NCBI RefSeq assembly: GCF_014696225.1
Contig: NZ_JACJPV010000001.1
Location: 1 to 64,000, forward strand
Direction of reading: 5' to 3'
DNA length: 64,000 nucleotides
Origin: Anabaena sp. FACHB-1237
GTDB lineage: Bacteria; Cyanobacteriota; Cyanobacteriia; Cyanobacteriales; Nostocaceae
Shown in pieces: positions 1-64,000 of the stretch. A program made the translations under genes and the position numbers. The number at the start of each line of letters is the position of its first letter. Within the stretch, counting starts at the first letter, position 1. The notes under the pieces were generated by a model that worked only from the letters and a program-made list of their open reading frames with translations, was not told the origin of the DNA and did not search any database.

Positions 1-7
1 TAATTAA

Positions 8-199
8 GTTTAGTAAATTTCATCGTTAATTAATTTCTTAATGTACCCTATCATCATTCTCTCATAAAATTAATACCCGTCATTTATTTAATCTATTACT
101 ATTAACAATTCTCAATCAGTCTGATTCAATAACATCTTCATTATTGCAGTACACATATACTAATAATTAGCGATCGCTGTGCCAGTTGCGTAAGTCCTG
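8..199 (-). repeat. MITE-like 192-bp segment, copy 1
   Basis: Read on the minus strand, this segment starts with CAGGACTTACGCAACTGGCA and contains a HIP1 octamer. It matches 26248-26439 almost base for base, and similarity stops abruptly at position 8. Its first bases equal the terminal repeat of the 150-bp MITE found elsewhere in the window. It supplies the last 17 codons and the stop of the kinase gene that ends here. The left window edge prevents seeing whether the element continues. Confidence 0.85.
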
Positions 200-1268
200 T
201 TAAAGTTTGATTTTGCTTCCTAAAAAATAAACTTTGTCCTATAACAGCAACAGTTACACCACCTAAAAATAATCCTCCATAGATAAAAACGCGACGATCT
301 ATTTTACCATTTATTCTAGTTTTAGAATCTCCCGAAATTTGATTTTCATTTCCATCTGGGGATACAACAAATGTAGGAGAAATTTGTAAATCTCTGATAA
401 CTTCATCCGCAGATTGATAACGTTCTTGAATATCCATTGTCAACAACTTATCTAAAATTACCCCCAACTCATTACTTACAGGACTAGGTAAATGTTGTCG
501 CCAATTATTCACCCAACTAAGAGGATTTTTTTTCCATAAATTAAAAGGATTAACCCCTGTTAATAAATGAAAACAAGTTGTACCTAAAGCGAATAAATCA
601 CTGGCTGGATAAGCTTCACCAAACTCAATTTGTTCCCGTGGACTATAACCACGAGTACCAATTTGTGTTCCTATTCGGGTGTGAACTGTGGTAGTTAATT
701 GTTTAGAAGCTCCAAAATCAATTAATACCAATTTACCATCACTTTTTCGGCGCATGATATTCTCTGGTTTAATATCCCGATGAATAATATTACGCTCATG
801 AATAAATTTTAAAGGTGGTAATAAATCTAGTAATAATTCCCGAATTTGACTTTCGTTATATTTACCCTTTTGTCTTAATTCATCTAATAAATCATCCCCT
901 TCAATAAACTCTTGCACCAAATAGAGAAAACCATTATCTTCAAAATAAGCAAACAGCGTTGGTATTTGAGGATGTTCTCCTAAATCTTGTAAGCGTTTTG
1001 CTTCTTCGATAAATAACTCTTTGGCTTTTTTCAAAGCGTAAGTTCCTGACTGTTTAGGTGCAAGTTGCTTGATTACACACTGTTTATTTAAGTTTTGGCT
1101 ATCTTCCGCTAAATAGGTTCTCCCGAAACCACCTTTAGTAGAAAGCACCCGCAACACCCGAAACCGATTGATTAATAATGGTATCAATGGGGTATTGCAA
1201 GATTGACAAACCTTGTTATGATCAGGGTTAATAGGCTGGGAACAATCCGGGTTCAGGCAGCAGATCAT
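141..1268 (-). CDS. Ser/Thr protein kinase with N-terminal zinc-ribbon, 3' end replaced by a repeat
   Basis: Eukaryotic-type (Hanks) protein kinase. Residues 3-24 carry a Cys-rich N-terminus (C3, C4, C9, C21, C24) typical of cyanobacterial kinases. A glycine-rich loop follows at about 43-53, the ATP-binding Lys at 67 (VIKQ), the catalytic HRDIKPEN at 163-170 and DFG at 184-186. A membrane span lies near 326-345, so the kinase domain should face the cytoplasm. The final 17 residues come from the 192-bp repeat and are nearly identical to the end of the HicA-like protein at 26010-26306. The original extracytoplasmic or sensor region is therefore probably lost. Substrate and partners cannot be told from the sequence. 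Confidence 0.93.
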   Translation of the reverse strand: MICCLNPDCSQPINPDHNKVCQSCNTPLIPLLINRFRVLRVLSTKGGFGRTYLAEDSQNLNKQCVIKQLAPKQSGTYALKKAKELFIEEAKRLQDLGEHPQIPTLFAYFEDNGFLYLVQEFIEGDDLLDELRQKGKYNESQIRELLLDLLPPLKFIHERNIIHRDIKPENIMRRKSDGKLVLIDFGASKQLTTTVHTRIGTQIGTRGYSPREQIEFGEAYPASDLFALGTTCFHLLTGVNPFNLWKKNPLSWVNNWRQHLPSPVSNELGVILDKLLTMDIQERYQSADEVIRDLQISPTFVVSPDGNENQISGDSKTRINGKIDRRVFIYGGLFLGGVTVAVIGQSLFFRKQNQTLTGLTQLAQRSLIISICVLQ

Positions 1269-1370
1269 AATCTGTGATAGATAACTGTATAAGCTTTATT
1301 ATACAACATAAGTAATTCTGCTTCCCTTCCTGATATAATATAAATTAACAATTCCAATCTTTTAAATAGT

Positions 1371-2147
1371 ATGAGTGAAACCCTGGCTGATATTTCCATA
1401 CCTCCACAGTTTCCTGATCATACTCAATTACCGGAGTCTGATGGTACATTTGTGAAGAATTTTCAAGAACATCCCCAAAGCATAATTATCACAGATTCCA
1501 TAATTCAAACTTTACAAAAAAAACATCCTGATGGACAATTTTGTATAGGTCAAGATTGTGGCATTTATTGGCGAGAAACAGAACCACCAGAAAAAGGTAC
1601 AGTAGCACCAGACTGGTTTTATGTTCCTGATGTCCCTCCCAGATTAGCAGGTAAAATTCGCCGTTCTTATGTATTATGGCGGGAATATATTCCCCCATTA
1701 ATTGCCATAGAATTAGCTAGTGGTAATGGTGACGAAGAAAGAGATAAAACACCTTTAACGGGTTTACAAGAAGGTGAAAAACCTGGTAAATTTTGGGTAT
1801 ATGAACGCATTATCCGTGTTCCCTATTATGCCATTTATGAGGTGAATAATGACAAATTAGAAGTTTATCATTTGGTAGATTTTGCTTACCAAAAAATGCA
1901 GCCTAACGAACGTGGACATTACCCAATTGCGCCATTAGGTGTAGAATTAGGACTATGGCAAGGAAGTTACTTGAATAATCCTACACAACTTTGGCTGCGC
2001 TGGTGGGATTTAGATGGTAATTTATTATTGGTAGGTAAAGAAGAGGCCAAATTACAAAAATTAAGGGCTGAACAAGCAGAACTCAAGGCTGCAAAATTAG
2101 CCGAACGTTTACGGGCAATGGGCATAGATCCAAATGATGATATATAA
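1371..2147 (+). CDS. Uma2 family (DUF820) endonuclease-like protein
   Basis: 258 residues. It has the pattern of the Uma2/DUF820 family, which is greatly expanded in cyanobacteria and carries a PD-(D/E)XK nuclease fold. Visible family features are APDWFYV near the middle (the PD acidic position), a following PLIAIELASGNG segment (second acidic position), and the WVYERIIRVPYYAIYE stretch. The C-terminus is a charged helix rich in Glu, Lys and Ala, as usual for the family. A TATAAT-like promoter could lie just upstream (AT-rich 1330-1360). The biological role of Uma2 proteins is not settled. It stands alone with no partner gene. Confidence 0.85.
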   Translation: MSETLADISIPPQFPDHTQLPESDGTFVKNFQEHPQSIIITDSIIQTLQKKHPDGQFCIGQDCGIYWRETEPPEKGTVAPDWFYVPDVPPRLAGKIRRSYVLWREYIPPLIAIELASGNGDEERDKTPLTGLQEGEKPGKFWVYERIIRVPYYAIYEVNNDKLEVYHLVDFAYQKMQPNERGHYPIAPLGVELGLWQGSYLNNPTQLWLRWWDLDGNLLLVGKEEAKLQKLRAEQAELKAAKLAERLRAMGIDPNDDI

Positions 2148-2221
2148 TCATTTTGGACATTTTGGACATTGAAGAAAACAAACTGAACAACAAACCGAAC
2201 TACAAAGGACACAGAGAAAAG

Positions 2222-2749
2222 ATGCAACGGGCTATTTTATCCAGGAATTTACAAATTAAACAAATTAAGCAAATTAATTGGGTGAGTTTTTTGGCTGATT
2301 TCTTGTTAGCTGGAATGGTATTTGGTCCTGCTATTGCACCTTTTCTCGCTGCGTCAGGTGTGTTTTTACTTCCTAATATTGCCAATATTATCTATTTTAT
2401 GGGTAATCATGTTTGTCCACAACCTACAATGGGATTAGAATTATCTCCACCTTTTATAATGGCAGTTTGTATGCGCTGTTATGGTACAGTTACAGGATTA
2501 CTAATTACGCGCATTTTGTATAGTTTAACTGGTGGAAGAGGTAATTATTGGTTACATCAATATGGTTTAACAGGTGCTATATTTGCCAGTATGCTAATGA
2601 TGGCCTATCCTGTGGAATTAGCCGCCCAAATCTTCCATTTATGGGATTTTAATAATTATATCATTACCCCTTTTGGTTTAATTACTGGTTTAGCTTGGGG
2701 TTTATTTACTATGCCACTTTTACACTGTCGGAGGCTAAATTTTGGCTAA
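2222..2749 (+). CDS. DUF2085-like integral membrane protein
   Basis: About 175 residues if started at the ATG at 2222, which sits just before the first hydrophobic segment. An upstream in-frame ATG at 2153 would add 23 polar residues. Several membrane spans are evident, with a conserved cysteine cluster (HVCPQ, then VCMRCYG) between spans 1 and 2 that is characteristic of DUF2085 proteins. The cysteines suggest metal or redox binding, but the function is unknown. The stop codon overlaps the start of the next gene by 8 bases, implying co-translation. Confidence 0.75.
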   Translation: MQRAILSRNLQIKQIKQINWVSFLADFLLAGMVFGPAIAPFLAASGVFLLPNIANIIYFMGNHVCPQPTMGLELSPPFIMAVCMRCYGTVTGLLITRILYSLTGGRGNYWLHQYGLTGAIFASMLMMAYPVELAAQIFHLWDFNNYIITPFGLITGLAWGLFTMPLLHCRRLNFG

Positions 2750-3113
2750 AATATCCTGTCCCCATTGTCAGCAACTTATTAACAGTGAAGCTATAAATTG
2801 TCCCCATTGTCGCATCACATTAAAAGCCTACGGACATCCTGGTATTACTTTACATCGTGCTACCCAGGGTTACTTATGTGATACTTGCACTTATCACGCT
2901 GATAATAGCTGTACTTTCCCCCAATATCCCCATGCTAAAGATTGTATCCTTTACGAAAATTTACAAAATCGTCAATTAGAATTAGAACAACAAATTAATG
3001 TTAGCAATATTAGCTTTGATATTAAACTCAAAAGATGGTTACAACGTTATCAGGCTTTATTATTGTTAGCTTTTTTATTATTGATTTGTTTTTTAATTAC
3101 TCTATTTAGATAG
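2742..3113 (+). CDS. Zinc-ribbon protein with C-terminal membrane anchor
   Basis: 123 residues, using a TTG start that overlaps the preceding stop. Residues 6-9 and a second CPHC pair 12 residues further on form a zinc-ribbon. A further cluster (CDTCTYHADNSC, then H and C) looks like a second metal site. The last 20 residues are a single hydrophobic helix, so it is likely tail-anchored in a membrane. It is translationally coupled to the DUF2085-like gene, which suggests a joint but unknown membrane role. Confidence 0.75.
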   Translation: MAKISCPHCQQLINSEAINCPHCRITLKAYGHPGITLHRATQGYLCDTCTYHADNSCTFPQYPHAKDCILYENLQNRQLELEQQINVSNISFDIKLKRWLQRYQALLLLAFLLLICFLITLFR

Positions 3114-3339
3114 ATTTATTCTCAAATAAGAGAGATTAATGTTATGAAAAATACACTTTTTATGTTGTATAATGATTGAAAAAACTGTATAATTGTAAAT
3201 TACCCTTGCATATTGCTAGACTAGAAAATCCGATCAAAGTTATTTCCCCCACTAATTACTTCTTAGTCAAGGAGAAAAAATACTCATACAAATTTTTTAG
3301 GAATGCAATACCCGTAAAACAAATTAAGAGACTTCTACC

Positions 3340-4386
3340 ATGATTCACAAGTTAATTAATACTAACATTAAGAGTTCTCATGTTTTATTAACTCCTAATG
3401 AAGTCAAAGAAAAATTACCTTTAACCAAGACTGCGGAACATACAATTTTAAAATTTCGCCAGGAAATAGAACATATTTTAGATTTTCAAGATCATCGTAA
3501 ATTTATAGTCGTTGGCCCTTGTTCTATTCATGATCCCCAAGCAGCTATAGAATACGCCCAAAAACTGTTAGCCTTAGCAGAAGAAGTTAAACATACTTTA
3601 TTATTAGTCATGCGGGTTTATTTTGAGAAACCTCGCACTACTGTAGGTTGGAAAGGATTAATTAATGATCCGGAAATGGACGATTCTTTTCATGTGGAAA
3701 AAGGCATATTAATTGCCAGAAGTCTATTATTAAAACTAGCAGAATTAGGACTACCAACAGCTACAGAAGCCCTTGATCCCATTATTCCCCAGTATATCAG
3801 TGAATTGGTAGCATGGTCAGCTATTGGAGCAAGAACTACCGAATCACAAACCCATCGAGAAATGGCCAGTGGTTTATCTATGCCAGTAGGTTTTAAAAAT
3901 GGTACAGATGGTAATATTCAAGTAGCGGTAAATGCCTTAAAATCTGCCCAAACACCTCATAATTTTCTTGGTATTAATCAAAAAGGACAAGTGAGCGTTT
4001 TTCAAACTAGAGGAAATGCCCATGGCCATGTAATATTAAGAGGAGGAAGTAAACCTAATTTTGATGCGGAAAATGTTAAATTAGTAGAACAAGAATTAAA
4101 GACAGCTAATTTATCACCACGAATTGTGATTGATTGTAGTCATGGTAATACTAATAAAGACTATAAACTACAAAGTGCTGTGTTTGAGAACATTATTCAA
4201 CAAATTGTAGATGGTAATAGTTCTATTGTGGGCATGATGTTAGAATCTAATTTGTATGAAGGTAATCAGGCAATTACTGGTAAGCGGGAAGATTTAAAAT
4301 ATGGTGTTTCTGTTACTGATAAATGTATTGGTTGGGAAGAAACAGAAAGAATTATTTTAGTTGCCCATGAAAGGTTGAAAAGATGA
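3340..4386 (+). CDS. 3-deoxy-7-phosphoheptulonate synthase, type I-alpha (AroFGH class)
   Basis: Condenses phosphoenolpyruvate with erythrose 4-phosphate in the first step of the shikimate pathway. The 348 residues match the usual length of the E. coli AroG/AroF/AroH class. Visible signatures are GPCSIHDP (near residue 59), KPRTTVGWKGLINDP, GARTTESQTHREMASG and the metal-site region DCSHGNTNKD. The N-terminal extension is the part that carries feedback inhibition in this class. A second, unrelated-subtype DAHP synthase lies at 7941-8984. A strong palindrome follows the stop. Confidence 0.95.
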   Translation: MIHKLINTNIKSSHVLLTPNEVKEKLPLTKTAEHTILKFRQEIEHILDFQDHRKFIVVGPCSIHDPQAAIEYAQKLLALAEEVKHTLLLVMRVYFEKPRTTVGWKGLINDPEMDDSFHVEKGILIARSLLLKLAELGLPTATEALDPIIPQYISELVAWSAIGARTTESQTHREMASGLSMPVGFKNGTDGNIQVAVNALKSAQTPHNFLGINQKGQVSVFQTRGNAHGHVILRGGSKPNFDAENVKLVEQELKTANLSPRIVIDCSHGNTNKDYKLQSAVFENIIQQIVDGNSSIVGMMLESNLYEGNQAITGKREDLKYGVSVTDKCIGWEETERIILVAHERLKR

Positions 4387-4408
4387 GATAATGGATTTAT
4401 GAACACAG

Positions 4409-4441
4409 AGATCCCCGACTTCTTCGAGAAGTCGGGGATCT
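4409..4441. terminator. Palindromic hairpin after DAHP synthase
   Basis: A perfect 15-bp stem (AGATCCCCGACTTCT and its complement) with a 3-base loop lies 22 bp after the stop codon. There is no clear T-run, so it may be a REP-like palindrome rather than a classical terminator. Related palindromes occur at 46425-46457 and, split by a MITE, at 53418-53604. Confidence 0.6.
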
Positions 4442-4537
4442 GAAACCCTCACGGTTTACAAATCAAATATGATTGCTATATCAGCTATCAGCTAATACTT
4501 AAAGACAGATCATGCCATAAAGTAAGTGTATTAACTT

Positions 4538-4687
4538 TAGGACTTACGCAAGTGTCACACTAAAAAAATCTGTTGTAGGGTGCGTCAGATATCAAAAATC
4601 AGTTTATTTACATGATTTATACCGTATGACGTGGTTGGTGAGCTTGTCGAACCACACCTTAGCAATGCCCCAGTTGCATAAGTCCTG
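4538..4687 (+). repeat. 150-bp MITE, copy 1, with 5-bp target duplication
   Basis: The terminal inverted repeats are AGGACTTACGCAAGTG and its imperfect complement ending in TAAGTCCT. It is flanked by AACTT on both sides (4533-4537 and 4688-4692). The interior holds the TAGGGTGCGTCAG core seen in stand-alone palindromes at 29202 and 32149. It has no coding capacity. Other copies are at 26440, 29722 and 53439. Confidence 0.85.
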
Positions 4688-4840
4688 AACTTCTGAAAAA
4701 AGTATTAACTTCTGATATTTAGTGACTGCTGATAGCTAAATACTAATAACCGACTGTTAATCGCTGATATAATCACTTTATTTCTGTGAGGTTGCTATGG
4801 GCAATTTCCAGAAATTACCAACTACTAAATTGGGCTATAT

Positions 4841-6679
4841 ATGTCCTTGTACTCTGAATTTAAACAAGTTATTCTGGGTAAATCTCTACCTACTAGTGCC
4901 CATAGTGAAGAAAGACTAACTATCGCTGCGGCTTTAGCTGTGCTTTCTTCCGATGCGTTATCTTCCGTAGCTTATGCAACAGAGGAAATTCTACTCGTAT
5001 TAGTAGCAGCAGGTAGTGGTGCATTAGGTTTATCCATCCCCGTAGCTGTGTCCATTATTTTCCTGTTAAGTATAGTTGTACTTTCCTATCGGCAAACTAT
5101 TCGTGCGTATCCTTTAGGTGGTGGTTCATACATTGTTGCCCGGGAAAATCTCGGACTTTATCCGGGATTAATCGCAGGTAGTTCACTGATGATTGACTAT
5201 ATTTTAACAGTCACAGTCAGTATTTCTGCTGGTACTGCGGCGTTAACTTCCGCCATTCCTCAACTACAATCTCACACAGTGCTGTTATGTTTGATTTTTA
5301 TTGTGATATTAATGTTAGTCAATCTCCGAGGTGTCAAGGAATCAGGACAAATATTTATGATTCCTACTTATGGGTTTGTGGTAAGTGTTTTCTTGTTAAT
5401 TATTGTCGGTTTGTTTAAGTATTTTACAGGAGAACCAATTACAGCCTATCCTGAATTACCAACTAAGGAAAGTTTAAGTATATTCTTCATTTTACGGGCT
5501 TTTTCCGCAGGATGTACGGCATTAACTGGGGTAGAAGCTATTTCTGATGGAGTGTTAGCTTTTAAACCTCCAGAATGGAAAAATGCTCGGTTAACCTTGC
5601 TCTATTTAGGTGGTATTTTAGGGGTAATGTTTATAGGCATCACTTGTATAGCAAATATCTATCACATTGTACCAGGTGAAGGACAAACCGTACTGTCTTT
5701 ATTAGGTAGACAAATTTTTGGTGATGGTGGACCGTTATACTTTTTCCTGCAATTAGTTACCTTGTTAATTTTATTGTTAGCAGCTAATACTAGTTATGCT
5801 GATTTCCCTAGACTATGTTACTTTTTGGCAAGGGATGGATTTTTACCAAGACAATTATGTTTATTAGGCGATCGCTTAGTCTATTCTAATGGCATCATGC
5901 TGTTAAGTGTCTGTGCTGCTATTCTGGCAATTATCTTTAAAGGACAGGTGAACGCCATAATTCCCTTATATGCAGTGGGTGTATTTACCTCCTTTACCCT
6001 ATCACAAGCGGGAATGGTGCGCCATTGGTTTAAAGAACAAAGTCGTAATTGGCACTCTAGCGCTATGATGAATAGTTTAGGAGCGATCGCTACGTTAATA
6101 GTATTAGCAGTGATCATTTCCACTAAATTTCTCTTAGGTGCTTGGTTAGTAGTAGTAGCTATACCCATAGTAGTGAGCATATTTTTAGCCATTCATCGCC
6201 ACTATGAATACGTAGCCTCACGATTAAGCGTACAAGAACTAGCACCTCGTAGTTATCTTCCTAAGCCCAAACCTGCGGTTATTACCCATCCAGCAGTAGT
6301 GGTAGTGGGACAATTAAACAGAGGTACAGTGGAAGCATTAGACTATGCACGAACAATAGCGGATGAAATAGTTGCCATTCACGTAGATATTGGTGGTACA
6401 GACAGGGAAAAACTACAGGAAAAATGGCATAACCTAGAGTCAGATATTCCCTTGGAAATTGTAGACTCTCCCTATCGTTCTGTCATTGATCCCATAGTTG
6501 AATTTGTCAGTCAATTTGAAGACAGGTATCCAGACACATTTACAACTATCATTATTCCTGCATTCGTCACTCGCAATTGGTGGGATGGTATCTTACATAA
6601 TCAAACCACGTTGTTTTTAAAGAATGCTTTAAGAGCTAAAAAAAGCCGTGTGGTAACAACTGTTAGGTATTATCTTTAG
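4841..6679 (+). CDS. APC-superfamily transporter, KimA-like potassium importer
   Basis: 612 residues with about 12 membrane spans followed by a cytosolic C-terminal region of about 140 residues. The N-terminal stretch (LSSDALSSVAYATEE, then YRQTIRAYPLGGGSYIV and GSSLMIDYILTVTVSISAGT) closely resembles Bacillus KimA (YdaO), a K+/H+ symporter that is inhibited by c-di-AMP. The length and architecture also fit KimA better than typical amino-acid permeases. The substrate is inferred by family resemblance; a generic amino-acid permease is the alternative. No c-di-AMP riboswitch was recognised upstream. It is monocistronic. Confidence 0.8.
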   Translation: MSLYSEFKQVILGKSLPTSAHSEERLTIAAALAVLSSDALSSVAYATEEILLVLVAAGSGALGLSIPVAVSIIFLLSIVVLSYRQTIRAYPLGGGSYIVARENLGLYPGLIAGSSLMIDYILTVTVSISAGTAALTSAIPQLQSHTVLLCLIFIVILMLVNLRGVKESGQIFMIPTYGFVVSVFLLIIVGLFKYFTGEPITAYPELPTKESLSIFFILRAFSAGCTALTGVEAISDGVLAFKPPEWKNARLTLLYLGGILGVMFIGITCIANIYHIVPGEGQTVLSLLGRQIFGDGGPLYFFLQLVTLLILLLAANTSYADFPRLCYFLARDGFLPRQLCLLGDRLVYSNGIMLLSVCAAILAIIFKGQVNAIIPLYAVGVFTSFTLSQAGMVRHWFKEQSRNWHSSAMMNSLGAIATLIVLAVIISTKFLLGAWLVVVAIPIVVSIFLAIHRHYEYVASRLSVQELAPRSYLPKPKPAVITHPAVVVVGQLNRGTVEALDYARTIADEIVAIHVDIGGTDREKLQEKWHNLESDIPLEIVDSPYRSVIDPIVEFVSQFEDRYPDTFTTIIIPAFVTRNWWDGILHNQTTLFLKNALRAKKSRVVTTVRYYL

Positions 6680-6744
6680 GGTGCGGTAGTCTGGAGTAGG
6701 GTGCAAGGGTGCAGGATGCGGAGTGCAGGGAAAATTAAATTTTA

Positions 6745-6779
6745 CCCAATCACCAATCACCAATCACCAATCACCAATT
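6745..6779. repeat. Heptameric short tandem repeat (ACCAATC)n
   Basis: About five tandem copies of a 7-bp unit lie between the transporter and rpsO. This is the STRR type of repeat known from heterocystous cyanobacteria. Confidence 0.85.
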
Positions 6780-6849
6780 GTCAATTAAAATAACTGTGAT
6801 ATCATAGAAAATTGCTAGATACCTTAAAAACAATCAAATCTCATTTATC

Positions 6850-7119
6850 ATGGCTCTGACGCAACAGCGCAAACAAGAACTAATTAGTAATTTCCAAGTT
6901 CACGAAACCGACACAGGTTCTTCTGATGTCCAAGTGGCAATGTTAACTGATCGTATTAACCGCCTTAGTCAACATTTGCAAGCTAACAAAAAGGATCACT
7001 CCTCCCGTAGAGGACTATTAAAGATGATTGGTCAACGTAAGCGTCTTTTGTCTTATATTCAAAAGAATAGCCGAGAAAAATATCAGGCTTTAATTACTCG
7101 TCTGGGCATTCGCGGTTAA
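6850..7119 (+). CDS. rpsO: 30S ribosomal protein S15
   Basis: 89 residues, the standard length for bacterial S15, an early binder of the 16S rRNA central domain. Signatures include [45 protein letters not shown] and the ending [10 protein letters not shown]. It is followed after 18 bp by the PAM68-like gene, a cyanobacterial gene order that links translation with photosystem assembly. Confidence 0.98.
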
Positions 7120-7137
7120 TATTAGGAATATATATTT

Positions 7138-7605
7138 ATGGCTGCTGAAGAATCAGAACGTAGTCGCTTACCTTTTGAACCAAATAAAAAGCGTCCTAAA
7201 CCTGCTAAAATCACCAGTCAGGCTGCGGTGAAAACCCCAGAAACTAGTCAGGAACTGAAAAAACCACCTTATACTAAGGCAGAAATGGCAGTTCCTGAAG
7301 TAGTTAGTCAAAGGATGATTCGCCGAGTAGCAGCGTTTTGTGGCATACCTACATTTTTAGGTATTGCTTCCTTAGTAGCTAGTTATTTGCTTGTTACCTT
7401 GGCTCACATCCAGCTTCCGCCTATTGCTGTGTTATTAGTCAATATGGGATTATTTGGATTAGGAGTTTTAGGAATTACCTATGGTGTACTTTCTGCTTCC
7501 TGGGATGAAGAAAGAACAGGGAGTTGGCTAGGTTTCAGTGAATTTACTACCAATTGGGGACGAATGGCCGAAGTTTGGCGTGAAACTCGTAAAAAAAATG
7601 TTTGA
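7138..7605 (+). CDS. PAM68-family (DUF3464) photosystem II assembly protein
   Basis: 155 residues: a basic, proline-rich cytosolic N-terminus (about 1-60), two membrane spans (about 74-93 and 99-120) and a C-terminal tail with the WLGFSEF...W motif. This is the layout of PAM68 and its Synechocystis homologue Sll0933, which act in photosystem II assembly and chlorophyll delivery to CP47. Its place directly after rpsO agrees with the conserved neighbourhood. No separate promoter is evident, so it is probably co-transcribed with rpsO. Confidence 0.9.
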   Translation: MAAEESERSRLPFEPNKKRPKPAKITSQAAVKTPETSQELKKPPYTKAEMAVPEVVSQRMIRRVAAFCGIPTFLGIASLVASYLLVTLAHIQLPPIAVLLVNMGLFGLGVLGITYGVLSASWDEERTGSWLGFSEFTTNWGRMAEVWRETRKKNV

Positions 7606-7940
7606 CGTATCAAAATAAACCAATTATTAACCTACATCAAAATTTAGTAGTGGTTTAGCACTGGTAAACCCATCCGCTAAACCTATCTGCTAAACTATTA
7701 CAAGAGTTAAGATAAAAAAAGTTGGCATTACATAATGGCTGTAGAAATTTTGTTTCGCGCATCAGCGAACCACTTGCGTTAGATGCAAAGTTTCAAATTC
7801 TGAATTTCTCAATTTCATACCTGAGTTCAGCAATACCAAAAAGTTGATTATTGCCCCTATATCAAGGTGATAGCTAAACAGATAGATATGCGTAGGGTTG
7901 GCTCAATAGTGATAGCTAATTAATACATAGGACTTTAAAT
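7606..7940. other. Intergenic region, no gene recognised
   Basis: 335 bp before the second DAHP synthase. It contains imperfect inverted repeats around GTTTAGC/GCTAAAC (7650-7700) that may form a terminator-like hairpin for the rpsO unit. No open frame with coding character was seen. Confidence 0.5.
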
Positions 7941-8984
7941 ATGATCATTGTCATGAAAGTTGGTTCACCACAAACAGAGATAGATCGTATTATACAAGAA
8001 TTAACAGGTTGGGGATTAATACCAGAAAAAATTGTTGGACAACATAAAGTAATAATCGGCTTAGTTGGGGAAACGGCAGATTTAGATCCCTTGCAAATTC
8101 AAGAAAATAGTCCCTGGATAGAACAAGTATTAAGGGTAGAAGTTCCATATAAAAGGGCTAGTCGACAGTTTAGACATGGTGAAGCATCTGAAGTAATAGT
8201 TAATACTCCTAATGGTAGTGTAATATTTGGTGAACATCATCCTCTGGTAGTGGTAGCTGGACCATGTTCAGTGGAAAACGAGGAGATGATTATTGAAACC
8301 GCTATGCGGGTAAAAGCAGCAGGAGCAAAGTTTTTAAGAGGTGGTGCGTATAAACCACGAACTTCTCCCTATGCGTTTCAAGGTCATGGAGAAAGTGCTT
8401 TAGAATTGTTAGCTAAGGCACGAGAAGCAAGTGGTTTAGGTATTATTACGGAAGTAATGGATGGAGGAGATTTAGATAAAATTGCGGAAATTGCGGATGT
8501 TATTCAAGTAGGGGCAAGAAATATGCAGAACTTTTCCCTATTGAAGCAAGTAGGGGCGCAAGCAAAACCGGTACTTTTAAAACGGGGTATGGCTGCTACC
8601 ATTGAAGATTGGTTAATGGCCGCAGAATATATTTTAGCGGCAGGTAATGCTAACGTAATTTTATGTGAGAGGGGAATTAGAACTTTTGATCGGCAATATA
8701 CCAGAAATACCTTAGATTTGTCAGTAATACCTGTATTAAGGAAATTAACTCATTTACCGATTATGATTGATCCTAGTCATGGTTTAGGGTGGTCAGAATT
8801 TGTACCATCTATGTCAATGGCAGCGATCGCTGCTGGTACGGACTCCTTAATGATAGAAGTGCATCCTAATCCATCTAAAGCACTATCTGATGGACCACAA
8901 TCCTTAACACCGGATAAATTTGACGAATTAATGAAAGAATTAGCAATTATTGGTAAAGCTGTAGGTCGAATTTCAAATAACTAA
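7941..8984 (+). CDS. aroF: 3-deoxy-7-phosphoheptulonate synthase, type I-beta with N-terminal regulatory domain
   Basis: 347 residues. Residues 1-68 form the ferredoxin-like domain typical of the Thermotoga-type I-beta enzymes, whose regulation operates through this domain. The catalytic barrel shows VVVAGPCSVENEEM, FLRGGAYKPRTSPYAFQG, ILCERGIRTFDRQYTRNTLD and IMIDPSHGLGWSEF. It catalyses the same reaction as the protein at 3340-4386 but belongs to a different subfamily, so the two isoenzymes probably respond to different signals. A terminator-like hairpin follows. Confidence 0.95.
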   Translation: MIIVMKVGSPQTEIDRIIQELTGWGLIPEKIVGQHKVIIGLVGETADLDPLQIQENSPWIEQVLRVEVPYKRASRQFRHGEASEVIVNTPNGSVIFGEHHPLVVVAGPCSVENEEMIIETAMRVKAAGAKFLRGGAYKPRTSPYAFQGHGESALELLAKAREASGLGIITEVMDGGDLDKIAEIADVIQVGARNMQNFSLLKQVGAQAKPVLLKRGMAATIEDWLMAAEYILAAGNANVILCERGIRTFDRQYTRNTLDLSVIPVLRKLTHLPIMIDPSHGLGWSEFVPSMSMAAIAAGTDSLMIEVHPNPSKALSDGPQSLTPDKFDELMKELAIIGKAVGRISNN

Positions 8985-9007
8985 TAAATTTTGATGCAAA
9001 AATGTTA

Positions 9008-9035
9008 AGGTAGATAGAAATTCATCTACCTTTTT
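9008..9035 (+). terminator. Rho-independent terminator after type I-beta DAHP synthase
   Basis: An 8-bp stem (AGGTAGAT and ATCTACCT) with an 8-base loop is followed by a run of T. It starts 24 bp after the stop codon. Confidence 0.8.
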
Positions 9036-9090
9036 ATGATTTTTATATTAATTCAGATGTTAACAAGCTAGTTCAAAACTTTTATTTCTT

Positions 9091-9166
9091 AAATTATAAA
9101 CCACAAACTGTCTATTTCTGACAAATTCGTTTACCAGTAACTCTTGTAACAATTCCTTTACAACTA
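9091..9166. repeat. Direct repeat, left border of the RloAB/DGQHR island
   Basis: About 75 bp that match 13710-13786 at roughly 90 percent, in the same orientation. The core is CAAATTCGTTTACCAGTAAC followed by TCTTGTAACAATTCC. On the minus strand it can be read as the end of a protein (ELLQELLVNEFVRNRQFVVY...), so it may be a gene remnant. The two copies enclose the whole 4.5-kb defence-like gene group. Confidence 0.8.
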
Positions 9167-9424
9167 AACGCTAAAACTTGCTAAAAGCTCCAAAATTCAA
9201 CTTATATTTCACCTATACAAAGCCAGAATACCAGTATTTTGAAGTTTTAATACGTAATTTTTCCACCCTTATTAAGAATAATGCTTGAAAATGCTTATAC
9301 TACATTATGAAGTGCAGAATGTCGGTTAGCATAATATCAACATCAGTTTGTCAGAATCAGGATATCCAGGATTTTAGGATTTACAGGATGGGTTATTTTC
9401 GATGCTAGGATAGTGAGCGACAAC

Positions 9425-10318
9425 TTAAAATACATCATCATTATCTACTATTTCTGAATCAAAAATTAACCATTGTTTAAAAAATTCTTTAATCCATAAA
9501 CTGACATCAGGATATTTTTCATTAATAGCTGTTAGTCTATTTTTCATATTCCTTTGATAATAACTTTGATATTCTAAATTTCTCACAGCAATAAAATTTA
9601 ATGTGTAGGTTAGCATTCTTAATCTAGCTATTGCTAATTTTAAATTACGACGGGAATAATTATCAAATGTTCGTGAATTTTCTTTATATTCAGTAAAAGG
9701 AGAATAGAGATTATCTTTAATGATTTTCTTAAACTCTCTATTATCTAAATCTAATTCATAAAAAGCATCACTACAAATTTCATAATTAATTTTATTTCTT
9801 ATTTCTGATTCATTGCCTAATTCAAAAGGTTTAATTCCGATATTCCAATACCTATCAATTCCTTTACGATTTTTGAAATGACTAAAATTTTCAAAAAACC
9901 GTTTGAACTGTCTTTGATGTTCATCTGATGAGTTAGCAATACCTATGATATGAATATTCTTTTTTTGATAATCTTTTTCTATACAATCTATAGAACTTGA
10001 TACCCAAGTTGTAAAGTTAAGTTGTGTTCTATTTAAACCTTGTATTAAGAAAAAATTAGCATAATATGAAGTCACAAAACCCCAACTAAAATATCCTTTT
10101 TTAATCAAATTGTCAGCAGCACAAATATTCAAAATTGCTTTAGATAAAAGTTTTTCAATATCAGTTAATATATAATTGTTTACATAAGAAATAGTAAATC
10201 CGTTTTTATAATCTCTTTTTGATTTATATAAGTTAATCAAATAATCTTTAAAAGAACTTTTAGCATCACTATTACAATTACTAAAAGCAATAGCAATTTC
10301 CTCAAATGTTAATGACAC
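9425..10318 (-). CDS. Unknown protein, last gene of RloAB/DGQHR operon
   Basis: 297 residues, no certain family. It is mostly helical. Residues 66-92 (CAADNLIKKGYFSWGFVTSYY and on) resemble the second and third helices of HEPN domains, and R140-x6-H147 could be a HEPN RNase-like motif. Both are weak, eye-level matches. The gene begins 30 bp after the DGQHR gene and is in the same orientation, so it is most likely the fourth gene of one operon. AT-rich composition and island context suggest acquisition by transfer. If the HEPN guess is right it would be the toxic effector; it could equally be a structural or phage-related protein. Confidence 0.6.
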   Translation of the reverse strand: MSLTFEEIAIAFSNCNSDAKSSFKDYLINLYKSKRDYKNGFTISYVNNYILTDIEKLLSKAILNICAADNLIKKGYFSWGFVTSYYANFFLIQGLNRTQLNFTTWVSSSIDCIEKDYQKKNIHIIGIANSSDEHQRQFKRFFENFSHFKNRKGIDRYWNIGIKPFELGNESEIRNKINYEICSDAFYELDLDNREFKKIIKDNLYSPFTEYKENSRTFDNYSRRNLKLAIARLRMLTYTLNFIAVRNLEYQSYYQRNMKNRLTAINEKYPDVSLWIKEFFKQWLIFDSEIVDNDDVF

Positions 10319-10347
10319 CTTTTTTAATCTCCAAATTAATCTTCCAG

Positions 10348-11376
10348 CTAATCTCCAATCATCACTACAAAATCTTCTCTCACTGCTTTTTTTAATTTGC
10401 TTTCTAGCATTTCAGCAACTTTTTCTTGCGCTTTAAAACCACCGCCACTTGGTAAGTTATCTTTATCAAATTTAAAGTCTTGAATTAGTTCCAGAACTTT
10501 AATGGTATTTTCAGTATTAAACATCTTGTGTTTTTGCATAACCACATTAAAAATCTCATAAAATGCTTGCATTAGTCCACCAAATCCAACGGTTTTTAAA
10601 ATATAAGATTTAGGATTATCCCATTGTTCTAAGAATACTGCTTTAACAGCACGGAAATATATTTCAAAAATTTTATATTGCTGTTCAAAACCATAATTAG
10701 CAAGTTTTCCTGTTTTCGGTTCTACATAATCTTTAATTTGATTGACAAATTCATTTAAAGATATTCCAAAACCACTTTCTCCAGTTGTTCTAATTAATTC
10801 ATACAAAGGACTTTCATCTGTCTCATTTAATCTAATAGCAATTTCTCTACCACGTCTTTCAGCACTAACTCCTTCTCCATCAAAATCTTCAATATCTCCT
10901 TCTAACAAATTCATTAAATCTAAATAAAGAGATGCAGGAACACCTTTTTGAGTTTTATTAATTGTTACAAAAAGTCTTGCTTGATCCTTAACAGATAATC
11001 CCAAAGTAGCAATTACCATTAATTTAAAATCAGGGTTTGCATCATAGCAACCATTGACTCTATGCTGTCCATCTATAATTAGACCGAGAGAATTTGTATC
11101 TTCTAATATGAGTAAGTTATCATTTTCTTGATAGTCAAATTTGCCTTCATCAATATTGACTAAAATAGAATTAGGTATAATACCCTGTTCTTGATTAATA
11201 TAATTTTTAATTTCTTTGATTCTGGTTTTAGAAAATGATCTTTGATATCCTAATTTTTTATCATCAATTCTCCGAGAAACATCGAAACGTTCATAAATCA
11301 TCTTAACAGTAGTTACAAACACAAGCATGGATATGTTGTTTTGAATTACTTGAAATGCGGGAATTTGAATTGTCAT
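10348..11376 (-). CDS. DGQHR domain protein (DndB-like)
   Basis: 342 residues. The name-giving motif DGQHR stands at residues 102-106 (LIIDGQHRVNGCY). It is preceded by QRSFSKTRIKEIKNYI and followed by ARLFVTINKTQKGV, all hallmarks of the DGQHR/DndB group. These are ParB-like-fold proteins found with DNA phosphorothioation and other defence loci. No dnd or dpt genes are nearby, so a role in sulfur modification is unlikely. It is separated from rloB by about 100 bp that may hold its own promoter. Confidence 0.85.
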   Translation of the reverse strand: MTIQIPAFQVIQNNISMLVFVTTVKMIYERFDVSRRIDDKKLGYQRSFSKTRIKEIKNYINQEQGIIPNSILVNIDEGKFDYQENDNLLILEDTNSLGLIIDGQHRVNGCYDANPDFKLMVIATLGLSVKDQARLFVTINKTQKGVPASLYLDLMNLLEGDIEDFDGEGVSAERRGREIAIRLNETDESPLYELIRTTGESGFGISLNEFVNQIKDYVEPKTGKLANYGFEQQYKIFEIYFRAVKAVFLEQWDNPKSYILKTVGFGGLMQAFYEIFNVVMQKHKMFNTENTIKVLELIQDFKFDKDNLPSGGGFKAQEKVAEMLESKLKKAVREDFVVMIGD

Positions 11377-11478
11377 AAGTTATGAAGTTGGGTTTTGTGA
11401 ATTGGAAACTACTATATTATAGTATAAACATTGGTGATAGCGATACCTACGGTAAGCTACCGCTAACGCTCTTTTAAG

Positions 11479-12228
11479 TTAATATATCATTTTGTCAGAA
11501 TCAGGATTTACAAAATTAAGTTCTGTTGGTGGTTTGGGAAAAATAACTTCATTAAGTTTTTCCACTAATTGATAAACTGTTGTTGATGGATTAATATTGT
11601 GTATTATTATTCTTTCTTGTACGGTTAATTTATCAGGATCAGAATCATCTATTCCATATAACTTACAATGGCTTGACCAAAGTTTTTTAGCAAAATTAAT
11701 AGCATTAGATTCTTTGTCTTTTAGTTTTTCATACATGGTTTCAGAATTTTTTTCATATTTTTCACCTAATCTTGTTTTGAAACTTAGCATTGTTTTATAA
11801 TCACTTCGATGAGTTTCACTTTGATAAAATTCATAATGTAATAAAAACCATAATTCAAAAGCATCATTAGAAACAGCCAAATTTAATTTATTTTCTATTG
11901 CTGATTTAATTGCTTCATTAAAATTTTGCTGGTTATTGTTTTCCTTTTTTAAGTCTCTATCAAATACGCACCAAACCTCATCATCTCCATAATTACCTTG
12001 TTCTTTTAATTGTTTAGCTGTTGTAACTACTGTTATTCCTACTCCAACCCCTTCTTTAATTTTAATAAATGCAATTCTCTTAGTGTGTGCTATTTTCTGA
12101 AAACCTTTAAAATAATTCGGCTCAGTCTCTTCACCTTCACAAACAATCAAAAATGTTTTTCCTTTTGATCTACCACTTACTTTTCTTTGAGAATACATTG
12201 AATTATTTCTTGAATTTTGTCTTGCCAT
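11479..12228 (-). CDS. RloB-family protein (AbiLii-like)
   Basis: 249 residues. The N-terminal motif CEGEETEPNYF (about residues 31-41) and a later VWCVFDRD with DxD acidic residues give the TOPRIM-like signature of RloB/AbiLii proteins. FELWFLLHYE is a further family hallmark. In known systems RloB-type proteins pair with an SMC/ABC-like ATPase and act as nuclease or toxic effector in abortive phage defence. Here it follows the RloA-type ATPase gene with a 12-bp gap, which supports that pairing. Confidence 0.88.
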   Translation of the reverse strand: MARQNSRNNSMYSQRKVSGRSKGKTFLIVCEGEETEPNYFKGFQKIAHTKRIAFIKIKEGVGVGITVVTTAKQLKEQGNYGDDEVWCVFDRDLKKENNNQQNFNEAIKSAIENKLNLAVSNDAFELWFLLHYEFYQSETHRSDYKTMLSFKTRLGEKYEKNSETMYEKLKDKESNAINFAKKLWSSHCKLYGIDDSDPDKLTVQERIIIHNINPSTTVYQLVEKLNEVIFPKPPTELNFVNPDSDKMIY

Positions 12229-12240
12229 ATTTATTGATTT

Positions 12241-13557
12241 TTACTCATTAGATAATAAATTTTTAAAATTGCCAATAAAGGGAATTGCTCCATATCTTCC
12301 GCGAATATAATCTGCTTCCAATGGATCATCTTCTGCGATATCATCATATTCAGCTAAAGAATATAAATCAGTTGCTCCTTGTTGATTTTTTTCTGTAAAC
12401 CAGATTTGATCTCGTCTTAATAATCTACTACCAAATAGATTAGGATTAAGCAAATTAGTATCATGAGTCATAAAAACAAGCTGTGCTGATTTTTGATTAT
12501 ATTTTTTTGAATTAAACAATTCAATAATCTTATGGGTAATGATAGGATGTAATCTTGCATCTAATTCATCTATAATTAAAACTTGATTATATCTTAAAGC
12601 GTTTAAAAGCAAAGCTGAGAAATAAAATAGTTTCTTCGTTCCTTCAGATTCATTTTTTTCTAAGTCAAATTTTTCAAATCCAATTATTTCACCATTTTCA
12701 TTATATTTTTCATGAGATGTTTGGATGCTAGAAAATTCACCAGAAGATGATCGGAGAATCATAGTTTTCAACTCATCTGGTATGGATGATGGCAAATTTT
12801 CTAAAGATAGTTTTTCTTTGGTAATATCAATATCTTGAATTGATAAATCTAAATCTTTAATTAGATTAATACTATCTTTTTTAATTAAAGGAGATTCAAA
12901 CAATTTTAAAGTAACTTTTTTATAAAAATCATCCTGTGTTCCTGAACCAGATATAACTTGAGAATTAGCAAACCACTTGATTATTTCAGCAGAAATTTTA
13001 CCATTAAATTGTGCCACAACAGAAATAAAAAGAGAGTTATGCTTAGTCTTTTCTTTTAAATCTAATCCTTCTTGAAAAGATTTTCTATTTATTTTAAATT
13101 TGTTGTTATTGACATTTCTTTGAAAGAGTTGATATTCTTTAATCTTGTTTTGAAAAAATAGCCATTCTTCGACTACTTTATCTTGAGATACTTTAAAACC
13201 ATATTTATAAGTTTTTTTGTTTAGATAAAAAGTTGCTTGAAAAAATGATGGTTTATTTTCAGTTTCTGTACTAAGTCGGAAATGTTCAACAGTAATAAAA
13301 TCTGTTATTTGCATTTCTTTAGAAGAATTAATAACAAAGTTTCTCATAAAACTAAATGCTTTGGCAAGATTAGTCTTTCCACTTGCATTAGCTCCATAGA
13401 TAGCTGTTGTTTTTAGTAATTTTAATTCTTGATTAACTGAAAATACATTATTTTCATCTAATTCTGTATCTTGACTATTAATATCAGAAGCAACCATACT
13501 GAAAGTAACTATGTCTTTAAAAGATAGAAAATTTCCAACTTGAAATTCAATTAACAT
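12241..13557 (-). CDS. RloA-type AAA ATPase (AbiLi/OLD-like)
   Basis: 438 residues. The ABC/SMC-like split ATPase has Walker A GANASGKT at 55-62, a signature-like SSSGE segment, Walker B VLIIDELDARLHP at about 330-345 and a downstream MTHDTNLL switch histidine. This layout belongs to the AAA_15/AAA_21 ATPases called RloA or AbiLi. It should hydrolyse ATP and sense an invader-related signal, then control the RloB partner encoded immediately downstream. It is the first gene of the minus-strand operon. Confidence 0.88.
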   Translation of the reverse strand: MLIEFQVGNFLSFKDIVTFSMVASDINSQDTELDENNVFSVNQELKLLKTTAIYGANASGKTNLAKAFSFMRNFVINSSKEMQITDFITVEHFRLSTETENKPSFFQATFYLNKKTYKYGFKVSQDKVVEEWLFFQNKIKEYQLFQRNVNNNKFKINRKSFQEGLDLKEKTKHNSLFISVVAQFNGKISAEIIKWFANSQVISGSGTQDDFYKKVTLKLFESPLIKKDSINLIKDLDLSIQDIDITKEKLSLENLPSSIPDELKTMILRSSSGEFSSIQTSHEKYNENGEIIGFEKFDLEKNESEGTKKLFYFSALLLNALRYNQVLIIDELDARLHPIITHKIIELFNSKKYNQKSAQLVFMTHDTNLLNPNLFGSRLLRRDQIWFTEKNQQGATDLYSLAEYDDIAEDDPLEADYIRGRYGAIPFIGNFKNLLSNE

Positions 13558-13596
13558 GAATTTAATTTACTCCTTTGTTTAATTTTTATCTAAACG

Positions 13597-13677
13597 TTAA
13601 ATTATATCATCAACTTGATTCAGTTCTTCTTGCGTTAAACCTTTTAATTTCTCTTTAATTATTTGTTTTGTAACCAT
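13597..13677 (-). pseudogene. Remnant of a small antitoxin-like gene
   Basis: A 26-codon frame (MVTKQIIKEKLKGLTQEELN then QVDDII). It resembles the first part of the small cyanobacterial proteins that precede toxin genes, whose N-termini typically read as a short helix with LxxLxxEELxxV. It ends early and no toxin gene follows. It lies just inside the right direct repeat of the island. Confidence 0.35.
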
Positions 13678-13709
13678 AGTAACCTACCTAATGTAAACTT
13701 TACTGTTCA

Positions 13710-13786
13710 GATTATAACTATAAACTGTCTAATTCTGACAAATTCGTTTACCAGTAACTCTTGTAACAATTCCCTTACAATAAAAT
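13710..13786. repeat. Direct repeat, right border of the RloAB/DGQHR island
   Basis: Second copy of the sequence at 9091-9166, about 90 percent identical and in the same orientation. It ends 36 bp before the acnB start codon. Confidence 0.8.
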
Positions 13787-13822
13787 AAAGAAAACAAGAC
13801 ATTGCAGGAGAAAAGCTAAATC

Positions 13823-16387
13823 ATGTTAGCAGAATACCAACAACACACCCAAGAACGCGCCCAACTCGGTATTCCCCCCTTACCATTAGACGCAGTACAA
13901 ACTTCAGAATTATGTGAATTACTGAAAAATCCCGCCCCAGGCACGGAAGAGTTATTGTTACATTTATTACGCGATCGCATACCCCCCGGAGTAGATCAAG
14001 CAGCTTACGTTAAAGCTGGTTTCCTCACTGCCATTGCTAAACAAGAAATTAGCAGTCCTTTAATTTCTCCCATCGCCGCAGTAGAATTACTAGGAACAAT
14101 GGTAGGCGGTTATAACGTCCAATCCTTAATTGATTTACTCAGTTCGTCTGTAGCAGAAAACGCCGCCACAGCATTAAGCAAAATTCTGTTAGTTTATGAT
14201 GCGTTCAATGATGTATTAGAACTATCAAAAACCAACAAATACGCCAAAAAAGTGGTAGACTCTTGGGCAGCAGCAGAATGGTTTACCGAACGTCCCACTT
14301 TACCAGAAGCTATTACCGTCACGGTTTTCAAAGTTCCCGGAGAAACCAACACCGATGATTTATCACCCGCAACCCACGCTACAACTCGTCCAGATATTCC
14401 TTTACACGCCTTAGCAATGTTAGAAACCCGACAACCGGGAAGTTTAGAAACCATTGCAGACTTAAAGAAAAAAGGACATCCCGTAGCTTATGTTGGCGAT
14501 GTGGTCGGTACAGGTTCATCACGCAAATCTGCAATCAATTCAGTATTATGGCATTTAGGCAATGATATCCCCTTTGTTCCCAATAAACGCGCCGGAGGTT
14601 ATGTTTTAGGAAGTGCGATCGCACCTATCTTTTTTAACACCGCCGAAGATGCAGGAGCTTTACCCATACAATGCGATGTCACCCAAATGGAAACCGGTGA
14701 CGTAATTACCATTTACCCCTACAAAGGCGAAATTACCAAAGCGGGAAAAGTCATTGCAACTTTCTCTCTCAAACCTGACACGATTTTAGACGAAGTTCGC
14801 GCAGGTGGACGCATTCCCCTATTAATTGGCCGTACCCTCACCGACAAAACCCGTCAAGCATTGGGTTTAGCACCCAGCAATTTATTTATCCGTCCTCAAG
14901 CACCAACCGACACCGGAAAAGGCTACACATTGGCGCAGAAAATGGTCGGTAAAGCCTCTGGTTTACCAGGAGTGCGTCCGGGAACATCTTGCGAACCAAT
15001 CATGACTACAGTGGGTTCTCAGGACACCACAGGACCAATGACCAGAGACGAATTAAAAGAACTCGCTTGTTTAGGTTTCAGTGCAGATTTAGTCATGCAA
15101 AGTTTTTGTCACACAGCCGCTTATCCTAAACCTGTAGATATCAAAACCCATCAGGAATTACCAGACTTCATTTCCTCTCGTGGTGGCGTGGCTTTGCGTC
15201 CTGGAGATGGTATCATTCACTCCTGGTTAAACCGGATGTTATTACCCGACACAGTGGGAACAGGAGGAGACTCCCATACCCGCTTTCCCTTGGGAATATC
15301 CTTTCCAGCGGGTTCTGGTTTAGTGGCCTTTGCTGGTGCATTGGGTGTAATGCCCTTAGATATGCCAGAATCGGTATTAGTCCGTTTTAAAGGAGAATTA
15401 CAACCAGGAATTACCTTGAGAGATATTGTGAATGCAATTCCTTATGTAGCCATGCAAAAAGGATTATTAACCGTGGAAAAACAGAACAAGAAAAATGTTT
15501 TTTCCGGGCGAATTTTGGAAATTGAAGGATTACCAAATTTGAAAGTAGAACAAGCATTTGAATTAACAGATGCTTCCGCCGAACGTTCTTGTGCAGGTTG
15601 TACAATTAAGTTAAGTGAAGAGACAATAGCGGAATATTTGCGGTCAAATATTGCCCTGTTAAAAAATATGGTAGCACGGGGTTATAGTGATGCCAGAACT
15701 ATCATGCGGCGCGTGGCAAAAATGGAGGAATGGTTAGCCAATCCTGTATTATTATCAGCAGATGCAGATGCGGAATATGCAGAAGTAATTGAGATTGATT
15801 TAAACGAAATCAAAGAACCAATTGTAGCTGCACCCAATGACCCTGATAATGTTAAGTTATTATCAGAAGTTGCGAATGATCCAGTACAGGAAGTTTTCGT
15901 AGGTTCTTGTATGACAAATATCGGACATTATCGAGCAACAGCGAAGGTTTTAGAAGGTGCTGGTGCGGTGAAAGCGCGGTTATGGATTGCACCTCCGACA
16001 AGAATGGATGAACATCAATTAAAAGTAGAAAAAGTGTATGATGTTTTTGTAGGTGCGAATGCGAGAATGGAGATTCCTGGATGCAGTTTATGTATGGGAA
16101 ATCAGGCGCGAGTTGATGATAATACAACGGTGTTTTCTACTTCAACTCGTAATTTTAATAATCGCATGGGAAAAGGCGCTCAAGTGTATTTAGGTTCAGC
16201 GGAATTAGCAGCAGTTTGTGCGTTGTTGGGACGTATTCCTACAGTTAAGGAATATATGGAGATTGTAGGGGAGAAAATTAATCCTTTTGCTGATAATTTG
16301 TATCAGTATTTGAATTTTGATCAAATTGTTGGTTTTGAGGACGAGGGGAGGGTGATTAGTAAGGAGGAACAGGCGGCTTTGGTATAA
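13823..16387 (+). CDS. acnB: Bifunctional aconitate hydratase 2 / 2-methylisocitrate dehydratase
   Basis: Aconitase B of the tricarboxylic acid cycle interconverts citrate and isocitrate. The 854 residues are near the usual AcnB length. An N-terminal HEAT-like helical domain (1-160) and the swivelling domain (about 165-370, with [12 protein letters not shown]) precede the catalytic domains. [11 protein letters not shown] and the Fe-S cluster cysteines in CAGC and CSLC are visible. A purine-rich Shine-Dalgarno sequence (GCAGGAGA) precedes the ATG. The last 70 bp of this gene recur at 19250 and 24724 in the downstream xisHI array. Confidence 0.98.
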
Positions 16388-16396
16388 TGTAATTGA

Positions 16397-16419
16397 GGTG
16401 AGTTCTTTGTGGACTCACC
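16397..16419. promoter_or_regulatory. Conserved hairpin ahead of xisH copy 1
   Basis: Arms GGTGAGT and ACTCACC enclose a 9-base loop, and a TATAAT-like box (GTTATAAT) follows within 12 bp. The same hairpin plus box recurs at 17240, 17840, 18742, 19325, 24216 and 24799, some with a G-T pair in place of A-T. It lies between a stop codon and the next xisH or relE start. It may act as terminator, operator or both. Confidence 0.6.
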
Positions 16420-16452
16420 TGAATGTTATAATGGATTATTGTCGGGGTAAAA

Positions 16453-16876
16453 ATGCCAGCAAAAGATATCTACCATGATGTGGTGAAAAATGCTTTAATT
16501 AAAGACGGTTGGACAATTACAGCAGATCCTTATTATATCATCTATGGAAAATTAAGACTTGTTGCAGATCTAGGTGCTGAACGTCCATTATCTGCACAAA
16601 AAGGTGATGATAAAATAGTGATAGAAGTTAAAAGTTTTCTAAATCCATCATTTATTTATGATTTAGAAAGGGCTGTAGGTCAGTATATCATTTATCGTAA
16701 TTAATCGTAATTATCTTAAAAGAACCGCACCAGATCATCAGATTTACTTAGCACTTGGTCAACTTGTTTATAAAGCTAATTTCGATGAAACAATTCAAGT
16801 TGTTGTTGATGAAAACCAACTTAAATTAATTATTGTAGATACAGAAAAGGAGGTTATTACCAAATGGATAAGTTAG
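16453..16876 (+). pseudogene. xisH: xisH copy 1, frameshifted by a 10-bp duplication
   Basis: XisH family (the fdxN-element excision controlling factor of Anabaena), PD-(D/E)XK-like. The first 83 codons are normal and include VIEVKSF. A tandem duplication of ATCGTAATTA (16694-16703 and 16704-16713) then adds a stop and shifts the frame. Removing one copy restores a 137-residue protein that ends with TKWIS and overlaps the xisI start by 13 bases, the family's usual arrangement. Confidence 0.85.
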
Positions 16877-17205
16877 AAAATTACCGATTTTTAATCAAAA
16901 AAATCTTAACAGAATATCATCAACTTTTTTCCTCTGCATCTCCTCATAATATAGAAATGCTCTTAGCTTTTGATGAGCAAAGAGATCAGTATTTATGGTT
17001 TCAAGTTGGTTGGACAACAGAGGAAAGAATTAAAGGAATTTCTGTCCATATTCGCATTAAAAATGATAAGATATATATTGAGGAAGATTGGACCCAGGAA
17101 GGTATTGCAACGGAGTTATTAAGGGAAGGTGTACCAAAAGAAGATATTGTGTTAGCTTTTCATGATCCTGAAACTCGGAAGTTTACTGAGTTTGCTATTG
17201 CTTAA
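16864..17205 (+). CDS. xisI: XisI family protein, copy 1
   Basis: 113 residues, full length for XisI, which works with XisH in fdxN element excision in Anabaena 7120. The N-terminal half differs from the other copies. The C-terminal 45 residues ([16 protein letters not shown], then [20 protein letters not shown]) are nearly invariant across all five copies. The start overlaps the broken xisH frame. The gene is intact although its partner is disrupted. Confidence 0.9.
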   Translation: MDKLENYRFLIKKILTEYHQLFSSASPHNIEMLLAFDEQRDQYLWFQVGWTTEERIKGISVHIRIKNDKIYIEEDWTQEGIATELLREGVPKEDIVLAFHDPETRKFTEFAIA

Positions 17206-17239
17206 TAGAGAAAAACTTTGTTAGTATAATTTAGGTTAT

Positions 17240-17261
17240 GGTGGGTCTTGATGGACTCACC
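17240..17261. promoter_or_regulatory. Conserved hairpin and -10 box ahead of xisH remnant 2
   Basis: Arms GGTGGGT and ACTCACC allow one G-T pair. A TATAAT hexamer follows at 17269-17274, then the GGGTAAACC leader and the xisH ATG at 17296. Confidence 0.55.
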
Positions 17262-17295
17262 TGAATGTTATAATAGCTTATTACCAGGGTAAACC

Positions 17296-17475
17296 ATGCC
17301 AGCAATTGATAAGACAATTACATCCTGATTATCGTCTTTACTTAGCAATTGAACAAGAGGCTTATGAAACTTTTTTTCAAACAAAAGGGATTCAACTTGT
17401 CATAGAAGAATATAAAATTTTACTGATTGTAATTAATATTGTTCAGGAGGAGATTGTCCAATGGATAAATTAAAT
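17296..17475 (+). pseudogene. xisH: xisH copy 2, large internal deletion
   Basis: The frame starts MPAID like other xisH genes, then jumps directly to the C-terminal third (HPDYRLYLAIEQEAYETFFQ, then IVQEEIVQWI). About 75 central codons, including the predicted nuclease core, are missing. It overlaps the start of xisI copy 2. Confidence 0.75.
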
Positions 17476-17805
17476 AATTATCGTGAAATTGTTAAAAAAA
17501 TATTAACAGAATATGAGCAAATAGCTAGTCAAACTCCTAATATTTCTGGAGTTGATACAGTCTTATCTTTTGATGATGAAAGAGATCAGTATTTATGGTT
17601 TGATGTAGGTTGGAATGAAAGAAAACGAGTGAAGGCAATTACTGTTTATGTGAGAATTAAAAATGATAAGATTTACATTGAGGAAGATTGGACCCAGGAA
17701 GGAATTGCAACGGAGTTATTAAGAGAAGGTGTACCGAAAGAGGATATTGTTTTAGCTTTTCATGATCCTGAAACTCGGAAGTTTACTGAGTTTGCTATTG
17801 CTTAA
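17461..17805 (+). CDS. xisI: XisI family protein, copy 2
   Basis: 114 residues and intact. Residues 1-66 diverge from copy 1 (VDTVLSFDDERDQYLWFDVG), whereas the C-terminal block is identical to copy 1 in protein and nearly so in DNA. Its own xisH partner is reduced to a remnant. It may be expressed from the upstream hairpin-linked promoter. Confidence 0.88.
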   Translation: MDKLNNYREIVKKILTEYEQIASQTPNISGVDTVLSFDDERDQYLWFDVGWNERKRVKAITVYVRIKNDKIYIEEDWTQEGIATELLREGVPKEDIVLAFHDPETRKFTEFAIA

Positions 17806-17839
17806 TAGAGAAAAACTTTGTTAGTATGATTTAGGTTAA

Positions 17840-17861
17840 GGTGGTTCTGGATGGACTCACC
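17840..17861. promoter_or_regulatory. Degenerate copy of the xisH-associated hairpin
   Basis: GGTGGTT pairs only partly with ACTCACC. A TATAAT box follows at about 17869. It precedes a chimeric gene remnant rather than xisH directly. Confidence 0.4.
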
Positions 17862-17895
17862 TTAATGTTATAATTTATGTTATGATTAATATTTT

Positions 17896-17986
17896 ATGTG
17901 GAAAAGTCAGTTTAAGAAAGCAATATCATCTTTAGAAAGATCGTGTTTCTGTATATTTAGCCGATGTCAAAAAAATGTTACTATAA
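17896..17986 (+). pseudogene. Chimeric remnant: start of the 62-aa protein gene joined to the end of an antitoxin gene
   Basis: The first 15 codons (MWKSQFKKAISSLER) match the start of the small protein at 22355. From 17939, in another frame, the sequence reads DRVSVYLADVKKMLL and stop, matching the end of the RelE-partner antitoxin at 19054-19251. Two unrelated small genes were thus joined by a deletion. Confidence 0.65.
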
Positions 17987-18014
17987 TATCAATGAACTTA
18001 AACTAAGGAGGAAA

Positions 18015-18396
18015 ATGGCAAAGGATATCTACCATTTCTTATTTTTTACAATACGAAGATGCCCAACTTTGCGCTGATCTACTTGCTGAAAAAACGTTAT
18101 TAGCTGAACAAAATAATCGTACCATTGTTGTGGAAATCAAAAGTTTTATTAATCCTTCTCTGATGAGGGATTTTGAATTGGCATTAGGACAATATATTGT
18201 ATATCGTGATATTTTAGATTTGTCTGAAAAACATTATGCCATTTATTTAGCTGTTAAAGACACTGTATTTGAGAGCTTTTTTCAAAGAAAATCAGTTAAA
18301 GCTATTGTTAAACGCCATCAGGTAGAGTTTATTGTTTTTAATAACGAACAGGAAGAAATTGTATCATGGATAAGCTCACAAGATATGGAGAAATAA
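18015..18396 (+). pseudogene. xisH: xisH copy 3, 5' internal deletion
   Basis: A strong AAGGAGG precedes ATGGCAAAGGATATC. After seven codons the sequence jumps to the position equivalent to codon 25 of copy 4, and the frame is lost. The frame resumes as an 88-residue piece from 18130 ([20 protein letters not shown]). The 3' part is nearly identical to copy 4 (23439-23870), so both derive from one recent duplication. Confidence 0.85.
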
Positions 18397-18707
18397 TCAA
18401 AAAAATCTTAACAGAATATTATCAAATTGTTGAAAAAGCTCCTGATTTTCACCCGGAAAATTGTTTAATTTTTGATGACAATAATCATCATTATTTTTAG
18501 CGTAGTATTGATTGGGTTAACAAAAAAAGAGTTAATAATACTCATGTTTATGTTCGTATTAAAAATCAGAAAATTTACATTGAGGAAGATTGGACTGAGG
18601 AAGGTATTGCAACGGAATTATTAAGAGAAGGTGTACCAAAAGAGGATATTGTGTTAGCTTTTCATGATCCTGAAACTCGGAAGTTTACAGAATTTGCTGT
18701 GGCTTAA
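18366..18707 (+). pseudogene. xisI: xisI copy 3, nonsense at codon 45
   Basis: Nearly identical to copy 4 (23840-24181), but TGG for W45 has become TAG at 18498-18500. The remaining frame is open to its normal stop. The pair formed by xisH copy 3 and xisI copy 3 is therefore dead. Confidence 0.88.
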
Positions 18708-18741
18708 TCGAGAAAAAATTTGTTAGTATAATTTAGGTTAG

Positions 18742-18763
18742 GGTGAGTTTGGATGGACTCACC
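18742..18763. promoter_or_regulatory. Conserved hairpin ahead of relE copy 1
   Basis: Perfect 7-bp arms GGTGAGT and ACTCACC with an 8-base loop lie between xisI copy 3 and relE. Here it precedes a toxin gene, so the element is not specific to xisH. Confidence 0.55.
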
Positions 18764-18790
18764 TTAATGTTTTGAAAAAGGTTAAAATAT

Positions 18791-19039
18791 GTGCATTACC
18801 AAATAGAATTTAAACCCAAAGCGATTAAAGATTTACAGAAAATTCCTGTAAATGACAGAGAACGCATTATCAATAAAATTGAAGCAATGCAAGATGATTT
18901 ACAAGGAGATGTGAAACGCTTAACAAATTTTACTCCAGAATATCGTTTAAGAGTTGGTGATTATCGAATTTTGTTTGAATTAGCAGAACAAACTATAATC
19001 GTGTATAGGGTTAAGCATCGTAGTAAAGCTTATGAGTAA
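18791..19039 (+). CDS. RelE/ParE-family toxin, copy 1
   Basis: 82 residues with a GTG start. It has the RelE/ParE fold signature: MHYQIEFKPKAIKDLQKIP, later LRVGDYRILFELAEQ and YRVKHRSKAYE. RelE toxins cleave mRNA at the ribosome, whereas ParE toxins poison gyrase; this sequence looks RelE-like. An antitoxin gene follows after 14 bp. The gene order is toxin first, as in HigBA-type modules. An essentially identical copy lies at 24265-24513. Confidence 0.9.
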   Translation: MHYQIEFKPKAIKDLQKIPVNDRERIINKIEAMQDDLQGDVKRLTNFTPEYRLRVGDYRILFELAEQTIIVYRVKHRSKAYE

Positions 19040-19053
19040 TAGGAGGTTAAAAA

Positions 19054-19251
19054 ATGATTGAATTACATCCTGAGTTTTTAACAAAAAATGGTGAAAAACA
19101 ATTTGCGGTTTTACCTTATGAGGAATTTTTGAAGATTCAGGAATTATTAGAAGATTTGGAAGATTTACGAGATTTGAGAGATGCTAAGGAAGAAGAAAAG
19201 AATAGTGTTTCAATGTCTTTAGAAGATGTGAAAAGTATGTTGTTAATGTGA
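19054..19251 (+). CDS. Antitoxin for RelE-like toxin, copy 1
   Basis: 65 residues, acidic, with the central FAVLPYEEFLKIQELLEDLE segment of cyanobacterial RelE partners (Phd/YefM-like appearance). A good AGGAGG site precedes the ATG. The stop codon is formed at the junction with a 70-bp fragment of the acnB 3' end, so the natural last residue may be altered. It should bind and neutralise the RelE protein and repress the operon. Confidence 0.82.
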   Translation: MIELHPEFLTKNGEKQFAVLPYEEFLKIQELLEDLEDLRDLRDAKEEEKNSVSMSLEDVKSMLLM

Positions 19252-19318
19252 TCAAATTGTTGGTTTTGAGGATCAGGGGAGGTTAATTAGTAAGGAGAAG
19301 CGGCTTTGGTATAATTTA
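19250..19318 (+). repeat. Copy of the acnB 3' end, fragment 1
   Basis: This stretch matches 16319-16388, the end of acnB (codons for [20 protein letters not shown]), with a few substitutions and a 6-bp deletion. It is followed by the same TATAATTTAGG and hairpin as other units. It cannot encode a functional aconitase portion and serves as a scar of unit duplication. Confidence 0.85.
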
Positions 19319-19324
19319 GGTTAG

Positions 19325-19411
19325 GGTGGGTCTGGATGGACTCACCTGAAATGTTATAATAGTTTATTATTGGGGTAAACAATGCCAGCAAAAAAATATA
19401 ACATCGTGTAA
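19325..19411 (+). pseudogene. xisH: Hairpin, promoter box and xisH start remnant (copy 6)
   Basis: The conserved hairpin (19325-19346) and TATAAT lead to ATGCCAGCAAAAAAATATAA at 19382, which reads MPAKKYNIV and stop. Only about ten codons of xisH remain before unrelated DNA that leads to the helicase gene. Confidence 0.7.
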
Positions 19412-19704
19412 TTTTAGGGTAAAGTAGCAAACTTTTGAGGACTAAAGCCTATAATATCCGTGAATCTTGTATATTTTAATAACTTACTTTATAGTATTAT
19501 TACTCTAGTGAATTTTAAAATGTGAGTAATAATATTTATTTTAGTGTTGCTTATTTGATGTAAAAATGTGATGAATAAAGTCATCATAACCCTTGTAAAG
19601 AGGGTTAATCTAATTTATATACAATTAAATTTATACTCAATTATAAGTAACACCTTTATTTTGATACTCAATTCCATAATCATTTTTTTATTGTAGGTTT
19701 AAAA
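19412..19704. other. AT-rich leader of the NERD-helicase gene
   Basis: 293 bp of very AT-rich sequence with no coding frame. It probably contains the promoter for the helicase gene. A short inverted repeat, ACCCTTGTAAAGAGGGTT, lies at about 19589-19606. Confidence 0.5.
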
Positions 19705-21594
19705 ATGGCAATTTTCTTTCCTTCTGACGAAAACATTTCACGGCTAAAAGTTCCACCAACTACAGGAGAGGAATATTTACTTAATTTCTTACATCGGCTT
19801 TCTGATGAATATGAAATCTACTATCAGCCATTTTTGAATGGAGATCAACCAGATATTATTATCATGAGAAAGAATTATGGTGTCATGATAATAGAAGTTA
19901 AGGACTGGCATTTAAGTTATTATTACATAGATAAGAATAAAAAGTGGAGGTTAAAAACAAATGACTCAATTATAAAATCTCCTATTTCTCAAGTGAAAAC
20001 TTACAAGGAAAATCTATATGATTTACATATTGAGAATTTGCTAGAAAAGAAAATAGATAATCCAAAATTTTTTGGACTTGTTTCTTGTGCAGTTTACTTT
20101 CACAATGAAACTCAAGAGACTATAAAGAAATTTATAGATAATAATTTTGAATCAGAAAGTGACAGAAGATTTATAAAAATTTTCGGTAATGACTCTATAA
20201 ATCCTCAAAAATTTCATGTAATTCTTAGTGAACAAGGTCTTTCTAGACGATCACTACTTTTTGATGATAACCTTTATAATAGCTTTAAACGATATCTTCA
20301 ACCATCTTTACATACTATTGAACAAGGTATCAAAATACAATTTAACAAAGAACAACAAAAATTAGTAACTAGTATACCTACTAAGACAGGTCGAAAGATT
20401 AAAGGAGTAGCTGGTTCTGGGAAAACACACATATTAGCTCAAAGAGCGGTAAATGCACATAAAAGAACTGACAGTAAAGTTTTGATTCTTACCTATAACA
20501 TAACTCTAAAAAATTATATTCGCGATAAAATTAATGATGTAAGACAAGAGTTTAACTGGCGTGCATTTGATATAAATAATTATCACAATTTTTTAACAAC
20601 ACAACTTAATAATTTAGGTATAGAATGGGAAATACCAGGAGATTTTGAAAATTGGAGTAGTGAAGAAAGAACAGAATATTTAGAGAAAAAATATTACTCT
20701 AACGAGACAATTTTTGAGCCTGTGAAAGGAAAAATACAAAAATATCAAATTATATTAATAGATGAAATTCAAGATTACAAGGAAGAATGGCAGAGAATAA
20801 TCAGAAAATATTTTTGGGATAATGGAGGTGAATATGTAGTATTTGGCGATGTAAAGCAAAATATTTATGATCTACCATTGGATGAATATAAAGACTTTAA
20901 AGCAGTAGGCATAGGTGGTGTATGGAACGTTCTTAAAGAATCTTTTAGGTTGACAACAAAAGTAGCAAATATAGCTACTGAATTTCAAAAAACTTTTTTT
21001 AGTGGTAAGTATAATTTAGATGAAATAACCCAATTCAGACAGAAAAGTATTTTTGAGGCAGAGGAATATTACCAATATATATATTATGATAAATCAGTTC
21101 ATGTCACCAAAATAGTTGATGATATGTATTCTTTGATAATTCAATTAAATAAGCACCCTAATGATATTTGCTTCTTGTCACAAAGAATAGAAATTATTAG
21201 GCAGATAGATTATACTATTAGGAATAATAAGCACGAAAAGACTAAAGCAATGTTTGAATCTCAAGAAATTCATGAAAAATTGAAAATGGAGTCAAGCAAT
21301 AAATATGCTAATTTAGAAATTAAAAAAATTAGAAACAATAAAAAAATTCATTTCTGGATGAATCCAGGTACTGTTAAGTTATCTACAATTCATAGTTTTA
21401 AAGGCTGGGAAATAGATACACTTTTTCTGATAATTGAAGATGATTATGATGAAGATAGTGAGAGCGCATTTTCTATAGATGAATTGATATATACAGGATT
21501 GACAAGATGTAGAAATAACCTGATAGTTGTTAATATTTCAAATCAGCGTTATCATGACTTTTTTAAAGGATTTATTGAGGAAGATATTGTGTGA
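19705..21594 (+). CDS. NERD nuclease-related domain plus superfamily I (UvrD/Rep-like) helicase
   Basis: 629 residues. Residues 1-200 form a NERD domain with the PD-(D/E)XK-like pattern D50 and E64-V-K66 (VMIIEVKDWH). The helicase part has Walker A GVAGSGKT at 234-241, DEIQD at 353-357, an SFRLT motif near 415 and the UvrD C-terminal STIHSFKGWEIDTLFL with GLTRCRN near the end. Such fusions are common in accessory and defence regions. The gene sits between the two copies of the duplicated xisHI-relE unit. A role in defence or DNA repair is inference. Confidence 0.88.
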   Translation: MAIFFPSDENISRLKVPPTTGEEYLLNFLHRLSDEYEIYYQPFLNGDQPDIIIMRKNYGVMIIEVKDWHLSYYYIDKNKKWRLKTNDSIIKSPISQVKTYKENLYDLHIENLLEKKIDNPKFFGLVSCAVYFHNETQETIKKFIDNNFESESDRRFIKIFGNDSINPQKFHVILSEQGLSRRSLLFDDNLYNSFKRYLQPSLHTIEQGIKIQFNKEQQKLVTSIPTKTGRKIKGVAGSGKTHILAQRAVNAHKRTDSKVLILTYNITLKNYIRDKINDVRQEFNWRAFDINNYHNFLTTQLNNLGIEWEIPGDFENWSSEERTEYLEKKYYSNETIFEPVKGKIQKYQIILIDEIQDYKEEWQRIIRKYFWDNGGEYVVFGDVKQNIYDLPLDEYKDFKAVGIGGVWNVLKESFRLTTKVANIATEFQKTFFSGKYNLDEITQFRQKSIFEAEEYYQYIYYDKSVHVTKIVDDMYSLIIQLNKHPNDICFLSQRIEIIRQIDYTIRNNKHEKTKAMFESQEIHEKLKMESSNKYANLEIKKIRNNKKIHFWMNPGTVKLSTIHSFKGWEIDTLFLIIEDDYDEDSESAFSIDELIYTGLTRCRNNLIVVNISNQRYHDFFKGFIEEDIV

Positions 21595-21631
21595 AATTCC
21601 ATTAGTTTGTAAAGTTTACTCGTGATATCCC

Positions 21632-21735
21632 TTAACCTACTAACCTAACCCCCCAACCCCCTTCCCTGCAAGGGAAGAGGGAGAAATCTTGCTCCCCTCT
21701 CCTTGTAGGAGAGGGGCTGGGGGAGAGGTCAAACA
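21632..21735. repeat. Palindromic C-rich repeat, copy 1, left of DUF559 gene
   Basis: About 100 bp with CTAACCCCCCAACCCCCTTC and internal inverted repeats (CTTCCCTGCAAGGGAAG and CTCTCCTTGTAGGAGAG). This family is widespread in cyanobacteria. Further copies are at 22156 and 23265. Confidence 0.85.
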
Positions 21736-21758
21736 CGATATAAAAACACACCCCACAA

Positions 21759-22160
21759 ATGAACAACCAACCACCGAAAAAAGACGGACTTCGTAACATA
21801 GTCATTGGACAAAAAATAGAACCCGTAAAACTCGAACTCGCCAAAGAAATGCGTCGCCAAATGACACCAGCAGAAAAAATACTGTGGGAACATCTTCGCG
21901 CCAACCGCTTGCATGGTTTACATTTTCGCCGACAACAAATTATAGATGGTTTTATAGTAGATTTTTATTGTCATGCTGCTAGTTTAGTCATAGAAATAGA
22001 TGGAAAAATTCATGATCAACAAATAGAATATGATTTAGAAAGAGATAAAGTTTTAACAGCTAGAGGCTTGCGTTTATTGAGAATTAAAAACGAAGAAGTA
22101 ATCAATGAACTTGATCAAGTTTTAGTCAGAATTTATCAAACTTGTTGTGAAAAGACCTAA
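21759..22160 (+). CDS. DUF559 domain endonuclease-like protein
   Basis: 133 residues. The DUF559 (Vsr/PD-(D/E)XK-like) pattern is clear: MTPAEKILWEHLRANRLHG, FRRQQIIDGFIVDFYC, LVIEIDGKIHDQQIEYDLER and LRLLRIKNEEV. D and E of the FIVDFYC and VIEIDG segments would form the metal site. It is flanked by two direct copies of the C-rich palindromic repeat, one of which overlaps its stop region. Function is unknown; it often travels with mobile or restriction genes. Confidence 0.85.
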   Translation: MNNQPPKKDGLRNIVIGQKIEPVKLELAKEMRRQMTPAEKILWEHLRANRLHGLHFRRQQIIDGFIVDFYCHAASLVIEIDGKIHDQQIEYDLERDKVLTARGLRLLRIKNEEVINELDQVLVRIYQTCCEKT

Positions 22161-22246
22161 CCCCCCAGCCCCCTTCCCTACGAGGGAAGGGGGAGCAAGA
22201 TTTACTCCCCTCTCCTTGCAGGAGAGGGGTTGGGGGAGAGGTCAAG
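22154..22246. repeat. Palindromic C-rich repeat, copy 2
   Basis: Direct copy of 21632-21735, starting at the 3' end of the DUF559 gene and followed by the shared GAGGTCAAGATCGCTTTTTG. Confidence 0.85.
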
Positions 22247-22354
22247 ATCGCTTTTTGATGTGGGGAGTTTGAAGTGCGATCGCTTTTTGGTTGTGGTTTT
22301 GTGAGTGCGATCGCTGTCCTCCTAGTATAATGTAAGTGTTATCAGTTATCTTAT

Positions 22355-22543
22355 ATGGGTAAAAGTCATTTTAAAAAAGCAATATCATCTTTAGAATCTC
22401 GTATTGCTGAACACAAGGAAAAAATTAGGGTAGAATTAGAGAAAGAATTTCCAGACCAGGGTTTAATTAACCATTGGGAAAAGGAAATTAGAGCTTTTGA
22501 AAAAGGAATAAAACAAGCGTTAAAAAGATTGGGTAAAAACTAA
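22355..22543 (+). CDS. Small charged coiled-coil-like protein
   Basis: 62 residues, helix-forming (LESRIAEHKEKIRVELEKE). The family is not recognised. Its start is homologous to the remnant at 17896. The stop overlaps the next start (TAATG), so the pair is translationally coupled. Size, coupling and neighbourhood suggest a toxin-antitoxin-like or regulatory pair; this is inference only. Confidence 0.65.
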   Translation: MGKSHFKKAISSLESRIAEHKEKIRVELEKEFPDQGLINHWEKEIRAFEKGIKQALKRLGKN

Positions 22544-22791
22544 TGAAACTCGCAAACCAAAAAATTAGCAGTGACAACTCAACGCTTAATCAGTTACTAA
22601 TGGAATTACAGGAAGAATGCGAAAATGTGATTTCTCTGGTTAATCAATTACAACTTTCTGAGTTAAGCGATCGCCAAAAGGGTAAAATACTTTCAGAATT
22701 ATTAGTAGCATCAATTCATTTACATTCCCATTGTGATGAAGATTGGCAAAATTTGATTTCCGATGAGTTGGAAACTTTAGCAGATGATTAA
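22543..22791 (+). CDS. Small acidic protein coupled to the preceding gene
   Basis: 82 residues, helical and acidic, with no recognised domain (LNQLLMELQEECENVISLVN). The ATG overlaps the upstream stop by one base. The two genes form a minimal operon. Confidence 0.6.
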   Translation: MKLANQKISSDNSTLNQLLMELQEECENVISLVNQLQLSELSDRQKGKILSELLVASIHLHSHCDEDWQNLISDELETLADD

Positions 22792-22899
22792 GGTTATTTC
22801 TTCTGAATATCCAACTTGTCGTTTTGTTTTATGGTTTTGGTAGAGCAAAGTTGATATAATTATAAAAATAGACTTAATCCATTAACCAGTATCAAATAA

Positions 22900-23373
22900 A
22901 TGAATCACCAAACTACCTTTAAAGAAATTGCCTCTCAAGTACAATTATTCCAGAGTATAGAACAAAAAGAAACCTTTATATTTGTACTTGGTGCTTTAAC
23001 ATCTCGGTTAATTAGTTTACACAAAGCAGCCGAAATCATGGAAATGGATACAGACATATTTTTGAAAATTTTAGAATTAATGGGAATAGATTTTTCATAT
23101 CTTACCATATCTAATGGACAAAAAATGGCAGAAGCATTAAGAAAAATATCAAAAAAGAATATTTTTGTTGAAATTGATCCGCAGAAATGGCAACAAGAAA
23201 TTCGTCAAGATCGCTCTTTGGTTATGTTTTGGAAGAGCGATCTCATTCCTCCAACATCCCAAACTGACCTAACCCCCCAACCCCCTTCCCTGAAAGGGAA
23301 GGGGGAGCAAGATTTACTCCCCTCTCCTTTTAGGAGAGGGGCTGGGGGAGAGGTCAAAATCGCTTTTTGGTAA
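22900..23373 (+). CDS. UPF0175-like antitoxin with repeat-encoded C-terminus
   Basis: 157 residues. Residues about 29-68 (ALTSRLISLHKAAEIMEMD, then FLKILELMGIDFSYL) resemble the helix-turn-helix region of UPF0175 proteins, predicted type II antitoxins. The last 35 residues (from LTPQPPSLKGKGEQD) are the translation of the C-rich palindromic repeat, so the natural C-terminus was replaced. No toxin gene lies next to it. It may be a partner of a lost toxin. Confidence 0.65.
   Translation: MNHQTTFKEIASQVQLFQSIEQKETFIFVLGALTSRLISLHKAAEIMEMDTDIFLKILELMGIDFSYLTISNGQKMAEALRKISKKNIFVEIDPQKWQQEIRQDRSLVMFWKSDLIPPTSQTDLTPQPPSLKGKGEQDLLPSPFRRGAGGEVKIAFW
23265..23362. repeat. Palindromic C-rich repeat, copy 3, within a coding frame
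   Basis: A third copy of the repeat, read in frame as the tail of the UPF0175-like protein. The GAGGTCAAAATCGCTTTTTG end matches copy 2. Confidence 0.85.
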
Positions 23374-23438
23374 GGTAGTTTAGAGTATAATAATAGAATC
23401 GTCGCAATCCCTACCTAATCTAAATTACAAGGAGGAAA

Positions 23439-23870
23439 ATGGCAAAAGATATCTACCATGATGCGGTTAAAAATGCCTTAATTAAAGATGGTTAGACAAT
23501 CTTAGCTGATGCTTATTTTTTACAATACGAAGATGCCCAACTTTACGCCGATCTACTTGCTGAAAAAACGTTATTAGCTGAACAAAATAATCGTACCATT
23601 GTTGTGGAAATCAAAAGTTTTATTAATCCTTCTCTGATGAGGGATTTTGAATTGGCATTAGGACAATATATTGTATATCGTGATATTTTAGATTTGTCTG
23701 AAAAACATTATGCCATTTATTTAGCTGTTAAAGACACTGTATTTGAGAGCTTTTTTCAAAGAAAATCAGTTAAAGCTATTGTTAAACGTCATCAGGTAGA
23801 GTTTATTGTTTTTAATAACGAACAGGAGGAAATTGTATCATGGATAAGCTCACAAGATATGGAGAAATAA
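23439..23870 (+). pseudogene. xisH: xisH copy 4, nonsense at codon 19
   Basis: The gene is complete in length (AAGGAGG site, ATGGCAAAAGATATC start) except that the conserved Trp codon in DGWTI is TAG at 23493-23495. The second part is open and includes VVEIKSF (ExK of the nuclease core). It overlaps the start of xisI copy 4. From about 23513 on it is nearly identical to copy 3. Confidence 0.88.
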
Positions 23871-24181
23871 TCAAAAAAATCTTAACAGAATATTATCAAA
23901 TTGTTGAAAAAGCTCCTGATTTTCACCCGGAAAATTGTCTAATTTTTGATGACAATAATCATCATTATTTTTGGCGTAGTATTGATTGGGTTAACAAAAA
24001 AAGAGTTAATAATACTCATGTTTATGTTCGTATTAAAAATCAGAAAATTTACATTGAGGAAGATTGGACTGAGGAAGGTATTGCAACGGAATTATTAAGA
24101 GAAGGTGTACCAAAAGAGGATATTGTGTTAGCTTTTCATGATCCTGAAACTCGGAAGTTTACAGAATTTGCTGTGGCTTAA
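23840..24181 (+). CDS. xisI: XisI family protein, copy 4
   Basis: 113 residues, intact, with W45 preserved in contrast to its twin at 18366. It overlaps the end of xisH copy 4. The last 45 residues carry the family-wide invariant block with minor changes (EDWTEEG, ending FAVA). Its partner xisH has a nonsense codon. Confidence 0.88.
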   Translation: MDKLTRYGEIIKKILTEYYQIVEKAPDFHPENCLIFDDNNHHYFWRSIDWVNKKRVNNTHVYVRIKNQKIYIEEDWTEEGIATELLREGVPKEDIVLAFHDPETRKFTEFAVA

Positions 24182-24215
24182 TCGAGAAAAAATTTGTTAG
24201 TATAATTTAGGTTAG

Positions 24216-24237
24216 GGTGAGTTTGGATGGACTCACC
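24216..24237. promoter_or_regulatory. Conserved hairpin ahead of relE copy 2
   Basis: Same perfect GGTGAGT/ACTCACC hairpin as at 18742, in the duplicated unit. Confidence 0.55.
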
Positions 24238-24264
24238 TTAATGTTTTGAAAAAGGTTAAAATAT

Positions 24265-24513
24265 GTGCATTACCAAATAGAATTTAAACCCAAAGCGATT
24301 AAAGATTTACAGAAAATTCCTGTAAATGACAGAGAACGCATTATCAATAAAATTGAAGCAATGCAAGATGATTTACAAGGAGATGTGAAACGCTTAACAA
24401 ATTTTACTCCAGAATATCGTTTAAGAGTTGGTGATTATCGAATTTTGTTTGAATTAGCAGAACAAACTATAATCGTGTATAGGGTTAAGCATCGTAGTAA
24501 AGCTTATGAGTAA
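24265..24513 (+). CDS. RelE/ParE-family toxin, copy 2
   Basis: 82 residues, identical in protein sequence to the toxin at 18791-19039, also with a GTG start. It is part of a duplicated block of about 1.28 kb (18035-19317 and 23513-24790). Antitoxin follows after 14 bp. Confidence 0.9.
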   Translation: MHYQIEFKPKAIKDLQKIPVNDRERIINKIEAMQDDLQGDVKRLTNFTPEYRLRVGDYRILFELAEQTIIVYRVKHRSKAYE

Positions 24514-24527
24514 TAGGAGGTTAAAAA

Positions 24528-24725
24528 ATGATTGAATTACATCCTGAGTTTTTAACAAAAAATGGTGAAAAACAATTTGCGGTTTTACCTTATGAGGAAT
24601 TTTTGAAGATTCAGGAATTATTAGAAGATCTGGAAGATTTACGAGATTTGAGAGATGCTAAGGAAGAAGAAAAGAATAGTGTTTCAATGTCTTTAGAAGA
24701 TGTGAAAAGTATGTTGTTAATGTGA
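24528..24725 (+). CDS. Antitoxin for RelE-like toxin, copy 2
   Basis: 65 residues, identical in protein to the copy at 19054-19251, with the same AGGAGG site and the same fused stop at the acnB-derived fragment. Two identical modules would cross-neutralise. Confidence 0.82.
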   Translation: MIELHPEFLTKNGEKQFAVLPYEEFLKIQELLEDLEDLRDLRDAKEEEKNSVSMSLEDVKSMLLM

Positions 24726-24790
24726 TCAAATTGTTGGTTTTGAGGACGAGGGGAGGGTGATTAGTAAGGAGAAGCGGCTTTGGTATAATT
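24724..24790 (+). repeat. Copy of the acnB 3' end, fragment 2
   Basis: Matches 16319-16388 more closely than fragment 1 does (GACGAGGGGAGGGTGATTAG retained). It has the same 6-bp deletion as fragment 1 (AAGGAGAAGCGGC), so the two fragments share an ancestor. Confidence 0.85.
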
Positions 24791-24829
24791 TAGGTTAGGG
24801 TGGGTCTTGATGAACTCACCTGAATGTTA

Positions 24830-24930
24830 TAGCAATCCTAAATGATACGTGAGAGTTCAACAAGGCTAAAATGCTTATAAAACAAGGATTTTTATCTACG
24901 TATTTTCTCACAAACTGTTCAGGATTGCTA
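24830..24930. repeat. 101-bp MITE inserted in the promoter of xisH copy 5
   Basis: Ends TAGCAATCCT and AGGATTGCTA are perfect inverted repeats. It interrupts the usual hairpin-to-TATAAT spacing seen in the other units (hairpin 24799-24820). A new TATAATATAAT lies at its right border. A related left end appears at 50034. Confidence 0.75.
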
Positions 24931-24962
24931 TATAATATAATAGTTGATTATCGGGGTGAAAA

Positions 24963-25382
24963 ATGCCAGCAAAGGACATATACCATGAAGCAGTGAAAAA
25001 TGCTTTAATTAAAGATGGTTGGACAATTACGGCTGATCCTTATACTGTTGAATATGAAGATGATAACCTTTATGCTGATTTATTAGCTGAAAAGACTTTA
25101 TTGCCTGAAAAACAAAAACGTATAATTGTAGTAGAAATCAAAAGTTTTATTAATCCTTCACCAATGAATGATTTTCAAAATGCTTTAGGGCAATATCTTT
25201 TATATCGTGATTTTCTCGAATTTTCTCATAAAGATTATGAACTGTATTTAGCAGTAAGAAGTACAATTTTTAATACTTTCTTTCAAAGAAAATCCATCCA
25301 ACCTGTAATTAAACGTCATCAACTTAACTTTATTGTTTTTAATGATAAAAAACAGGAGATTCAATCATGGATAAAATTATAA
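24963..25382 (+). CDS. xisH: XisH family protein, copy 5, intact
   Basis: 139 residues, the only complete XisH here. The predicted PD-(D/E)XK core is D39 (LYADLLAEK) with E58-I-K60 (VVEIKSF), followed by [15 protein letters not shown] and [14 protein letters not shown]. XisH is needed, with XisI and XisF, for fdxN element excision in Anabaena 7120. The many copies and nuclease-like motifs suggest a broader, toxin-like role, which is inference. It overlaps xisI by 16 bases. Confidence 0.92.
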
Positions 25383-25708
25383 AATATCGGGAGTTAATTA
25401 AAAGTATTTTAACAGAATATGATCAGTTGGTTCATAAATCTCCTGATTATAATACTGAAACCTGTTTAGTATTTGATGAAACTCACGATCATTATTTGTG
25501 GTTAACAGTTGATTGGAAAGAAGATAAAAGACTAAAATCAACTCATGTTCATATTCGTATTAAAAATGAGAAGATTTACATTGAGGAAGATTGGACCCAG
25601 GAAGGTATTGCAACGGAGTTATTAAGGGAAGGTGTACCAAAAGAAGATATTGTGTTAGCTTTTCATGATCCTGAAACTCGTAAGTTTACTGAGTTTGCTA
25701 TTGCTTAA
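25367..25708 (+). CDS. xisI: XisI family protein, copy 5
   Basis: 113 residues, intact, overlapping the intact xisH. The N-terminal half ([20 protein letters not shown]) is specific to this copy. The C-terminal block is the same as in copies 1 and 2. This is the only pair in the array that can make both proteins. Confidence 0.92.
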
Positions 25709-25750
25709 TACTTTCTCTTGATCATAAATTTAATCTATAGGGAAATAAAA

Positions 25751-26017
25751 ATGAACTTTTACACAGTTGTTCTCAGACAAAGTTCTGATTTTTGGGTGGG
25801 TTTGTGTTTAGAAAATGGTATTGTTGGACAGGGAGATACTCAAGAAGATGCAGTTAATAAATTAAAGGAAGCAATAGCATCTTTTGCAGATGTTTATGAA
25901 TCAGAAGAGAATATTTATAAATCTGCTATTTCTATAGATGAATTACATGAATTTTTGTTAGTTGAGGAAAAGGAAAAACAATCAGAAATCTATGAATTGA
26001 GGAAGGTTTATGCCTAA
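25751..26017 (+). CDS. hicB: HicB-family antitoxin
   Basis: About 88 residues starting at ATG 25751 (MNFYTVVLRQSSDFWVGLCL). It has the HicB partial RNase H-like fold with the typical GDTQEDAVNKLKEAI segment. An upstream ATG at 25718 gives an implausible extension. It overlaps hicA by 8 bases. The order antitoxin then toxin is the less common hicBA arrangement often seen in cyanobacteria. Confidence 0.85.
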   Translation: MNFYTVVLRQSSDFWVGLCLENGIVGQGDTQEDAVNKLKEAIASFADVYESEENIYKSAISIDELHEFLLVEEKEKQSEIYELRKVYA

Positions 26018-26306
26018 AAATATACCTTCTTTAAAACCCAAAGAATTAATTAAATTATTAGAAAAAGCAGGTTGTACTTTTCATAGAGAAGGAAAAGGTG
26101 ATCATTGTTTATATACTCGTGAATTTGAAGGGAAAAGGAGAGTAGTTCCTATAGATATGGGTGCTAGAGAAATGTCTCCAGGTTATGTTTTACGAATTTT
26201 TCGGCAGTTTGGTTTTACTGATGAGGAAATTGAAAGTTTGTTAAAATCAGGACTTACGCAAGTGGCACAGCGATCGCTAATTATTAGTATATGTGTACTG
26301 CAATAA
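26010..26306 (+). CDS. hicA: HicA-family mRNA interferase toxin with repeat-encoded tail
   Basis: 98 residues, against about 60-80 for typical HicA. The double-stranded-RNA-binding-like fold carries the catalytic His32 in GDHCLY. PSLKPKELIKLLEKAGC and MSPGYVLRIFRQFGFTDEE are family marks. The last 17 residues (LTQVAQRSLIISICVLQ) are encoded by the 192-bp repeat and recur in the kinase at the left end. The tail follows the natural end of the fold, so the toxin may still be active. Confidence 0.88.
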   Translation: MPKNIPSLKPKELIKLLEKAGCTFHREGKGDHCLYTREFEGKRRVVPIDMGAREMSPGYVLRIFRQFGFTDEEIESLLKSGLTQVAQRSLIISICVLQ

Positions 26307-26439
26307 TGAAGATGTTATTGAATCAGACTGATTGAGAATTGTTAATAGTAATAGATTAAATAAATGAGGGGTATTAATTTTATGAGAGAATGATGATAGG
26401 GTGCATTAAGAAATTAATTAACGATGAAATTTACTAAAC
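26248..26439 (+). repeat. MITE-like 192-bp segment, copy 2
   Basis: Begins CAGGACTTACGCAAGTGGCA within hicA and ends at ACTAAAC, exactly where similarity with copy 1 (8-199) ends. It abuts a separate 126-bp MITE. Confidence 0.85.
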
Positions 26440-26565
26440 CAGGACTTACGCAACTGGTACATTGGTAAAGCGTATCAGATATCAACAATTTGGTTATTTA
26501 CATGATTTATACTGTCTAACGCACCCTACAACAGATTTTTTAGTGTGACACTTGCGTAAGTCCTA
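26440..26565 (-). repeat. Shortened (126-bp) copy of the 150-bp MITE
   Basis: Begins CAGGACTTACGCAACTGG and ends GCGTAAGTCCTA. It lacks about 24 internal bases (the segment with GGTTCGACAAGCTCACC). Flanks TAAAC and ATAAC are only a partial target duplication. Together with the 192-bp copy it forms a compound insertion after hicA. Confidence 0.8.
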
Positions 26566-26587
26566 ATAACGTCCCTACATTTATTTC

Positions 26588-27388
26588 CTAATGCTTATGT
26601 TTTGCCAACTTCAATGCCGATAACAAGAGAATGACACCCAAAATTAAATATAAGGAGGAACTATCTATATACCTCAAAAAACTACTACCAATAAATGCTC
26701 CCAATATTGAACCAGATGCCATTGAAAAAATAAATTTCTGTTCTGATTTTACTTCCTTCAATCGTTTCTGACTTTTATATTTGTACAGACCCATAATAAT
26801 TGTCGGAATGCTGATTGCCAGACTCAAACTTCCTGCTAATTTAATGTCAATTGCAAACACCATAATAATTGTTGGGATAATCAATTCACCACCTGCAACA
26901 CCAAGTATACTGCTGAATATCCCAATCACAATTCCTGCTAAAAACGTGATACCTATTCTTAATAAGTTTGGAAGTTGCCAAATTTGAAGACTGAAAATAA
27001 AATTATGTCCAATTAATACAAAACTCAGAAACAATAGAAAAACCACAACAACTCGGTTTAAAGTTTTTTCGTTGATTTTGGTGGCATAGTTCACCCCAAC
27101 ATAAGAACCAATCAGAGAACCTGCCAAAATATTCATGATTACTGTCAGATTTGAAAAAACATTCTCAAGTCCAATAACGCCACTCCTAAAAATGAAGGAA
27201 AAAGTGACGGTAACCAGACTAACAACGAGATTAATAATAATTGCTTGTAAGGTTCGATAGTTAAAAATGCTAACTAAAACTGGTAACCGAAATTCTGCAC
27301 CACCCAAACCAATTAATCCGCCAATAATCCCGACTAAAGCACCCCAAGCAAACGCCCAAATATTACGCATAAAAATCCTCACAACCAC
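26588..27388 (-). CDS. TauE/SafE-family sulfite/sulfonate permease-like protein
   Basis: 266 residues with about eight membrane spans in two homologous halves. The family mark GGLIGLGGAEFRLPVL near the N-terminus is repeated as SSILGVAGGELIIPTI in the second half. TauE/SafE proteins move sulfite, organosulfur anions or similar anions across the inner membrane. The start could also be the Met seven residues later. The substrate is not predictable from the sequence. No linked sulfur genes. Confidence 0.88.
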   Translation of the reverse strand: MVVRIFMRNIWAFAWGALVGIIGGLIGLGGAEFRLPVLVSIFNYRTLQAIIINLVVSLVTVTFSFIFRSGVIGLENVFSNLTVIMNILAGSLIGSYVGVNYATKINEKTLNRVVVVFLLFLSFVLIGHNFIFSLQIWQLPNLLRIGITFLAGIVIGIFSSILGVAGGELIIPTIIMVFAIDIKLAGSLSLAISIPTIIMGLYKYKSQKRLKEVKSEQKFIFSMASGSILGAFIGSSFLRYIDSSSLYLILGVILLLSALKLAKHKH

Positions 27389-27441
27389 AACAAAAATACA
27401 GACTATCGGTAATTATATAACTTTACCAAAAACTAAACTTT

Positions 27442-29070
27442 TCACTTTATATATGATGTGGGAAAATAACTCTGTGCTTCGTTTAAATGTTTGATTAATG
27501 TACTCTGTGATAATGGTCCTTGTAAATGATTCCAAGGTAAAATTTGCTCAGATGACCAATTACTATAAACATAATAATCTAAATCGGGAATTTTTCCTTT
27601 CAATTCTTTAAAAGCACGTTTATAACTCCCCAAGGAATCACCAAAATCACGAGTTAATTCTAACAGATCAGAAAGTCGGCGATCGCCTCTGGATAACAAA
27701 CATTGTATAATTGACCAATTATAACTTTCTGGGCGAAAATCTATACCTTGCGGTTTTAATTGTTTCTGTAAAAATTGCAACCTTTTTTCAGATTGTTTAT
27801 TAACTCCTAACCATTGAAATGGTGTGTGTGCTTTAGGTACAAAGGTACTACATCCCAGAGTTAACCGCAACCCAGGGGCAGCTTTTTTTACATCTTTCAT
27901 CATAGCAACAGTAGCATCTAAATCTTCAGGAATTTCCCCAGGAATACCCACCATGCCATATAATTTTAAACTAGATAAACCCCCAATTTTTGCATTAATA
28001 GCACATTGAATAATTTCATCATTATCTAATTTCTTATTAATTATTCGACGTAAATTTTCTGAACCACTTTCTACCGCAATAGTTAAAGATTTTGTATCTC
28101 TTTTTACTAAAGTTTGGGCTAATTTCACTGTCACCGTATTTGTTCTTACGGAAGCAACACTTAATCTCACATCATCATATTTTGGGTGACTAATATAATC
28201 TAATAAATCGGAAAATTCAGGATGTTGGGTAACGGAAGCACCCAATAAACCCAGACGGTTAGTGACTTTTAAACCGCGTTCAATAGCAGGAATTAAAGAA
28301 TTTTCTAAACTTGCAGTTCTGAAAGGTAAAGTTAAATAACTTGCTAAACAAAAGCGACACATTTCTGGACAACTTCGCGCTACTTCCACCATAAAAATAC
28401 TTTCCCAAGCTGCTTTTTCCGTCACAACGGTAGAAGCCGAAAGGGTATTTCCCCGATAAGTTTGTTTTTGAATAACCGCAGGAACATGATCAAAAATAGG
28501 TTTAATACTGGCAATTTCTCCATCTAAACTGACATATTCAACATGATATAAGCTGGGAATATAAACACCAGGAACTTGAGATAAAGTGATTAATTGAGTT
28601 TGTCTATCAGCATTGTGGACTGTTTTATAAACATTAATAAAATTATCCAGTAAATTTTCACCATCACCTAATAAAATGATATCAAAAAAATCTGCAAAAG
28701 GTTCAGGGTTAGCGGTTAAAACTGGACCTCCTCCAAACACTAAAGGATGATTTTCATTTCTTAAATTTGCACGCAGAGGAATTTCTAAAAACTCCAAAAG
28801 ATTGAAAATATTAATATAGTCTAATTCCCAAGAAACAGAAAAACCTAATATTTGAGGATTTCGGGGAAGTTGTTCATGGTTATCAGTAAATAAACGACTA
28901 ACTTGTACATCTTTTCGCATAGCTAAAGTAGACCATACTATTTGATAACCTAAACTAGTTATTCCCACAGTATAAGTATTAGGAAATGCAAAAATTACGG
29001 GAATAGCGTTATTTTCAGGAGTAGCAGCAGTAAATAACAGATGTTCGGAATTAAATACAGATGATGTCAC
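27442..29070 (-). CDS. B12-binding-like radical SAM protein
   Basis: 542 residues. The N-terminal part (about 20-170) resembles the cobalamin-binding domain of B12-radical SAM proteins (NTYTVGITSLGYQIV, LGFSVSWELDYINIFNLLEF, FGGGPVLTANPEPFADFFD). The radical SAM core follows with the 4Fe-4S motif CPEMCRFC (CX3CX2C) near residue 234 and downstream LGLLGASVTQHPEF and TIAVESGSENLRR. The closest known class is the widely conserved cyanobacterial TIGR-type radical SAM enzymes of unknown substrate. It is monocistronic. Confidence 0.88.
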   Translation of the reverse strand: MTSSVFNSEHLLFTAATPENNAIPVIFAFPNTYTVGITSLGYQIVWSTLAMRKDVQVSRLFTDNHEQLPRNPQILGFSVSWELDYINIFNLLEFLEIPLRANLRNENHPLVFGGGPVLTANPEPFADFFDIILLGDGENLLDNFINVYKTVHNADRQTQLITLSQVPGVYIPSLYHVEYVSLDGEIASIKPIFDHVPAVIQKQTYRGNTLSASTVVTEKAAWESIFMVEVARSCPEMCRFCLASYLTLPFRTASLENSLIPAIERGLKVTNRLGLLGASVTQHPEFSDLLDYISHPKYDDVRLSVASVRTNTVTVKLAQTLVKRDTKSLTIAVESGSENLRRIINKKLDNDEIIQCAINAKIGGLSSLKLYGMVGIPGEIPEDLDATVAMMKDVKKAAPGLRLTLGCSTFVPKAHTPFQWLGVNKQSEKRLQFLQKQLKPQGIDFRPESYNWSIIQCLLSRGDRRLSDLLELTRDFGDSLGSYKRAFKELKGKIPDLDYYVYSNWSSEQILPWNHLQGPLSQSTLIKHLNEAQSYFPTSYIK

Positions 29071-29106
29071 AGGTTTTATATGGGTTAAAAACAGATTACG
29101 ATCTAA

Positions 29107-29155
29107 TTATAACCTAAATTATAACCTAAATTATAACCTAAATTATAACCTAAAT
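29107..29155. repeat. 12-bp tandem repeat (TTATAACCTAAA)n
   Basis: Four full copies of the 12-bp unit lie just upstream of the radical SAM gene start, possibly in its promoter region. Confidence 0.85.
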
Positions 29156-29201
29156 TTATAAATATACGTAATATGTAAGGTAAGTTGCCAGTTAGATGAA
29201 G

Positions 29202-29265
29202 TAGGGTGCGTCAGAGTCTTAAAATTGGTAATTTTAACCTAAATTATTCTGTCTGACGCACCCTA
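29202..29265. repeat. Stand-alone 64-bp palindromic element
   Basis: Perfect 13-bp ends TAGGGTGCGTCAG and its complement. The same core sits inside the 150-bp MITE. A similar 66-bp copy is at 32149-32214. Confidence 0.8.
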
Positions 29266-29348
29266 CAGACTACAAAATATCCGAAAATTAACAACTAGCA
29301 ACTTAGTTTATGTAGTACGACTATCAAAAACATTCAAAGGCAAATTAC

Positions 29349-29603
29349 CTATCTATATCTAACTTTTAGCCAGAGAATTATACAATTTAAAAATAATGTA
29401 ATACTATTAGCTAAAATTACAGGTAAAGCGCCTAAAATAATGCCATAAATCAACCACAAAAATAAACCACTCATAAAAATAATCAGCATCACATAAGAAA
29501 CATCTTTTGCTGATTTTGTTCTCCATATTTGCCATAGTTGTGGTAGGAATGCAATGGTGGTTAATGTGGCTGCTAATAATCCAATAATTGTGACAAGGTT
29601 CAT
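29349..29603 (-). CDS. SemiSWEET sugar transporter
   Basis: 84 residues forming three membrane helices, the half-transporter unit of the PQ-loop/SWEET family, which dimerises to carry sugars. The PQ motif is visible in IAFLPQLWQIWRTKSAKDVS, and the YGIILGALPVILAN segment carries the conserved Asn. The length is right for bacterial SemiSWEETs. It is monocistronic. Confidence 0.92.
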   Translation of the reverse strand: MNLVTIIGLLAATLTTIAFLPQLWQIWRTKSAKDVSYVMLIIFMSGLFLWLIYGIILGALPVILANSITLFLNCIILWLKVRYR

Positions 29604-29721
29604 TTTTAGAAAGTATTTAGTAAATGCGGGAATCTGGGAATATACTGGTAAGAAAACTGGGTTACAGATATTATACTACAGATAGCTGCTAGTTGAATCG
29701 TCTGTTTTAATTCATTAGATA

Positions 29722-29871
29722 CAGGACTTACACAAGTGTCATACTAAAAAATCTGTTGAGTGGGTGCGTCAGAAATGAACAATTTGGTTATTTACATGAT
29801 TTATACTGTCTGACGTGGTTGGTGAGCTTGTCGAACCACACCCTACCAATGTTCCAGTTGCGTAAGTCCTC
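29722..29871 (+). repeat. 150-bp MITE, copy 3
   Basis: Exactly 150 bp, beginning CAGGACTTACACAAGTGTCA and ending GCGTAAGTCCTC. Flanks AGATA and ATATA differ at one base, fitting an aged 5-bp target duplication. Same orientation as copy 1 at 4538. Confidence 0.8.
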
Positions 29872-30100
29872 ATATAGATGAAAGTACCCAATTTCACTGT
29901 TGCTGAATTGTACCGCTTGATTGAGAGACTGATTGTAACTTGTACTATACCAGTAAATATGGAATTTAGTATAGTATAATCGCAATTTTGCTGCTGCTTG
30001 GTTTTGCGGATAAGTTTTGACTTTCTTACTTTCTTACTTTTGTTCTGTAAGATTGTAGAATTAAAATGATATTATTTAATATTTCTCCTTAGACTAATTT

Positions 30101-30838
30101 ATGCTTAAATTAGACTCTGTTAGTTTTTACCAGCGTTTACACCATCAAAATCAATACCCTATTTTACAGAATATCACTTTTCAAGTGAATACGAGCGATC
30201 GCTTGGCCATTGTCGGTAATTCTGGATCTGGAAAAACTTCTTTATTACGTTTATTAAACCGTCTCAATGAACCAACGAGCGGTAAAATATATCTGGAAAA
30301 TCAAGAATATCAAAAAATTCCTGTTATGGAATTACGTCGGCAAATAATTTTAGTGCAACAAGAAGCTAAGTTACTAGGAATGAGGGTAAAAGATGCTTTA
30401 AGTTATCCCCTAGCTTTACGTAGTTTATCAATCACAGATATTGAAGAAAGAATTAATTATTGGTGTGAACTGTTAAAAATTCCTGATCAGTGGTTAACGC
30501 GCCATGAATTAGAATTATCCACAGGAGAAAAACAATTAATAGCGATCGCTCGCGCATTAGTCACACAACCCAAAATTTTGCTATTAGACGAACCCACAAC
30601 ATCGTTAGATACAAATACTCATAATCATCTAATTAATGCCCTTACAGCCCTAAATAACCAGCATTCTACGACTATTTTCATAGCAACCCATGACCTAGAT
30701 TTCATTCAACAATTTTGTGATCATCTTCTACACTTAGAAGGAGGTCAACTAGCGACAAATCAAACAGTTGATCATATTAACTGGGAAAATGTAAGAGAAA
30801 CATTGAAAAAAGCTAAATATGAAACAGAATGGGTGTAA
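30101..30838 (+). CDS. Orphan ABC transporter ATP-binding protein
   Basis: 245 residues. Walker A GNSGSGKT (near 40-47), Q-loop LVQQEAK, a signature LSTGEKQ in place of the common LSGGQ, Walker B ILLLDEPTTSLD and switch ATHD are present. The MELRRQIILVQQEAKLLGM segment recalls FetA/YbbL-like ATPases. No permease gene is adjacent, so it must work with a partner encoded elsewhere. A HIP1 octamer lies in the Walker A and signature regions. Confidence 0.9.
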   Translation: MLKLDSVSFYQRLHHQNQYPILQNITFQVNTSDRLAIVGNSGSGKTSLLRLLNRLNEPTSGKIYLENQEYQKIPVMELRRQIILVQQEAKLLGMRVKDALSYPLALRSLSITDIEERINYWCELLKIPDQWLTRHELELSTGEKQLIAIARALVTQPKILLLDEPTTSLDTNTHNHLINALTALNNQHSTTIFIATHDLDFIQQFCDHLLHLEGGQLATNQTVDHINWENVRETLKKAKYETEWV

Positions 30839-31146
30839 GTGCGGAGGAGCGGAGGAGCGGAGGAGAAAATTCTGTATTCTGACTCCTGACTCCTAAACTC
30901 CTAACTCGGTAACTCCTACTGTGTACTGCTATATAAAACCTAGACAAAGCTAGAATTTACTTTCTACTTCAACGGGGCGCATGGGAGCAGCTATCCCTCT
31001 GTAGACTTACACTATGAGTGCCCAACGCGTCTTTCTTTTACAAAGATTCTTGAAAAGACTATCACCGTCATTGCTTGGTTTTCGCTTTACTTGACAGTGT
31101 TAATTCAATACTTGATATCTTAGTCTATAAAATTGTCAACTTAGGA
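30839..31146. other. Intergenic region with tandem repeats and an IS605-type end
   Basis: GCGGAGGA is repeated three times at 30840-30863, followed by CTCCT-rich repeats. From 30927 to about 31010 lies a sequence homologous to the right end of the tnpB remnant at 32233-32316. No gene is seen. Confidence 0.6.
30927..31010 (-). mobile_element. Solitary right end of an IS200/IS605-type element
   Basis: About 84 bp highly similar to 32233-32316, including CTTCAACGGGGCGCATGGGA and the last four tnpB codons with stop. No tnpB body is attached. In this class the right end overlaps the template for the TnpB guide (omega) RNA. Confidence 0.6.
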
Positions 31147-31905
31147 CTAGCTCAAAACAGGAATTTGATTCGCAAACCTTTCTTTAACTAACTTATTCGG
31201 TATTGGGGAAACATGAGTATTCAAAATTTCCATGTTAAAGCGATAGCCAACATTACGGATAGTTTGAATTAAATTTGGTTGACGCGGATCAAGTTCAACT
31301 TTTTTTCGTAAAGATAAAACATGAGTATCTATAGTACGTGGATTATCAATTGCATCCGGCCAAGCACGTCGCAACAATTCCGATCTACTTAAAGGTACTC
31401 CTCCTGCTTGCGCTAAAACATATAATAAACTAAACTCTTGGGGCGTTAAATCAATAAACTCCCCTTGAAAACGTACTCTTCTTTGTACTAAATCAATTTG
31501 CAATGTTCCATAATCTAAAAAAGCAGGTGCAGTAGGTGTACGTTTCCGTCTCACTAAAGCCTCTACCCTAGCTAAAAATTCTTGCATCCCAAAAGGTTTG
31601 CGTAAATAATCATCCGCACCAGCTTTTAAGCCAGCAACAATATCAGACTCATTCGTACGTGCAGATAACATGAGAATCAATGGTTGATCTTGACGATGCA
31701 ACCAACGGCAAAACTCAATACTGTCACTATCTGCTAAATCTGCATCTAAAATCACTAAAGTTGGTTGGTGACTTAAAAAGACTTCCCTTGCTTGATAAAT
31801 ACTGGCAGCTTGATGGATTTTGTACTCCAGTTGTTGCAAGTGCCAACCCAACAAAGACCTTAGATGGGGATTCCCCTCAACAATTTCTATACAAACCGAA
31901 CCCAC
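31147..31905 (-). CDS. OmpR/PhoB-type response regulator
   Basis: 252 residues. The receiver domain (about 5-120) has the phosphoacceptor Asp54 (LVILDAD), the Ser switch (LMLSAR) and Lys in YLRKPFG. The winged-helix DNA-binding domain (about 128-225) shows LTPQEFSLLYVLAQAGG and RTIDTHVLSLRKKVE with the final GYRF. The usual pair of acidic residues near the N-terminus is replaced by IVEGNPH, so metal binding and phosphorylation may be altered. No sensor kinase is adjacent. IS605-type right ends flank the gene on both sides. Confidence 0.92.
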   Translation of the reverse strand: MGSVCIEIVEGNPHLRSLLGWHLQQLEYKIHQAASIYQAREVFLSHQPTLVILDADLADSDSIEFCRWLHRQDQPLILMLSARTNESDIVAGLKAGADDYLRKPFGMQEFLARVEALVRRKRTPTAPAFLDYGTLQIDLVQRRVRFQGEFIDLTPQEFSLLYVLAQAGGVPLSRSELLRRAWPDAIDNPRTIDTHVLSLRKKVELDPRQPNLIQTIRNVGYRFNMEILNTHVSPIPNKLVKERFANQIPVLS

Positions 31906-32148
31906 AGTGGCAAGACCCCTTAGTGTTGATGAATCTCAAATTAACAATCTCATGATTCTAGTTTTGTAGTTGTTGTTACCTCAAGTCCTACTTTCTTTAC
32001 ATTTTCCTTGAAAAAACCTTGCAATAAATTTATGTTTCTTTGATAAATCAGCGAATTAATCACTTTATTAAATTTTTCTTAATCTTTTTCTTGATCCAAT
32101 TCTGAATTTTTTGGCAAAATTTTCTAAAGTCTTAATATTTACTAGTTG
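31906..32148. other. Region upstream of the response regulator
   Basis: AT-rich, without coding character. It presumably contains the response regulator promoter. No operator was recognised. Confidence 0.4.
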
Positions 32149-32214
32149 TAGGGTGTCTCAGATATCAGGAATCTGTTTATTTACAGGATTTATATAGTAG
32201 TCTGACGCACCCTA
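32149..32214. repeat. Stand-alone 66-bp palindromic element, copy 2
   Basis: Ends TAGGGTGTCTCAG and CTGACGCACCCTA; related to 29202-29265 and to the core of the 150-bp MITE. Confidence 0.75.
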
Positions 32215-32232
32215 ATGAATATTTTTACAATT

Positions 32233-32640
32233 CTGCTATATGAACCTAGGCAAAACTAGACTTTACTTCCTACTTCAACGGGGCGCATGGGATCAGCTAT
32301 CCCTCTGTAGAGTTACACACTTTAGCCAGTAGCGATAGGTTAACTGCTGGATTTAAGTTTCTATCTATCTCAAAACCACAGTGAGAACAGGTTTTACTTG
32401 ATGGATAAAAGATGGATAAAATCTATCAGCAATTATAATTTCACAACCAAAGTTTTTAGCTTTATATTCTAGTTGACGTTTAAACTCATCGTTTAAACTC
32501 ATCGTTTAAACTCATAAAAACCACAGTCAGCTATTGCTTGTGATAATTCACCCTTCAACACTCCGCAGCCAAGAACTCCTTTCTTAATTTTTCATCAATC
32601 CTCACATCTCCAAAGTTATGGTACACTCATTATCACTATC
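32233..32640 (-). pseudogene. tnpB: tnpB remnant and right end of an IS200/IS605-type element
   Basis: On the minus strand the degraded frame reads NFGDVRIDEKLRKEFLAAEC, then LSQAIADCGF, EFKRQLEYKAKNFGCEIII and ADRFYP. It ends with the zinc-finger and catalytic region SSKTCSHCGFEIDRNLNPA and stop at 32297. A tandem 13-bp GTTTAAACTCATC repeat (32479-32516) and a duplicated GATGGATAAA break the frame. The N-terminal half is missing. The right end at 32233-32316 is conserved relative to 30927-31010. Confidence 0.8.
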
Positions 32641-32949
32641 CTATATTAGCCATAACTGCACAATCTTCCCAATTGAGGATATTGGAAAACTACCAAAATC
32701 AGGAAATTCCCATTCTCAGTTAAGATTATTCACTGGTAGTTATTGCAAAAGAAAATCACAGAAAAGCCTTGAAAAAGCCATCTATTGTGATTTTCTACAT
32801 CAGGATATAATTAGGTTTTCAGCTGCTGGGGGGTCTCACCAAAAGTAAATTTAGTGACTTATAAGTTAATACTAAAGAGAGAGGTCAAATTTCTCTTTTT
32901 AGCATGAATGATCTACAGTTCTCATTTTAGAGAGATTAATACAGCAGTT

Positions 32950-33204
32950 ATGCTCCAAGACACACAAACCATCCGCTATTACCAAAAACTCACAGATGCC
33001 TTCGTCGAATTATGGAATCGCGGTTATCGCATGGATGATATGCGAATGTATTTGGACGGATATCTCGCCGCACTCAGACATAGCAATGCTATTGAACCAT
33101 ATCTGATTCATCGCTTAGAAGAAGAGGCAAGTCGCTATTTATGCGATGTTTCAAATTTCGCGGTGGTGCAACCAGAACCAGAAAGGCAACGGGGTTATTA
33201 CTAG
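32950..33204 (+). CDS. Small conserved cyanobacterial protein of unknown function
   Basis: 84 residues from ATG 32950 (MLQDTQTIRYYQKLTDAFVE). The upstream in-frame ATG at 32908 is less likely. It is helical and charged, with RGYRMDDMRMYLDGYLAALR in the centre and a C-terminal PEPERQRGYY. It looks like a small protein conserved in cyanobacteria (possibly DUF6761, from memory). No function is assigned and there is no operon partner. Confidence 0.75.
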   Translation: MLQDTQTIRYYQKLTDAFVELWNRGYRMDDMRMYLDGYLAALRHSNAIEPYLIHRLEEEASRYLCDVSNFAVVQPEPERQRGYY

Positions 33205-33626
33205 CGGTTATTACTGAATATCTCCAGATACTTCAAACTTTGTTAGTGATCCAATTCTCCCTCAACTAACTAGGCTAACTATAAGTACCGATCACTGTCC
33301 CAGGTCACTGTAACACATTTTTTCTATTTGTCAATGGGACAGTGCGGTAATTTTTCATAGCAGTCACAAATTAGTAGGGTTGAGCCTTGATTAAGTGTAC
33401 TTGCCAAGACCAAGACTATCATAAGCTATAACAGTATCACAAAAATTATGAATACTATGAGTCTAAGCCATAATAGTTAGCAAATAAGCATTATTAGGCA
33501 AATAAACTATTTTTTTAACTCCATAGTATTAAGTAGAGGTTTAGCAATTTTCATTAGTGTCAATTCAAGCTATGGCTTAGTTGCTCACTAGACACCGATG
33601 TTTTTTTGCTTTACCCCTACTGACTC
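33205..33626. other. Convergent intergenic region
   Basis: 422 bp between the small protein and moeB. Short inverted repeats are visible (GGGACAGTG with CACTGTCCC, 33290-33350), which could terminate transcription from the left. No gene is seen. Confidence 0.5.
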
Positions 33627-34799
33627 CTAATACTGAGCTACGGCAGGATCTACTTCCGCACTCCAGGCGTTAATACCGCCTTTAACGTTGGTTCCCACAA
33701 TACCTGCTTCTTTGAGAATCGCTAAAGCCTTAGCAGAACGCCCACCCATTTTACAATGGGCAATTAAGCGGTGTCCATTTAACAAATCTTTGACTTTAGC
33801 GACACCATTACCATTTTCAATATCTGGTAAAGGTACTAATACAGAACCAGGAATTTTAGCAATTTCATATTCATGGGGGTTACGCACATCTAGCAACACA
33901 AAATCTTTAGCATTACTATCAATTAAAGCCTTTAATTCCGTAACCGTCATTTCCTGAATTTCTGTTTGCTGTTTAGCTTCCTCAGCTTTTGCTTGGGGAA
34001 TACCACAGAACTCCTCATAATCTATGAGTTTTTCAATGATAGGACGAATGGGATTAGGACGTAACTTTAATTCCCGGAATTTCATTTCTAAGGCATTGTA
34101 TAGTAATAATCGTCCACTGAGAGTATTACCATTACCGAGAATAATTTTCACCGTTTCCGTGGCTTGAATTACGCCAATAATTCCTGGTAGAATGCCTAAA
34201 ACGCCACCTTCAGCACAAGAGGGAACCATTCCTGGTGGTGGTGGTTCTGGATATAAGTCACGATAGTTAGGTCCACCTTCATAGTTAAATACGGTTGATT
34301 GTCCTTCAAAACGGAAAATAGACCCGTAAACATTAGGTTTATTAGCCAGAACACAAGCATCATTAACGAGATATCGAGTAGGGAAATTATCAGTTCCATC
34401 TACAACGATGTCATAAGGTTTAATAATATCTAGGGCGTTTTCGGAACTGAGACGGGTTTCGTATAAGTCAACTTGACAAAAAGGGTTAATTTCTTGGATA
34501 CGATCCTTAGCAGATTCTATTTTTGGCTTACCCACCCAAGAAGTACCATGAATGACTTGACGTTGCAAGTTAGAAAAGTCAACCACATCAAAGTCCACAA
34601 TACCGATGCGGCCAATACCTGCGGCGGCTAAGTATAATAGTAATGGTGAACCAAGGCCGCCTGTACCAATACATAAAACGCTGGCAGCTTTGAGTCGTTT
34701 TTGTCCTTCTAATCCCACTTCTGGTAAAATCAGGTGGCGGGAGTAGCGTTGATAATCATCTGGTGTTAGCTGGATATCATCCAGGTTAGGATTGAGCAT
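33627..34799 (-). CDS. moeB: Molybdopterin-synthase adenylyltransferase with C-terminal rhodanese domain
   Basis: 390 residues. The ThiF/MoeB domain (about 15-265) has the nucleotide-binding GTGGLGSPLLLYLAAAGIG and the YGSIFRFEGQSTVF and PSCAEGGVLG marks. The rhodanese domain (about 285-385) has the active-site Cys in LIAHCKMGGRSAK. Such MoeB-R proteins adenylate and sulfurate the small subunit of molybdopterin synthase or ThiS-like carriers. Four TTGCAAGAT-type repeats with 11-bp spacing lie about 70 bp upstream of its start. Confidence 0.95.
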   Translation of the reverse strand: MLNPNLDDIQLTPDDYQRYSRHLILPEVGLEGQKRLKAASVLCIGTGGLGSPLLLYLAAAGIGRIGIVDFDVVDFSNLQRQVIHGTSWVGKPKIESAKDRIQEINPFCQVDLYETRLSSENALDIIKPYDIVVDGTDNFPTRYLVNDACVLANKPNVYGSIFRFEGQSTVFNYEGGPNYRDLYPEPPPPGMVPSCAEGGVLGILPGIIGVIQATETVKIILGNGNTLSGRLLLYNALEMKFRELKLRPNPIRPIIEKLIDYEEFCGIPQAKAEEAKQQTEIQEMTVTELKALIDSNAKDFVLLDVRNPHEYEIAKIPGSVLVPLPDIENGNGVAKVKDLLNGHRLIAHCKMGGRSAKALAILKEAGIVGTNVKGGINAWSAEVDPAVAQY

Positions 34800-34869
34800 A
34801 GCAATAAGATTTACAATGAAGTATTTATCTTAACTGAGAGTTAGTAATTTTATCGTTGAATGGTTGGAT

Positions 34870-34911
34870 TTGCAAGATGTTTGCAAGATACTTGCAAAAT
34901 GTTTGCAAGAT
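34870..34911. promoter_or_regulatory. Four 9-bp direct repeats spaced 11 bp
   Basis: TTGCAAGAT at 34870, 34881 and 34903 and TTGCAAAAT at 34892. The 11-bp period places all sites on one face of the helix, as expected for a cooperative operator. They sit between the divergent moeB gene and the 35-49 kb operon. The binding protein is unknown. Confidence 0.55.
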
Positions 34912-35051
34912 ATATTTTACCATGTTGGGTATTTTTTGATGTTGAGTTTTGTAAAGATGTCCGTTTTACTAGATACCTGAGTTTTAATATCAATATGTTA
35001 ATTTACTGACTGGTTTAAAAAGAAGTTGTGGATCTATATAAAAAATTCAGC

Positions 35052-35057
35052 TATAAT
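35052..35057 (+). promoter_or_regulatory. Possible -10 box of the GTPase operon
   Basis: TATAAT lies 28 bp before the first start codon; TTGTGG about 26 bp further upstream could be a poor -35 element. Confidence 0.4.
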
Positions 35058-35084
35058 TAAACTGCGGTATATTAAGTAAAAACT

Positions 35085-36167
35085 ATGAGTGGACAAAAGA
35101 CCTTTAACGTTTCTGGTATTTCTACCCAACCAAGTTTATTTGATGGTGTGACTTCTGCTATACAAGCATATCAAGAACGCAAACGTCAAGAAAAAGAAGC
35201 AATTATTAAAAAAGAGCAGGATATTCAACGGAAAATAGCGGAAATTCGGGCTAAAATTTCCAGTAATTCCCACAAAAAAATAGTTGTTGTACAACCTCAA
35301 TTTAATAATGTGCAAATAGATGATGAAATGAAACAAGCATTATCTCACGATAACCAAATAAAATTACAGAGTTTAAAGCAGCAATTACCGCAAATTAAGG
35401 CAGAATATCAAGGTTTAATTGATCAGCAATTATTAGATAGTAGCAGTTTTCAGGAAACTATACAAAAAACGGAAATAGCATTACAAAATAATAATTTAAT
35501 AGCGGCACAAACCTATTTACAAACATTAGATGATGCCCGTGTACAAGTAATTCAACAGTTGCAAGAAGCACAAAATCAGTGGAGAGAACAACTTGAGTTT
35601 GTTGAGATCAGATTGCATGATTTAAAATCACATATTCCTGGTTTTATTAATCAACAACTACAGGGAAAAATTCAGGAAATTAGTAATAATATCTTGAATA
35701 TTTCTGATCAAGATATCGAAAATTTACATCAGCAAATTAGTAGCTATGAACTACAAGCAGAACAGGTACAAACGGCGGCTAACAATTTAGTAGCATCCTG
35801 GGAACAGGTTGGTTATGTTGCCCATATTGCGGAAATTAGCGATGGTGATGTAATTATTAATATTGAAACCCATGAAGGGGTAAATACGCAAATGCGGATT
35901 CAGTTTGATGGTCAACAAATTGACTTGGCTGGTCCCCATGATGAAGAGGGTGATGCGTCCTGTTCAAGTCGGACTTTTGATGTGATAGAAATCTTTAAAC
36001 AGCAAGGTTATGATGTGCAATGGACACAATGGAATGGTCAACCTGTGGATGAGGAATGGCGCAATGTGGATCTGGGAATTATTTCCGTGAAAACCACTAG
36101 TGAATATGATTTTAATAATACATCTAATAATACATCTACAAGACGTTCTGAAAGCGAAGGATTTTGA
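35085..36167 (+). CDS. Coiled-coil protein, first gene of the GTPase operon
   Basis: 360 residues, family not recognised. Residues about 30-245 are heptad-rich, Gln- and Glu-rich coiled coil (KRQEKEAIIKKEQDIQRKIA and many QQL stretches). Residues about 250-335 form a compact domain (VGYVAHIAEISDGDVIINIE, ending WTQWNGQPVDEEWRNVD). It is followed after 16 bp by the radical SAM gene. The coiled coil suggests a scaffold. The C-terminal domain could be the target modified by the radical SAM protein, but that is speculation. Confidence 0.75.
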   Translation: MSGQKTFNVSGISTQPSLFDGVTSAIQAYQERKRQEKEAIIKKEQDIQRKIAEIRAKISSNSHKKIVVVQPQFNNVQIDDEMKQALSHDNQIKLQSLKQQLPQIKAEYQGLIDQQLLDSSSFQETIQKTEIALQNNNLIAAQTYLQTLDDARVQVIQQLQEAQNQWREQLEFVEIRLHDLKSHIPGFINQQLQGKIQEISNNILNISDQDIENLHQQISSYELQAEQVQTAANNLVASWEQVGYVAHIAEISDGDVIINIETHEGVNTQMRIQFDGQQIDLAGPHDEEGDASCSSRTFDVIEIFKQQGYDVQWTQWNGQPVDEEWRNVDLGIISVKTTSEYDFNNTSNNTSTRRSESEGF

Positions 36168-36183
36168 ATAAAAATAGTAAATT

Positions 36184-36771
36184 ATGACACAATCTCTGTT
36201 ATTGAATATAGCCGCGTTGATGCCTCGTTCTCGTGCTAATGGTCCAGGAACTCGGATGGTAATATGGGTGCAAGGTTGTCCTTTTCGTTGTGTAGGATGT
36301 CAAAATTCCGAGTATTTAGAGTTTAAATTAACTCAAGTGGTGACTGTGGAGGATATTTGGCAAAAATTCCAACAATTTCCTGATTTAGCAGGTATTTCTA
36401 TTTCTGGTGGTGAACCTTTTGCCCAAGCGGTAGCATTAGCTGATTTAGCGCGTCGAGTGCAATCTGCGGGAAAAACCGTTGTTTGTTGGAGTGGGTATCA
36501 ATTACAACAGTTACAATTAAATCATCTTCCTGGTAGCCAAGAGTTCCTAAATCATATAGATTTATTAATTGATGGTTTGTTTATACAGCAGCAAATTAGT
36601 GATGAAATATTAAGGGGTTCAAATAATCAAAAATTACATTTTTTATCTGGGCGAATTGTGGAGGATAATTTATTAAATATACCGCGTCAGGAGTGGGTAG
36701 TAGGTGGGGAAACATTGACATATACGGGGTTTCCAGTGGCATATAAACAAGTTGATAAGGATATGGTATAA
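36184..36771 (+). CDS. Radical SAM 4Fe-4S activating-enzyme-like protein (NrdG/PflA-like)
   Basis: 195 residues. The cluster motif CPFRCVGC is at C32, C36 and C39, followed by ISISGGEPFAQ (SAM-binding GGE). The size and fold fit the activase family, which generates glycyl radicals on a partner enzyme. No glycyl-radical enzyme such as NrdD or PflB is encoded nearby, so it may modify a component of this operon. The last 14 codons lie within a 206-bp tandem duplication. Confidence 0.88.
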   Translation: MTQSLLLNIAALMPRSRANGPGTRMVIWVQGCPFRCVGCQNSEYLEFKLTQVVTVEDIWQKFQQFPDLAGISISGGEPFAQAVALADLARRVQSAGKTVVCWSGYQLQQLQLNHLPGSQEFLNHIDLLIDGLFIQQQISDEILRGSNNQKLHFLSGRIVEDNLLNIPRQEWVVGGETLTYTGFPVAYKQVDKDMV

Positions 36772-37141
36772 AATAGATGAGTATAGTGGTGATAGGCGAT
36801 CGCAAAACTGGCAAAACTAGCATGGTGCGGGCATTGACGGAAAATGGTAAATATGTACAAATCACAGATGGTGATATACTAGCTAGAGATTTATACAATC
36901 CCAGCACGAGGGCAATAGCTGGTACAGAGGCATTGTTTCCAGTGGAATATAAACAAGTTGATAAGGATATGGTATAAAATAGATGAGTATAGTGGTGATA
37001 GGCGATCGCAAAACTGGCAAAACTAGCATGGTGCGAGCATTAGCTGAAAATGGTAAATATGTACAAATCACAGATGGTGATATACTAGCTAGAGATTTAT
37101 ACAATCCCAGCACGAGGGCAATAGCTGGTACAGAGGCATTG
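36730..37141. repeat. 206-bp tandem duplication across the radical SAM/GTPase junction
   Basis: Two units, 36730-36935 and 36936-37141, are identical except for a handful of substitutions. Each holds the end of the radical SAM gene and the first 53 codons of the GTPase A gene. Because the unit length is not a multiple of three, the first GTPase start is cut off by the stop of the repeated radical SAM end. Confidence 0.9.
36777..36977 (+). pseudogene. Duplicated 5' fragment of GTPase A gene
   Basis: 66 codons: the first 52 match GTPase A including the P-loop GDRKTGKT, then the frame runs into the duplicated end of the radical SAM gene (FPVEYKQVDKDMV). It keeps its own start region and could be translated as a short P-loop peptide. 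Confidence 0.85.
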
Positions 37142-37753
37142 ACAACAAAAACATTAAAAATGGAGGTGGACTTACCCGCAACGGGAGCAAGACAATTAAA
37201 CATTTTATGGATAGATACTCCTGGAGAGTTTTGGAGTAACCCCCAACAAAGAAAAGATTCTCCCACTGCTTGGCAAGCAATGGAAGATAAAGTTAAACAA
37301 AGTAAAGCTGTAATTTTAATGTTACCGCCCCATGAAAGTCTAGTTTCTAGTACGAGAATTAATCTATCTCCTGATTATCTCAAACCTTATGAACCTTTAC
37401 CAAATTCTGATCAATGGGTAAATGGTTTACAAAATTGGTTAGACTTTTTGGAACAGCATTGTAAACGAGTCAAACATATAATTATTGCTCTCCATAAAGC
37501 CGATTTATTTTGTGATGTGGCAGCGGAAGGAAAGACTTGGAAATATAACCCCAACAAAGGAGGATCAGCACCTTGGTATGAATATAGTGATTATGTATTG
37601 GAGGCATATTTTGGAGTAGGAAATCAAGTAATTCGTAAATACAAAGGTACAGAAATTGGTGCGCGGACTAACTTTTTTATTACCAGCACCGAAAGCATAG
37701 AATTACTAGAATTGCCCTGGTTATATCTTGCTCCCTATCTGATTTATAGCTAA
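36983..37753 (+). CDS. P-loop GTPase-like protein A
   Basis: 256 residues. P-loop GDRKTGKTSM at 7-16, a DTPGE motif near 77 (WIDTPGEFW, the G3 position) and HKAD near 171 (ALHKADLF, the G4-like position) point to a TRAFAC-type GTPase. It is intact, downstream of a truncated copy of its own start. It is the first of three consecutive GTPase-like genes whose products differ strongly from one another. It probably acts as a switch subunit of the operon's complex. GTP rather than ATP binding is inferred from HKAD. Confidence 0.82.
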   Translation: MSIVVIGDRKTGKTSMVRALAENGKYVQITDGDILARDLYNPSTRAIAGTEALTTKTLKMEVDLPATGARQLNILWIDTPGEFWSNPQQRKDSPTAWQAMEDKVKQSKAVILMLPPHESLVSSTRINLSPDYLKPYEPLPNSDQWVNGLQNWLDFLEQHCKRVKHIIIALHKADLFCDVAAEGKTWKYNPNKGGSAPWYEYSDYVLEAYFGVGNQVIRKYKGTEIGARTNFFITSTESIELLELPWLYLAPYLIYS

Positions 37754-37779
37754 CTACTCACAAAGATAACGATTCCATT

Positions 37780-38661
37780 ATGACTCAAAGCATAATCATT
37801 AAAAAACCACAAGTAACTGCTAATGATATTAGAATTATTGGCTCTCGTAAATCGGGGAAAACCACTTATTTGGCTTCATTATTAAGAATGCCAGAACAGC
37901 TAAAAAAGCAATTTAAGGGATTAAAAATTACAGCCATATCTGACGATGCAGAAGACTTAATTGGATCAGCTAAAGATATTTTAGAACAAGGAGCTATTTT
38001 CACTGGTACAGATATTGGTGATGAACCCTATTTTGCTTTTCAAATTTCGATTCCTGCTACTAAAAAATCACCAGCAATTACATTAAATTTGAATGTAAAA
38101 GATTATTCAGGAGAAACTTTTGAATGTGCTGCTATACCTCAGAAATCATCTGAATTTGAAGAATATTTAGAAGATTGGTTAAGCGCCCAAAGTTGGATGA
38201 TAATGTTAACAGACTGGGAAACAGAAAATGATAGAAAAATCTATGCACCAGCTTTAAAGAAGTTGTTGAAAGAACTATCTGAACAGTCAGAAGTAAATGA
38301 ACATTTAAAAAAGTTAAAAGTGGCAGTGGTAATGAGTAAATGTGAACGGGGCGAATTGTGGCCTTGTCGTTTAGATGCGGAAGAAGATTTATTTCGAGTC
38401 CGTTTAAAGGAAACCTATCAAGTTTTGAAAGAAAACTTACCTCCTTCAAGATTACGGTTTTTTGCCTGTTCTTCCTTTGGCGTATTAAGTAATAGTTATG
38501 GAGAACATGATCCTCGTCCTAATCGTTGGATACCCGATGATGGAAGTTCTGCTGAATTTAGTGCCTATTTAAGAGATGCAAGTATTTGGCAACCCTTCGG
38601 TTTAATTTCGCCACTTTATTGGTTAACCACCGGGAGGGTATTTCATGACGAACGCCTCTAA
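37780..38661 (+). CDS. P-loop GTPase-like protein B
   Basis: 293 residues. P-loop GSRKSGKTTYLASL near 22-35, DYSGETF near 110 (G3-like) and MSKCERGE near 186 (G4-like) are visible. It ends FGLISPLYWLTTGRVF, an ending shared with protein C. B and C are clearly related to each other and only distantly to A. Its end overlaps the next gene by 17 bases. This kind of pair recalls the double-GTPase modules predicted in bacterial conflict systems. Confidence 0.82.
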   Translation: MTQSIIIKKPQVTANDIRIIGSRKSGKTTYLASLLRMPEQLKKQFKGLKITAISDDAEDLIGSAKDILEQGAIFTGTDIGDEPYFAFQISIPATKKSPAITLNLNVKDYSGETFECAAIPQKSSEFEEYLEDWLSAQSWMIMLTDWETENDRKIYAPALKKLLKELSEQSEVNEHLKKLKVAVVMSKCERGELWPCRLDAEEDLFRVRLKETYQVLKENLPPSRLRFFACSSFGVLSNSYGEHDPRPNRWIPDDGSSAEFSAYLRDASIWQPFGLISPLYWLTTGRVFHDERL

Positions 38662-39550
38662 TATTCCTTTAGAAATAGGGGGAAACCAGGAATTTCGCAT
38701 TATTGGTCCTCGTCGTTGTGGAAAAACAGCTTTAATGGCTGCCTTAGCTCGTTGGCCAAATGCTAGAACTGATAGTCCTATTCTTTCTATTGAACCATAC
38801 AACGACGAAGCGGGGGAATTAATCAGTATGGCTCAGGACATTTTAGAAGATGGTAGAGAGTTAGCAGGTACAAGATTTGAAGATATTGATGAGATTAAAA
38901 CTTACAGCTTGTTAATTACTTTAAAAGCTAAATTTCTTAATCATCCTTTAGCTGCCTTAAGAGATAAACCTATTAGAATGCGGGTATCTTGTCGAGAATA
39001 TTCAGGAGAACTCTTTACAGAATTACGGAATATGAGCAATTGTAGCTCACATTTAAGTGATTATTTAGATGATTGTGCTTCTGCATCGGGTTTATTAATA
39101 CTTATTGATAGCACTGCTAAAAAAAGTGCAGAAAGGGAATATGCCCAAGCCTTGGATAATTTACAAAGGGAATTAAATGAACGATTAACTATTAATAATG
39201 GAGGATTACAAAACTATCGCATAGCGGTAGTATTTACTAAATGTGAACAACCTCCAGCATCAGGTTATTGGCAAAATATACCAACTTTTATGGGGTTAAA
39301 TTTTCCCACTGTAAAAACTACATTCACTAAATGGGGTAACACTTGGGGATGTTCAATAAACTACTTTTTCTGTTCTACTTTTGGTACAAAAGGAACACCG
39401 CCTAAACCAAACTTTAAGAAAAATAAAAATGAAAAAGCCACTTATGGAGTTATTGATAAACCACGAATATGGCGACCTTTAGGTTTAGTTGCTCCTTTAT
39501 ATTGGTTAGCAACTGGTAAGGAAGATGATCAATTAAGAGATACCGTTTAA
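38645..39550 (+). CDS. P-loop GTPase-like protein C
   Basis: 301 residues. P-loop GPRRCGKTALMAAL near 21-34, CREYSGELF near 119 and VFTKCEQPP near 199 are in the same positions as in protein B, and the ending PLGLVAPLYWLATGK matches too. The start overlaps gene B and is preceded by GGGAGG. The pair is probably translated together and may form a heterodimer. Confidence 0.82.
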   Translation: MTNASNIPLEIGGNQEFRIIGPRRCGKTALMAALARWPNARTDSPILSIEPYNDEAGELISMAQDILEDGRELAGTRFEDIDEIKTYSLLITLKAKFLNHPLAALRDKPIRMRVSCREYSGELFTELRNMSNCSSHLSDYLDDCASASGLLILIDSTAKKSAEREYAQALDNLQRELNERLTINNGGLQNYRIAVVFTKCEQPPASGYWQNIPTFMGLNFPTVKTTFTKWGNTWGCSINYFFCSTFGTKGTPPKPNFKKNKNEKATYGVIDKPRIWRPLGLVAPLYWLATGKEDDQLRDTV

Positions 39551-39573
39551 TATAAACTCAGGAGGATCAAGTT

Positions 39574-41622
39574 ATGAAAGTTACCATTTACCAATTTTGT
39601 CGAGGATTTGATAATGTTCGTTATTCTGACATATATCAATGTTATGTATCTGGAGGTTATTGCTTTAACCAAATCGCTAGTTTTAATCAAAAAATACCAG
39701 AACCAATTACTAAAGCGGTAATTGATGGTTATTTTAAATTAAATGACAATTATCCACCAGAAGAAAATGATTTCGCGCTTATTGCTAGAGAAATAGATGA
39801 TAAATATTCTGTGTTAGCAGTGGCCAATAGACAATTAGATGATGGAGGTCGTCCTACCATTGGTTATAAATATTTTTGGTTAGAAAAATCATCTCCAGAG
39901 GTTGATGGTATTGGTACTTTAATCCATTGGTGGTCTAAAGAACAGCCTCAATTTGATATGGAGGAATTAGATGAAACATCAGAAAAATCTAAATCTATAC
40001 CTCATTTCTCTTATACGCAAGAACAGCCAAAAATTAATTTTGCACAAAATTTTGCACAAATACTAAAAATTGTAGAAAACATTCATGAACTTCCTAAGAT
40101 TCAAGTAGCTAAAAAAGTAGCTTGGCAAGAATATGAACCATATATAGAAACACACTATTTAGCTTTAGCTATGAGTGAGCGTTCTCATTATTATAATGCT
40201 TGGGCGTGGAATGTTAAGAAACTACAATTACCTACAAGTTTTTTAGCTATTTTTTATAGTAGCAATGAAGATATACCTCATATTTCTAAACTTCCATTAA
40301 CAACTAAACCAAATAATTCTGAATCTAATTTAGACAGTAATACTGAGTTGACAGAAGATAGAGAAAATATAGCTTCACGTCCAAAAAATCTTAGTCAAAC
40401 AGCACCAATTCAAAAAATTAAAAATTGTTTAACTGACATAGCGACAACATTTAATAATCACCATAGATTAGATCGTAAAAGAACTCAAGATTTATTTAGA
40501 TATTTAAGAGAATATCCAGATATAAATTGGGCTGATTGTATCAATGAAAAGATGTTAAAAAACTCTGCTATTGATGATATGTACCCACAATTAATATATA
40601 TGGTTGCTCCTGAATATCCAGCATCTCAACAATGGTTAGTAGAGATGGTTAATTCAGTAAAAATGGAAAGTAAGAAAAAATCTCAACTTAATCAAATATT
40701 TGATGAATGTAGAGAAAAAGCTAGAAGCGTATTAGGTATATTACATTTATCAGAGAACACAAATCAAGAAAGTAATAATAATATTCAATGGGCATTATTA
40801 AATGATAGTCAAGATAATCCAGAAGTAAATAAAAAATTACAAAATTCTATATTTTTGGGGATTAAGTTTTTATTAGAAGACCTAATGAATAAGAAAATAG
40901 ATCCTCAAAAAGTACACTATTTTTTAACTAAATCTGGAACTATTTGGCATGATGAGTTTCAAAAATATGCTAAAGTTTTTCAAAAAATTATGCTAACTGA
41001 AATTAATAAAATGTTACATGAAGATTCAGAAAATCAAAGTTCTGAAATAGAAAAAACTGAAATAGAAAATGATGATAATGAAGTTGTTTTAGAATTTTGT
41101 AAACCAATTTTGAATATAATTAAAAAAATTATTAAAGATAATCAAGATAATCCTTCAGAACATAAGACCTATGGTAAATATAAGAATTTAGCTAAGGTAT
41201 TTCATAAAATAGGAAAAACAAAAGTAGCTAAATTGCTTGAGGATATTACTGAGAATAAAATCACAGAACACATAGGTAGTGAAAAAAAACAGCGCTCTAA
41301 GGTGGAAAAAAATCGGACTCATAACAATGATGATGATGGTTGGGGTATCTCAATACTTTTGTTGATAATATTTATATTAGGAGTTGTCCTGTTTGTAATA
41401 TTTATACATCTCGCCAATAACCCCAATAATAATATTTCACTTTCACAGAAAAATATTTTTTTTGGTATAGGTATTATGTCATTAATTATATGTACTGCTT
41501 CTGCTTTTTTATTTACAAATAAACCACTTGTAATCAAGGATTTTAATATACAAAAATATGTACAATATTTATATATTGTTTTAGCAGTAGCACTTTTAAT
41601 AATAGGTTTATATATTTTCTAA
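39574..41622 (+). CDS. Large GAP1-like membrane protein, paralogue 1
   Basis: 682 residues with an AGGAGG site. The N-terminal domain (1-135; IYQFCRGFDNVRYSDIYQCY, YSVLAVANRQLDDGGRPTIG, YKYFWLEKSSPEVDGIGTLI) resembles in outline the GAP1-type domains found next to double GTPases. A helical middle follows (PIQKIKNCLTDIATTF, APEYPASQQWLVEM). Three membrane spans lie at the C-terminus (about 590-682). It is paralogous to the next gene. The GAP1 link is from family knowledge and is tentative. Confidence 0.7.
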   Translation: MKVTIYQFCRGFDNVRYSDIYQCYVSGGYCFNQIASFNQKIPEPITKAVIDGYFKLNDNYPPEENDFALIAREIDDKYSVLAVANRQLDDGGRPTIGYKYFWLEKSSPEVDGIGTLIHWWSKEQPQFDMEELDETSEKSKSIPHFSYTQEQPKINFAQNFAQILKIVENIHELPKIQVAKKVAWQEYEPYIETHYLALAMSERSHYYNAWAWNVKKLQLPTSFLAIFYSSNEDIPHISKLPLTTKPNNSESNLDSNTELTEDRENIASRPKNLSQTAPIQKIKNCLTDIATTFNNHHRLDRKRTQDLFRYLREYPDINWADCINEKMLKNSAIDDMYPQLIYMVAPEYPASQQWLVEMVNSVKMESKKKSQLNQIFDECREKARSVLGILHLSENTNQESNNNIQWALLNDSQDNPEVNKKLQNSIFLGIKFLLEDLMNKKIDPQKVHYFLTKSGTIWHDEFQKYAKVFQKIMLTEINKMLHEDSENQSSEIEKTEIENDDNEVVLEFCKPILNIIKKIIKDNQDNPSEHKTYGKYKNLAKVFHKIGKTKVAKLLEDITENKITEHIGSEKKQRSKVEKNRTHNNDDDGWGISILLLIIFILGVVLFVIFIHLANNPNNNISLSQKNIFFGIGIMSLIICTASAFLFTNKPLVIKDFNIQKYVQYLYIVLAVALLIIGLYIF

Positions 41623-41637
41623 TGGAAATTAAAAATT

Positions 41638-43920
41638 ATGACAGTTACCATTTACCAATTCTGTAAAGCATTTAATAATGTCCATTATTCAGACGAATAT
41701 AAATGTTATGTATCTGGTGGTTATGCTTTTAACCAAATCGCCCTTCCTAATCAAACAATACCAGAACAAATTCATCAAGCAGTAATTAATGGTTATTTTA
41801 AATTACATGATAATTATCCACCACAAGAAAATGATTTCGCGCTTATTGCTAGAGAAATAGATGATAAATATTCTGTGTTAGCAGTAGCAAATGGGCAAAT
41901 AAATGATGATGGTTGGCCTACAATTGGTTATAAATATTTTTGGTTAGAAAAATCATCTCCAGAGGTTGATGGTATTGGTACTTTAATTTATTGGTGGTCT
42001 GAAAAACAGCCTCAATTTGATATGGCTGAATTATTTGAAACATCACAACCAGAAATATTTTACTATCAAGAATATTTAAAGCCAACTTTTCAAGAACCTT
42101 GGTTACAAGATACTTGGCAAATTGCTGAAAAATTAAACAAAATTCCCTGTACAACTACAGTCAGAAAACACGACTGGAATAGAATACCAGAATATATGAA
42201 AATACACTATTTAGCTTTAGCTTTAAGTCAGCGTGCTAATTTTTTAAATGCTTGGGCTTGGAATGTTAGAAAAATCGCACATCCAGAAAATTTTATATCT
42301 ATATCTTACGCTGAAAGAGAGTATGTATCTAATATTTCTAAACGCCAATTAGTAACGGAATCAAATAATGATGAGTTTAATTATCAGAGTAATAATGTTG
42401 TTATGGAAAATGCACCTTTACCAGTAATTAATCCTATTGAATTACCATCACAAATGGTTAAAAAAATTAAAACTTGTTTACTAGATATAGCCAGAATATT
42501 TAATCATCAAAATAGATTAGATACCAAGAAAACTGAGGAATTATTTGGATATTTAACAGAATATCCACAGGCGGATTTATCTCAATGTATAGATAAAACT
42601 ATGTTAAAAAATTCTGCTATTAATGACAGTTATCCACAGTTAATATATATGATTGTTCCTGAATATCCAGCATCTCAAGAATGGTTATTAGCAATGATAC
42701 AATCATGGGAAAATGAAAGTAAATCAACATCTTTTTTTGATGAGGTTAAAGATAAAACTAAAACTTTTTTAGGTTTATCTGACGATAAAATTCAAAATAG
42801 TATTTTAAAATTTCAACAAGTTTTTTTAGAATATAGTTATGATTATAACAATTATCAAGTAATTGATAAAATAGAAAATTCTATGTATTGTGGTATTAAT
42901 TTTTTATTAGGCAAATTCATTAATCCAAATATGGATGTACAACTAGCTCAAAAATTCCTTTACTTTTTCAAACAATCACAAACTATGTGGAGTTACTATT
43001 TTCTACAATATGCCCAAATATTTGAAAAGATTATTTTCGATCATTATCGAAATTTACAAAATACTCATTATGTGACAATCTTAGATTTTTGTGAACCAAT
43101 TATAAGTATAATTGATAATATTGAATATACTTCTTTAGAAAATAGGAAAAATTTGTATGGTCAATATAAAAATTTAGCTATTATTTTTGCAGAAATGGGT
43201 TATAATCAATCTTCTGAATTATTTTACCGTATTAGTGGTTATAATAGTAATGAAAATATGCCTAATATTTACATTTACAAAGAAAATCCAAATCATCATC
43301 AACGAGAATATCATTTAAGTAAATCTATATTCGGGTTTCTTTTATTTGTTTTTGGTTCTGCTATTTTTTTCGATCATATTAAAGATTGGACAGGAATATT
43401 CATTTTTATTCCTATAACAGTTCTAATTTTATCTAGTATTATTGCTATTCTTTTAACAGGAAATCCTCTGCAAATAGGAAACAAATTTAAGTTAAAATCC
43501 GTTTTAAGTTATATATATATTATGTTAACAGTAACATTTTTGATAATTGGTATTTCTATTGGAGTAATTCAGAGACAACTAATAACAGAAGTTAAAGATA
43601 ACACTAATATATGTAACGCAGAGAATATGAATTTTTTTGAAAATTATGAAACATACAGCCAATGTTACTTAACAGCAGACTACACAACACAAATACAACA
43701 AATTAAACAATTTTTTCTCAACCCAAATTCATACAATACAGAAGTTGAATCAGCTATGATTATGAGTTATATTAGCGGTATTAAAGATGAAGATCATTTT
43801 AATATTAAAATTGCTCAATTTCGAGAGTGTAAAAATAAAGTATTCAGTGATTTTGGAGAATGTATATTAACTAAACAAATGGATGATATTAAACTTAACT
43901 CTGGTAAAAATTCCAATTAA
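41638..43920 (+). CDS. Large GAP1-like membrane protein, paralogue 2
   Basis: 760 residues. The first 140 residues are nearly identical in places to paralogue 1 (NDFALIAREIDDKYSVLAVA, FWLEKSSPEVDGIGTLI), and the middle is similar (SAINDSYPQLIYM, PEYPASQEWLL). Three membrane spans (about 560-650) are followed by an extra tail of about 110 residues with four Cys (NICNAENM..., SQCYLT, ECKNKVFSDFGEC) that would be outside the cytoplasm. The tail is missing in paralogue 1, so the pair may have split roles. Confidence 0.7.
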   Translation: MTVTIYQFCKAFNNVHYSDEYKCYVSGGYAFNQIALPNQTIPEQIHQAVINGYFKLHDNYPPQENDFALIAREIDDKYSVLAVANGQINDDGWPTIGYKYFWLEKSSPEVDGIGTLIYWWSEKQPQFDMAELFETSQPEIFYYQEYLKPTFQEPWLQDTWQIAEKLNKIPCTTTVRKHDWNRIPEYMKIHYLALALSQRANFLNAWAWNVRKIAHPENFISISYAEREYVSNISKRQLVTESNNDEFNYQSNNVVMENAPLPVINPIELPSQMVKKIKTCLLDIARIFNHQNRLDTKKTEELFGYLTEYPQADLSQCIDKTMLKNSAINDSYPQLIYMIVPEYPASQEWLLAMIQSWENESKSTSFFDEVKDKTKTFLGLSDDKIQNSILKFQQVFLEYSYDYNNYQVIDKIENSMYCGINFLLGKFINPNMDVQLAQKFLYFFKQSQTMWSYYFLQYAQIFEKIIFDHYRNLQNTHYVTILDFCEPIISIIDNIEYTSLENRKNLYGQYKNLAIIFAEMGYNQSSELFYRISGYNSNENMPNIYIYKENPNHHQREYHLSKSIFGFLLFVFGSAIFFDHIKDWTGIFIFIPITVLILSSIIAILLTGNPLQIGNKFKLKSVLSYIYIMLTVTFLIIGISIGVIQRQLITEVKDNTNICNAENMNFFENYETYSQCYLTADYTTQIQQIKQFFLNPNSYNTEVESAMIMSYISGIKDEDHFNIKIAQFRECKNKVFSDFGECILTKQMDDIKLNSGKNSN

Positions 43921-43969
43921 ACCAACTAAAAAAAAGCAAAATTTCTTATTAACTACCCCTCCCTAAACC

Positions 43970-45070
43970 ATGAAAAACCTCCCCATTAGAAACGGGTTTT
44001 ACACCCTAGCTGGCATAACTTCCGCCCTCATAGGGTGGAACATCAGTCAAATAGTATGGCAAGAAATAGGCGCTTTATTAGCCCCTTATGTACCCAAAGG
44101 ATTTGGCATTCCTTCCTACATCATCTTATTAGTAATCATCACGCCATGTATAGCCATTGGTATGGTAATTGCGGAAATTTTCATCAGCAACCCTACCCGC
44201 TATAAAATTAACTGGAAAGTGCTTACTCGTACATCTTTAAAAATAGTATTTGTTGTAGGAGCATTTATAGGTTTAATCCTCAGTTTTATCAACTGGATGC
44301 TATTAATAAGTAACTGGCCAGCAGGTGTAGTGAGAATCATTTCCTGGATAACTATAGGAGCTTTCGCCGGACTTTCTGAAAGTATTAGTTGGAGTTGGCG
44401 CAGCATCGAAGGCACAGGAAATAGAGTCCAACAACGTATTATTCAAAGTACCAGTTTTGGGGCTATTGCTGGATTTTTAGCCGCCTTATGTTGTGAAGGA
44501 GTCAACACCGCATTAGGTGGATATCAAGAACCCTTTGGTTTCTTTTTATTTGGTACTTTTTTAGGACTATTTTTATCCTTTGCATCCACACCAGGTTATC
44601 AAGTAGCATTGAGAGCAGGAACAGGATTTGAAGCTAAAAGAACACCTAAAAGAAGAAACCAAAATACACAATTACTAACTAATAATGCTCCCACACAAAT
44701 ACAAAAACCAACATTAAATAATCAAGCTCTCAAATATATTCCCGATGGTAATTACACACATATTGAAGAAGGAATTTCTATTCAATTACCTGGAAAAAGC
44801 AAAAAACCTCTGATTATTGGTTCTGGTGACGATGTAGATATTTATATCCCCCATTTACCAGAACAATCTGCTTCTTTACAAATAACTTCTGGAGGTGTAA
44901 TTCTTCATTGTTTAGCAGAAGATTCTGTAAAAATTCAACAAAGAATGTTACAAGAAAATAAAACCACTACCCTAAAACATAATCAAATTATCACCCTTTA
45001 CCACGAAAACGATGAAAACAAATTCTACAGATTCATATTCTATAATCGCCTCCTGGATCCCCAGGCTTAA
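43970..45070 (+). CDS. Polytopic membrane protein with C-terminal FHA-like domain
   Basis: 366 residues. About five to six membrane spans occupy residues 5-210, including an internal glycine-rich repeat (TIGAFAGLSESISWSW and GAIAGFLAALCC). A polar linker precedes a C-terminal domain (about 270-350: PLIIGSGDDVDIYIPHL, EQSASLQITSGGVILHC, LKHNQIITL) with the look of an FHA domain, which binds phosphothreonine. The classical FHA residues are only partly present. A kinase-dependent input is therefore possible but unproven. Confidence 0.7.
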   Translation: MKNLPIRNGFYTLAGITSALIGWNISQIVWQEIGALLAPYVPKGFGIPSYIILLVIITPCIAIGMVIAEIFISNPTRYKINWKVLTRTSLKIVFVVGAFIGLILSFINWMLLISNWPAGVVRIISWITIGAFAGLSESISWSWRSIEGTGNRVQQRIIQSTSFGAIAGFLAALCCEGVNTALGGYQEPFGFFLFGTFLGLFLSFASTPGYQVALRAGTGFEAKRTPKRRNQNTQLLTNNAPTQIQKPTLNNQALKYIPDGNYTHIEEGISIQLPGKSKKPLIIGSGDDVDIYIPHLPEQSASLQITSGGVILHCLAEDSVKIQQRMLQENKTTTLKHNQIITLYHENDENKFYRFIFYNRLLDPQA

Positions 45071-46415
45071 ATTAAGCATTATCGCTTTTTTCATAGGATT
45101 ATTACCTTTACCAGTCCTAGCAAATGCCAAAATGGAAGTATCACCACGGGGTACAGATGGGGATATTATCACCTTAAAAGTTAAGGTACTTAATGATGAT
45201 AATATTCCCATTGTAGGATTACAAAAATCTGATTTTAAAATCCAAACTGGCAAAATTACGAATTTAAGTAATGATGATACTCCTATTAATTTAAAATACT
45301 CAGAAATTGAGAAATTTCAATTAATTCCTCCAGGAGAACAATTAAAATCTGATCCTGCTTATGTCGTCATACTTTTAGATATGAGTGGAAGTATGAGAGA
45401 AAAAGATGCTAGTGGAGTCAAAAAAATAGATGGTGCAATTCTGGCTATTCGCGGTTTTATTAAATTAGTGCGGGAGAAAAATTTACCTGTACATATTTCC
45501 TTAGTACCCTTTGGAGAATCAAATAAAGCTCAGTATCATTATGAAGTTACACAAGAAGAAATTGCTAAACATTTACTTCCTGCAAATTCACCAGATTTAG
45601 ATAAAAGAGTCTCAGATTTAGCATCTTCTTCTACTAATGCAGCCACTAATTTATATCAACCTTTACAAGAAGCTGTGGAGTATTTAGGTAATAATGTGGA
45701 GGAATTTACTAGACAAGCAAATAGTAGTAATGATCTGAAAAATGATCTGGGAAAAGATGAGGAAAAAATTCCTCCTAAATTAGCAGTAATTTTATTATCT
45801 GATGGCTATCATAATATTGATAGAGGCACGGAAGATCAACAATTTGCCAAATTAGAAAAAGTCTTTAAAGAACATTCTACCGTGAGAGTTTACACATTAG
45901 GTTATGGAGAATCTTTAAAACATTTGCGAGATAGGGCAATTAATTGTAATATTCCCAATAGATTGTTAGATGAAAAACAAGCAGTGGATTTAATTCAATC
46001 TTGTAAATTAACCAATGGTGACATATTCAACTATATTGTAGATCAACCAAGATTAAAACAAATTGCCGAATTAACCGGAGGAATTAGTAAATTTCCTGAC
46101 AATTCCAATGAAGCAGTTAATAGTTTAGAAACCTTTTTTAAGGCATTGAGAGAATATGAATTACAATATCTTCAACCTAATGCAGCACCAGCAGAAAAAT
46201 ATCAAGTACAAGTTAGCGTTAATTCAGCTAAGAGAGAATTAAATATTAATGCTGAACCTGTACAAATTAGGATGTCAAATTTCATTAGTAAATTACCATT
46301 AATTCCAGATCGGTTAATTATTTTAATATTAACATTAGGGATATTAGGGGGAGGTTTATGGGGTTTTAAACGTTGGAGTCAACATTTAAAAGAGGAAGCG
46401 GAAAGGTTTATTTAG
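45012..46415 (+). CDS. Exported von Willebrand factor A protein with C-terminal anchor
   Basis: 467 residues. A signal peptide (about 16-38, ending PVLANA) leads to an N-terminal beta domain. The vWA domain has the MIDAS motif DMSGSMREKD near 124 and LAVILLSDGYHN further on. A C-terminal span (about 435-455, LIILILTLGILGGGLWGF) precedes a short basic tail. The ATG at 45012 overlaps the upstream gene by 59 bases; later ATG codons would lose the signal. vWA proteins of this sort pair with AAA ATPases, and one lies two genes downstream. Confidence 0.85.
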   Translation: MKTNSTDSYSIIASWIPRLKLSIIAFFIGLLPLPVLANAKMEVSPRGTDGDIITLKVKVLNDDNIPIVGLQKSDFKIQTGKITNLSNDDTPINLKYSEIEKFQLIPPGEQLKSDPAYVVILLDMSGSMREKDASGVKKIDGAILAIRGFIKLVREKNLPVHISLVPFGESNKAQYHYEVTQEEIAKHLLPANSPDLDKRVSDLASSSTNAATNLYQPLQEAVEYLGNNVEEFTRQANSSNDLKNDLGKDEEKIPPKLAVILLSDGYHNIDRGTEDQQFAKLEKVFKEHSTVRVYTLGYGESLKHLRDRAINCNIPNRLLDEKQAVDLIQSCKLTNGDIFNYIVDQPRLKQIAELTGGISKFPDNSNEAVNSLETFFKALREYELQYLQPNAAPAEKYQVQVSVNSAKRELNINAEPVQIRMSNFISKLPLIPDRLIILILTLGILGGGLWGFKRWSQHLKEEAERFI

Positions 46416-46424
46416 TGAATATTC

Positions 46425-46457
46425 AGATCCCGGACTTCTTAAAGAAGTCCGGGATCT
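46425..46457. repeat. REP-like palindrome inside the GTPase operon
   Basis: AGATCCCGGACTTCTT and its complement form a 16-bp stem with almost no loop, 10 bp after the vWA stop. Related to 4409-4441. It may attenuate transcription within the operon. Confidence 0.6.
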
Positions 46458-46512
46458 ATTATTGGATCTTCTCTAGTCATACAAAATCCATCATTAATAA
46501 GAGGTTTGCATC

Positions 46513-47088
46513 ATGTCTGAATATACTTTAATTGTCAGAATACCACAAGCAGGAAATAAGGAAATTAGTTATTCTATCCAATTAACTAAACTACATGAAA
46601 GTTATCCAGAAGATTATTTCCGTCAAGAAAATCATCGTTTTTTAATTAGTCAAACCATTGAACAAAAATCAGCTAGAACATTAACTTCAGATAATTTAAC
46701 TGCTATAATTTCTAGTTGGATTACAGATATTAAAGTTGGCCGTCATCGTACTCTGGTAACTTTAGATTTACCTGTGGATACTGCTATTCCTTTACAATCT
46801 GTAATTCCTATCAATAATCCTGTGAATAATGTTAAGAATAATACCATAAATAGTCAAAATCATCCTGTCAATAATCCTGTCAATAATCCTGTTAATAATC
46901 CTGTGAATAATCCTATTGTTGCTCCTGCTAAAAAACCTATAAGACCAGTAGTAACTCCCAATTCTGAAGTAAAACCTGCCACAATTCCTAATCATAATTC
47001 TATCAATAAAGCTGAAAATTCTCCTACAGAAAAAACACCAGAACCAGTACCAGATATTAGAACTGATACCAATAAAGCAGATTTTTAA
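46513..47088 (+). CDS. Protein with N-terminal compact domain and NNPV repeat linker
   Basis: 191 residues. Residues 1-95 form a compact domain of unknown family (EYTLIVRIPQAGNKEISYSI, ISSWITDIKVGRHRTLVTLD). The rest is low-complexity with five or six NNPV or NPVN tetrapeptides encoded by a 12-bp DNA repeat (46858-46917), followed by a Pro- and Lys-rich tail. It is likely a soluble adaptor. It precedes the AAA gene after a repeat-containing gap. Confidence 0.7.
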   Translation: MSEYTLIVRIPQAGNKEISYSIQLTKLHESYPEDYFRQENHRFLISQTIEQKSARTLTSDNLTAIISSWITDIKVGRHRTLVTLDLPVDTAIPLQSVIPINNPVNNVKNNTINSQNHPVNNPVNNPVNNPVNNPIVAPAKKPIRPVVTPNSEVKPATIPNHNSINKAENSPTEKTPEPVPDIRTDTNKADF

Positions 47089-47104
47089 GTATATCAAATA
47101 ACTT

Positions 47105-47220
47105 GAGGTACACTATCAACAGGCAAGATGCCTGTGTTACAGGTGCTTACTGCTGGTATGAATATCTACATACCAGGACAGTACACTATCAACAGGCAAG
47201 ATGCCTGTGTTACAAGGGTT
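47105..47220. repeat. Two copies of a palindromic repeat around AACAGGCAAGATGCCTGTGT
   Basis: The 33-bp segment ACTATCAACAGGCAAGATGC...TGTGTTAC occurs at 47114 and 47183, 69 bp apart. A reverse copy lies at about 57379-57409. Too few and too irregular for CRISPR. Confidence 0.75.
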
Positions 47221-47296
47221 TAATCATTAATATCTGTACCTCATAATAACGGAAACTGCTGTATCTCTAAAAATTTTGAAAAATGAGGAATTTAAA

Positions 47297-48943
47297 ACTA
47301 TGAAATCTGAATTACCCTATCATAAATGTCAACAAGAATTACAGGATTTATTAAAATCTCGTTATCCGTTAATTTTTGTGAGATCATCAGAAGAAAATCG
47401 CGCTATTCGTTGTATAATTGATGCTCATTTAGCAATTTTAAATAGTCCAGATATTCCAGATGGAGAATTAGCACAATGGAATAGTACAGAAGGTTTTCAA
47501 CAAAGATTAGAAAATGCCGGATCTCCTCAACAAGCACCTCAAAAACAAGTGGAATGGCAAAGATTGGGTAATGCTATTGATAGAAACGGTAATCCAATTT
47601 TGCAATCTTTAGATTTTCTGCAAAATCATTTACAGCACCAAGTTAGTAAAAATCTCCAAAGACAACATACCTATTTATTACCTGATTGGTCGGTTTTATT
47701 ACGTGCTGATGATCATTTAATAGCCCGAAAATTGAAGGAATTAATAGTAGCCATAGACCAAAAAAGACCTGTAGTCAGAATGTCTTTAATTATCATTGGT
47801 GCTGATTGGAATATCCCTACTATTTTACGGAATATGGTACATATTATAGATTTACCTTTACCTGTGGAAGAAGAACTTTATGAAAATGTTTTTAGTGTGG
47901 CTGTAGAAAAATATGGTTTAAGTACAGATGATGCCTGGAGATTAGCAGAACAAGCTCAAGGAATGCCTTTACAAGCTGCAATTCAAGCCGCTAAATTATC
48001 AACTTCTCGTAATTTGTGGCATGATGCCAATGCAGCAGCAGAATTATTATTAGAAGCCAAAAAACAGGAAATTAGAAAAACAGGAGTTTTAGAATATTAT
48101 GCTCCCTCTGGTCAAGGTTTAAATGATGTGGGAGGATTAACTAAAGTCAAAGAGTGGATATATAATCGTGAGTGTTGGTTTACTCAAGATAGACAACCAG
48201 AATTACGTCCTCGTGCTATTTTATTGGAAGGTTTTCCAGGTTGTGGTAAAACATTTATAGCTAGAGCGATCGCTCAAGAATGGCACGTACCCCAAATAAA
48301 TTTTGAAATTTCTCGTTTACAATCTCGTTGGGTAGGAGAATCAGAAAGTAACACTTTTCAAGCCTTAAAAGCCATTGAAGCATCTGCCCCAAATATTCTA
48401 TTTATGGATGAAATTGAAAAGGCTTTTGCCGGAGTTGGAGGAGATAGTTCTGGAGTAAGTACCAGACAATTTGGAACATTTTTATCATGGTTAAATGATC
48501 ACGAATATCCGATTTTTTTCATTGCTACTTCTAATGATAGAGAAAAATTACCTCCAGAATTATTTCGTGCAGGACGTTTTGATGAAATATTTATAGTTAT
48601 GCCTCCTAATACTGAGGAAAGATATCAAATTTTGCAAAAACGCACTATGGCTTATAAATTACCTCCCACTCCTGCTTCTATTTTAGAATATTTAGTAGAA
48701 AAAACTCCCGGTTATTCTGGTGCAGAATTAGATAAATTAGTTAAAGAAGCTATTTATTTAGCAGAATATGGTAATATTCCTAATAAGACTAATTGGGAAA
48801 ATGCCTTAACTGAAATTAGTCCTCAATATCGCACTCCTAATATGCAAAAGTTGTTACGCAAGTATCTAAAACTAATTGAAGAAGGAGGAGGTAAATCAGC
48901 GTCAGAATTAGAAATGGGTTTTTTAGAAAATCTGATTACTTGA
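47297..48943 (+). CDS. Ycf46-like AAA+ ATPase, last gene of the GTPase operon
   Basis: About 548 residues from ATG 47300 region; an upstream in-frame start at 47276 adds seven residues. The N-terminal region (about 1-250) contains a degenerate first AAA-like segment (YPLIFVRSSEENRAIRCIID, SLIIIGADWNIP). The AAA module has the second domain DVGGLTKVKEWI, Walker A GFPGCGKTFIARAIA, Walker B NILFMDEIEKAF and arginine-finger RAGRFDE. This is the Ycf46 pattern of cyanobacteria. It probably remodels or gates the vWA and GTPase components. It is followed by a convergent gene. Confidence 0.85.
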   Translation, partial: TMKSELPYHKCQQELQDLLKSRYPLIFVRSSEENRAIRCIIDAHLAILNSPDIPDGELAQWNSTEGFQQRLENAGSPQQAPQKQVEWQRLGNAIDRNGNPILQSLDFLQNHLQHQVSKNLQRQHTYLLPDWSVLLRADDHLIARKLKELIVAIDQKRPVVRMSLIIIGADWNIPTILRNMVHIIDLPLPVEEELYENVFSVAVEKYGLSTDDAWRLAEQAQGMPLQAAIQAAKLSTSRNLWHDANAAAELLLEAKKQEIRKTGVLEYYAPSGQGLNDVGGLTKVKEWIYNRECWFTQDRQPELRPRAILLEGFPGCGKTFIARAIAQEWHVPQINFEISRLQSRWVGESESNTFQALKAIEASAPNILFMDEIEKAFAGVGGDSSGVSTRQFGTFLSWLNDHEYPIFFIATSNDREKLPPELFRAGRFDEIFIVMPPNTEERYQILQKRTMAYKLPPTPASILEYLVEKTPGYSGAELDKLVKEAIYLAEYGNIPNKTNWENALTEISPQYRTPNMQKLLRKYLKLIEEGGGKSASELEMGFLENLIT

Positions 48944-48973
48944 TCATGATTTCATAATGATTTCATAATTATT

Positions 48974-49681
48974 CTAACTGAGCAATTTTACCTTACCAGT
49001 ATCTAAATCGTAAATAGCACCAATGATTTTTAACTTACCCGCTTTGACTAACTTCTCTAAGATTGGAGACTTACTTTGTAATCTCTGCATTTGATATTTA
49101 ATATTAGCTAATACCGCATTATCACCAATATTTTCAACATTAATTAAAGCTGGTTTAATTTGTGCAATAATAGAATTAATTTTACCAGAGGCAGTTTTTT
49201 TTGCTAAAGCTGCTTGAACAGCACCACATCTTTCATGACCTAATACTACAATTAATGGTGTCCCTAAAACACTTGTTGTATATTCTAAACTACCAATAGT
49301 TATATCATTAGCCACATTACCAGCAACACGCACTACAAATAAATCTCCTATACCTTGGTCAAAAATAATTTCTGCTGGTACACGAGAATCTGCACATCCT
49401 AATATTGCTGCAAAAGGATACTGGTCTTGACTTAATTTTGCTAAGATAGATTTTGATTGATGTGGATGTTGATTTTTTTCACTGACAAATCTTTGATTTC
49501 CTGCTAGTAAAATTTTTAAGGCTTTATTAGCATTAATAACATCAAAATTTTCTCTAAAAATATCTGATTTTTGGACTAATTGACTACAACCAGTAATTCC
49601 AGTTAGTGTTAAACTTCCTAAACCTATAGTTCTTAAAAACTTACGTCTACCAATAAATCCGTTAATTCTACTCATTGACAC
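48974..49681 (-). CDS. Beta-carbonic anhydrase, exported, Tat/lipoprotein-like signal
   Basis: 235 residues. The zinc ligands are in GCADSRVPAE (Cys, Asp and Arg dyad) and GHERCGAVQA (His, Cys), with DLFVVRVAGNVA between; all catalytic residues are visible. The N-terminus RRKFLRTIGLGSLTLTGITGC has a twin-arginine motif and a lipobox-like Cys, implying export and lipid anchoring at the cell envelope. Extracellular carbonic anhydrase would interconvert bicarbonate and CO2 outside the plasma membrane. The location is inferred from the signal. Confidence 0.9.
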   Translation of the reverse strand: MSMSRINGFIGRRKFLRTIGLGSLTLTGITGCSQLVQKSDIFRENFDVINANKALKILLAGNQRFVSEKNQHPHQSKSILAKLSQDQYPFAAILGCADSRVPAEIIFDQGIGDLFVVRVAGNVANDITIGSLEYTTSVLGTPLIVVLGHERCGAVQAALAKKTASGKINSIIAQIKPALINVENIGDNAVLANIKYQMQRLQSKSPILEKLVKAGKLKIIGAIYDLDTGKVKLLS

Positions 49682-50535
49682 TGATTAATTATGTTTATTT
49701 AAAAATATCAGATTGGATAATTTTTGATAGTAATTAATCTCACAGTTTAAGACGATATTTTAAAAGTTTTTAATGTATAAATCAACTCATCTCCAAACAC
49801 TAGCACACCTTGGCGTAAATAAACCAACCATTCTAAATCGTCCAAATATACTGTCTTCGTTTTGAATGCATAACTGGCAGCGGTACTAGCAGGGCGTTTT
49901 CATTCTCAAAAATTTAGCAGAAGAAAGAGCAAAAATTTTACTTGTATTGCTTCTTTCTTTTGTTTTTAAAATATCAGTAAATATTTTCTTTTATAATTAG
50001 CTATTTTTTAATTTTTAACAGTAAAAACCTCTATAGCAATCCTAAATCATTGATGATAAAATACGTAATTACGAAAAAATATTCTTAATACTCAATACTC
50101 TATAACGTTTGATTTCGTGGTTAAAGTTGAGCATATTTGTAGGAGTATTGTAGAAGTATTGTAGGAGTATTGTTGTACCTAACCATTACGCAAAGTGCTG
50201 TAATTTATTATTATTATTTTAATATAAGAAGATGTTTTAAAATTATTTTCTAAAATTATTTTCTAAAATTATTTTCTAAAATTATTTTCTAAAATTATTG
50301 TATTGGGGGAATATAATATTCCTTAGGCCTCTTTTTAGGGATATGGTACTACACAAAATAAGTATACCTGTGTATGCAGGTCTTGTCTGTGTGCGATATG
50401 AACCGCAATTTACAATAGCCGCTTTTAGTATTAATGTAGTTATTTAAGTTAATTTTTATTTGTAATATAATATGCTGAGTTACGCTTTGCTAACGCACCC
50501 TACAAATTTTTCCCTATGTCTGTTATAGTAGTAAT
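49682..50535. other. 854-bp intergenic region with a gene remnant and repeats
   Basis: On the minus strand about 49757-49872 reads YAFKTKTVYLDDLEWLVYLR and on to a stop, probably the tail of a lost gene. A left end of the 101-bp MITE type is at 50034 (TAGCAATCCTAAAT), and a tandem 13-bp AAAATTATTTTCT repeat is at 50239-50298. AT-rich sequence precedes ldpA. No intact gene was found. Confidence 0.55.
50239..50298. repeat. 13-bp tandem repeat (AAAATTATTTTCT)n
   Basis: About four and a half copies about 240 bp upstream of ldpA. Confidence 0.85.
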
Positions 50536-51669
50536 GTGACTCAATTACTAACACCTTTACAATCCCTCGAACATGGTAACTGGTTCAAACTAATTTGTGG
50601 AGCTAGTTATCAACACCTCCCTGCTGTCAGAAGTTTAACCATCGCCTACACTTTGGCGGGTGCTGACTGCATAGATATTGCTGCGGATACGGCAGTAATA
50701 GCTGCTGTTAAAGCAGGTTTTCAAGTAGCTAAGACGCTAAAACCAGAAGCGCGAAGAAGAGGTTATCATGTATCAGATGATTTACCATTGCTGATGGTAA
50801 GTCTCAATGATGGAAAAGATCCCCATTTTAGAAAAGCAGAGTTTAATTATGAAAATTGTCCCATAAACTGCCCCAGACCTTGTGAAAAAGTTTGTCCAGC
50901 CCAGGCAATAGTATTTAACAATATAAAAGAAGATTTTTCAGGAATAATTCGGGAGAAATGTTATGGATGTGGACGTTGTTTACCTATATGTCCCTACGGG
51001 ATTATAGAGACAAAATCCTCTGTAGTCAAACCACAAGAAATTGCCCCTGTGATATTTTCCCAGGGAATAGATGCAATAGAAATACATACACAAATAGGTA
51101 GAACTAAAGAATTTCAGGAATTATGGCAAGCAATCACTCCCTATAGGGAACAATTAAAGTTAATCGCCATAAGTTGTAATGATGGGGAAGGGCTCATTGA
51201 TTATTTACAAACAATTTACCGTTTAATTATGCCCCCACCCAAATTTTTAATTTGGCAAACCGATGGGCGTTCTATGAGCGGTGATATTGGTTCTGGTACA
51301 ACCATCGCTACAATTAAACTGGGCGAAAAAGTATTAAAAGCTAACCTACCAGGATATGTACAGTTAGCTGGAGGTACAAATAATTACACTGTTCCTAAAC
51401 TGAAAACCCTGGGACTACTACAAGATTTGTCCATTAAGGACGATAATAATATACCATCAACTATAGCTGGAGTTGGCTATGGTAGTTATGCTCGTGTATT
51501 ATTGTCATCAATTCTTGACCAAGTAACCGCTAAGGAGGTGAATCATACTGGACTAAGTACAACCATCCCACTAGAACAAGAACAAGAATTATTATGGCAG
51601 TGCGTAGAACTTGCTTATAGTCTTGTTTCTCAGATTAAATCATCCCATACTCTCACAACGTCACCATAG
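50536..51669 (+). CDS. ldpA: LdpA, light-dependent period protein with two Fe-S clusters
   Basis: 377 residues with a GTG start. The N-terminal segment EHGNWFKLICGASYQHLP and the ferredoxin-like cluster motifs CPINCPRPCEKVC and CYGCGRCLPICPYG identify LdpA. In Synechococcus it senses the cell's redox state and feeds into the circadian clock via CikA and KaiA. The protein is full length. It overlaps the open frame of the R3H ATPase gene only through the latter's dispensable upstream extension. Confidence 0.92.
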   Translation: MTQLLTPLQSLEHGNWFKLICGASYQHLPAVRSLTIAYTLAGADCIDIAADTAVIAAVKAGFQVAKTLKPEARRRGYHVSDDLPLLMVSLNDGKDPHFRKAEFNYENCPINCPRPCEKVCPAQAIVFNNIKEDFSGIIREKCYGCGRCLPICPYGIIETKSSVVKPQEIAPVIFSQGIDAIEIHTQIGRTKEFQELWQAITPYREQLKLIAISCNDGEGLIDYLQTIYRLIMPPPKFLIWQTDGRSMSGDIGSGTTIATIKLGEKVLKANLPGYVQLAGGTNNYTVPKLKTLGLLQDLSIKDDNNIPSTIAGVGYGSYARVLLSSILDQVTAKEVNHTGLSTTIPLEQEQELLWQCVELAYSLVSQIKSSHTLTTSP

Positions 51670-51676
51670 AAAGCGC

Positions 51677-53407
51677 ATGACGATTACTGACGATCTGCAA
51701 AAGTTACTGGATATATTACCTCAAGACCTACAACAAGCATTAGTAAACCATCCCCATCGGGATAGTTTAGTTGAAGTGGTCTTAGATTTGGGTCGCCGTC
51801 CAGAAGCTCGCTTTCCTCATGAAGCTGAGTATCTGAGCGAATCCTCTGTTACACAGGCACAGATAGATGACTGTATAGAGCGAGTTGGTACATTTGGTGG
51901 AGATAATAGGGCAGGAATTGAACAAACTCTGCACCGTATTAGTGCTATCCGCAATCGTACAGGTAAAATCATAGGTTTAACTTGTCGCGTTGGTAGGGCA
52001 ATATTCGGTACAATTGGCATGATCCGTGATTTAGTAGAAACTGGTAAATCAATACTCATGTTAGGTCGTCCTGGAGTGGGTAAAACTACCGCTTTAAGGG
52101 AAATTGCCCGTGTCCTAGCCGATGATTTAAACAAGCGTGTGGTAATTATTGATACCTCTAATGAAATTGCTGGAGATGGTGATGTTGCCCATCCTGCTAT
52201 TGGCCGTTCTCGACGGATGCAAGTGGCTAAACCTGAGTTACAGCATCAAGTGATGATTGAAGCAGTGGAAAACCATATGCCAGAAGTGATTGTCATTGAT
52301 GAAATTGGTACAGAGTTAGAAGCCTTAGCTGCCCGTACAATTGCGGAGAGGGGAGTACAATTAGTAGGAACTGCTCACGGAAATCAAATTGAGAATTTGA
52401 TTAAAAACCCTACTTTAGCTGATTTAGTGGGTGGTATTCAAGCTGTAACTTTAGGAGATGAGGAAGCGAGAAGACGAGGATCACAAAAAACTGTATTAGA
52501 ACGCAAAGCTCCGCCTACTTTTGATATTGCTGTAGAAATGTTAGAACGGCAACGCTGGGTAGTACATGAAAGCGTAGCGGATACGGTAGATAATTTATTA
52601 CGTCACCGTCCACCTAATCCCCAGATCAGGAGTGTTGATTACCAGGGTAATATTGTAACAACAAGACAATTAACAGTGGTTAACGGTCGTAATGGACATA
52701 TTACCAATGAGGATGAATCCCTTCCCATAGCGCGTCCAGGGGGTTTGCGTGCTTCTGGACAGATGTTAGCGTTACCTCCTTTGACTGTGGAGAGAGAAAG
52801 ACTACCAGTAAGAAATGAATTTGATCGCTTATTGGATGAGTCTTTTAGTTATTATGAAACTCCCCAGGTACATCATGCTTCCGCAGGTCCTAATGGGGAA
52901 GATTTGCCGTTGCATATTTATCCCTATGGGGTTAGTCGGCATCAGTTAGAACAGGTAGTTGATGTGTTAAATTTGCCAGTGATTTTGACTAAGGATTTAG
53001 ATAATGCTGATGCAATTTTAGCATTGCGATCGCACATCAAGAATCACGCCAAACTCAGACAAATGGCCAAAGCTCGTCATCTACCAATTCACATCATCAA
53101 GTCCAGTACAATTCCCCAAATTACTCGCGGTTTACGTCGTTTATTGAATATGGATGATCCTGAAAATAGCGACGAACGCGAATTACAATTGTTATTGCAT
53201 AGTGGTAGCGATGATGAAATGGACGCTTTAGAAGAAGCAAGACTTGCGGTAGAACAGATAGTTATACCGAAAGGACAACCGGTGGAATTATTACCACGTT
53301 CTTCCCAAGTGAGGAAAATGCAGCATGAATTGGTGGAACATTATCGCCTAAAATCGGATAGTTTTGGTGAAGAACCAAACCGCAGATTGAGAATTTATCC
53401 TGCATAG
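51677..53407 (+). CDS. AAA ATPase with R3H domain (Ycf45-like)
   Basis: About 576 residues from ATG 51677 (MTITDDLQKLLDILPQDLQQ). An in-frame ATG at 51611 lies inside ldpA and is unlikely. It has Walker A GRPGVGKTTALREIA, Walker B VIVIDEIGTELEALAAR, a SpoIIIAA-like ATPase region, and a C-terminal R3H domain with RKMQHELVEHYRL (R-x3-H), which binds single-stranded nucleic acid. Chloroplast Ycf45 is the homologue. It starts 8 bp after ldpA and may be co-transcribed with it. Confidence 0.9.
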   Translation: MTITDDLQKLLDILPQDLQQALVNHPHRDSLVEVVLDLGRRPEARFPHEAEYLSESSVTQAQIDDCIERVGTFGGDNRAGIEQTLHRISAIRNRTGKIIGLTCRVGRAIFGTIGMIRDLVETGKSILMLGRPGVGKTTALREIARVLADDLNKRVVIIDTSNEIAGDGDVAHPAIGRSRRMQVAKPELQHQVMIEAVENHMPEVIVIDEIGTELEALAARTIAERGVQLVGTAHGNQIENLIKNPTLADLVGGIQAVTLGDEEARRRGSQKTVLERKAPPTFDIAVEMLERQRWVVHESVADTVDNLLRHRPPNPQIRSVDYQGNIVTTRQLTVVNGRNGHITNEDESLPIARPGGLRASGQMLALPPLTVERERLPVRNEFDRLLDESFSYYETPQVHHASAGPNGEDLPLHIYPYGVSRHQLEQVVDVLNLPVILTKDLDNADAILALRSHIKNHAKLRQMAKARHLPIHIIKSSTIPQITRGLRRLLNMDDPENSDERELQLLLHSGSDDEMDALEEARLAVEQIVIPKGQPVELLPRSSQVRKMQHELVEHYRLKSDSFGEEPNRRLRIYPA

Positions 53408-53438
53408 TAGAATTTTAGATCACCGACTTCTTTAAGAA

Positions 53439-53588
53439 CAGGACTTACGCAACTGGCACATTGGTACGGTGTGGTTCGACAAGCTCACCAACCACGTCAG
53501 ACAGTATAAATCATGTAAATAACCAAATTGTTGATACCTGACGCACCCACTCAACAGATTTTTTAGTGTGACACTTGGGTAAGTCCTA
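53439..53588 (-). repeat. 150-bp MITE, copy 4, inserted within a palindrome
   Basis: Exactly 150 bp with the target duplication AAGAA at 53434-53438 and 53589-53593. The flanking arms AGATCACCGACTTCTTT and AAGAAGTCAGTGATCT belong to one REP-like palindrome, so the MITE inserted into its loop. Confidence 0.88.
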
Positions 53589-53709
53589 AAGAAGTCAGTG
53601 ATCTAATTTATGTTAAAGTTAGACCCCTATTTAAAGCTGCACATTACCACTACTAAATTATACTAATGTTAATTGTCAATGTGAGGAATATATCATGAAA
53701 ATACACAGG

Positions 53710-53813
53710 TAAGCTAATGTGCAGCACTCACTGTATAATTAAAAAACCTGAAGTTACAGTAGCACAAGCATCTTGCTTGTATTAATTATTCAAGTTAAAG
53801 GCACAACAGCTTA
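53710..53813 (+). repeat. 104-bp repeat, copy 1
   Basis: Ends TAAGCTAATGTGC and GGCACAACAGCTTA are imperfect inverted repeats. An almost identical copy lies inside tnpB debris at 60765-60868. Confidence 0.8.
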
Positions 53814-53913
53814 GTGGTATCACGGTTAAACAAGGATACTGGGGTTACATAAGATAATTGCCTGATATATGAGGGTTTGCCAGATGGATAACTTGATTTC
53901 TATAGAGCAAGTT

Positions 53914-53963
53914 AAAATAATTTTTGGGAAATAATTTTTGGGAAATAATTTTTGGGAAATAAT
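53914..53963. repeat. 14-bp tandem repeat upstream of the SLH-glycosidase
   Basis: TTTTTGGGAAATAA is repeated three times just upstream of the likely start, possibly affecting the leader mRNA. Confidence 0.8.
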
Positions 53964-54000
53964 TTTCCGCAACAAATCGCTAATAAAAATGGTATCTACT

Positions 54001-56040
54001 ATGACAATTTTTAAGGATATTACCAATCACTGGGCTAAACCTTTTATTGAAGCCTTAGCTGCACGTCGCATTGTTAATGGTTATAAAGATGGTACTTTTC
54101 GTCCAGATAATTCTTTGACTCGTGGAGAATTAGCTGCTATTATTAGTGCCGTTTTTAATCAAACCGTGAAACGAAAATATATCCCTTTTGCAGATATTTC
54201 TGATAGTTATTGGGGAAAAAATGTGGTACAAAGGGCTTATGAAATGGGTTTTCTGGTAGGTTATCCAGATAACAGTTTTCGTCCTAGTGAAACGATTTTT
54301 AAGGGTGATTTATTGGTAGCTTTGGTGAATGGTTTAGATATTGCTAATAAGGTTAATCTTGACTTAATTAAAGAATTACCTAATCTTTATCAAGATGCTG
54401 CTTTAATTCCTTATTACGGTATTAATCAAATTGCTTTAGCTACTCGTGCTGGTTGGGTTGTTAATTATCCGAATGTGAAAGTTATTAATTACAAAATACC
54501 AGCTACTCGTGGTGAAGTAGCAGCTATAATTTATCAAACTTTAGTATATTTAGGTCAAGCAGAAGTAATTCCTAGTAGTTATATTGTTGTTCCGCCAACA
54601 TTACCAAATACAATAAATACTGTTAAAGTGAGTCATCGTCGAGAATTTAGAGGTGCTTGGTTAGCAACAGTATGGAATAGTGACTGGCCTTCTAAACCTG
54701 GGTTATCTGTAGAAGCACAAAAAGAAGAATTATTAAATATTATTAAAAAGTTGCAAAGCTTGAATTTTAATGCTTTAATTTTCCAGGTAAGACCAGAAGG
54801 GGATGCTGTTTATGCTTCAGCTTTAGAACCTTGGAGTGCTTGGGTTACAGGAAAACAAGGAAAGGCTCCCCAACCATTTTATGATCCTTTGGAATTTGCG
54901 ATCGCTGAATGTCATAAACGCAATATTGAGGTTCATGCGTGGTTCAATCCCTATCGTGCTAAAACTACCACAAAAAGCGGTATTAATGTTAATCCTCACA
55001 TTGCAATTACTAACCCAGAAGTAGTTTATCAATGGGGTAATCAATTATGGATGGATCCCGGATCAAAAATAGTGCAAGATCGGGTTTATAATGTGATTAT
55101 TGATGTTACCTATCGTTATGATCTTGATGGTATTCATCTTGATGATTATTTTTACCCCTATCCTATTGCTGGACAATCTTTTCCCGATCAAAAAACCTAT
55201 GCAGCTTATCAACAAACAGGAGGTAAATTGGGTTTAGCAGATTGGCGACGAGAAAACGTGAATCAAATGGTATTTCGTATTTCTCAAGGTATTAAACAAA
55301 TTAAACCTTATGTGAAATTCGGTATTAGTCCTTTTGGTATTTATCGTTCTGGAGAACCCGCAGAAATTTCTGGGTTAGATGCCTATAGTGTATTGTATGC
55401 TGATTCTAAAAAATGGTTACAAGAGGGTTGGATAGACTATATTGCACCTCAACTTTATTGGCGCACAGATCAACCTAAACAAAGTTATGAGGTATTATTA
55501 AAATGGTGGACAGAAATTAATACTAAAAAACGTCATATTTATGTAGGAAATAATGTGGAAGCATTAGATGGTAAGGCTTGGAAAAATACAGAAATTGGTA
55601 AACAAATTACAATTTCTCGGAATTTAGTGAATAATCTTTCTTTAGGTAATATCTTTTTTAGCATGAAATCAATTATAGATAATCGTGAAAGTATTGCTGA
55701 TCAATTTGCCAGTATTTATTATTCACAACCTGCTATAGTTCCTACAATTTCATGGATAAATAATCAAAATAATCAAAATAATCAAAATAATCAAACCAAT
55801 AACAATTTACCCGTACCACCAAAAGATGTAAAATTTGTGGATGGTAAAATAAATTGGCAACCAGGAAATGATCAACCTATACGTTCTTGGATATTGTACC
55901 GTCAAAGTGGAGACAGTTGGATAATTCAGCGTATTTTATCTACTGGTACTACTTTTGCTACTGTACAACCAGGTACTTATGCTATTTGTGCGGTAGATAG
56001 GTTGGGTAATGAAAGTTTAGGAGTGATGGTTAAAGTGTAG
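54001..56040 (+). CDS. S-layer homology domains plus glycoside hydrolase family 10-like (GHL10) protein
   Basis: About 680 residues from ATG 54001 (MTIFKDITNHWAKPFIEALA), or ATG 53989 four codons earlier; an open frame starts at 53938 within tandem repeats and is less likely. Three SLH domains (1-60, 60-125, 130-185) anchor to the cell wall or outer membrane. The GHL10 domain (from REFRGAWLATVWNSDWPSK, with FQVRPEGDAVYAS and YDLDGIHLDDYFYP) is a predicted glycosidase. A Gln-Asn repeat linker (NNQ x5) and a C-terminal fibronectin-like end follow. No signal peptide is apparent, which is odd for an envelope protein. Confidence 0.85.
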   Translation: MTIFKDITNHWAKPFIEALAARRIVNGYKDGTFRPDNSLTRGELAAIISAVFNQTVKRKYIPFADISDSYWGKNVVQRAYEMGFLVGYPDNSFRPSETIFKGDLLVALVNGLDIANKVNLDLIKELPNLYQDAALIPYYGINQIALATRAGWVVNYPNVKVINYKIPATRGEVAAIIYQTLVYLGQAEVIPSSYIVVPPTLPNTINTVKVSHRREFRGAWLATVWNSDWPSKPGLSVEAQKEELLNIIKKLQSLNFNALIFQVRPEGDAVYASALEPWSAWVTGKQGKAPQPFYDPLEFAIAECHKRNIEVHAWFNPYRAKTTTKSGINVNPHIAITNPEVVYQWGNQLWMDPGSKIVQDRVYNVIIDVTYRYDLDGIHLDDYFYPYPIAGQSFPDQKTYAAYQQTGGKLGLADWRRENVNQMVFRISQGIKQIKPYVKFGISPFGIYRSGEPAEISGLDAYSVLYADSKKWLQEGWIDYIAPQLYWRTDQPKQSYEVLLKWWTEINTKKRHIYVGNNVEALDGKAWKNTEIGKQITISRNLVNNLSLGNIFFSMKSIIDNRESIADQFASIYYSQPAIVPTISWINNQNNQNNQNNQTNNNLPVPPKDVKFVDGKINWQPGNDQPIRSWILYRQSGDSWIIQRILSTGTTFATVQPGTYAICAVDRLGNESLGVMVKV

Positions 56041-56064
56041 AAAAATCGACAATTGATAATTGAT

Positions 56065-56166
56065 AATTAATTAATTAATTAATTAATTAATTAATTAATT
56101 AATTATTTTACCAATTACCAATTACCAATTACCAATTACCAATCACCAATCACCAATTACCAATTA
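56065..56166. repeat. TTAA repeat followed by heptameric (ACCAATT)n repeat
   Basis: About ten TTAA units (56065-56104), then about eight ACCAATT or ACCAATC units (56107-56166) overlap the ddl stop region. They lie between convergent genes. Confidence 0.88.
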
Positions 56167-57213
56167 CCCTCTTTCTATTGCTAATTGAATTAATGTATCT
56201 ACCAATTCTACAAAAGATACTCCACTATTAGCCCAAAGTTGGGGATACATACTAGTAGATGTAAAACCAGGTAAAGTATTAATTTCATTAATTAATATTT
56301 CTCCAGTGTTTTCTACATAGAAAAAGTCCACTCTCGCTAAACCAGCAGCATCTACCGCAGCAAACGCTTTTAAAGCCATTTCCTGGATTTTTTTGGCTAT
56401 TTCATCGGGTATTTTCGCAGGAATAAATAAGTCTGCTTTTCCTTGAGTGTATTTTGTTTCATAATCATAAAAATCACTGGTAAAAGCAATTTCTCCAATA
56501 ACTGATGCTTTGGGGTTATCATTACCTAATACCGCACATTCTACTTCTCTAGCAATAACTCCAGCTTCTACAATTATTCTTCTATCATAACTAGCTGCAT
56601 GATCTAAGGCTGTTTCTAATTCTGAACGTGTTCGCACTTTGGAAATACCCACAGATGAACCTAAATTAGCAGGTTTTACAAAACATGGATATCCTAATTT
56701 TGCCTCTATATCATCGCATAATTTAGGAAATATACAAGGGTTGGACCATATTTGTGATCTAGTTACTGCTAAATATTTTACTTGAGGTAGACCAACTTGA
56801 GAAAATGCCATTTTCATGGCTATTTTATCCATCCCTGTGGCTGATCCTACCACTCCTGAACCAACAAAGGGAACTTGCATTAATGTTAATAAACCTTGAA
56901 TTGTACCGTCTTCTCCGTTAGGTCCATGAAGTATGGGAAACCAGACATCAATATTTTGTACTTGGGGGGGAAATTGCCATAGGTTTGTTAATTCGTCATT
57001 TTTTTCTGTGGGGATACCTGAATTTAAAACTATTTCCGCAGTTTCTCCTGATTGCCAAATACCGTCTTTTTGAATATAAAATGGAATAACTTCGTATTTA
57101 CCGCCATTTTGATCTGATTTTAACGCTTGAGCGATCGCTTTTGCTGAAATAATAGATACTTCATGTTCTCCTGATCTTCCTCCAAATAATAAACCTACTT
57201 TTAATTTACTCAT
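56164..57213 (-). CDS. ddl: D-alanine--D-alanine ligase
   Basis: 349 residues. The ATP-grasp enzyme joins two D-alanines for peptidoglycan. Signatures: [48 protein letters not shown] and [16 protein letters not shown] near the C-terminus. Full length with the ATG at 57213. It is monocistronic, with repeats on both sides. Confidence 0.96.
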
Positions 57214-57528
57214 CTATTTTTCCTCTCTATTTCTTTAAGCAGATAGCTTAACATAGGTAGGGTAATTGATAATTGATAATTTCGATTATTGATTCAAGAA
57301 TGAATTTATTAAATCCTTATTAAATCTGCTTTTTGTGATTCAAGAGTGTTAGTATAGAGCAGCAAATGATCAAACCACTGTAACACAGGCATCTTGCCTG
57401 TTAATAGTGTACCTCATTTACATCAAATCTGCTGTAAATGTAGCTAAATAATAATATTGATTGAGTGGTACGGGCGATCGCTCGACATTCAAGACATTCG
57501 CTAAAAACTAAAAACTAAAAACTAAAAA
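57214..57528. other. Intergenic region with palindrome and heptamer repeat
   Basis: A reverse copy of the palindrome at 47114 lies at about 57375-57409 (GTAACACAGGCATCTTGCCT). A HIP1-related site is at 57474, and an (AAAACTA)n heptamer repeat occurs at 57501-57535. No gene is seen. Confidence 0.65.
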
Positions 57529-59016
57529 CTAAAAATTTAACTGGGTTTGAGTGGCTTTTGTTTCTATAATTTTTTCCGCACTTTTTAATACTTCTAATCC
57601 TAATCTAATATTTAATCTTTGCTGATTTTCGATTATATCTTTCACTGTGACAATTTGGATTTTATCGTAAGTTTGAGTAAAGTATTTATTTTGATAAAAT
57701 CCGGCTTTTTTAGCTGTGTTAATCATATCTTTAGTTGGATTTTCTAAGGTAATAAATATAGCAATACTGGCATTTTCTAAAGTCATTGTTCCTAATAAGT
57801 CTCTGATATCTTTTGATTGAACTTTACCTGATTTGACTTGAAAAATAATTTTTTCTTGTTTACCTTGATCTCCATTAAAATAAGCTGTTCCATCAATACC
57901 TTGATCTTTTCCTTTTTTGGTATTAATTACTGCGCGATTATTACTATAGGTTAAAATTGCCCATTTTTCAAATTCCTTACGAGTTCTATCGTCTTGTTTT
58001 TGTGCTAGGGCGATCGCGCTTTCCAAATCTTTAGGAATACCATGTAAGTTAATATTAGTTAAAACTTCTTTACCGAAAGTATCTTCTAATCTTCTTAAGA
58101 TTAAACTTATACTTTGATAAGTAATATCTATTCCGATCCATTGACGATTTAATTTTTGAGCAACTGCAACGGTTGTACCACATCCGCAATAAGCATCTAA
58201 TATGATATCATCTCCATTAGAACTTGCTTTAATTATTCTTTCTAATAATGCTTCTGGTTTTTGGGTAGGATATCCTAATCTTTCTCTACTAGAAGGCATT
58301 ATAGGCTGAATTTCAAACCAATCTTCAGGATGTTTTCCCTTATCATTTTGTTGATAATTATCATATACTTTATCACCTCTAAAAGCTCTAGCTTTATATT
58401 TTAATCTTTCTTCACTATCTCCAGAATAAGGAATGCGAATATTATCAACATTAAAATAATAAATTTTTCCTTTAGAATACCTAAAAATAATATCATGTTT
58501 TCGTGCAAAATCTTTTTTAGGAACACCACCGCCACGATAACACCAAACAATCTCATTTAAAAAATCACCCCCTTGAGCGCAAAAAATTGCATCTAAAACT
58601 AATTTTAAATAATGACTAGCATTAGGATCACAATGTAAATAAAAACTCCCGGTTGACTTTAAAACTCGATGAATTTCTGTAATTCTTAAAGTCATACTAA
58701 TTAAATACGCTAGTAAACTTCCCTTACCTAAAACATCAGTTAAACCATTAATTAAACTAATACATTGACGAGTAAATTTACCATCATAATTAGACAGAAT
58801 TTCATCTAAACCATGATTAGCATGATTATCCCAAGTCCAAGTATCAATAAATGCTTGAGCTTGTGCCTTATCTTCTTGGCCAATATTATTATAAATTTGG
58901 TTATAATTACGCTTAGAATTAAACGGCGGATCAATATAACATAAATCTACCGATTCATCCTTGATATATTTGCGTAAATTTTCTAAATTATCACCATAAT
59001 AAAGTTGATTAGCCAT
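57529..59016 (-). CDS. Beta-class DNA methyltransferase with C-terminal Mrr-like nuclease domain
   Basis: 495 residues. Motif IV DPPF at 29-32 (CYIDPPFNSKRNYN) precedes motif I DAYCGCGTTVAVA, the beta order of N6-adenine or N4-cytosine methyltransferases. From about residue 355 (WAILTYSNNRAVINTKKGKD, QGIDGTAYFNGD, IIFQVKSGKVQSKDIRDLL) a restriction-endonuclease fold appears: D of GIDG and QVK as a QxK-type core. Such fusions occur in type IIG-like or DUF systems. No separate specificity or restriction gene is nearby. The recognition site is unknown. Confidence 0.85.
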   Translation of the reverse strand: MANQLYYGDNLENLRKYIKDESVDLCYIDPPFNSKRNYNQIYNNIGQEDKAQAQAFIDTWTWDNHANHGLDEILSNYDGKFTRQCISLINGLTDVLGKGSLLAYLISMTLRITEIHRVLKSTGSFYLHCDPNASHYLKLVLDAIFCAQGGDFLNEIVWCYRGGGVPKKDFARKHDIIFRYSKGKIYYFNVDNIRIPYSGDSEERLKYKARAFRGDKVYDNYQQNDKGKHPEDWFEIQPIMPSSRERLGYPTQKPEALLERIIKASSNGDDIILDAYCGCGTTVAVAQKLNRQWIGIDITYQSISLILRRLEDTFGKEVLTNINLHGIPKDLESAIALAQKQDDRTRKEFEKWAILTYSNNRAVINTKKGKDQGIDGTAYFNGDQGKQEKIIFQVKSGKVQSKDIRDLLGTMTLENASIAIFITLENPTKDMINTAKKAGFYQNKYFTQTYDKIQIVTVKDIIENQQRLNIRLGLEVLKSAEKIIETKATQTQLNF

Positions 59017-59189
59017 AGTTCTTATTCCATTAAATCCCGCATTTTATTGGTAAAATAAACCATTTTTACTCACTATGCGATGACAAAAGTTCGGATTTTT
59101 ACGGCTGTTTTTACGGCTGTTTTTGACAAAATACCCATACAAAAAGCTAAAAAGTTCGGAAAAATCGGGATCAAATTAAGTTATAATAG
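59017..59189. promoter_or_regulatory. Divergent promoter region with TATAAT box
   Basis: Contains a twofold TTTTTACGGCTG repeat (59096-59126) and a TATAAT hexamer at 59182-59187, 20 bp before the STAND gene ATG. Confidence 0.5.
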
Positions 59190-59207
59190 TTGTCACCTTT
59201 ACCCTAT

Positions 59208-60599
59208 ATGGCTTTTATGAATGTAACAGAAGTTTTACAATTTGTAGATCAGTTGGTTTTTGAACGTACTGGAAAACACTTAGATGATGTACAAAAAGCA
59301 GTAATTGAAGGTTCTTACAAAGGACAAACCTATCATGAGATTGCAGAAAATAATCATTTTAATAAAAGTCATGTGGGAGAAATAGGAGGAGAATTGTGGA
59401 AATTTTTATCTACCACATTAGGTGAAGATATTAAAAAAACTAATGTTCGTTCTACTTTTGAAAGATTACAAATAACAGCATTACCAATTATTATACAAAA
59501 TAACAATAAGCAAAATAATAATCATACTTTTAATTTTAGTGTGCTTAATTCAGATCAAGCTATTCAAAAATATCAAGAAAAGGATACAGATACTAAATCT
59601 CAATCAGTTTACCACGATTTGACCTTAGCACCCCAAATCATCAAATTTCATAACCGAGAAACTGAATTACAAACCCTTTCTAAGTGGATATTAAATCAAA
59701 ATATCTCTTTAATCTCAGTATTAGGATTATCAGGAATAGGTAAAACAACTTTATCTAGGAAATTTATTGATTTAAACTTAGATAAATTTGAAGTAATCAT
59801 TTGGAAAAGTTTAAAATATCCTCAATCTTTAAACTCATTAATTACTGATTTATTAAATACTTATCAACAAAAATATGAAGAAACTCTACAAGCAAATCTA
59901 AAACAATTATTTGATATATTGATACAAAAAAGATGTTTAATCATTCTTGATAACATAGAAACTATCTTTACTAATGGCCAATTTGCTGGACAATATCAAC
60001 CAGAATATCTGGATTATCAAAAGTTCTTTAAGATGATCACAGAAATAAATCATCAAAGTAGTGTTATGTTAATTAGTCAAGAAAAATGTCCTGAAATGAA
60101 CTGTTTATATCAACAATTAAATCTAAGTCAATGTTTAGAATTATCAGGTTTAAATGATATTAATATTTTAGATAATATAGGTTTAAAAAATCAAGATAGT
60201 TGGTTACAACTTATTCAAATTTATGAAGGTAATGCTACTTACTTAAAAGATATTGTTATTTTAATTCAAGATGTTTATGATGGTGAAGTAACTGAATTTT
60301 TAGCAGAAAATAGCTTAATTATTACTCAAAATATGCAATCTCATTTTCACGATTTATTTAACAGACTATCAGCAATTGAAAAACAAATAATTTTAGAGTT
60401 AAGTAAATTAAATCAACCTATATCAAGAGATGACTTAAAACAAAATTTATCCTTATCTTCTGTGGAATTTGTTAAAGGTTTACAATCTTTACAACAACGG
60501 TATTTAGTAACGAAAATTAAAGAAGATAAAATCTTGTTTAAATTGTCTCCAGTTTTTAGACAATATGTGATCATCACAGGTGCTACAGGAAGTCCCTAA
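59208..60599 (+). CDS. STAND (NB-ARC) ATPase with vMAP-type HTH N-terminus, 3' end disrupted
   Basis: About 463 residues from ATG 59208 (MAFMNVTEVLQFVDQLVFER); another ATG is at 59217. Residues about 10-90 resemble the HTH domain of vWA-MoxR-associated proteins (GKHLDDVQKAVIEGSYKGQT). The NTPase has Walker A GLSGIGKTTLSRKF, Walker B CLIILDNIETIF and a winged-helix end. Usual WD40 or TPR sensor repeats are missing: after KLSPVFRQYV the frame enters tnpB debris and stops. STAND proteins are typical immune switches, so this one is probably non-functional or truncated. Confidence 0.82.
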   Translation: MAFMNVTEVLQFVDQLVFERTGKHLDDVQKAVIEGSYKGQTYHEIAENNHFNKSHVGEIGGELWKFLSTTLGEDIKKTNVRSTFERLQITALPIIIQNNNKQNNNHTFNFSVLNSDQAIQKYQEKDTDTKSQSVYHDLTLAPQIIKFHNRETELQTLSKWILNQNISLISVLGLSGIGKTTLSRKFIDLNLDKFEVIIWKSLKYPQSLNSLITDLLNTYQQKYEETLQANLKQLFDILIQKRCLIILDNIETIFTNGQFAGQYQPEYLDYQKFFKMITEINHQSSVMLISQEKCPEMNCLYQQLNLSQCLELSGLNDINILDNIGLKNQDSWLQLIQIYEGNATYLKDIVILIQDVYDGEVTEFLAENSLIITQNMQSHFHDLFNRLSAIEKQIILELSKLNQPISRDDLKQNLSLSSVEFVKGLQSLQQRYLVTKIKEDKILFKLSPVFRQYVIITGATGSP

Positions 60600-61014
60600 G
60601 AAAGTTGAATTAGCTGTTGATAGATGGTTAAAAAGTGATGTTAATGGTAAAAAATCAGGTAGCCCCAGATTTAAAGGTGCGGGGCAATACAAAACATTGA
60701 CCTTTCCTCAATTCAAGCAACATCATTTTATCAACAACAGAATTACACTGTCTAAAATAGGTGATAAGCTAATGTGCAGCACTCACTGTATAATTAAAAA
60801 ACCTGAAGTTACAGTAGCACAAGCATCTTGCTTGTATTAATTATTCAAGTTAAAGGCACAACAGCTTATTAAAGTAATAGTCAAAAAACCGCTATCTCAA
60901 AGAATGCACAATTGCCCTGTGTGTCATGCTAGTTTGTGCAGGGATTTGAATGGGGCTATAAATATCAAGAACCGTGGGAGACACGGTTTTAAAGCTCAGT
61001 CAATGTCTTCATAG
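60566..61014 (+). pseudogene. tnpB: tnpB remnant of an IS200/IS605-type element
   Basis: Starts inside the reading frame as QVLQEVPKKVELAVDRWLK, continues with PRFKGAGQYKTLTFPQF and ITLSKIGD, is interrupted by the 104-bp repeat at 60765-60868, then resumes with CPVCHASLCRDLNGAINI KN and stops at 61012. The N-terminus and the central catalytic part are absent. A hairpin CACACTCACC...GGGAGTGTGTGG follows at 61032-61062, typical for the element's end. Confidence 0.82.
60765..60868 (+). repeat. 104-bp repeat, copy 2, inside tnpB debris
   Basis: Nearly identical to 53710-53813, with the same TAAGCT...AGCTTA ends. It interrupts the tnpB reading frame. Confidence 0.8.
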
Positions 61015-61065
61015 AAGAGTGACTGAGAAGCCCACACTCACCTGAAAGGGAGTGTGTGGAGTGTG

Positions 61066-62283
61066 TCACGAAATGTCTTTAAGTTCCGCAGTACGTACTG
61101 ATAAAACTTGTGTTTGATTTCCTCTTTGTATTTTCACTTGCAAGTTTTGTCCTAAAACACTATCTTCTACTACTGACTGTAATTGTTCAGCACTAGTAAT
61201 GGACTGATTATCAACTTGTACAATTACATCACCACGACGGATACCTGCTTTTGCTGCTGGAGAATTTGGTACTACCCGCATGATTAAAACTCCTTTAACT
61301 TCGGGAATTTCAAACATGGAGTTAGGATCATCATTATTCTGTTTAGCTAATTCTGGTGTTAATGTCACCATTTGTACACCTAAATAGGGATGGGCGACTT
61401 TTCCATCTCGTTGTAATTGAGTAGCAATATTTTTAGCTTTATCAATGGGAATGGCAAAACCTATACCCATCGCATCAGCACGAATTGCTGTATTAATACC
61501 AATTACTTCCCCTTTGCCATTTAATAATGGTCCGCCCGAATTTCCAGGGTTAATAGCTGCATCTGTTTGAATAAAGTCTAAACGTTTATCACTGATTCCT
61601 ACCTGTGCGCTAGACCGTTTTAATGTACTAACTATACCTAATGTTACAGTATTATCAAATCCTAATGGGTTGCCTACTGCGATCGCCCAATCTCCCACTT
61701 GAACATTTTTAGAAGATCCTAAAGGTGCTACTGGTAAATCATTACCTGCATTGATCTTAACCACAGCTAAATCTGTGACTTCATCAATACCTTGAACTTT
61801 ACCTTGAAAAGTGCGACCATCTTTAAGTCTGACTGTAACTTTATCAGCTTTATCCACAACGTGAGCGTTGGTTAATATTACCCCACTTTTATCTAGTATA
61901 AACCCAGAACCTAATCCACGTAACTGTTCTGTTGGTGACTGTTGGGGTATATTTTCGCCAAAAAACCGCCTAAAAAATGGATCATCCATAAAAGGATCAT
62001 TGCGACGGGTTACGGTTCTTTCTGTATCTATTCTTACTACCGCCGCACCTACACGATTTACTGCGGCTGTTACAAAACTGTCACTACTAACTATGGACGC
62101 AGCTTTAGATGGTTTTTGTGCAACTGTTGTTGATACTTCATTAGCCAATAATGGACCTGGTTCTGCGGAGGAGGGTAGAACTCGCAGTGAGCTAACAGTT
62201 AACACAGCACCTAGTACAACTGCTAAAATGTGGGTACTAACTTGTTTTAGGGAGCGGGGTAGTTTGGCAAATCGCATAATCAT
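61066..62283 (-). CDS. HtrA/Deg-family serine protease with PDZ domain
   Basis: 405 residues. A membrane anchor or signal segment lies at about 15-40 (STHILAVVLGAVLTVSS). The trypsin-like domain shows the triad NAHVVDK (His), DLAVVKI (Asp) and GNSGGPLL (Ser). One PDZ domain follows at about 300-395 (PAAKAGIRRGDVIVQVDNQ). This is the HhoA/HhoB/HtrA group of cyanobacteria, which degrades or refolds damaged envelope proteins. Which paralogue it is cannot be told without comparison. No regulator or sigma factor adjoins. Confidence 0.92.
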   Translation of the reverse strand: MIMRFAKLPRSLKQVSTHILAVVLGAVLTVSSLRVLPSSAEPGPLLANEVSTTVAQKPSKAASIVSSDSFVTAAVNRVGAAVVRIDTERTVTRRNDPFMDDPFFRRFFGENIPQQSPTEQLRGLGSGFILDKSGVILTNAHVVDKADKVTVRLKDGRTFQGKVQGIDEVTDLAVVKINAGNDLPVAPLGSSKNVQVGDWAIAVGNPLGFDNTVTLGIVSTLKRSSAQVGISDKRLDFIQTDAAINPGNSGGPLLNGKGEVIGINTAIRADAMGIGFAIPIDKAKNIATQLQRDGKVAHPYLGVQMVTLTPELAKQNNDDPNSMFEIPEVKGVLIMRVVPNSPAAKAGIRRGDVIVQVDNQSITSAEQLQSVVEDSVLGQNLQVKIQRGNQTQVLSVRTAELKDIS

Positions 62284-62530
62284 AACCTAATGTAAAATGG
62301 CTAAAGTAATGGTCAAAAAAAGTTAATGATTCTGTGGGAGTAATTACCAATTGATCTATATTATTTTTACAGATAATCTCAATGATGAATAAGTTGCTGA
62401 TGATCGGTAATTACTAATTTTGAATTAGTGATATAGCGGTATTGGTATGATAGCTGCTATATCCAAATTACTTCACTTCTTGCAGATTAATTTCCAGATT
62501 GTTCTCCATTTTCCCATTAGCTATAATTAT
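62284..62530. other. Intergenic region upstream of HtrA gene
   Basis: 247 bp, AT-rich, no coding frame seen; probably holds the protease promoter. Confidence 0.4.
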
Positions 62531-62899
62531 TTATAAAAATTGTTTTTTAGGAGTTGTTTGTAAAACCTGTTCTTCGGTTTCAAATATTTCAAATACTGTA
62601 TCCATCATGGTTACTTCAAATACTAATTTTGCTTCAGGATGAATATTACAAATGCGGAAACTTCCTTTAAATTTATCAGCGTCACGCATTCCCGCTATTA
62701 AGGAGGTTAAGCCTGAACTATCAATGAAGTTAACTTTACTTAAGTTCACCACTACATGGGATGTATGTTTAGAAATACATTCTTGCAATTTTAGGCGAAA
62801 TTGCCAGGCTGTGGTAATGTCTAAGCGTCCTTCAGGTGTTAATACCATGATGGTGTCACCATCCTTGGTTGTACAGGTTTTTTGGTCTATCTTGATCAC
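62531..62899 (-). CDS. STAS-domain anti-sigma factor antagonist-like protein
   Basis: 122 residues, one STAS domain. VVNLSKVNFIDSSGLTSLIA contains the phosphorylatable Ser in the DSSGL motif. The C-terminal FEVTMMDTVFEIFETEEQVL ends in a short basic tail. In cyanobacteria such proteins link partner-switching kinases and phosphatases to sigma or second-messenger output. No RsbW-like kinase or PP2C gene is nearby. It is monocistronic. Confidence 0.92.
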   Translation of the reverse strand: MIKIDQKTCTTKDGDTIMVLTPEGRLDITTAWQFRLKLQECISKHTSHVVVNLSKVNFIDSSGLTSLIAGMRDADKFKGSFRICNIHPEAKLVFEVTMMDTVFEIFETEEQVLQTTPKKQFL

Positions 62900-63122
62900 T
62901 GAGCCTCTGTTATTTTTGTATATAAGTTTATTAATTTATTAGCAGTCAATATTTGACTATGTTTGACTATATTTTTGTGATTTAAACTCAATACTACTAA
63001 TATAAAAGTCTTGAGTGTGAAAATATCAAAAATCCATAAAAATCGTTAAAAATCAGTAATAAACAATGAAAAATCAATAGAAAAAAATACAAAACAACAA
63101 GTCAAAAGCCTTTACTTGGAAT

Positions 63123-63171
63123 ACTTTTGACTTTTGACTTTTGACTTTTGACTTTTGACTTTTGACTTTTA
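63123..63171. repeat. Heptameric short tandem repeat (CTTTTGA)n
   Basis: About seven copies of the 7-bp unit lie between hemF and the STAS gene, ending 9 bp before the hemF stop. Confidence 0.9.
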
Positions 63172-63179
63172 CATTCTTT

Positions 63180-64000
63180 CTAGGCTGGAGTATAGTTTAT
63201 CCAATCTTGAGGTTTAAGGAAAGTCTCATACAACTGGGCTTCTGGTGTATTTGGTTCGGGTTGAAAACCATATTCCCAACGTACTAGGGGGGGTAGTGAC
63301 ATTAAAATTGATTCTGTACGACCGTTGGTTTGTAAACCAAAGATTGTACCTCTATCATACACTAGGTTAAATTCTACGTATCTACCCCGACGGTATAATT
63401 GGAAGTTACGTTGGCGATCGCCATATTCCATTTTATGACGTTTTTCTACTATGGGAACATAAGCTGGTAAAAATGCTCTACCACAGTCTTCTACTAAACT
63501 AAATATTTGTTCCCAGGTACGAGGTTCGGGTTCTCCTACTTGGTTGCTATAATTAGCTGCTGGTCCTTTAGGATCTGGTCCACGATAGATAGTACCTTGG
63601 CCGTCTTGATAGTCTAGGAATATACCTCCAATACCTCTAGTTTCTTGGCGATGTTTCAGATAAAAGTATTCATCACACCAACGTTTAAATATGGGATAAT
63701 ATTCTGGATGATGTTGATCACAGGTTTGTTTTAAAGTTTTATGAAAATGAATGGCATCTTCAGCAAAGGGATAGTAAGGTGTTAAATCTATACCGCCACC
63801 AAACCACCATACTGGACCTGCTTCAAAATAGCGATAGTTTAAATGTACTGTAGGTACATAAGGGTTGCGTGGATGCAATACTAAGGATGTACCAGTGGCA
63901 TAAAAACCATGTCCTTCTGCTTCTGGACGTTGTACGAGGATGGAAGGGGGTAAATGAGAACCCCAAACCTCTGAAAAGTTTACTCCTGCTTGTTCAAAGA
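63180..64000 (-). CDS. hemF: Oxygen-dependent coproporphyrinogen III oxidase, cut by the window edge
   Basis: HemF performs the oxidative decarboxylation of coproporphyrinogen III in heme and chlorophyll synthesis. The visible 273 residues include [16 protein letters not shown] near the window edge, [34 protein letters not shown] and [17 protein letters not shown], and a normal C-terminus. The open frame continues past 64000, so the start lies outside; TTG at 63876-63878 is an internal codon. Most likely chromosomal housekeeping. Confidence 0.96.

Follow-up and report, generated by a model that had tools for sequence, protein, structure and literature searches.

A possible GTPase switch of conflict-system type in a conserved three-GTPase membrane gene cluster of Anabaena sp. 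FACHB-1237

The window, a stretch of 64,000 nucleotides of Anabaena sp. FACHB-1237 (contig NZ_JACJPV010000001.1, positions 1 to 64,000), contains at 35085–48943 a continuous plus-strand series of eleven intact genes (A to K) and one truncated GTPase copy, as read from the ORF map of the window:

35085..36167, + strand: A, 360-aa protein (ORF; alignment of 10; predicted structure)
36184..36771, + strand: B, small radical SAM protein, CxxxCxxC (profile matches; alignment)
36729..37140, no strand: tandem duplication of 206 bp, end of B and start of C (sequence self-comparison)
36983..37753, + strand: C, GTPase1, DTPGE and HKAD (motifs; sub-cut-off DO-GTPase matches)
37780..38661, + strand: D, GTPase2, DO-GTPase1 family, DYSGE and SKCE (Pfam over cut-off)
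38645..39550, + strand: E, GTPase3, DO-GTPase2 family, EYSGE and TKCE (Pfam over cut-off)
39574..41622, + strand: F, GAP-like membrane protein (predicted structure, structure matches, spans)
39838..39852, + strand: D89 to R93 of F, candidate GTPase contact loop (conservation and model; contact inferred)
41638..43920, + strand: G, paralogue of F, three spans (identity, span prediction)
43970..45070, + strand: H, membrane protein, four predicted spans, C-terminal FHA-like region (spans; weak matches)
45012..46415, + strand: I, vWA protein, intact MIDAS, hydrophobic segment near each end (sub-cut-off profiles, alignment)
46513..47088, + strand: J, small conserved protein (alignment of 17; no Pfam family)
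47300..48943, + strand: K, Cdc48-like AAA+ ATPase (AAA profile; start set from relatives)

A preliminary description of this DNA had proposed an operon of twelve open frames. The unbroken series and the overlaps of D with E (38645/38661) and of H with I (45012/45070) stand, but eleven genes are intact and the twelfth frame is probably a 66-aa GTPase1 remnant at 36777–36977, the product of the 206-bp tandem duplication, whose copies (36729–36934 and 36935–37140, 206 bp each) are 98% identical. The D/E overlap is conserved: on mechanically called ORFs, 10 of the 12 other loci with A/B or K have the same length of exactly 17 nt. The most likely start of K, judged against its family consensus, is ATG 47300 rather than TTG 47276. 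No toxic or nuclease domain was recognised among the cluster proteins.

The three P-loop proteins carry the motifs previously ascribed to them, and with DTPGE (C), DYSGE (D) and EYSGE (E) all three possess the glutamate of the Walker B region (DxxGE) that is given as a feature of DO-GTPases in the available part of PMC7159879. Sequences that fit the D/E-xxGE pattern number 61 of 68 for C, 64 of 75 for D and 72 of 82 for E. Membership of the DO-GTPases was upheld for two of the three: D scored 37.0 bits against Pfam DO-GTPase1 (family consensus 25.9, just under the cut-off of 27) and E 29.9 bits against DO-GTPase2 (consensus 32.3, cut-off 27), but C stayed below 27 against both DO-GTPase2 (19.3 bits) and DO-GTPase1 (17.7), as did its family consensus at 22.7. 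The HKAD of the window C reads NKAD in most relatives. In a tree of GTPase3 sequences, a long and fully supported branch separates 24 rows (type I, fusions and five unassigned) from 61 others.

F and G are 48% identical with three hydrophobic spans each, in agreement with the two paralogous three-span membrane proteins described beforehand. The F model consists of a longin/DENN-type N-terminal region (about residues 1–250), a helical middle and the three C-terminal spans, with its elements in what we take to be the longin order. A loop between predicted strands 78–89 and 94–104 holds D89 and R93, positions at which Asp is conserved in 70 and Arg in 72 of 79 sequences. Structure comparison of F gave as its 11 best hits (Z 4.7–7.3, under 8 throughout) TagF (9t0n; Z 7.3, 216 residues, rmsd 5.2) and ten longin/DENN GTPase regulator entries with Z 4.7–5.4, namely chains of GATOR1, FLCN-FNIP2 and DENND whose subunit identity was inferred from length and range. 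Foldseek with F returned no match at E ≤ 0.001; TagF was found at E 0.0093, and below the TagF entries the list is a mixture with unrelated folds (LOV, PYL, fluorescent proteins). The GAP1-like label once given to F and G was not borne out at the level of sequence. No Pfam GAP1 family matched F, G or the family consensus, and none appeared in the list for 22 GAP-like members, which covers 25 of 36 families. GAP1-N2 exceeded its cut-off in 0 of 8 and in 0 of 291 genomes, the latter with one weak match; Corynebacterium glutamicum served as the positive control of both searches.

The FHA-like label of H drew weak support from Ki-67 chains (E 0.014, the best PDB match, and 0.017) and from weak Pfam FHA matches in 6 of 40 family members (best E 0.026), but the window protein itself gave no Pfam FHA match. 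I was below cut-off against VWA_2 (22.7 bits, cut-off 27) and TIGR03436 (46.7 bits, cut-off 81.25), but its MIDAS is complete (D123, S125, S127, T212 and D264, none of which varies among 27 sequences) and hydrophobic segments lie near both of its ends, in keeping with the exported vWA protein reported earlier; we infer that its vWA domain lies outside the inner membrane. K is indeed an AAA+ ATPase (AAA, 97.3 bits), the protein that had been termed ‘Ycf46-like’. Its best NCBIfam model was CDC48 (94.9 bits), far below cut-off, as was a match to FtsH_fam, and AAA_3 reached only 12.7 bits against a cut-off of 27, so that the suggested MoxR-type comparison does not hold. The nearest paralogues of K in its own genome are 35–36% identical, and K is also found without A/B (L058/L032 and L034). 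PADLOC, run on the cluster proteins other than G, returned nothing beyond generic AAA matches for K and one weak match for J; the latter, to REase_II at 21.7 bits, covers a repetitive part of J and was judged compositional.

Protein A was modelled (mean pLDDT 71.4) as a long helical part followed by a small C-terminal sheet-helix domain, and M1-S2-G3-K5 and C293 are invariant in the alignment of 10. No Pfam family was found for the window A, nor was A found on plasmids. A and B occur together in 11 of 11 loci, nine of which also contain K, consistent with the radical SAM gene being a built-in part as proposed. The radical SAM half of the term ‘radical SAM activase’ is supported by the CxxxCxxC motif and matches to Fer4_12 (114.3 bits) and Radical_SAM (31.5 bits). 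The best NCBIfam match of B, TIGR02491 (NrdG), scored 100.2 bits and missed the cut-off of 126.1. That B activates a ribonucleotide reductase is unlikely, as NrdD was found in none of the 10 genomes searched (6 of 14 control genomes were positive; completeness is given for the window genome only). By profile B resembles NrdG as a small CxxxCxxC radical SAM protein, but it differs in that no NrdD was found in the genomes and in having A as its constant neighbour. A housekeeping NrdG-type activase that stands in the operon by chance is hardly credible. The NrdG match and a glycyl-radical domain over cut-off in 2 of 10 genomes would suit it, whereas the missed cut-off, the absence of NrdD from all 10 genomes searched, the other eight genomes, the window’s included, without a glycyl-radical domain over cut-off and the unfailing company of A do not. 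Nor do the scores of B across 195 genomes of the order, which fall from at least 221 bits in five genomes to at most 141 elsewhere.

Across 80 loci, with only those counted that had enough flanking sequence, a core of GTPase1-2-3, GAP-like membrane protein, FHA-like membrane protein and exported vWA protein co-occurs (D in 73 of 75, C in 61 of 64, F in 63 of 66, H in 43 of 49 and I in 42 of 49), supporting the single membrane-linked GTPase operon of the preliminary description, with the third GTPase as a genuine component. The core members mostly stay together; of 49 loci, however, 6 had no H and 7 no I within reach, E-type domains occur alone in fusions, and A, B and K are limited to one of two types. 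In type I, to which the window cluster belongs, the core is joined by A, B and the Cdc48-like K, and in type II by lipoprotein, vWA, FHA, PP2C and kinase genes, one of the putative lipoproteins having an ARC6-like IMS domain. J is found in both. Type II genes were accompanied by A, B or K in none of 28 loci, and the window genome carries both types. F was matched in 23 of the 195 genomes of the order. D-like genes were found in eight plasmid records from cyanobacteria, some of them nearly duplicates; gene order and annotation assign to type II the two whose gene tables were examined. No relatives were found in phage records or viral contigs. Over the few kb covered around other copies of the cluster, none of the six tested genes that flank it in the window turned up.

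E-type domains also occur fused to SAV_2336 (511.7 and 451.5 bits), nSTAND1, GUN4 or kinase domains, with EAD10-NACHT or EAD10 genes beside them in two of four cases, which ties these domains to described conflict systems, a link that had been anticipated. DO-GTPase domains within SAV_2336-type proteins reached the Pfam cut-off in L057 and L202, which contrasts with the statement, in the portion of PMC7159879 available, that core pairs such as DO-GTPase–GAP1 are not exchanged.

As far as that portion of Kaur et al. 2020 (PMC7159879) extends, the cluster shares with the DO-GTPase/GAP1 systems the glutamate after DxxG, a GAP-like protein that ends in membrane spans and is encoded directly downstream of a GTPase gene, and a vWA protein with membrane segments, and the type II kinase, PP2C and vWA genes resemble the third GAP1-N2 theme. 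Unlike them, it has three GTPases and a GAP-like protein missed by GAP1 profiles, is cyanobacterial where the main holders of GAP1-N1/N2 are other phyla, shows no FNIII part, and in type I includes protein A, a radical SAM protein and an AAA protein of Cdc48-like kind. Neither an FNIII-repeat (GAP1-N2) nor a GASH (GAP1-N1) component was among the matches of the eleven proteins, although Pfam may lack a GASH model. In common with the vWA–MoxR ternary (VMAP/SAV_2336) systems, within the same partial text of PMC7159879, are a vWA and an AAA+ protein and the occurrence of E-type GTPase domains fused to SAV_2336 proteins; K is, however, Cdc48-like rather than MoxR and the vWA protein is exported, and no third component (VMAP, iSTAND or double FtsH) was among the cluster proteins’ matches. 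F residues 1–250 resemble the longin/DENN regulators (GATOR1, FLCN-FNIP, DENND; available part of PMC3521125) in predicted strand/helix order and best structure matches, but F is bacterial, membrane-anchored and without a sequence match, and its GTPase binding is predicted. TagF, as presented in the accessible text of PMC5995506, is likened to F by its structure match and to type II by the FHA, kinase and PP2C partners; against this, no type VI core genes were recognised in the cluster and the word ‘GTPase’ is absent from that paper.

The reading we put forward, at about even strength, is of a GTPase threshold switch of the conflict-system kind, tethered to the membrane and probably also to the wall, which probably controls an immune-like response. 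D and E would act as a regulatory pair, joined by C as a third partner, and the longin/DENN-type N-terminus of F and G would bind the GTPases, with the R93 loop as contact, and drive GTP hydrolysis or exchange. I may sense or adapt on the outer side through its metal-ion site, H may carry the state of the switch across the membrane, and K might pull the complex apart and so reset it. Setting the threshold would fall to B through modification of a cluster protein, in the simplest case A close to its invariant C293, a role in which B would stand in for the type II arm of kinase, phosphatase and FHA proteins. As output, an envelope-linked protective or cell-sacrificing response would be most likely. 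In favour of this reading count the co-occurrence of the core, the two types that do not mix, the GTPase3 tree, the DO-GTPase scores of D and E, the longin order and structure matches of F, the fusions of E-type domains, the plasmid copies, the patchy presence, PG_binding_1 in 10 of 22 GAP-like proteins and the failure to find NrdD in 10 of 10 genomes. Set against it are the middling structure matches of F, the failure to find a GAP1 family or a toxic or nuclease domain, the sparse PADLOC result, the negative searches of phage records, viral contigs and (for A) plasmids, the loci without H or I, the occurrence of K without A/B and the consensus score of D just under the cut-off. A more far-reaching version is offered tentatively, and we lean somewhat against it: F and G as the bacterial counterpart of the longin-plus-DENN-type regulators GATOR1, FLCN-FNIP and DENN on a membrane- and wall-anchored three-GTPase switch, the threshold depending on covalent arms that can replace each other (in type I radical SAM chemistry on A, in type II protein phosphorylation), with TagF as a further branch of the same fold and with SAV_2336 and nSTAND immune proteins having acquired the GTPase domain as an effector module.

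The cluster could instead be a non-immune envelope system that monitors or remodels wall and septa in filamentous cyanobacteria, its GTPases serving, like MglA/MglB or PSP-linked DO-GTPases, as a switch for polarity or stress. This is the strongest competitor, though on balance unlikely. PG_binding_1 (Pfam) in 10 of 22 GAP-like proteins agrees with it, as do the exported vWA protein, the type II putative lipoproteins with their one ARC6-like IMS domain, and the DO-GTPase protein of some psp operons, mentioned with membrane-related stress in the available part of PMC11237479. The patchy distribution (23/195), the plasmid copies, the fusion of E-type domains into SAV_2336/nSTAND1 proteins with EAD10 neighbours in 2/4, and the six tested flanking genes of the window, none of them beside another copy over the few kb covered, point away from it. 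Distinctly less probable is that the cluster governs a contractile apparatus or a secretion machine, much as TagF/PpkA/PppA/Fha regulate type VI secretion. That reading would account for TagF leading the structure matches of F and for kinase, PP2C and FHA genes in type II, Fha being acted on by TagF in type VI secretion according to the text available of PMC5995506, but the type I loci lack those type II genes and no type VI core domain was among the Pfam matches of the scanned cluster proteins.

On the conflict-system reading, a three-GTPase branch in two interchangeable forms, of which no published description was found in literature searches, is added to the predicted conflict systems of multicellular bacteria. 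F and G may be a bacterial GTPase regulator of longin/DENN type, a candidate that can be tested and has a bearing on the origin of the eukaryotic regulators. A deletion test may be feasible because a type II copy resides on plasmid B of a named strain, Trichormus variabilis ATCC 29413.

The series of open frames at 35085-48943 on the plus strand, described previously as a twelve-frame operon, comprises eleven intact genes (A to K), the twelfth frame being a remnant left by a tandem duplication. The genes encode a helical 360-aa protein (A), a small radical SAM protein (B), GTPase1, GTPase2 and GTPase3 (C, D and E), two paralogous GAP-like membrane proteins (F and G), an FHA-like membrane protein (H), an exported vWA protein (I), a small conserved protein (J) and a Cdc48-like AAA+ ATPase (K).

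Features of the cluster and its borders
36729-36934 and 36935-37140, 206-bp tandem duplication with 98% identity across the 3' part of B and the 5' part of C, both of which stay whole
36777-36977, plus strand, truncated GTPase1 copy of 66 aa at the B/C junction
39574-43920, plus strand, GAP-like paralogues F and G in tandem
upstream neighbour of the cluster, minus strand, ThiF-rhodanese gene
downstream neighbour of the cluster, minus strand, carbonic anhydrase gene

In the close Dolichospermum relatives L048 and L050 the spacing between B and C is 5-6 nt, in contrast to the duplicated junction of the window, and a single GAP-like gene is present; a second GAP-like gene was seen in several further loci besides the window. 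Scans for promoters (79 versus 73.7 ± 10.7) and terminators (5 versus 6.9 ± 3.0) were at chance level. None of six flanking genes of the window was found among the open reading frames of loci L028-L127, which cover a few kb on each side.

Conservation of the gene order was examined by scanning genome contigs with an alignment of E, the best 80 of 96 relatives being taken and patterns being drawn from cyanobacterial sequences; all 80 loci were cyanobacterial by record title. The preliminary description had proposed a single operon, and the gene neighbourhoods agree: once loci with too little flank were excluded, E had D as its direct neighbour in 73 of 75 loci, and the corresponding counts were 61 of 64 for C, 63 of 66 for F, 43 of 49 for H and 42 of 49 for I. 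Around this core of C, D, E, F/G, H and I, sequence comparison established two types of locus. In type I, A and B occurred together in 11 loci and never apart, with K in nine of these; in the two loci without K the sequence at hand stops early (L049 2.4 kb past E, L060 inside I). Dulcicalothrix desertica PCC 7102 (L056), a cultured strain, is one of the type I hosts. K was found without A or B in L058, which is the same place as L032, and in L034. D and E overlap by 17 nt in 10 of the 12 loci holding A/B or K. A fourth, divergent E-type GTPase gene lies between B and C in L053 and L060.

A second set of downstream genes defines type II and was present in 28 loci, none of which held A, B or K. 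In the example L030 the genes downstream of the core encode, in order, three putative lipoproteins, of which one carries an ARC6-like IMS domain, then a vWA membrane protein, J, another vWA protein, a protein with zinc-ribbon and FHA domains, a PP2C protein and a TPR-repeat Ser/Thr kinase. Both types exist in the genome of the window, where the type II copy (L028) is on contig C11. Regions for comparison were 20 of 27 matches of the F search plus one added later, and alignments A5, A6, A8, A9 and A10 held 10, 12, 55, 40 and 27 rows respectively, as subsets of the available sequences. A genome search scoring six candidates per genome gave at least 20 of 388 genomes.

Against the Pfam cut-off of 27 bits, D was assigned to DO-GTPase1 (37.0 bits) and E to DO-GTPase2 (29.9 bits), and C fell under the DO-GTPase cut-offs. 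With the consensus of each family, E passed (32.3) and D narrowly missed (25.9). The P-loop pattern is kept in 68/68 C, 74/75 D and 81/82 E relatives, and a Glu after DxxG, given as a DO-GTPase feature by PMC7159879, was found by pattern in 61/68, 64/75 and 72/82, respectively. At G4, C reads NKAD or HKAD (60/68 sequences), but D (66/75) and E (51/82) mainly have SKCE or TKCE, so the guanine specificity of D and E is putative.

F and G share 48% identity and have three spans apiece. Neither of them matches the peptidoglycan-binding domain that 10 of 22 GAP-like proteins match. The earlier designation as GAP1-like was not borne out, as no GAP1 profile exceeded its cut-off for F or G singly or for family consensus sequences. 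Likewise, no GAP1 family was above cut-off for the 22 GAP-like members among the 25 of 36 families listed, the others having at most one member each, and GAP1-N2 was above cut-off in 0/8 and 0/291 genomes; GAP1-N1, -M and -C were searched via whole-Pfam scans only.

An AlphaFold model of F residues 1-560, computed from 55 sequences (mean pLDDT 85.4, pTM 0.57), has a predicted N-terminal main order of strand, strand, helix, three strands and helix, which is that of longin domains. Foldseek returned no match to this model at E ≤ 0.001; the top match was TagF (0.0093), with unrelated folds mixed in at lower ranks. When a second aligner was used to re-score Foldseek's own match list, the highest Z was again for TagF (9t0n, Z 7.3, 216 residues, rmsd 5.2), and the other ten of the 11 top rows were chains of GATOR1, Commander-DENND10, FLCN-FNIP2, SEAC, Lst4 and DENND1 entries (Z 4.7-5.4), in which the probable subunits were assigned from chain length and range. 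Such Z values are within reach of unrelated folds, and the case for the predicted fold of F rests on how well the top matches agree with one another and on the genes that accompany F. Longin domains are an ancient GTPase-interacting domain derived from prokaryotic Roadblock GAPs, according to PMC3521125. Asp89 (70/79) and Arg93 (72/79) of the GAP-like sequences are located at the loop between predicted strands 78-89 and 94-104.

H has four predicted spans, and its FHA-like character was faint, appearing in six of 40 members; the best PDB match of its C-terminal region was Ki-67 (E 0.014), over a stretch that is presumably the FHA domain of that protein. Description of I as an exported vWA protein is consistent with its complete MIDAS and a hydrophobic segment close to each end, from which the vWA domain would sit outside the inner membrane. 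J is common to types I and II. K, earlier termed 'Ycf46-like', is an AAA+ protein of Cdc48-like kind; among the remaining AAA proteins encoded in the genome, the closest share 35-36% identity with it.

B had been called a radical SAM activase. It is NrdG-like; however, it misses the NrdG cut-off, and the partner NrdD was not found in 10/10 genomes with type I, a completeness figure being available for the window genome only. A glycyl-radical domain above cut-off was not found in eight of the ten, the window genome included. B orthologues (221 bits or more) were found in five of 195 genomes of the order, whereas the members of a related family, which is widespread, reach at most 141 bits; B therefore counts as a family of its own that is linked to A. 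Many genomes, and also that of the window (L190, contig C67), where NrdD was not found, encode another NrdG-like radical SAM protein, which is widespread. Because of the linkage and an invariant cysteine (Met1, Ser2, Gly3, Lys5 and Cys293 are invariant in 10 sequences), A may be the substrate of B.

Other identities for A were set aside. Its R..xGY-like tail varies among relatives, which led us to reject a glycyl-radical protein, and kinship with DUF1257/DUF2997 was dropped as neither appeared in the 25 of 50 families listed when 10 A members were scanned. Foldseek with A gave no match at E ≤ 0.001, and the best 50 rows of a fold search (Z 5.5 to 8.4) showed only small sheet-helix arrangements of a common sort (METTL16, spermine synthase, KA1, RnlA), from which no identity was drawn. 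No relatives of A were found on plasmids.

The E-type, GTPase3-like domain also occurs inside larger proteins, and these fusions with their neighbours are the best sign in this analysis that the GTPase may belong with conflict systems. In L057 (Nostoc sp. FACHB-152) the domain is C-terminal to a SAV_2336 domain (511.7 bits), with DO-GTPase1 and DO-GTPase2 scores of 27.2 and 27.3, barely above 27; an EAD10-NACHT gene is next, and AAA and WD40 genes are upstream. L202 has SAV_2336 (451.5 bits) and GUN4 before the E-type domain (DO-GTPase2 35.6), L061 (Anabaena subtropica) has nSTAND1 before a shortened one (model positions 13-201) with an adjoining EAD10 gene, and L199 has a Ser/Thr kinase before it. 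For the L061 and L199 fusions, no match to a DO-GTPase family reached E ≤ 0.001. PMC7159879 counts EADs, vWA-MoxR systems and GUN4 effectors as conflict-system parts. A weak ADP-ribose-binding-like stretch was noted in the L057 and L061 fusion proteins.

The cluster is best read as a membrane- and wall-tethered GTPase switch of conflict type with exchangeable control arms. Sequence comparison shows its parts, their linkage, the two types and the fusions; the fold of F is a prediction, and what triggers the switch, which way the signal runs and what it puts out are inferred. Against this reading stand the middling structure scores, no recognised effector, no relatives found in phage records or viral contigs, and no specific defence-library match for the ten cluster proteins run in PADLOC (G left out). 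B matched pVip at 0.0066; the IetA-type matches of K were generic AAA and gave no defence assignment, and the match of J to a REase_II model (E 1.7e-5) covers Asn/Pro-rich repeats and was judged compositional. No description of the cluster was found among the papers listed on DO-GTPases, GAP1/TRADD-N and cyanobacterial vWA/PP2C/FHA/GTPase proteins, or on EAD- and NACHT-containing conflict systems and cyanobacteria, although source data of PMC7159879 may list some of the genes.

Eight cyanobacterial plasmid records carry D-like genes, some being near copies of one another, and gene order and annotation place the two whose gene tables were examined in type II: Trichormus variabilis ATCC 29413 plasmid B (L158), which was typed as non-mobilizable, and Nostoc linckia NIES-25 plasmid3, which was typed as conjugative. 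In L158 the cluster, annotated partly as hypothetical proteins, occupies about half of the 35.8-kb plasmid and has an extra gene annotated as a serine hydrolase. In the tree of E, a group of 24 rows, made up of 15 of type I, four fusions and five loci to which no type was assigned, is set apart from the remaining 61 by a long, fully supported branch. Several type I and fusion rows are long branches, and the type I and fusion labels each require three changes within the group, those of type I partly via the extra E copies of L053 and L060 on long branches. Shuffled labels needed as few changes in 131 and 105 of 500 trials, respectively, so the tree does not establish a single origin for either label. 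Three Crocosphaera loci (L063, L064 and L078), with A, B and K not found in the stretch seen, form a side branch within the 24 rows and carry two or three GAP-like genes.
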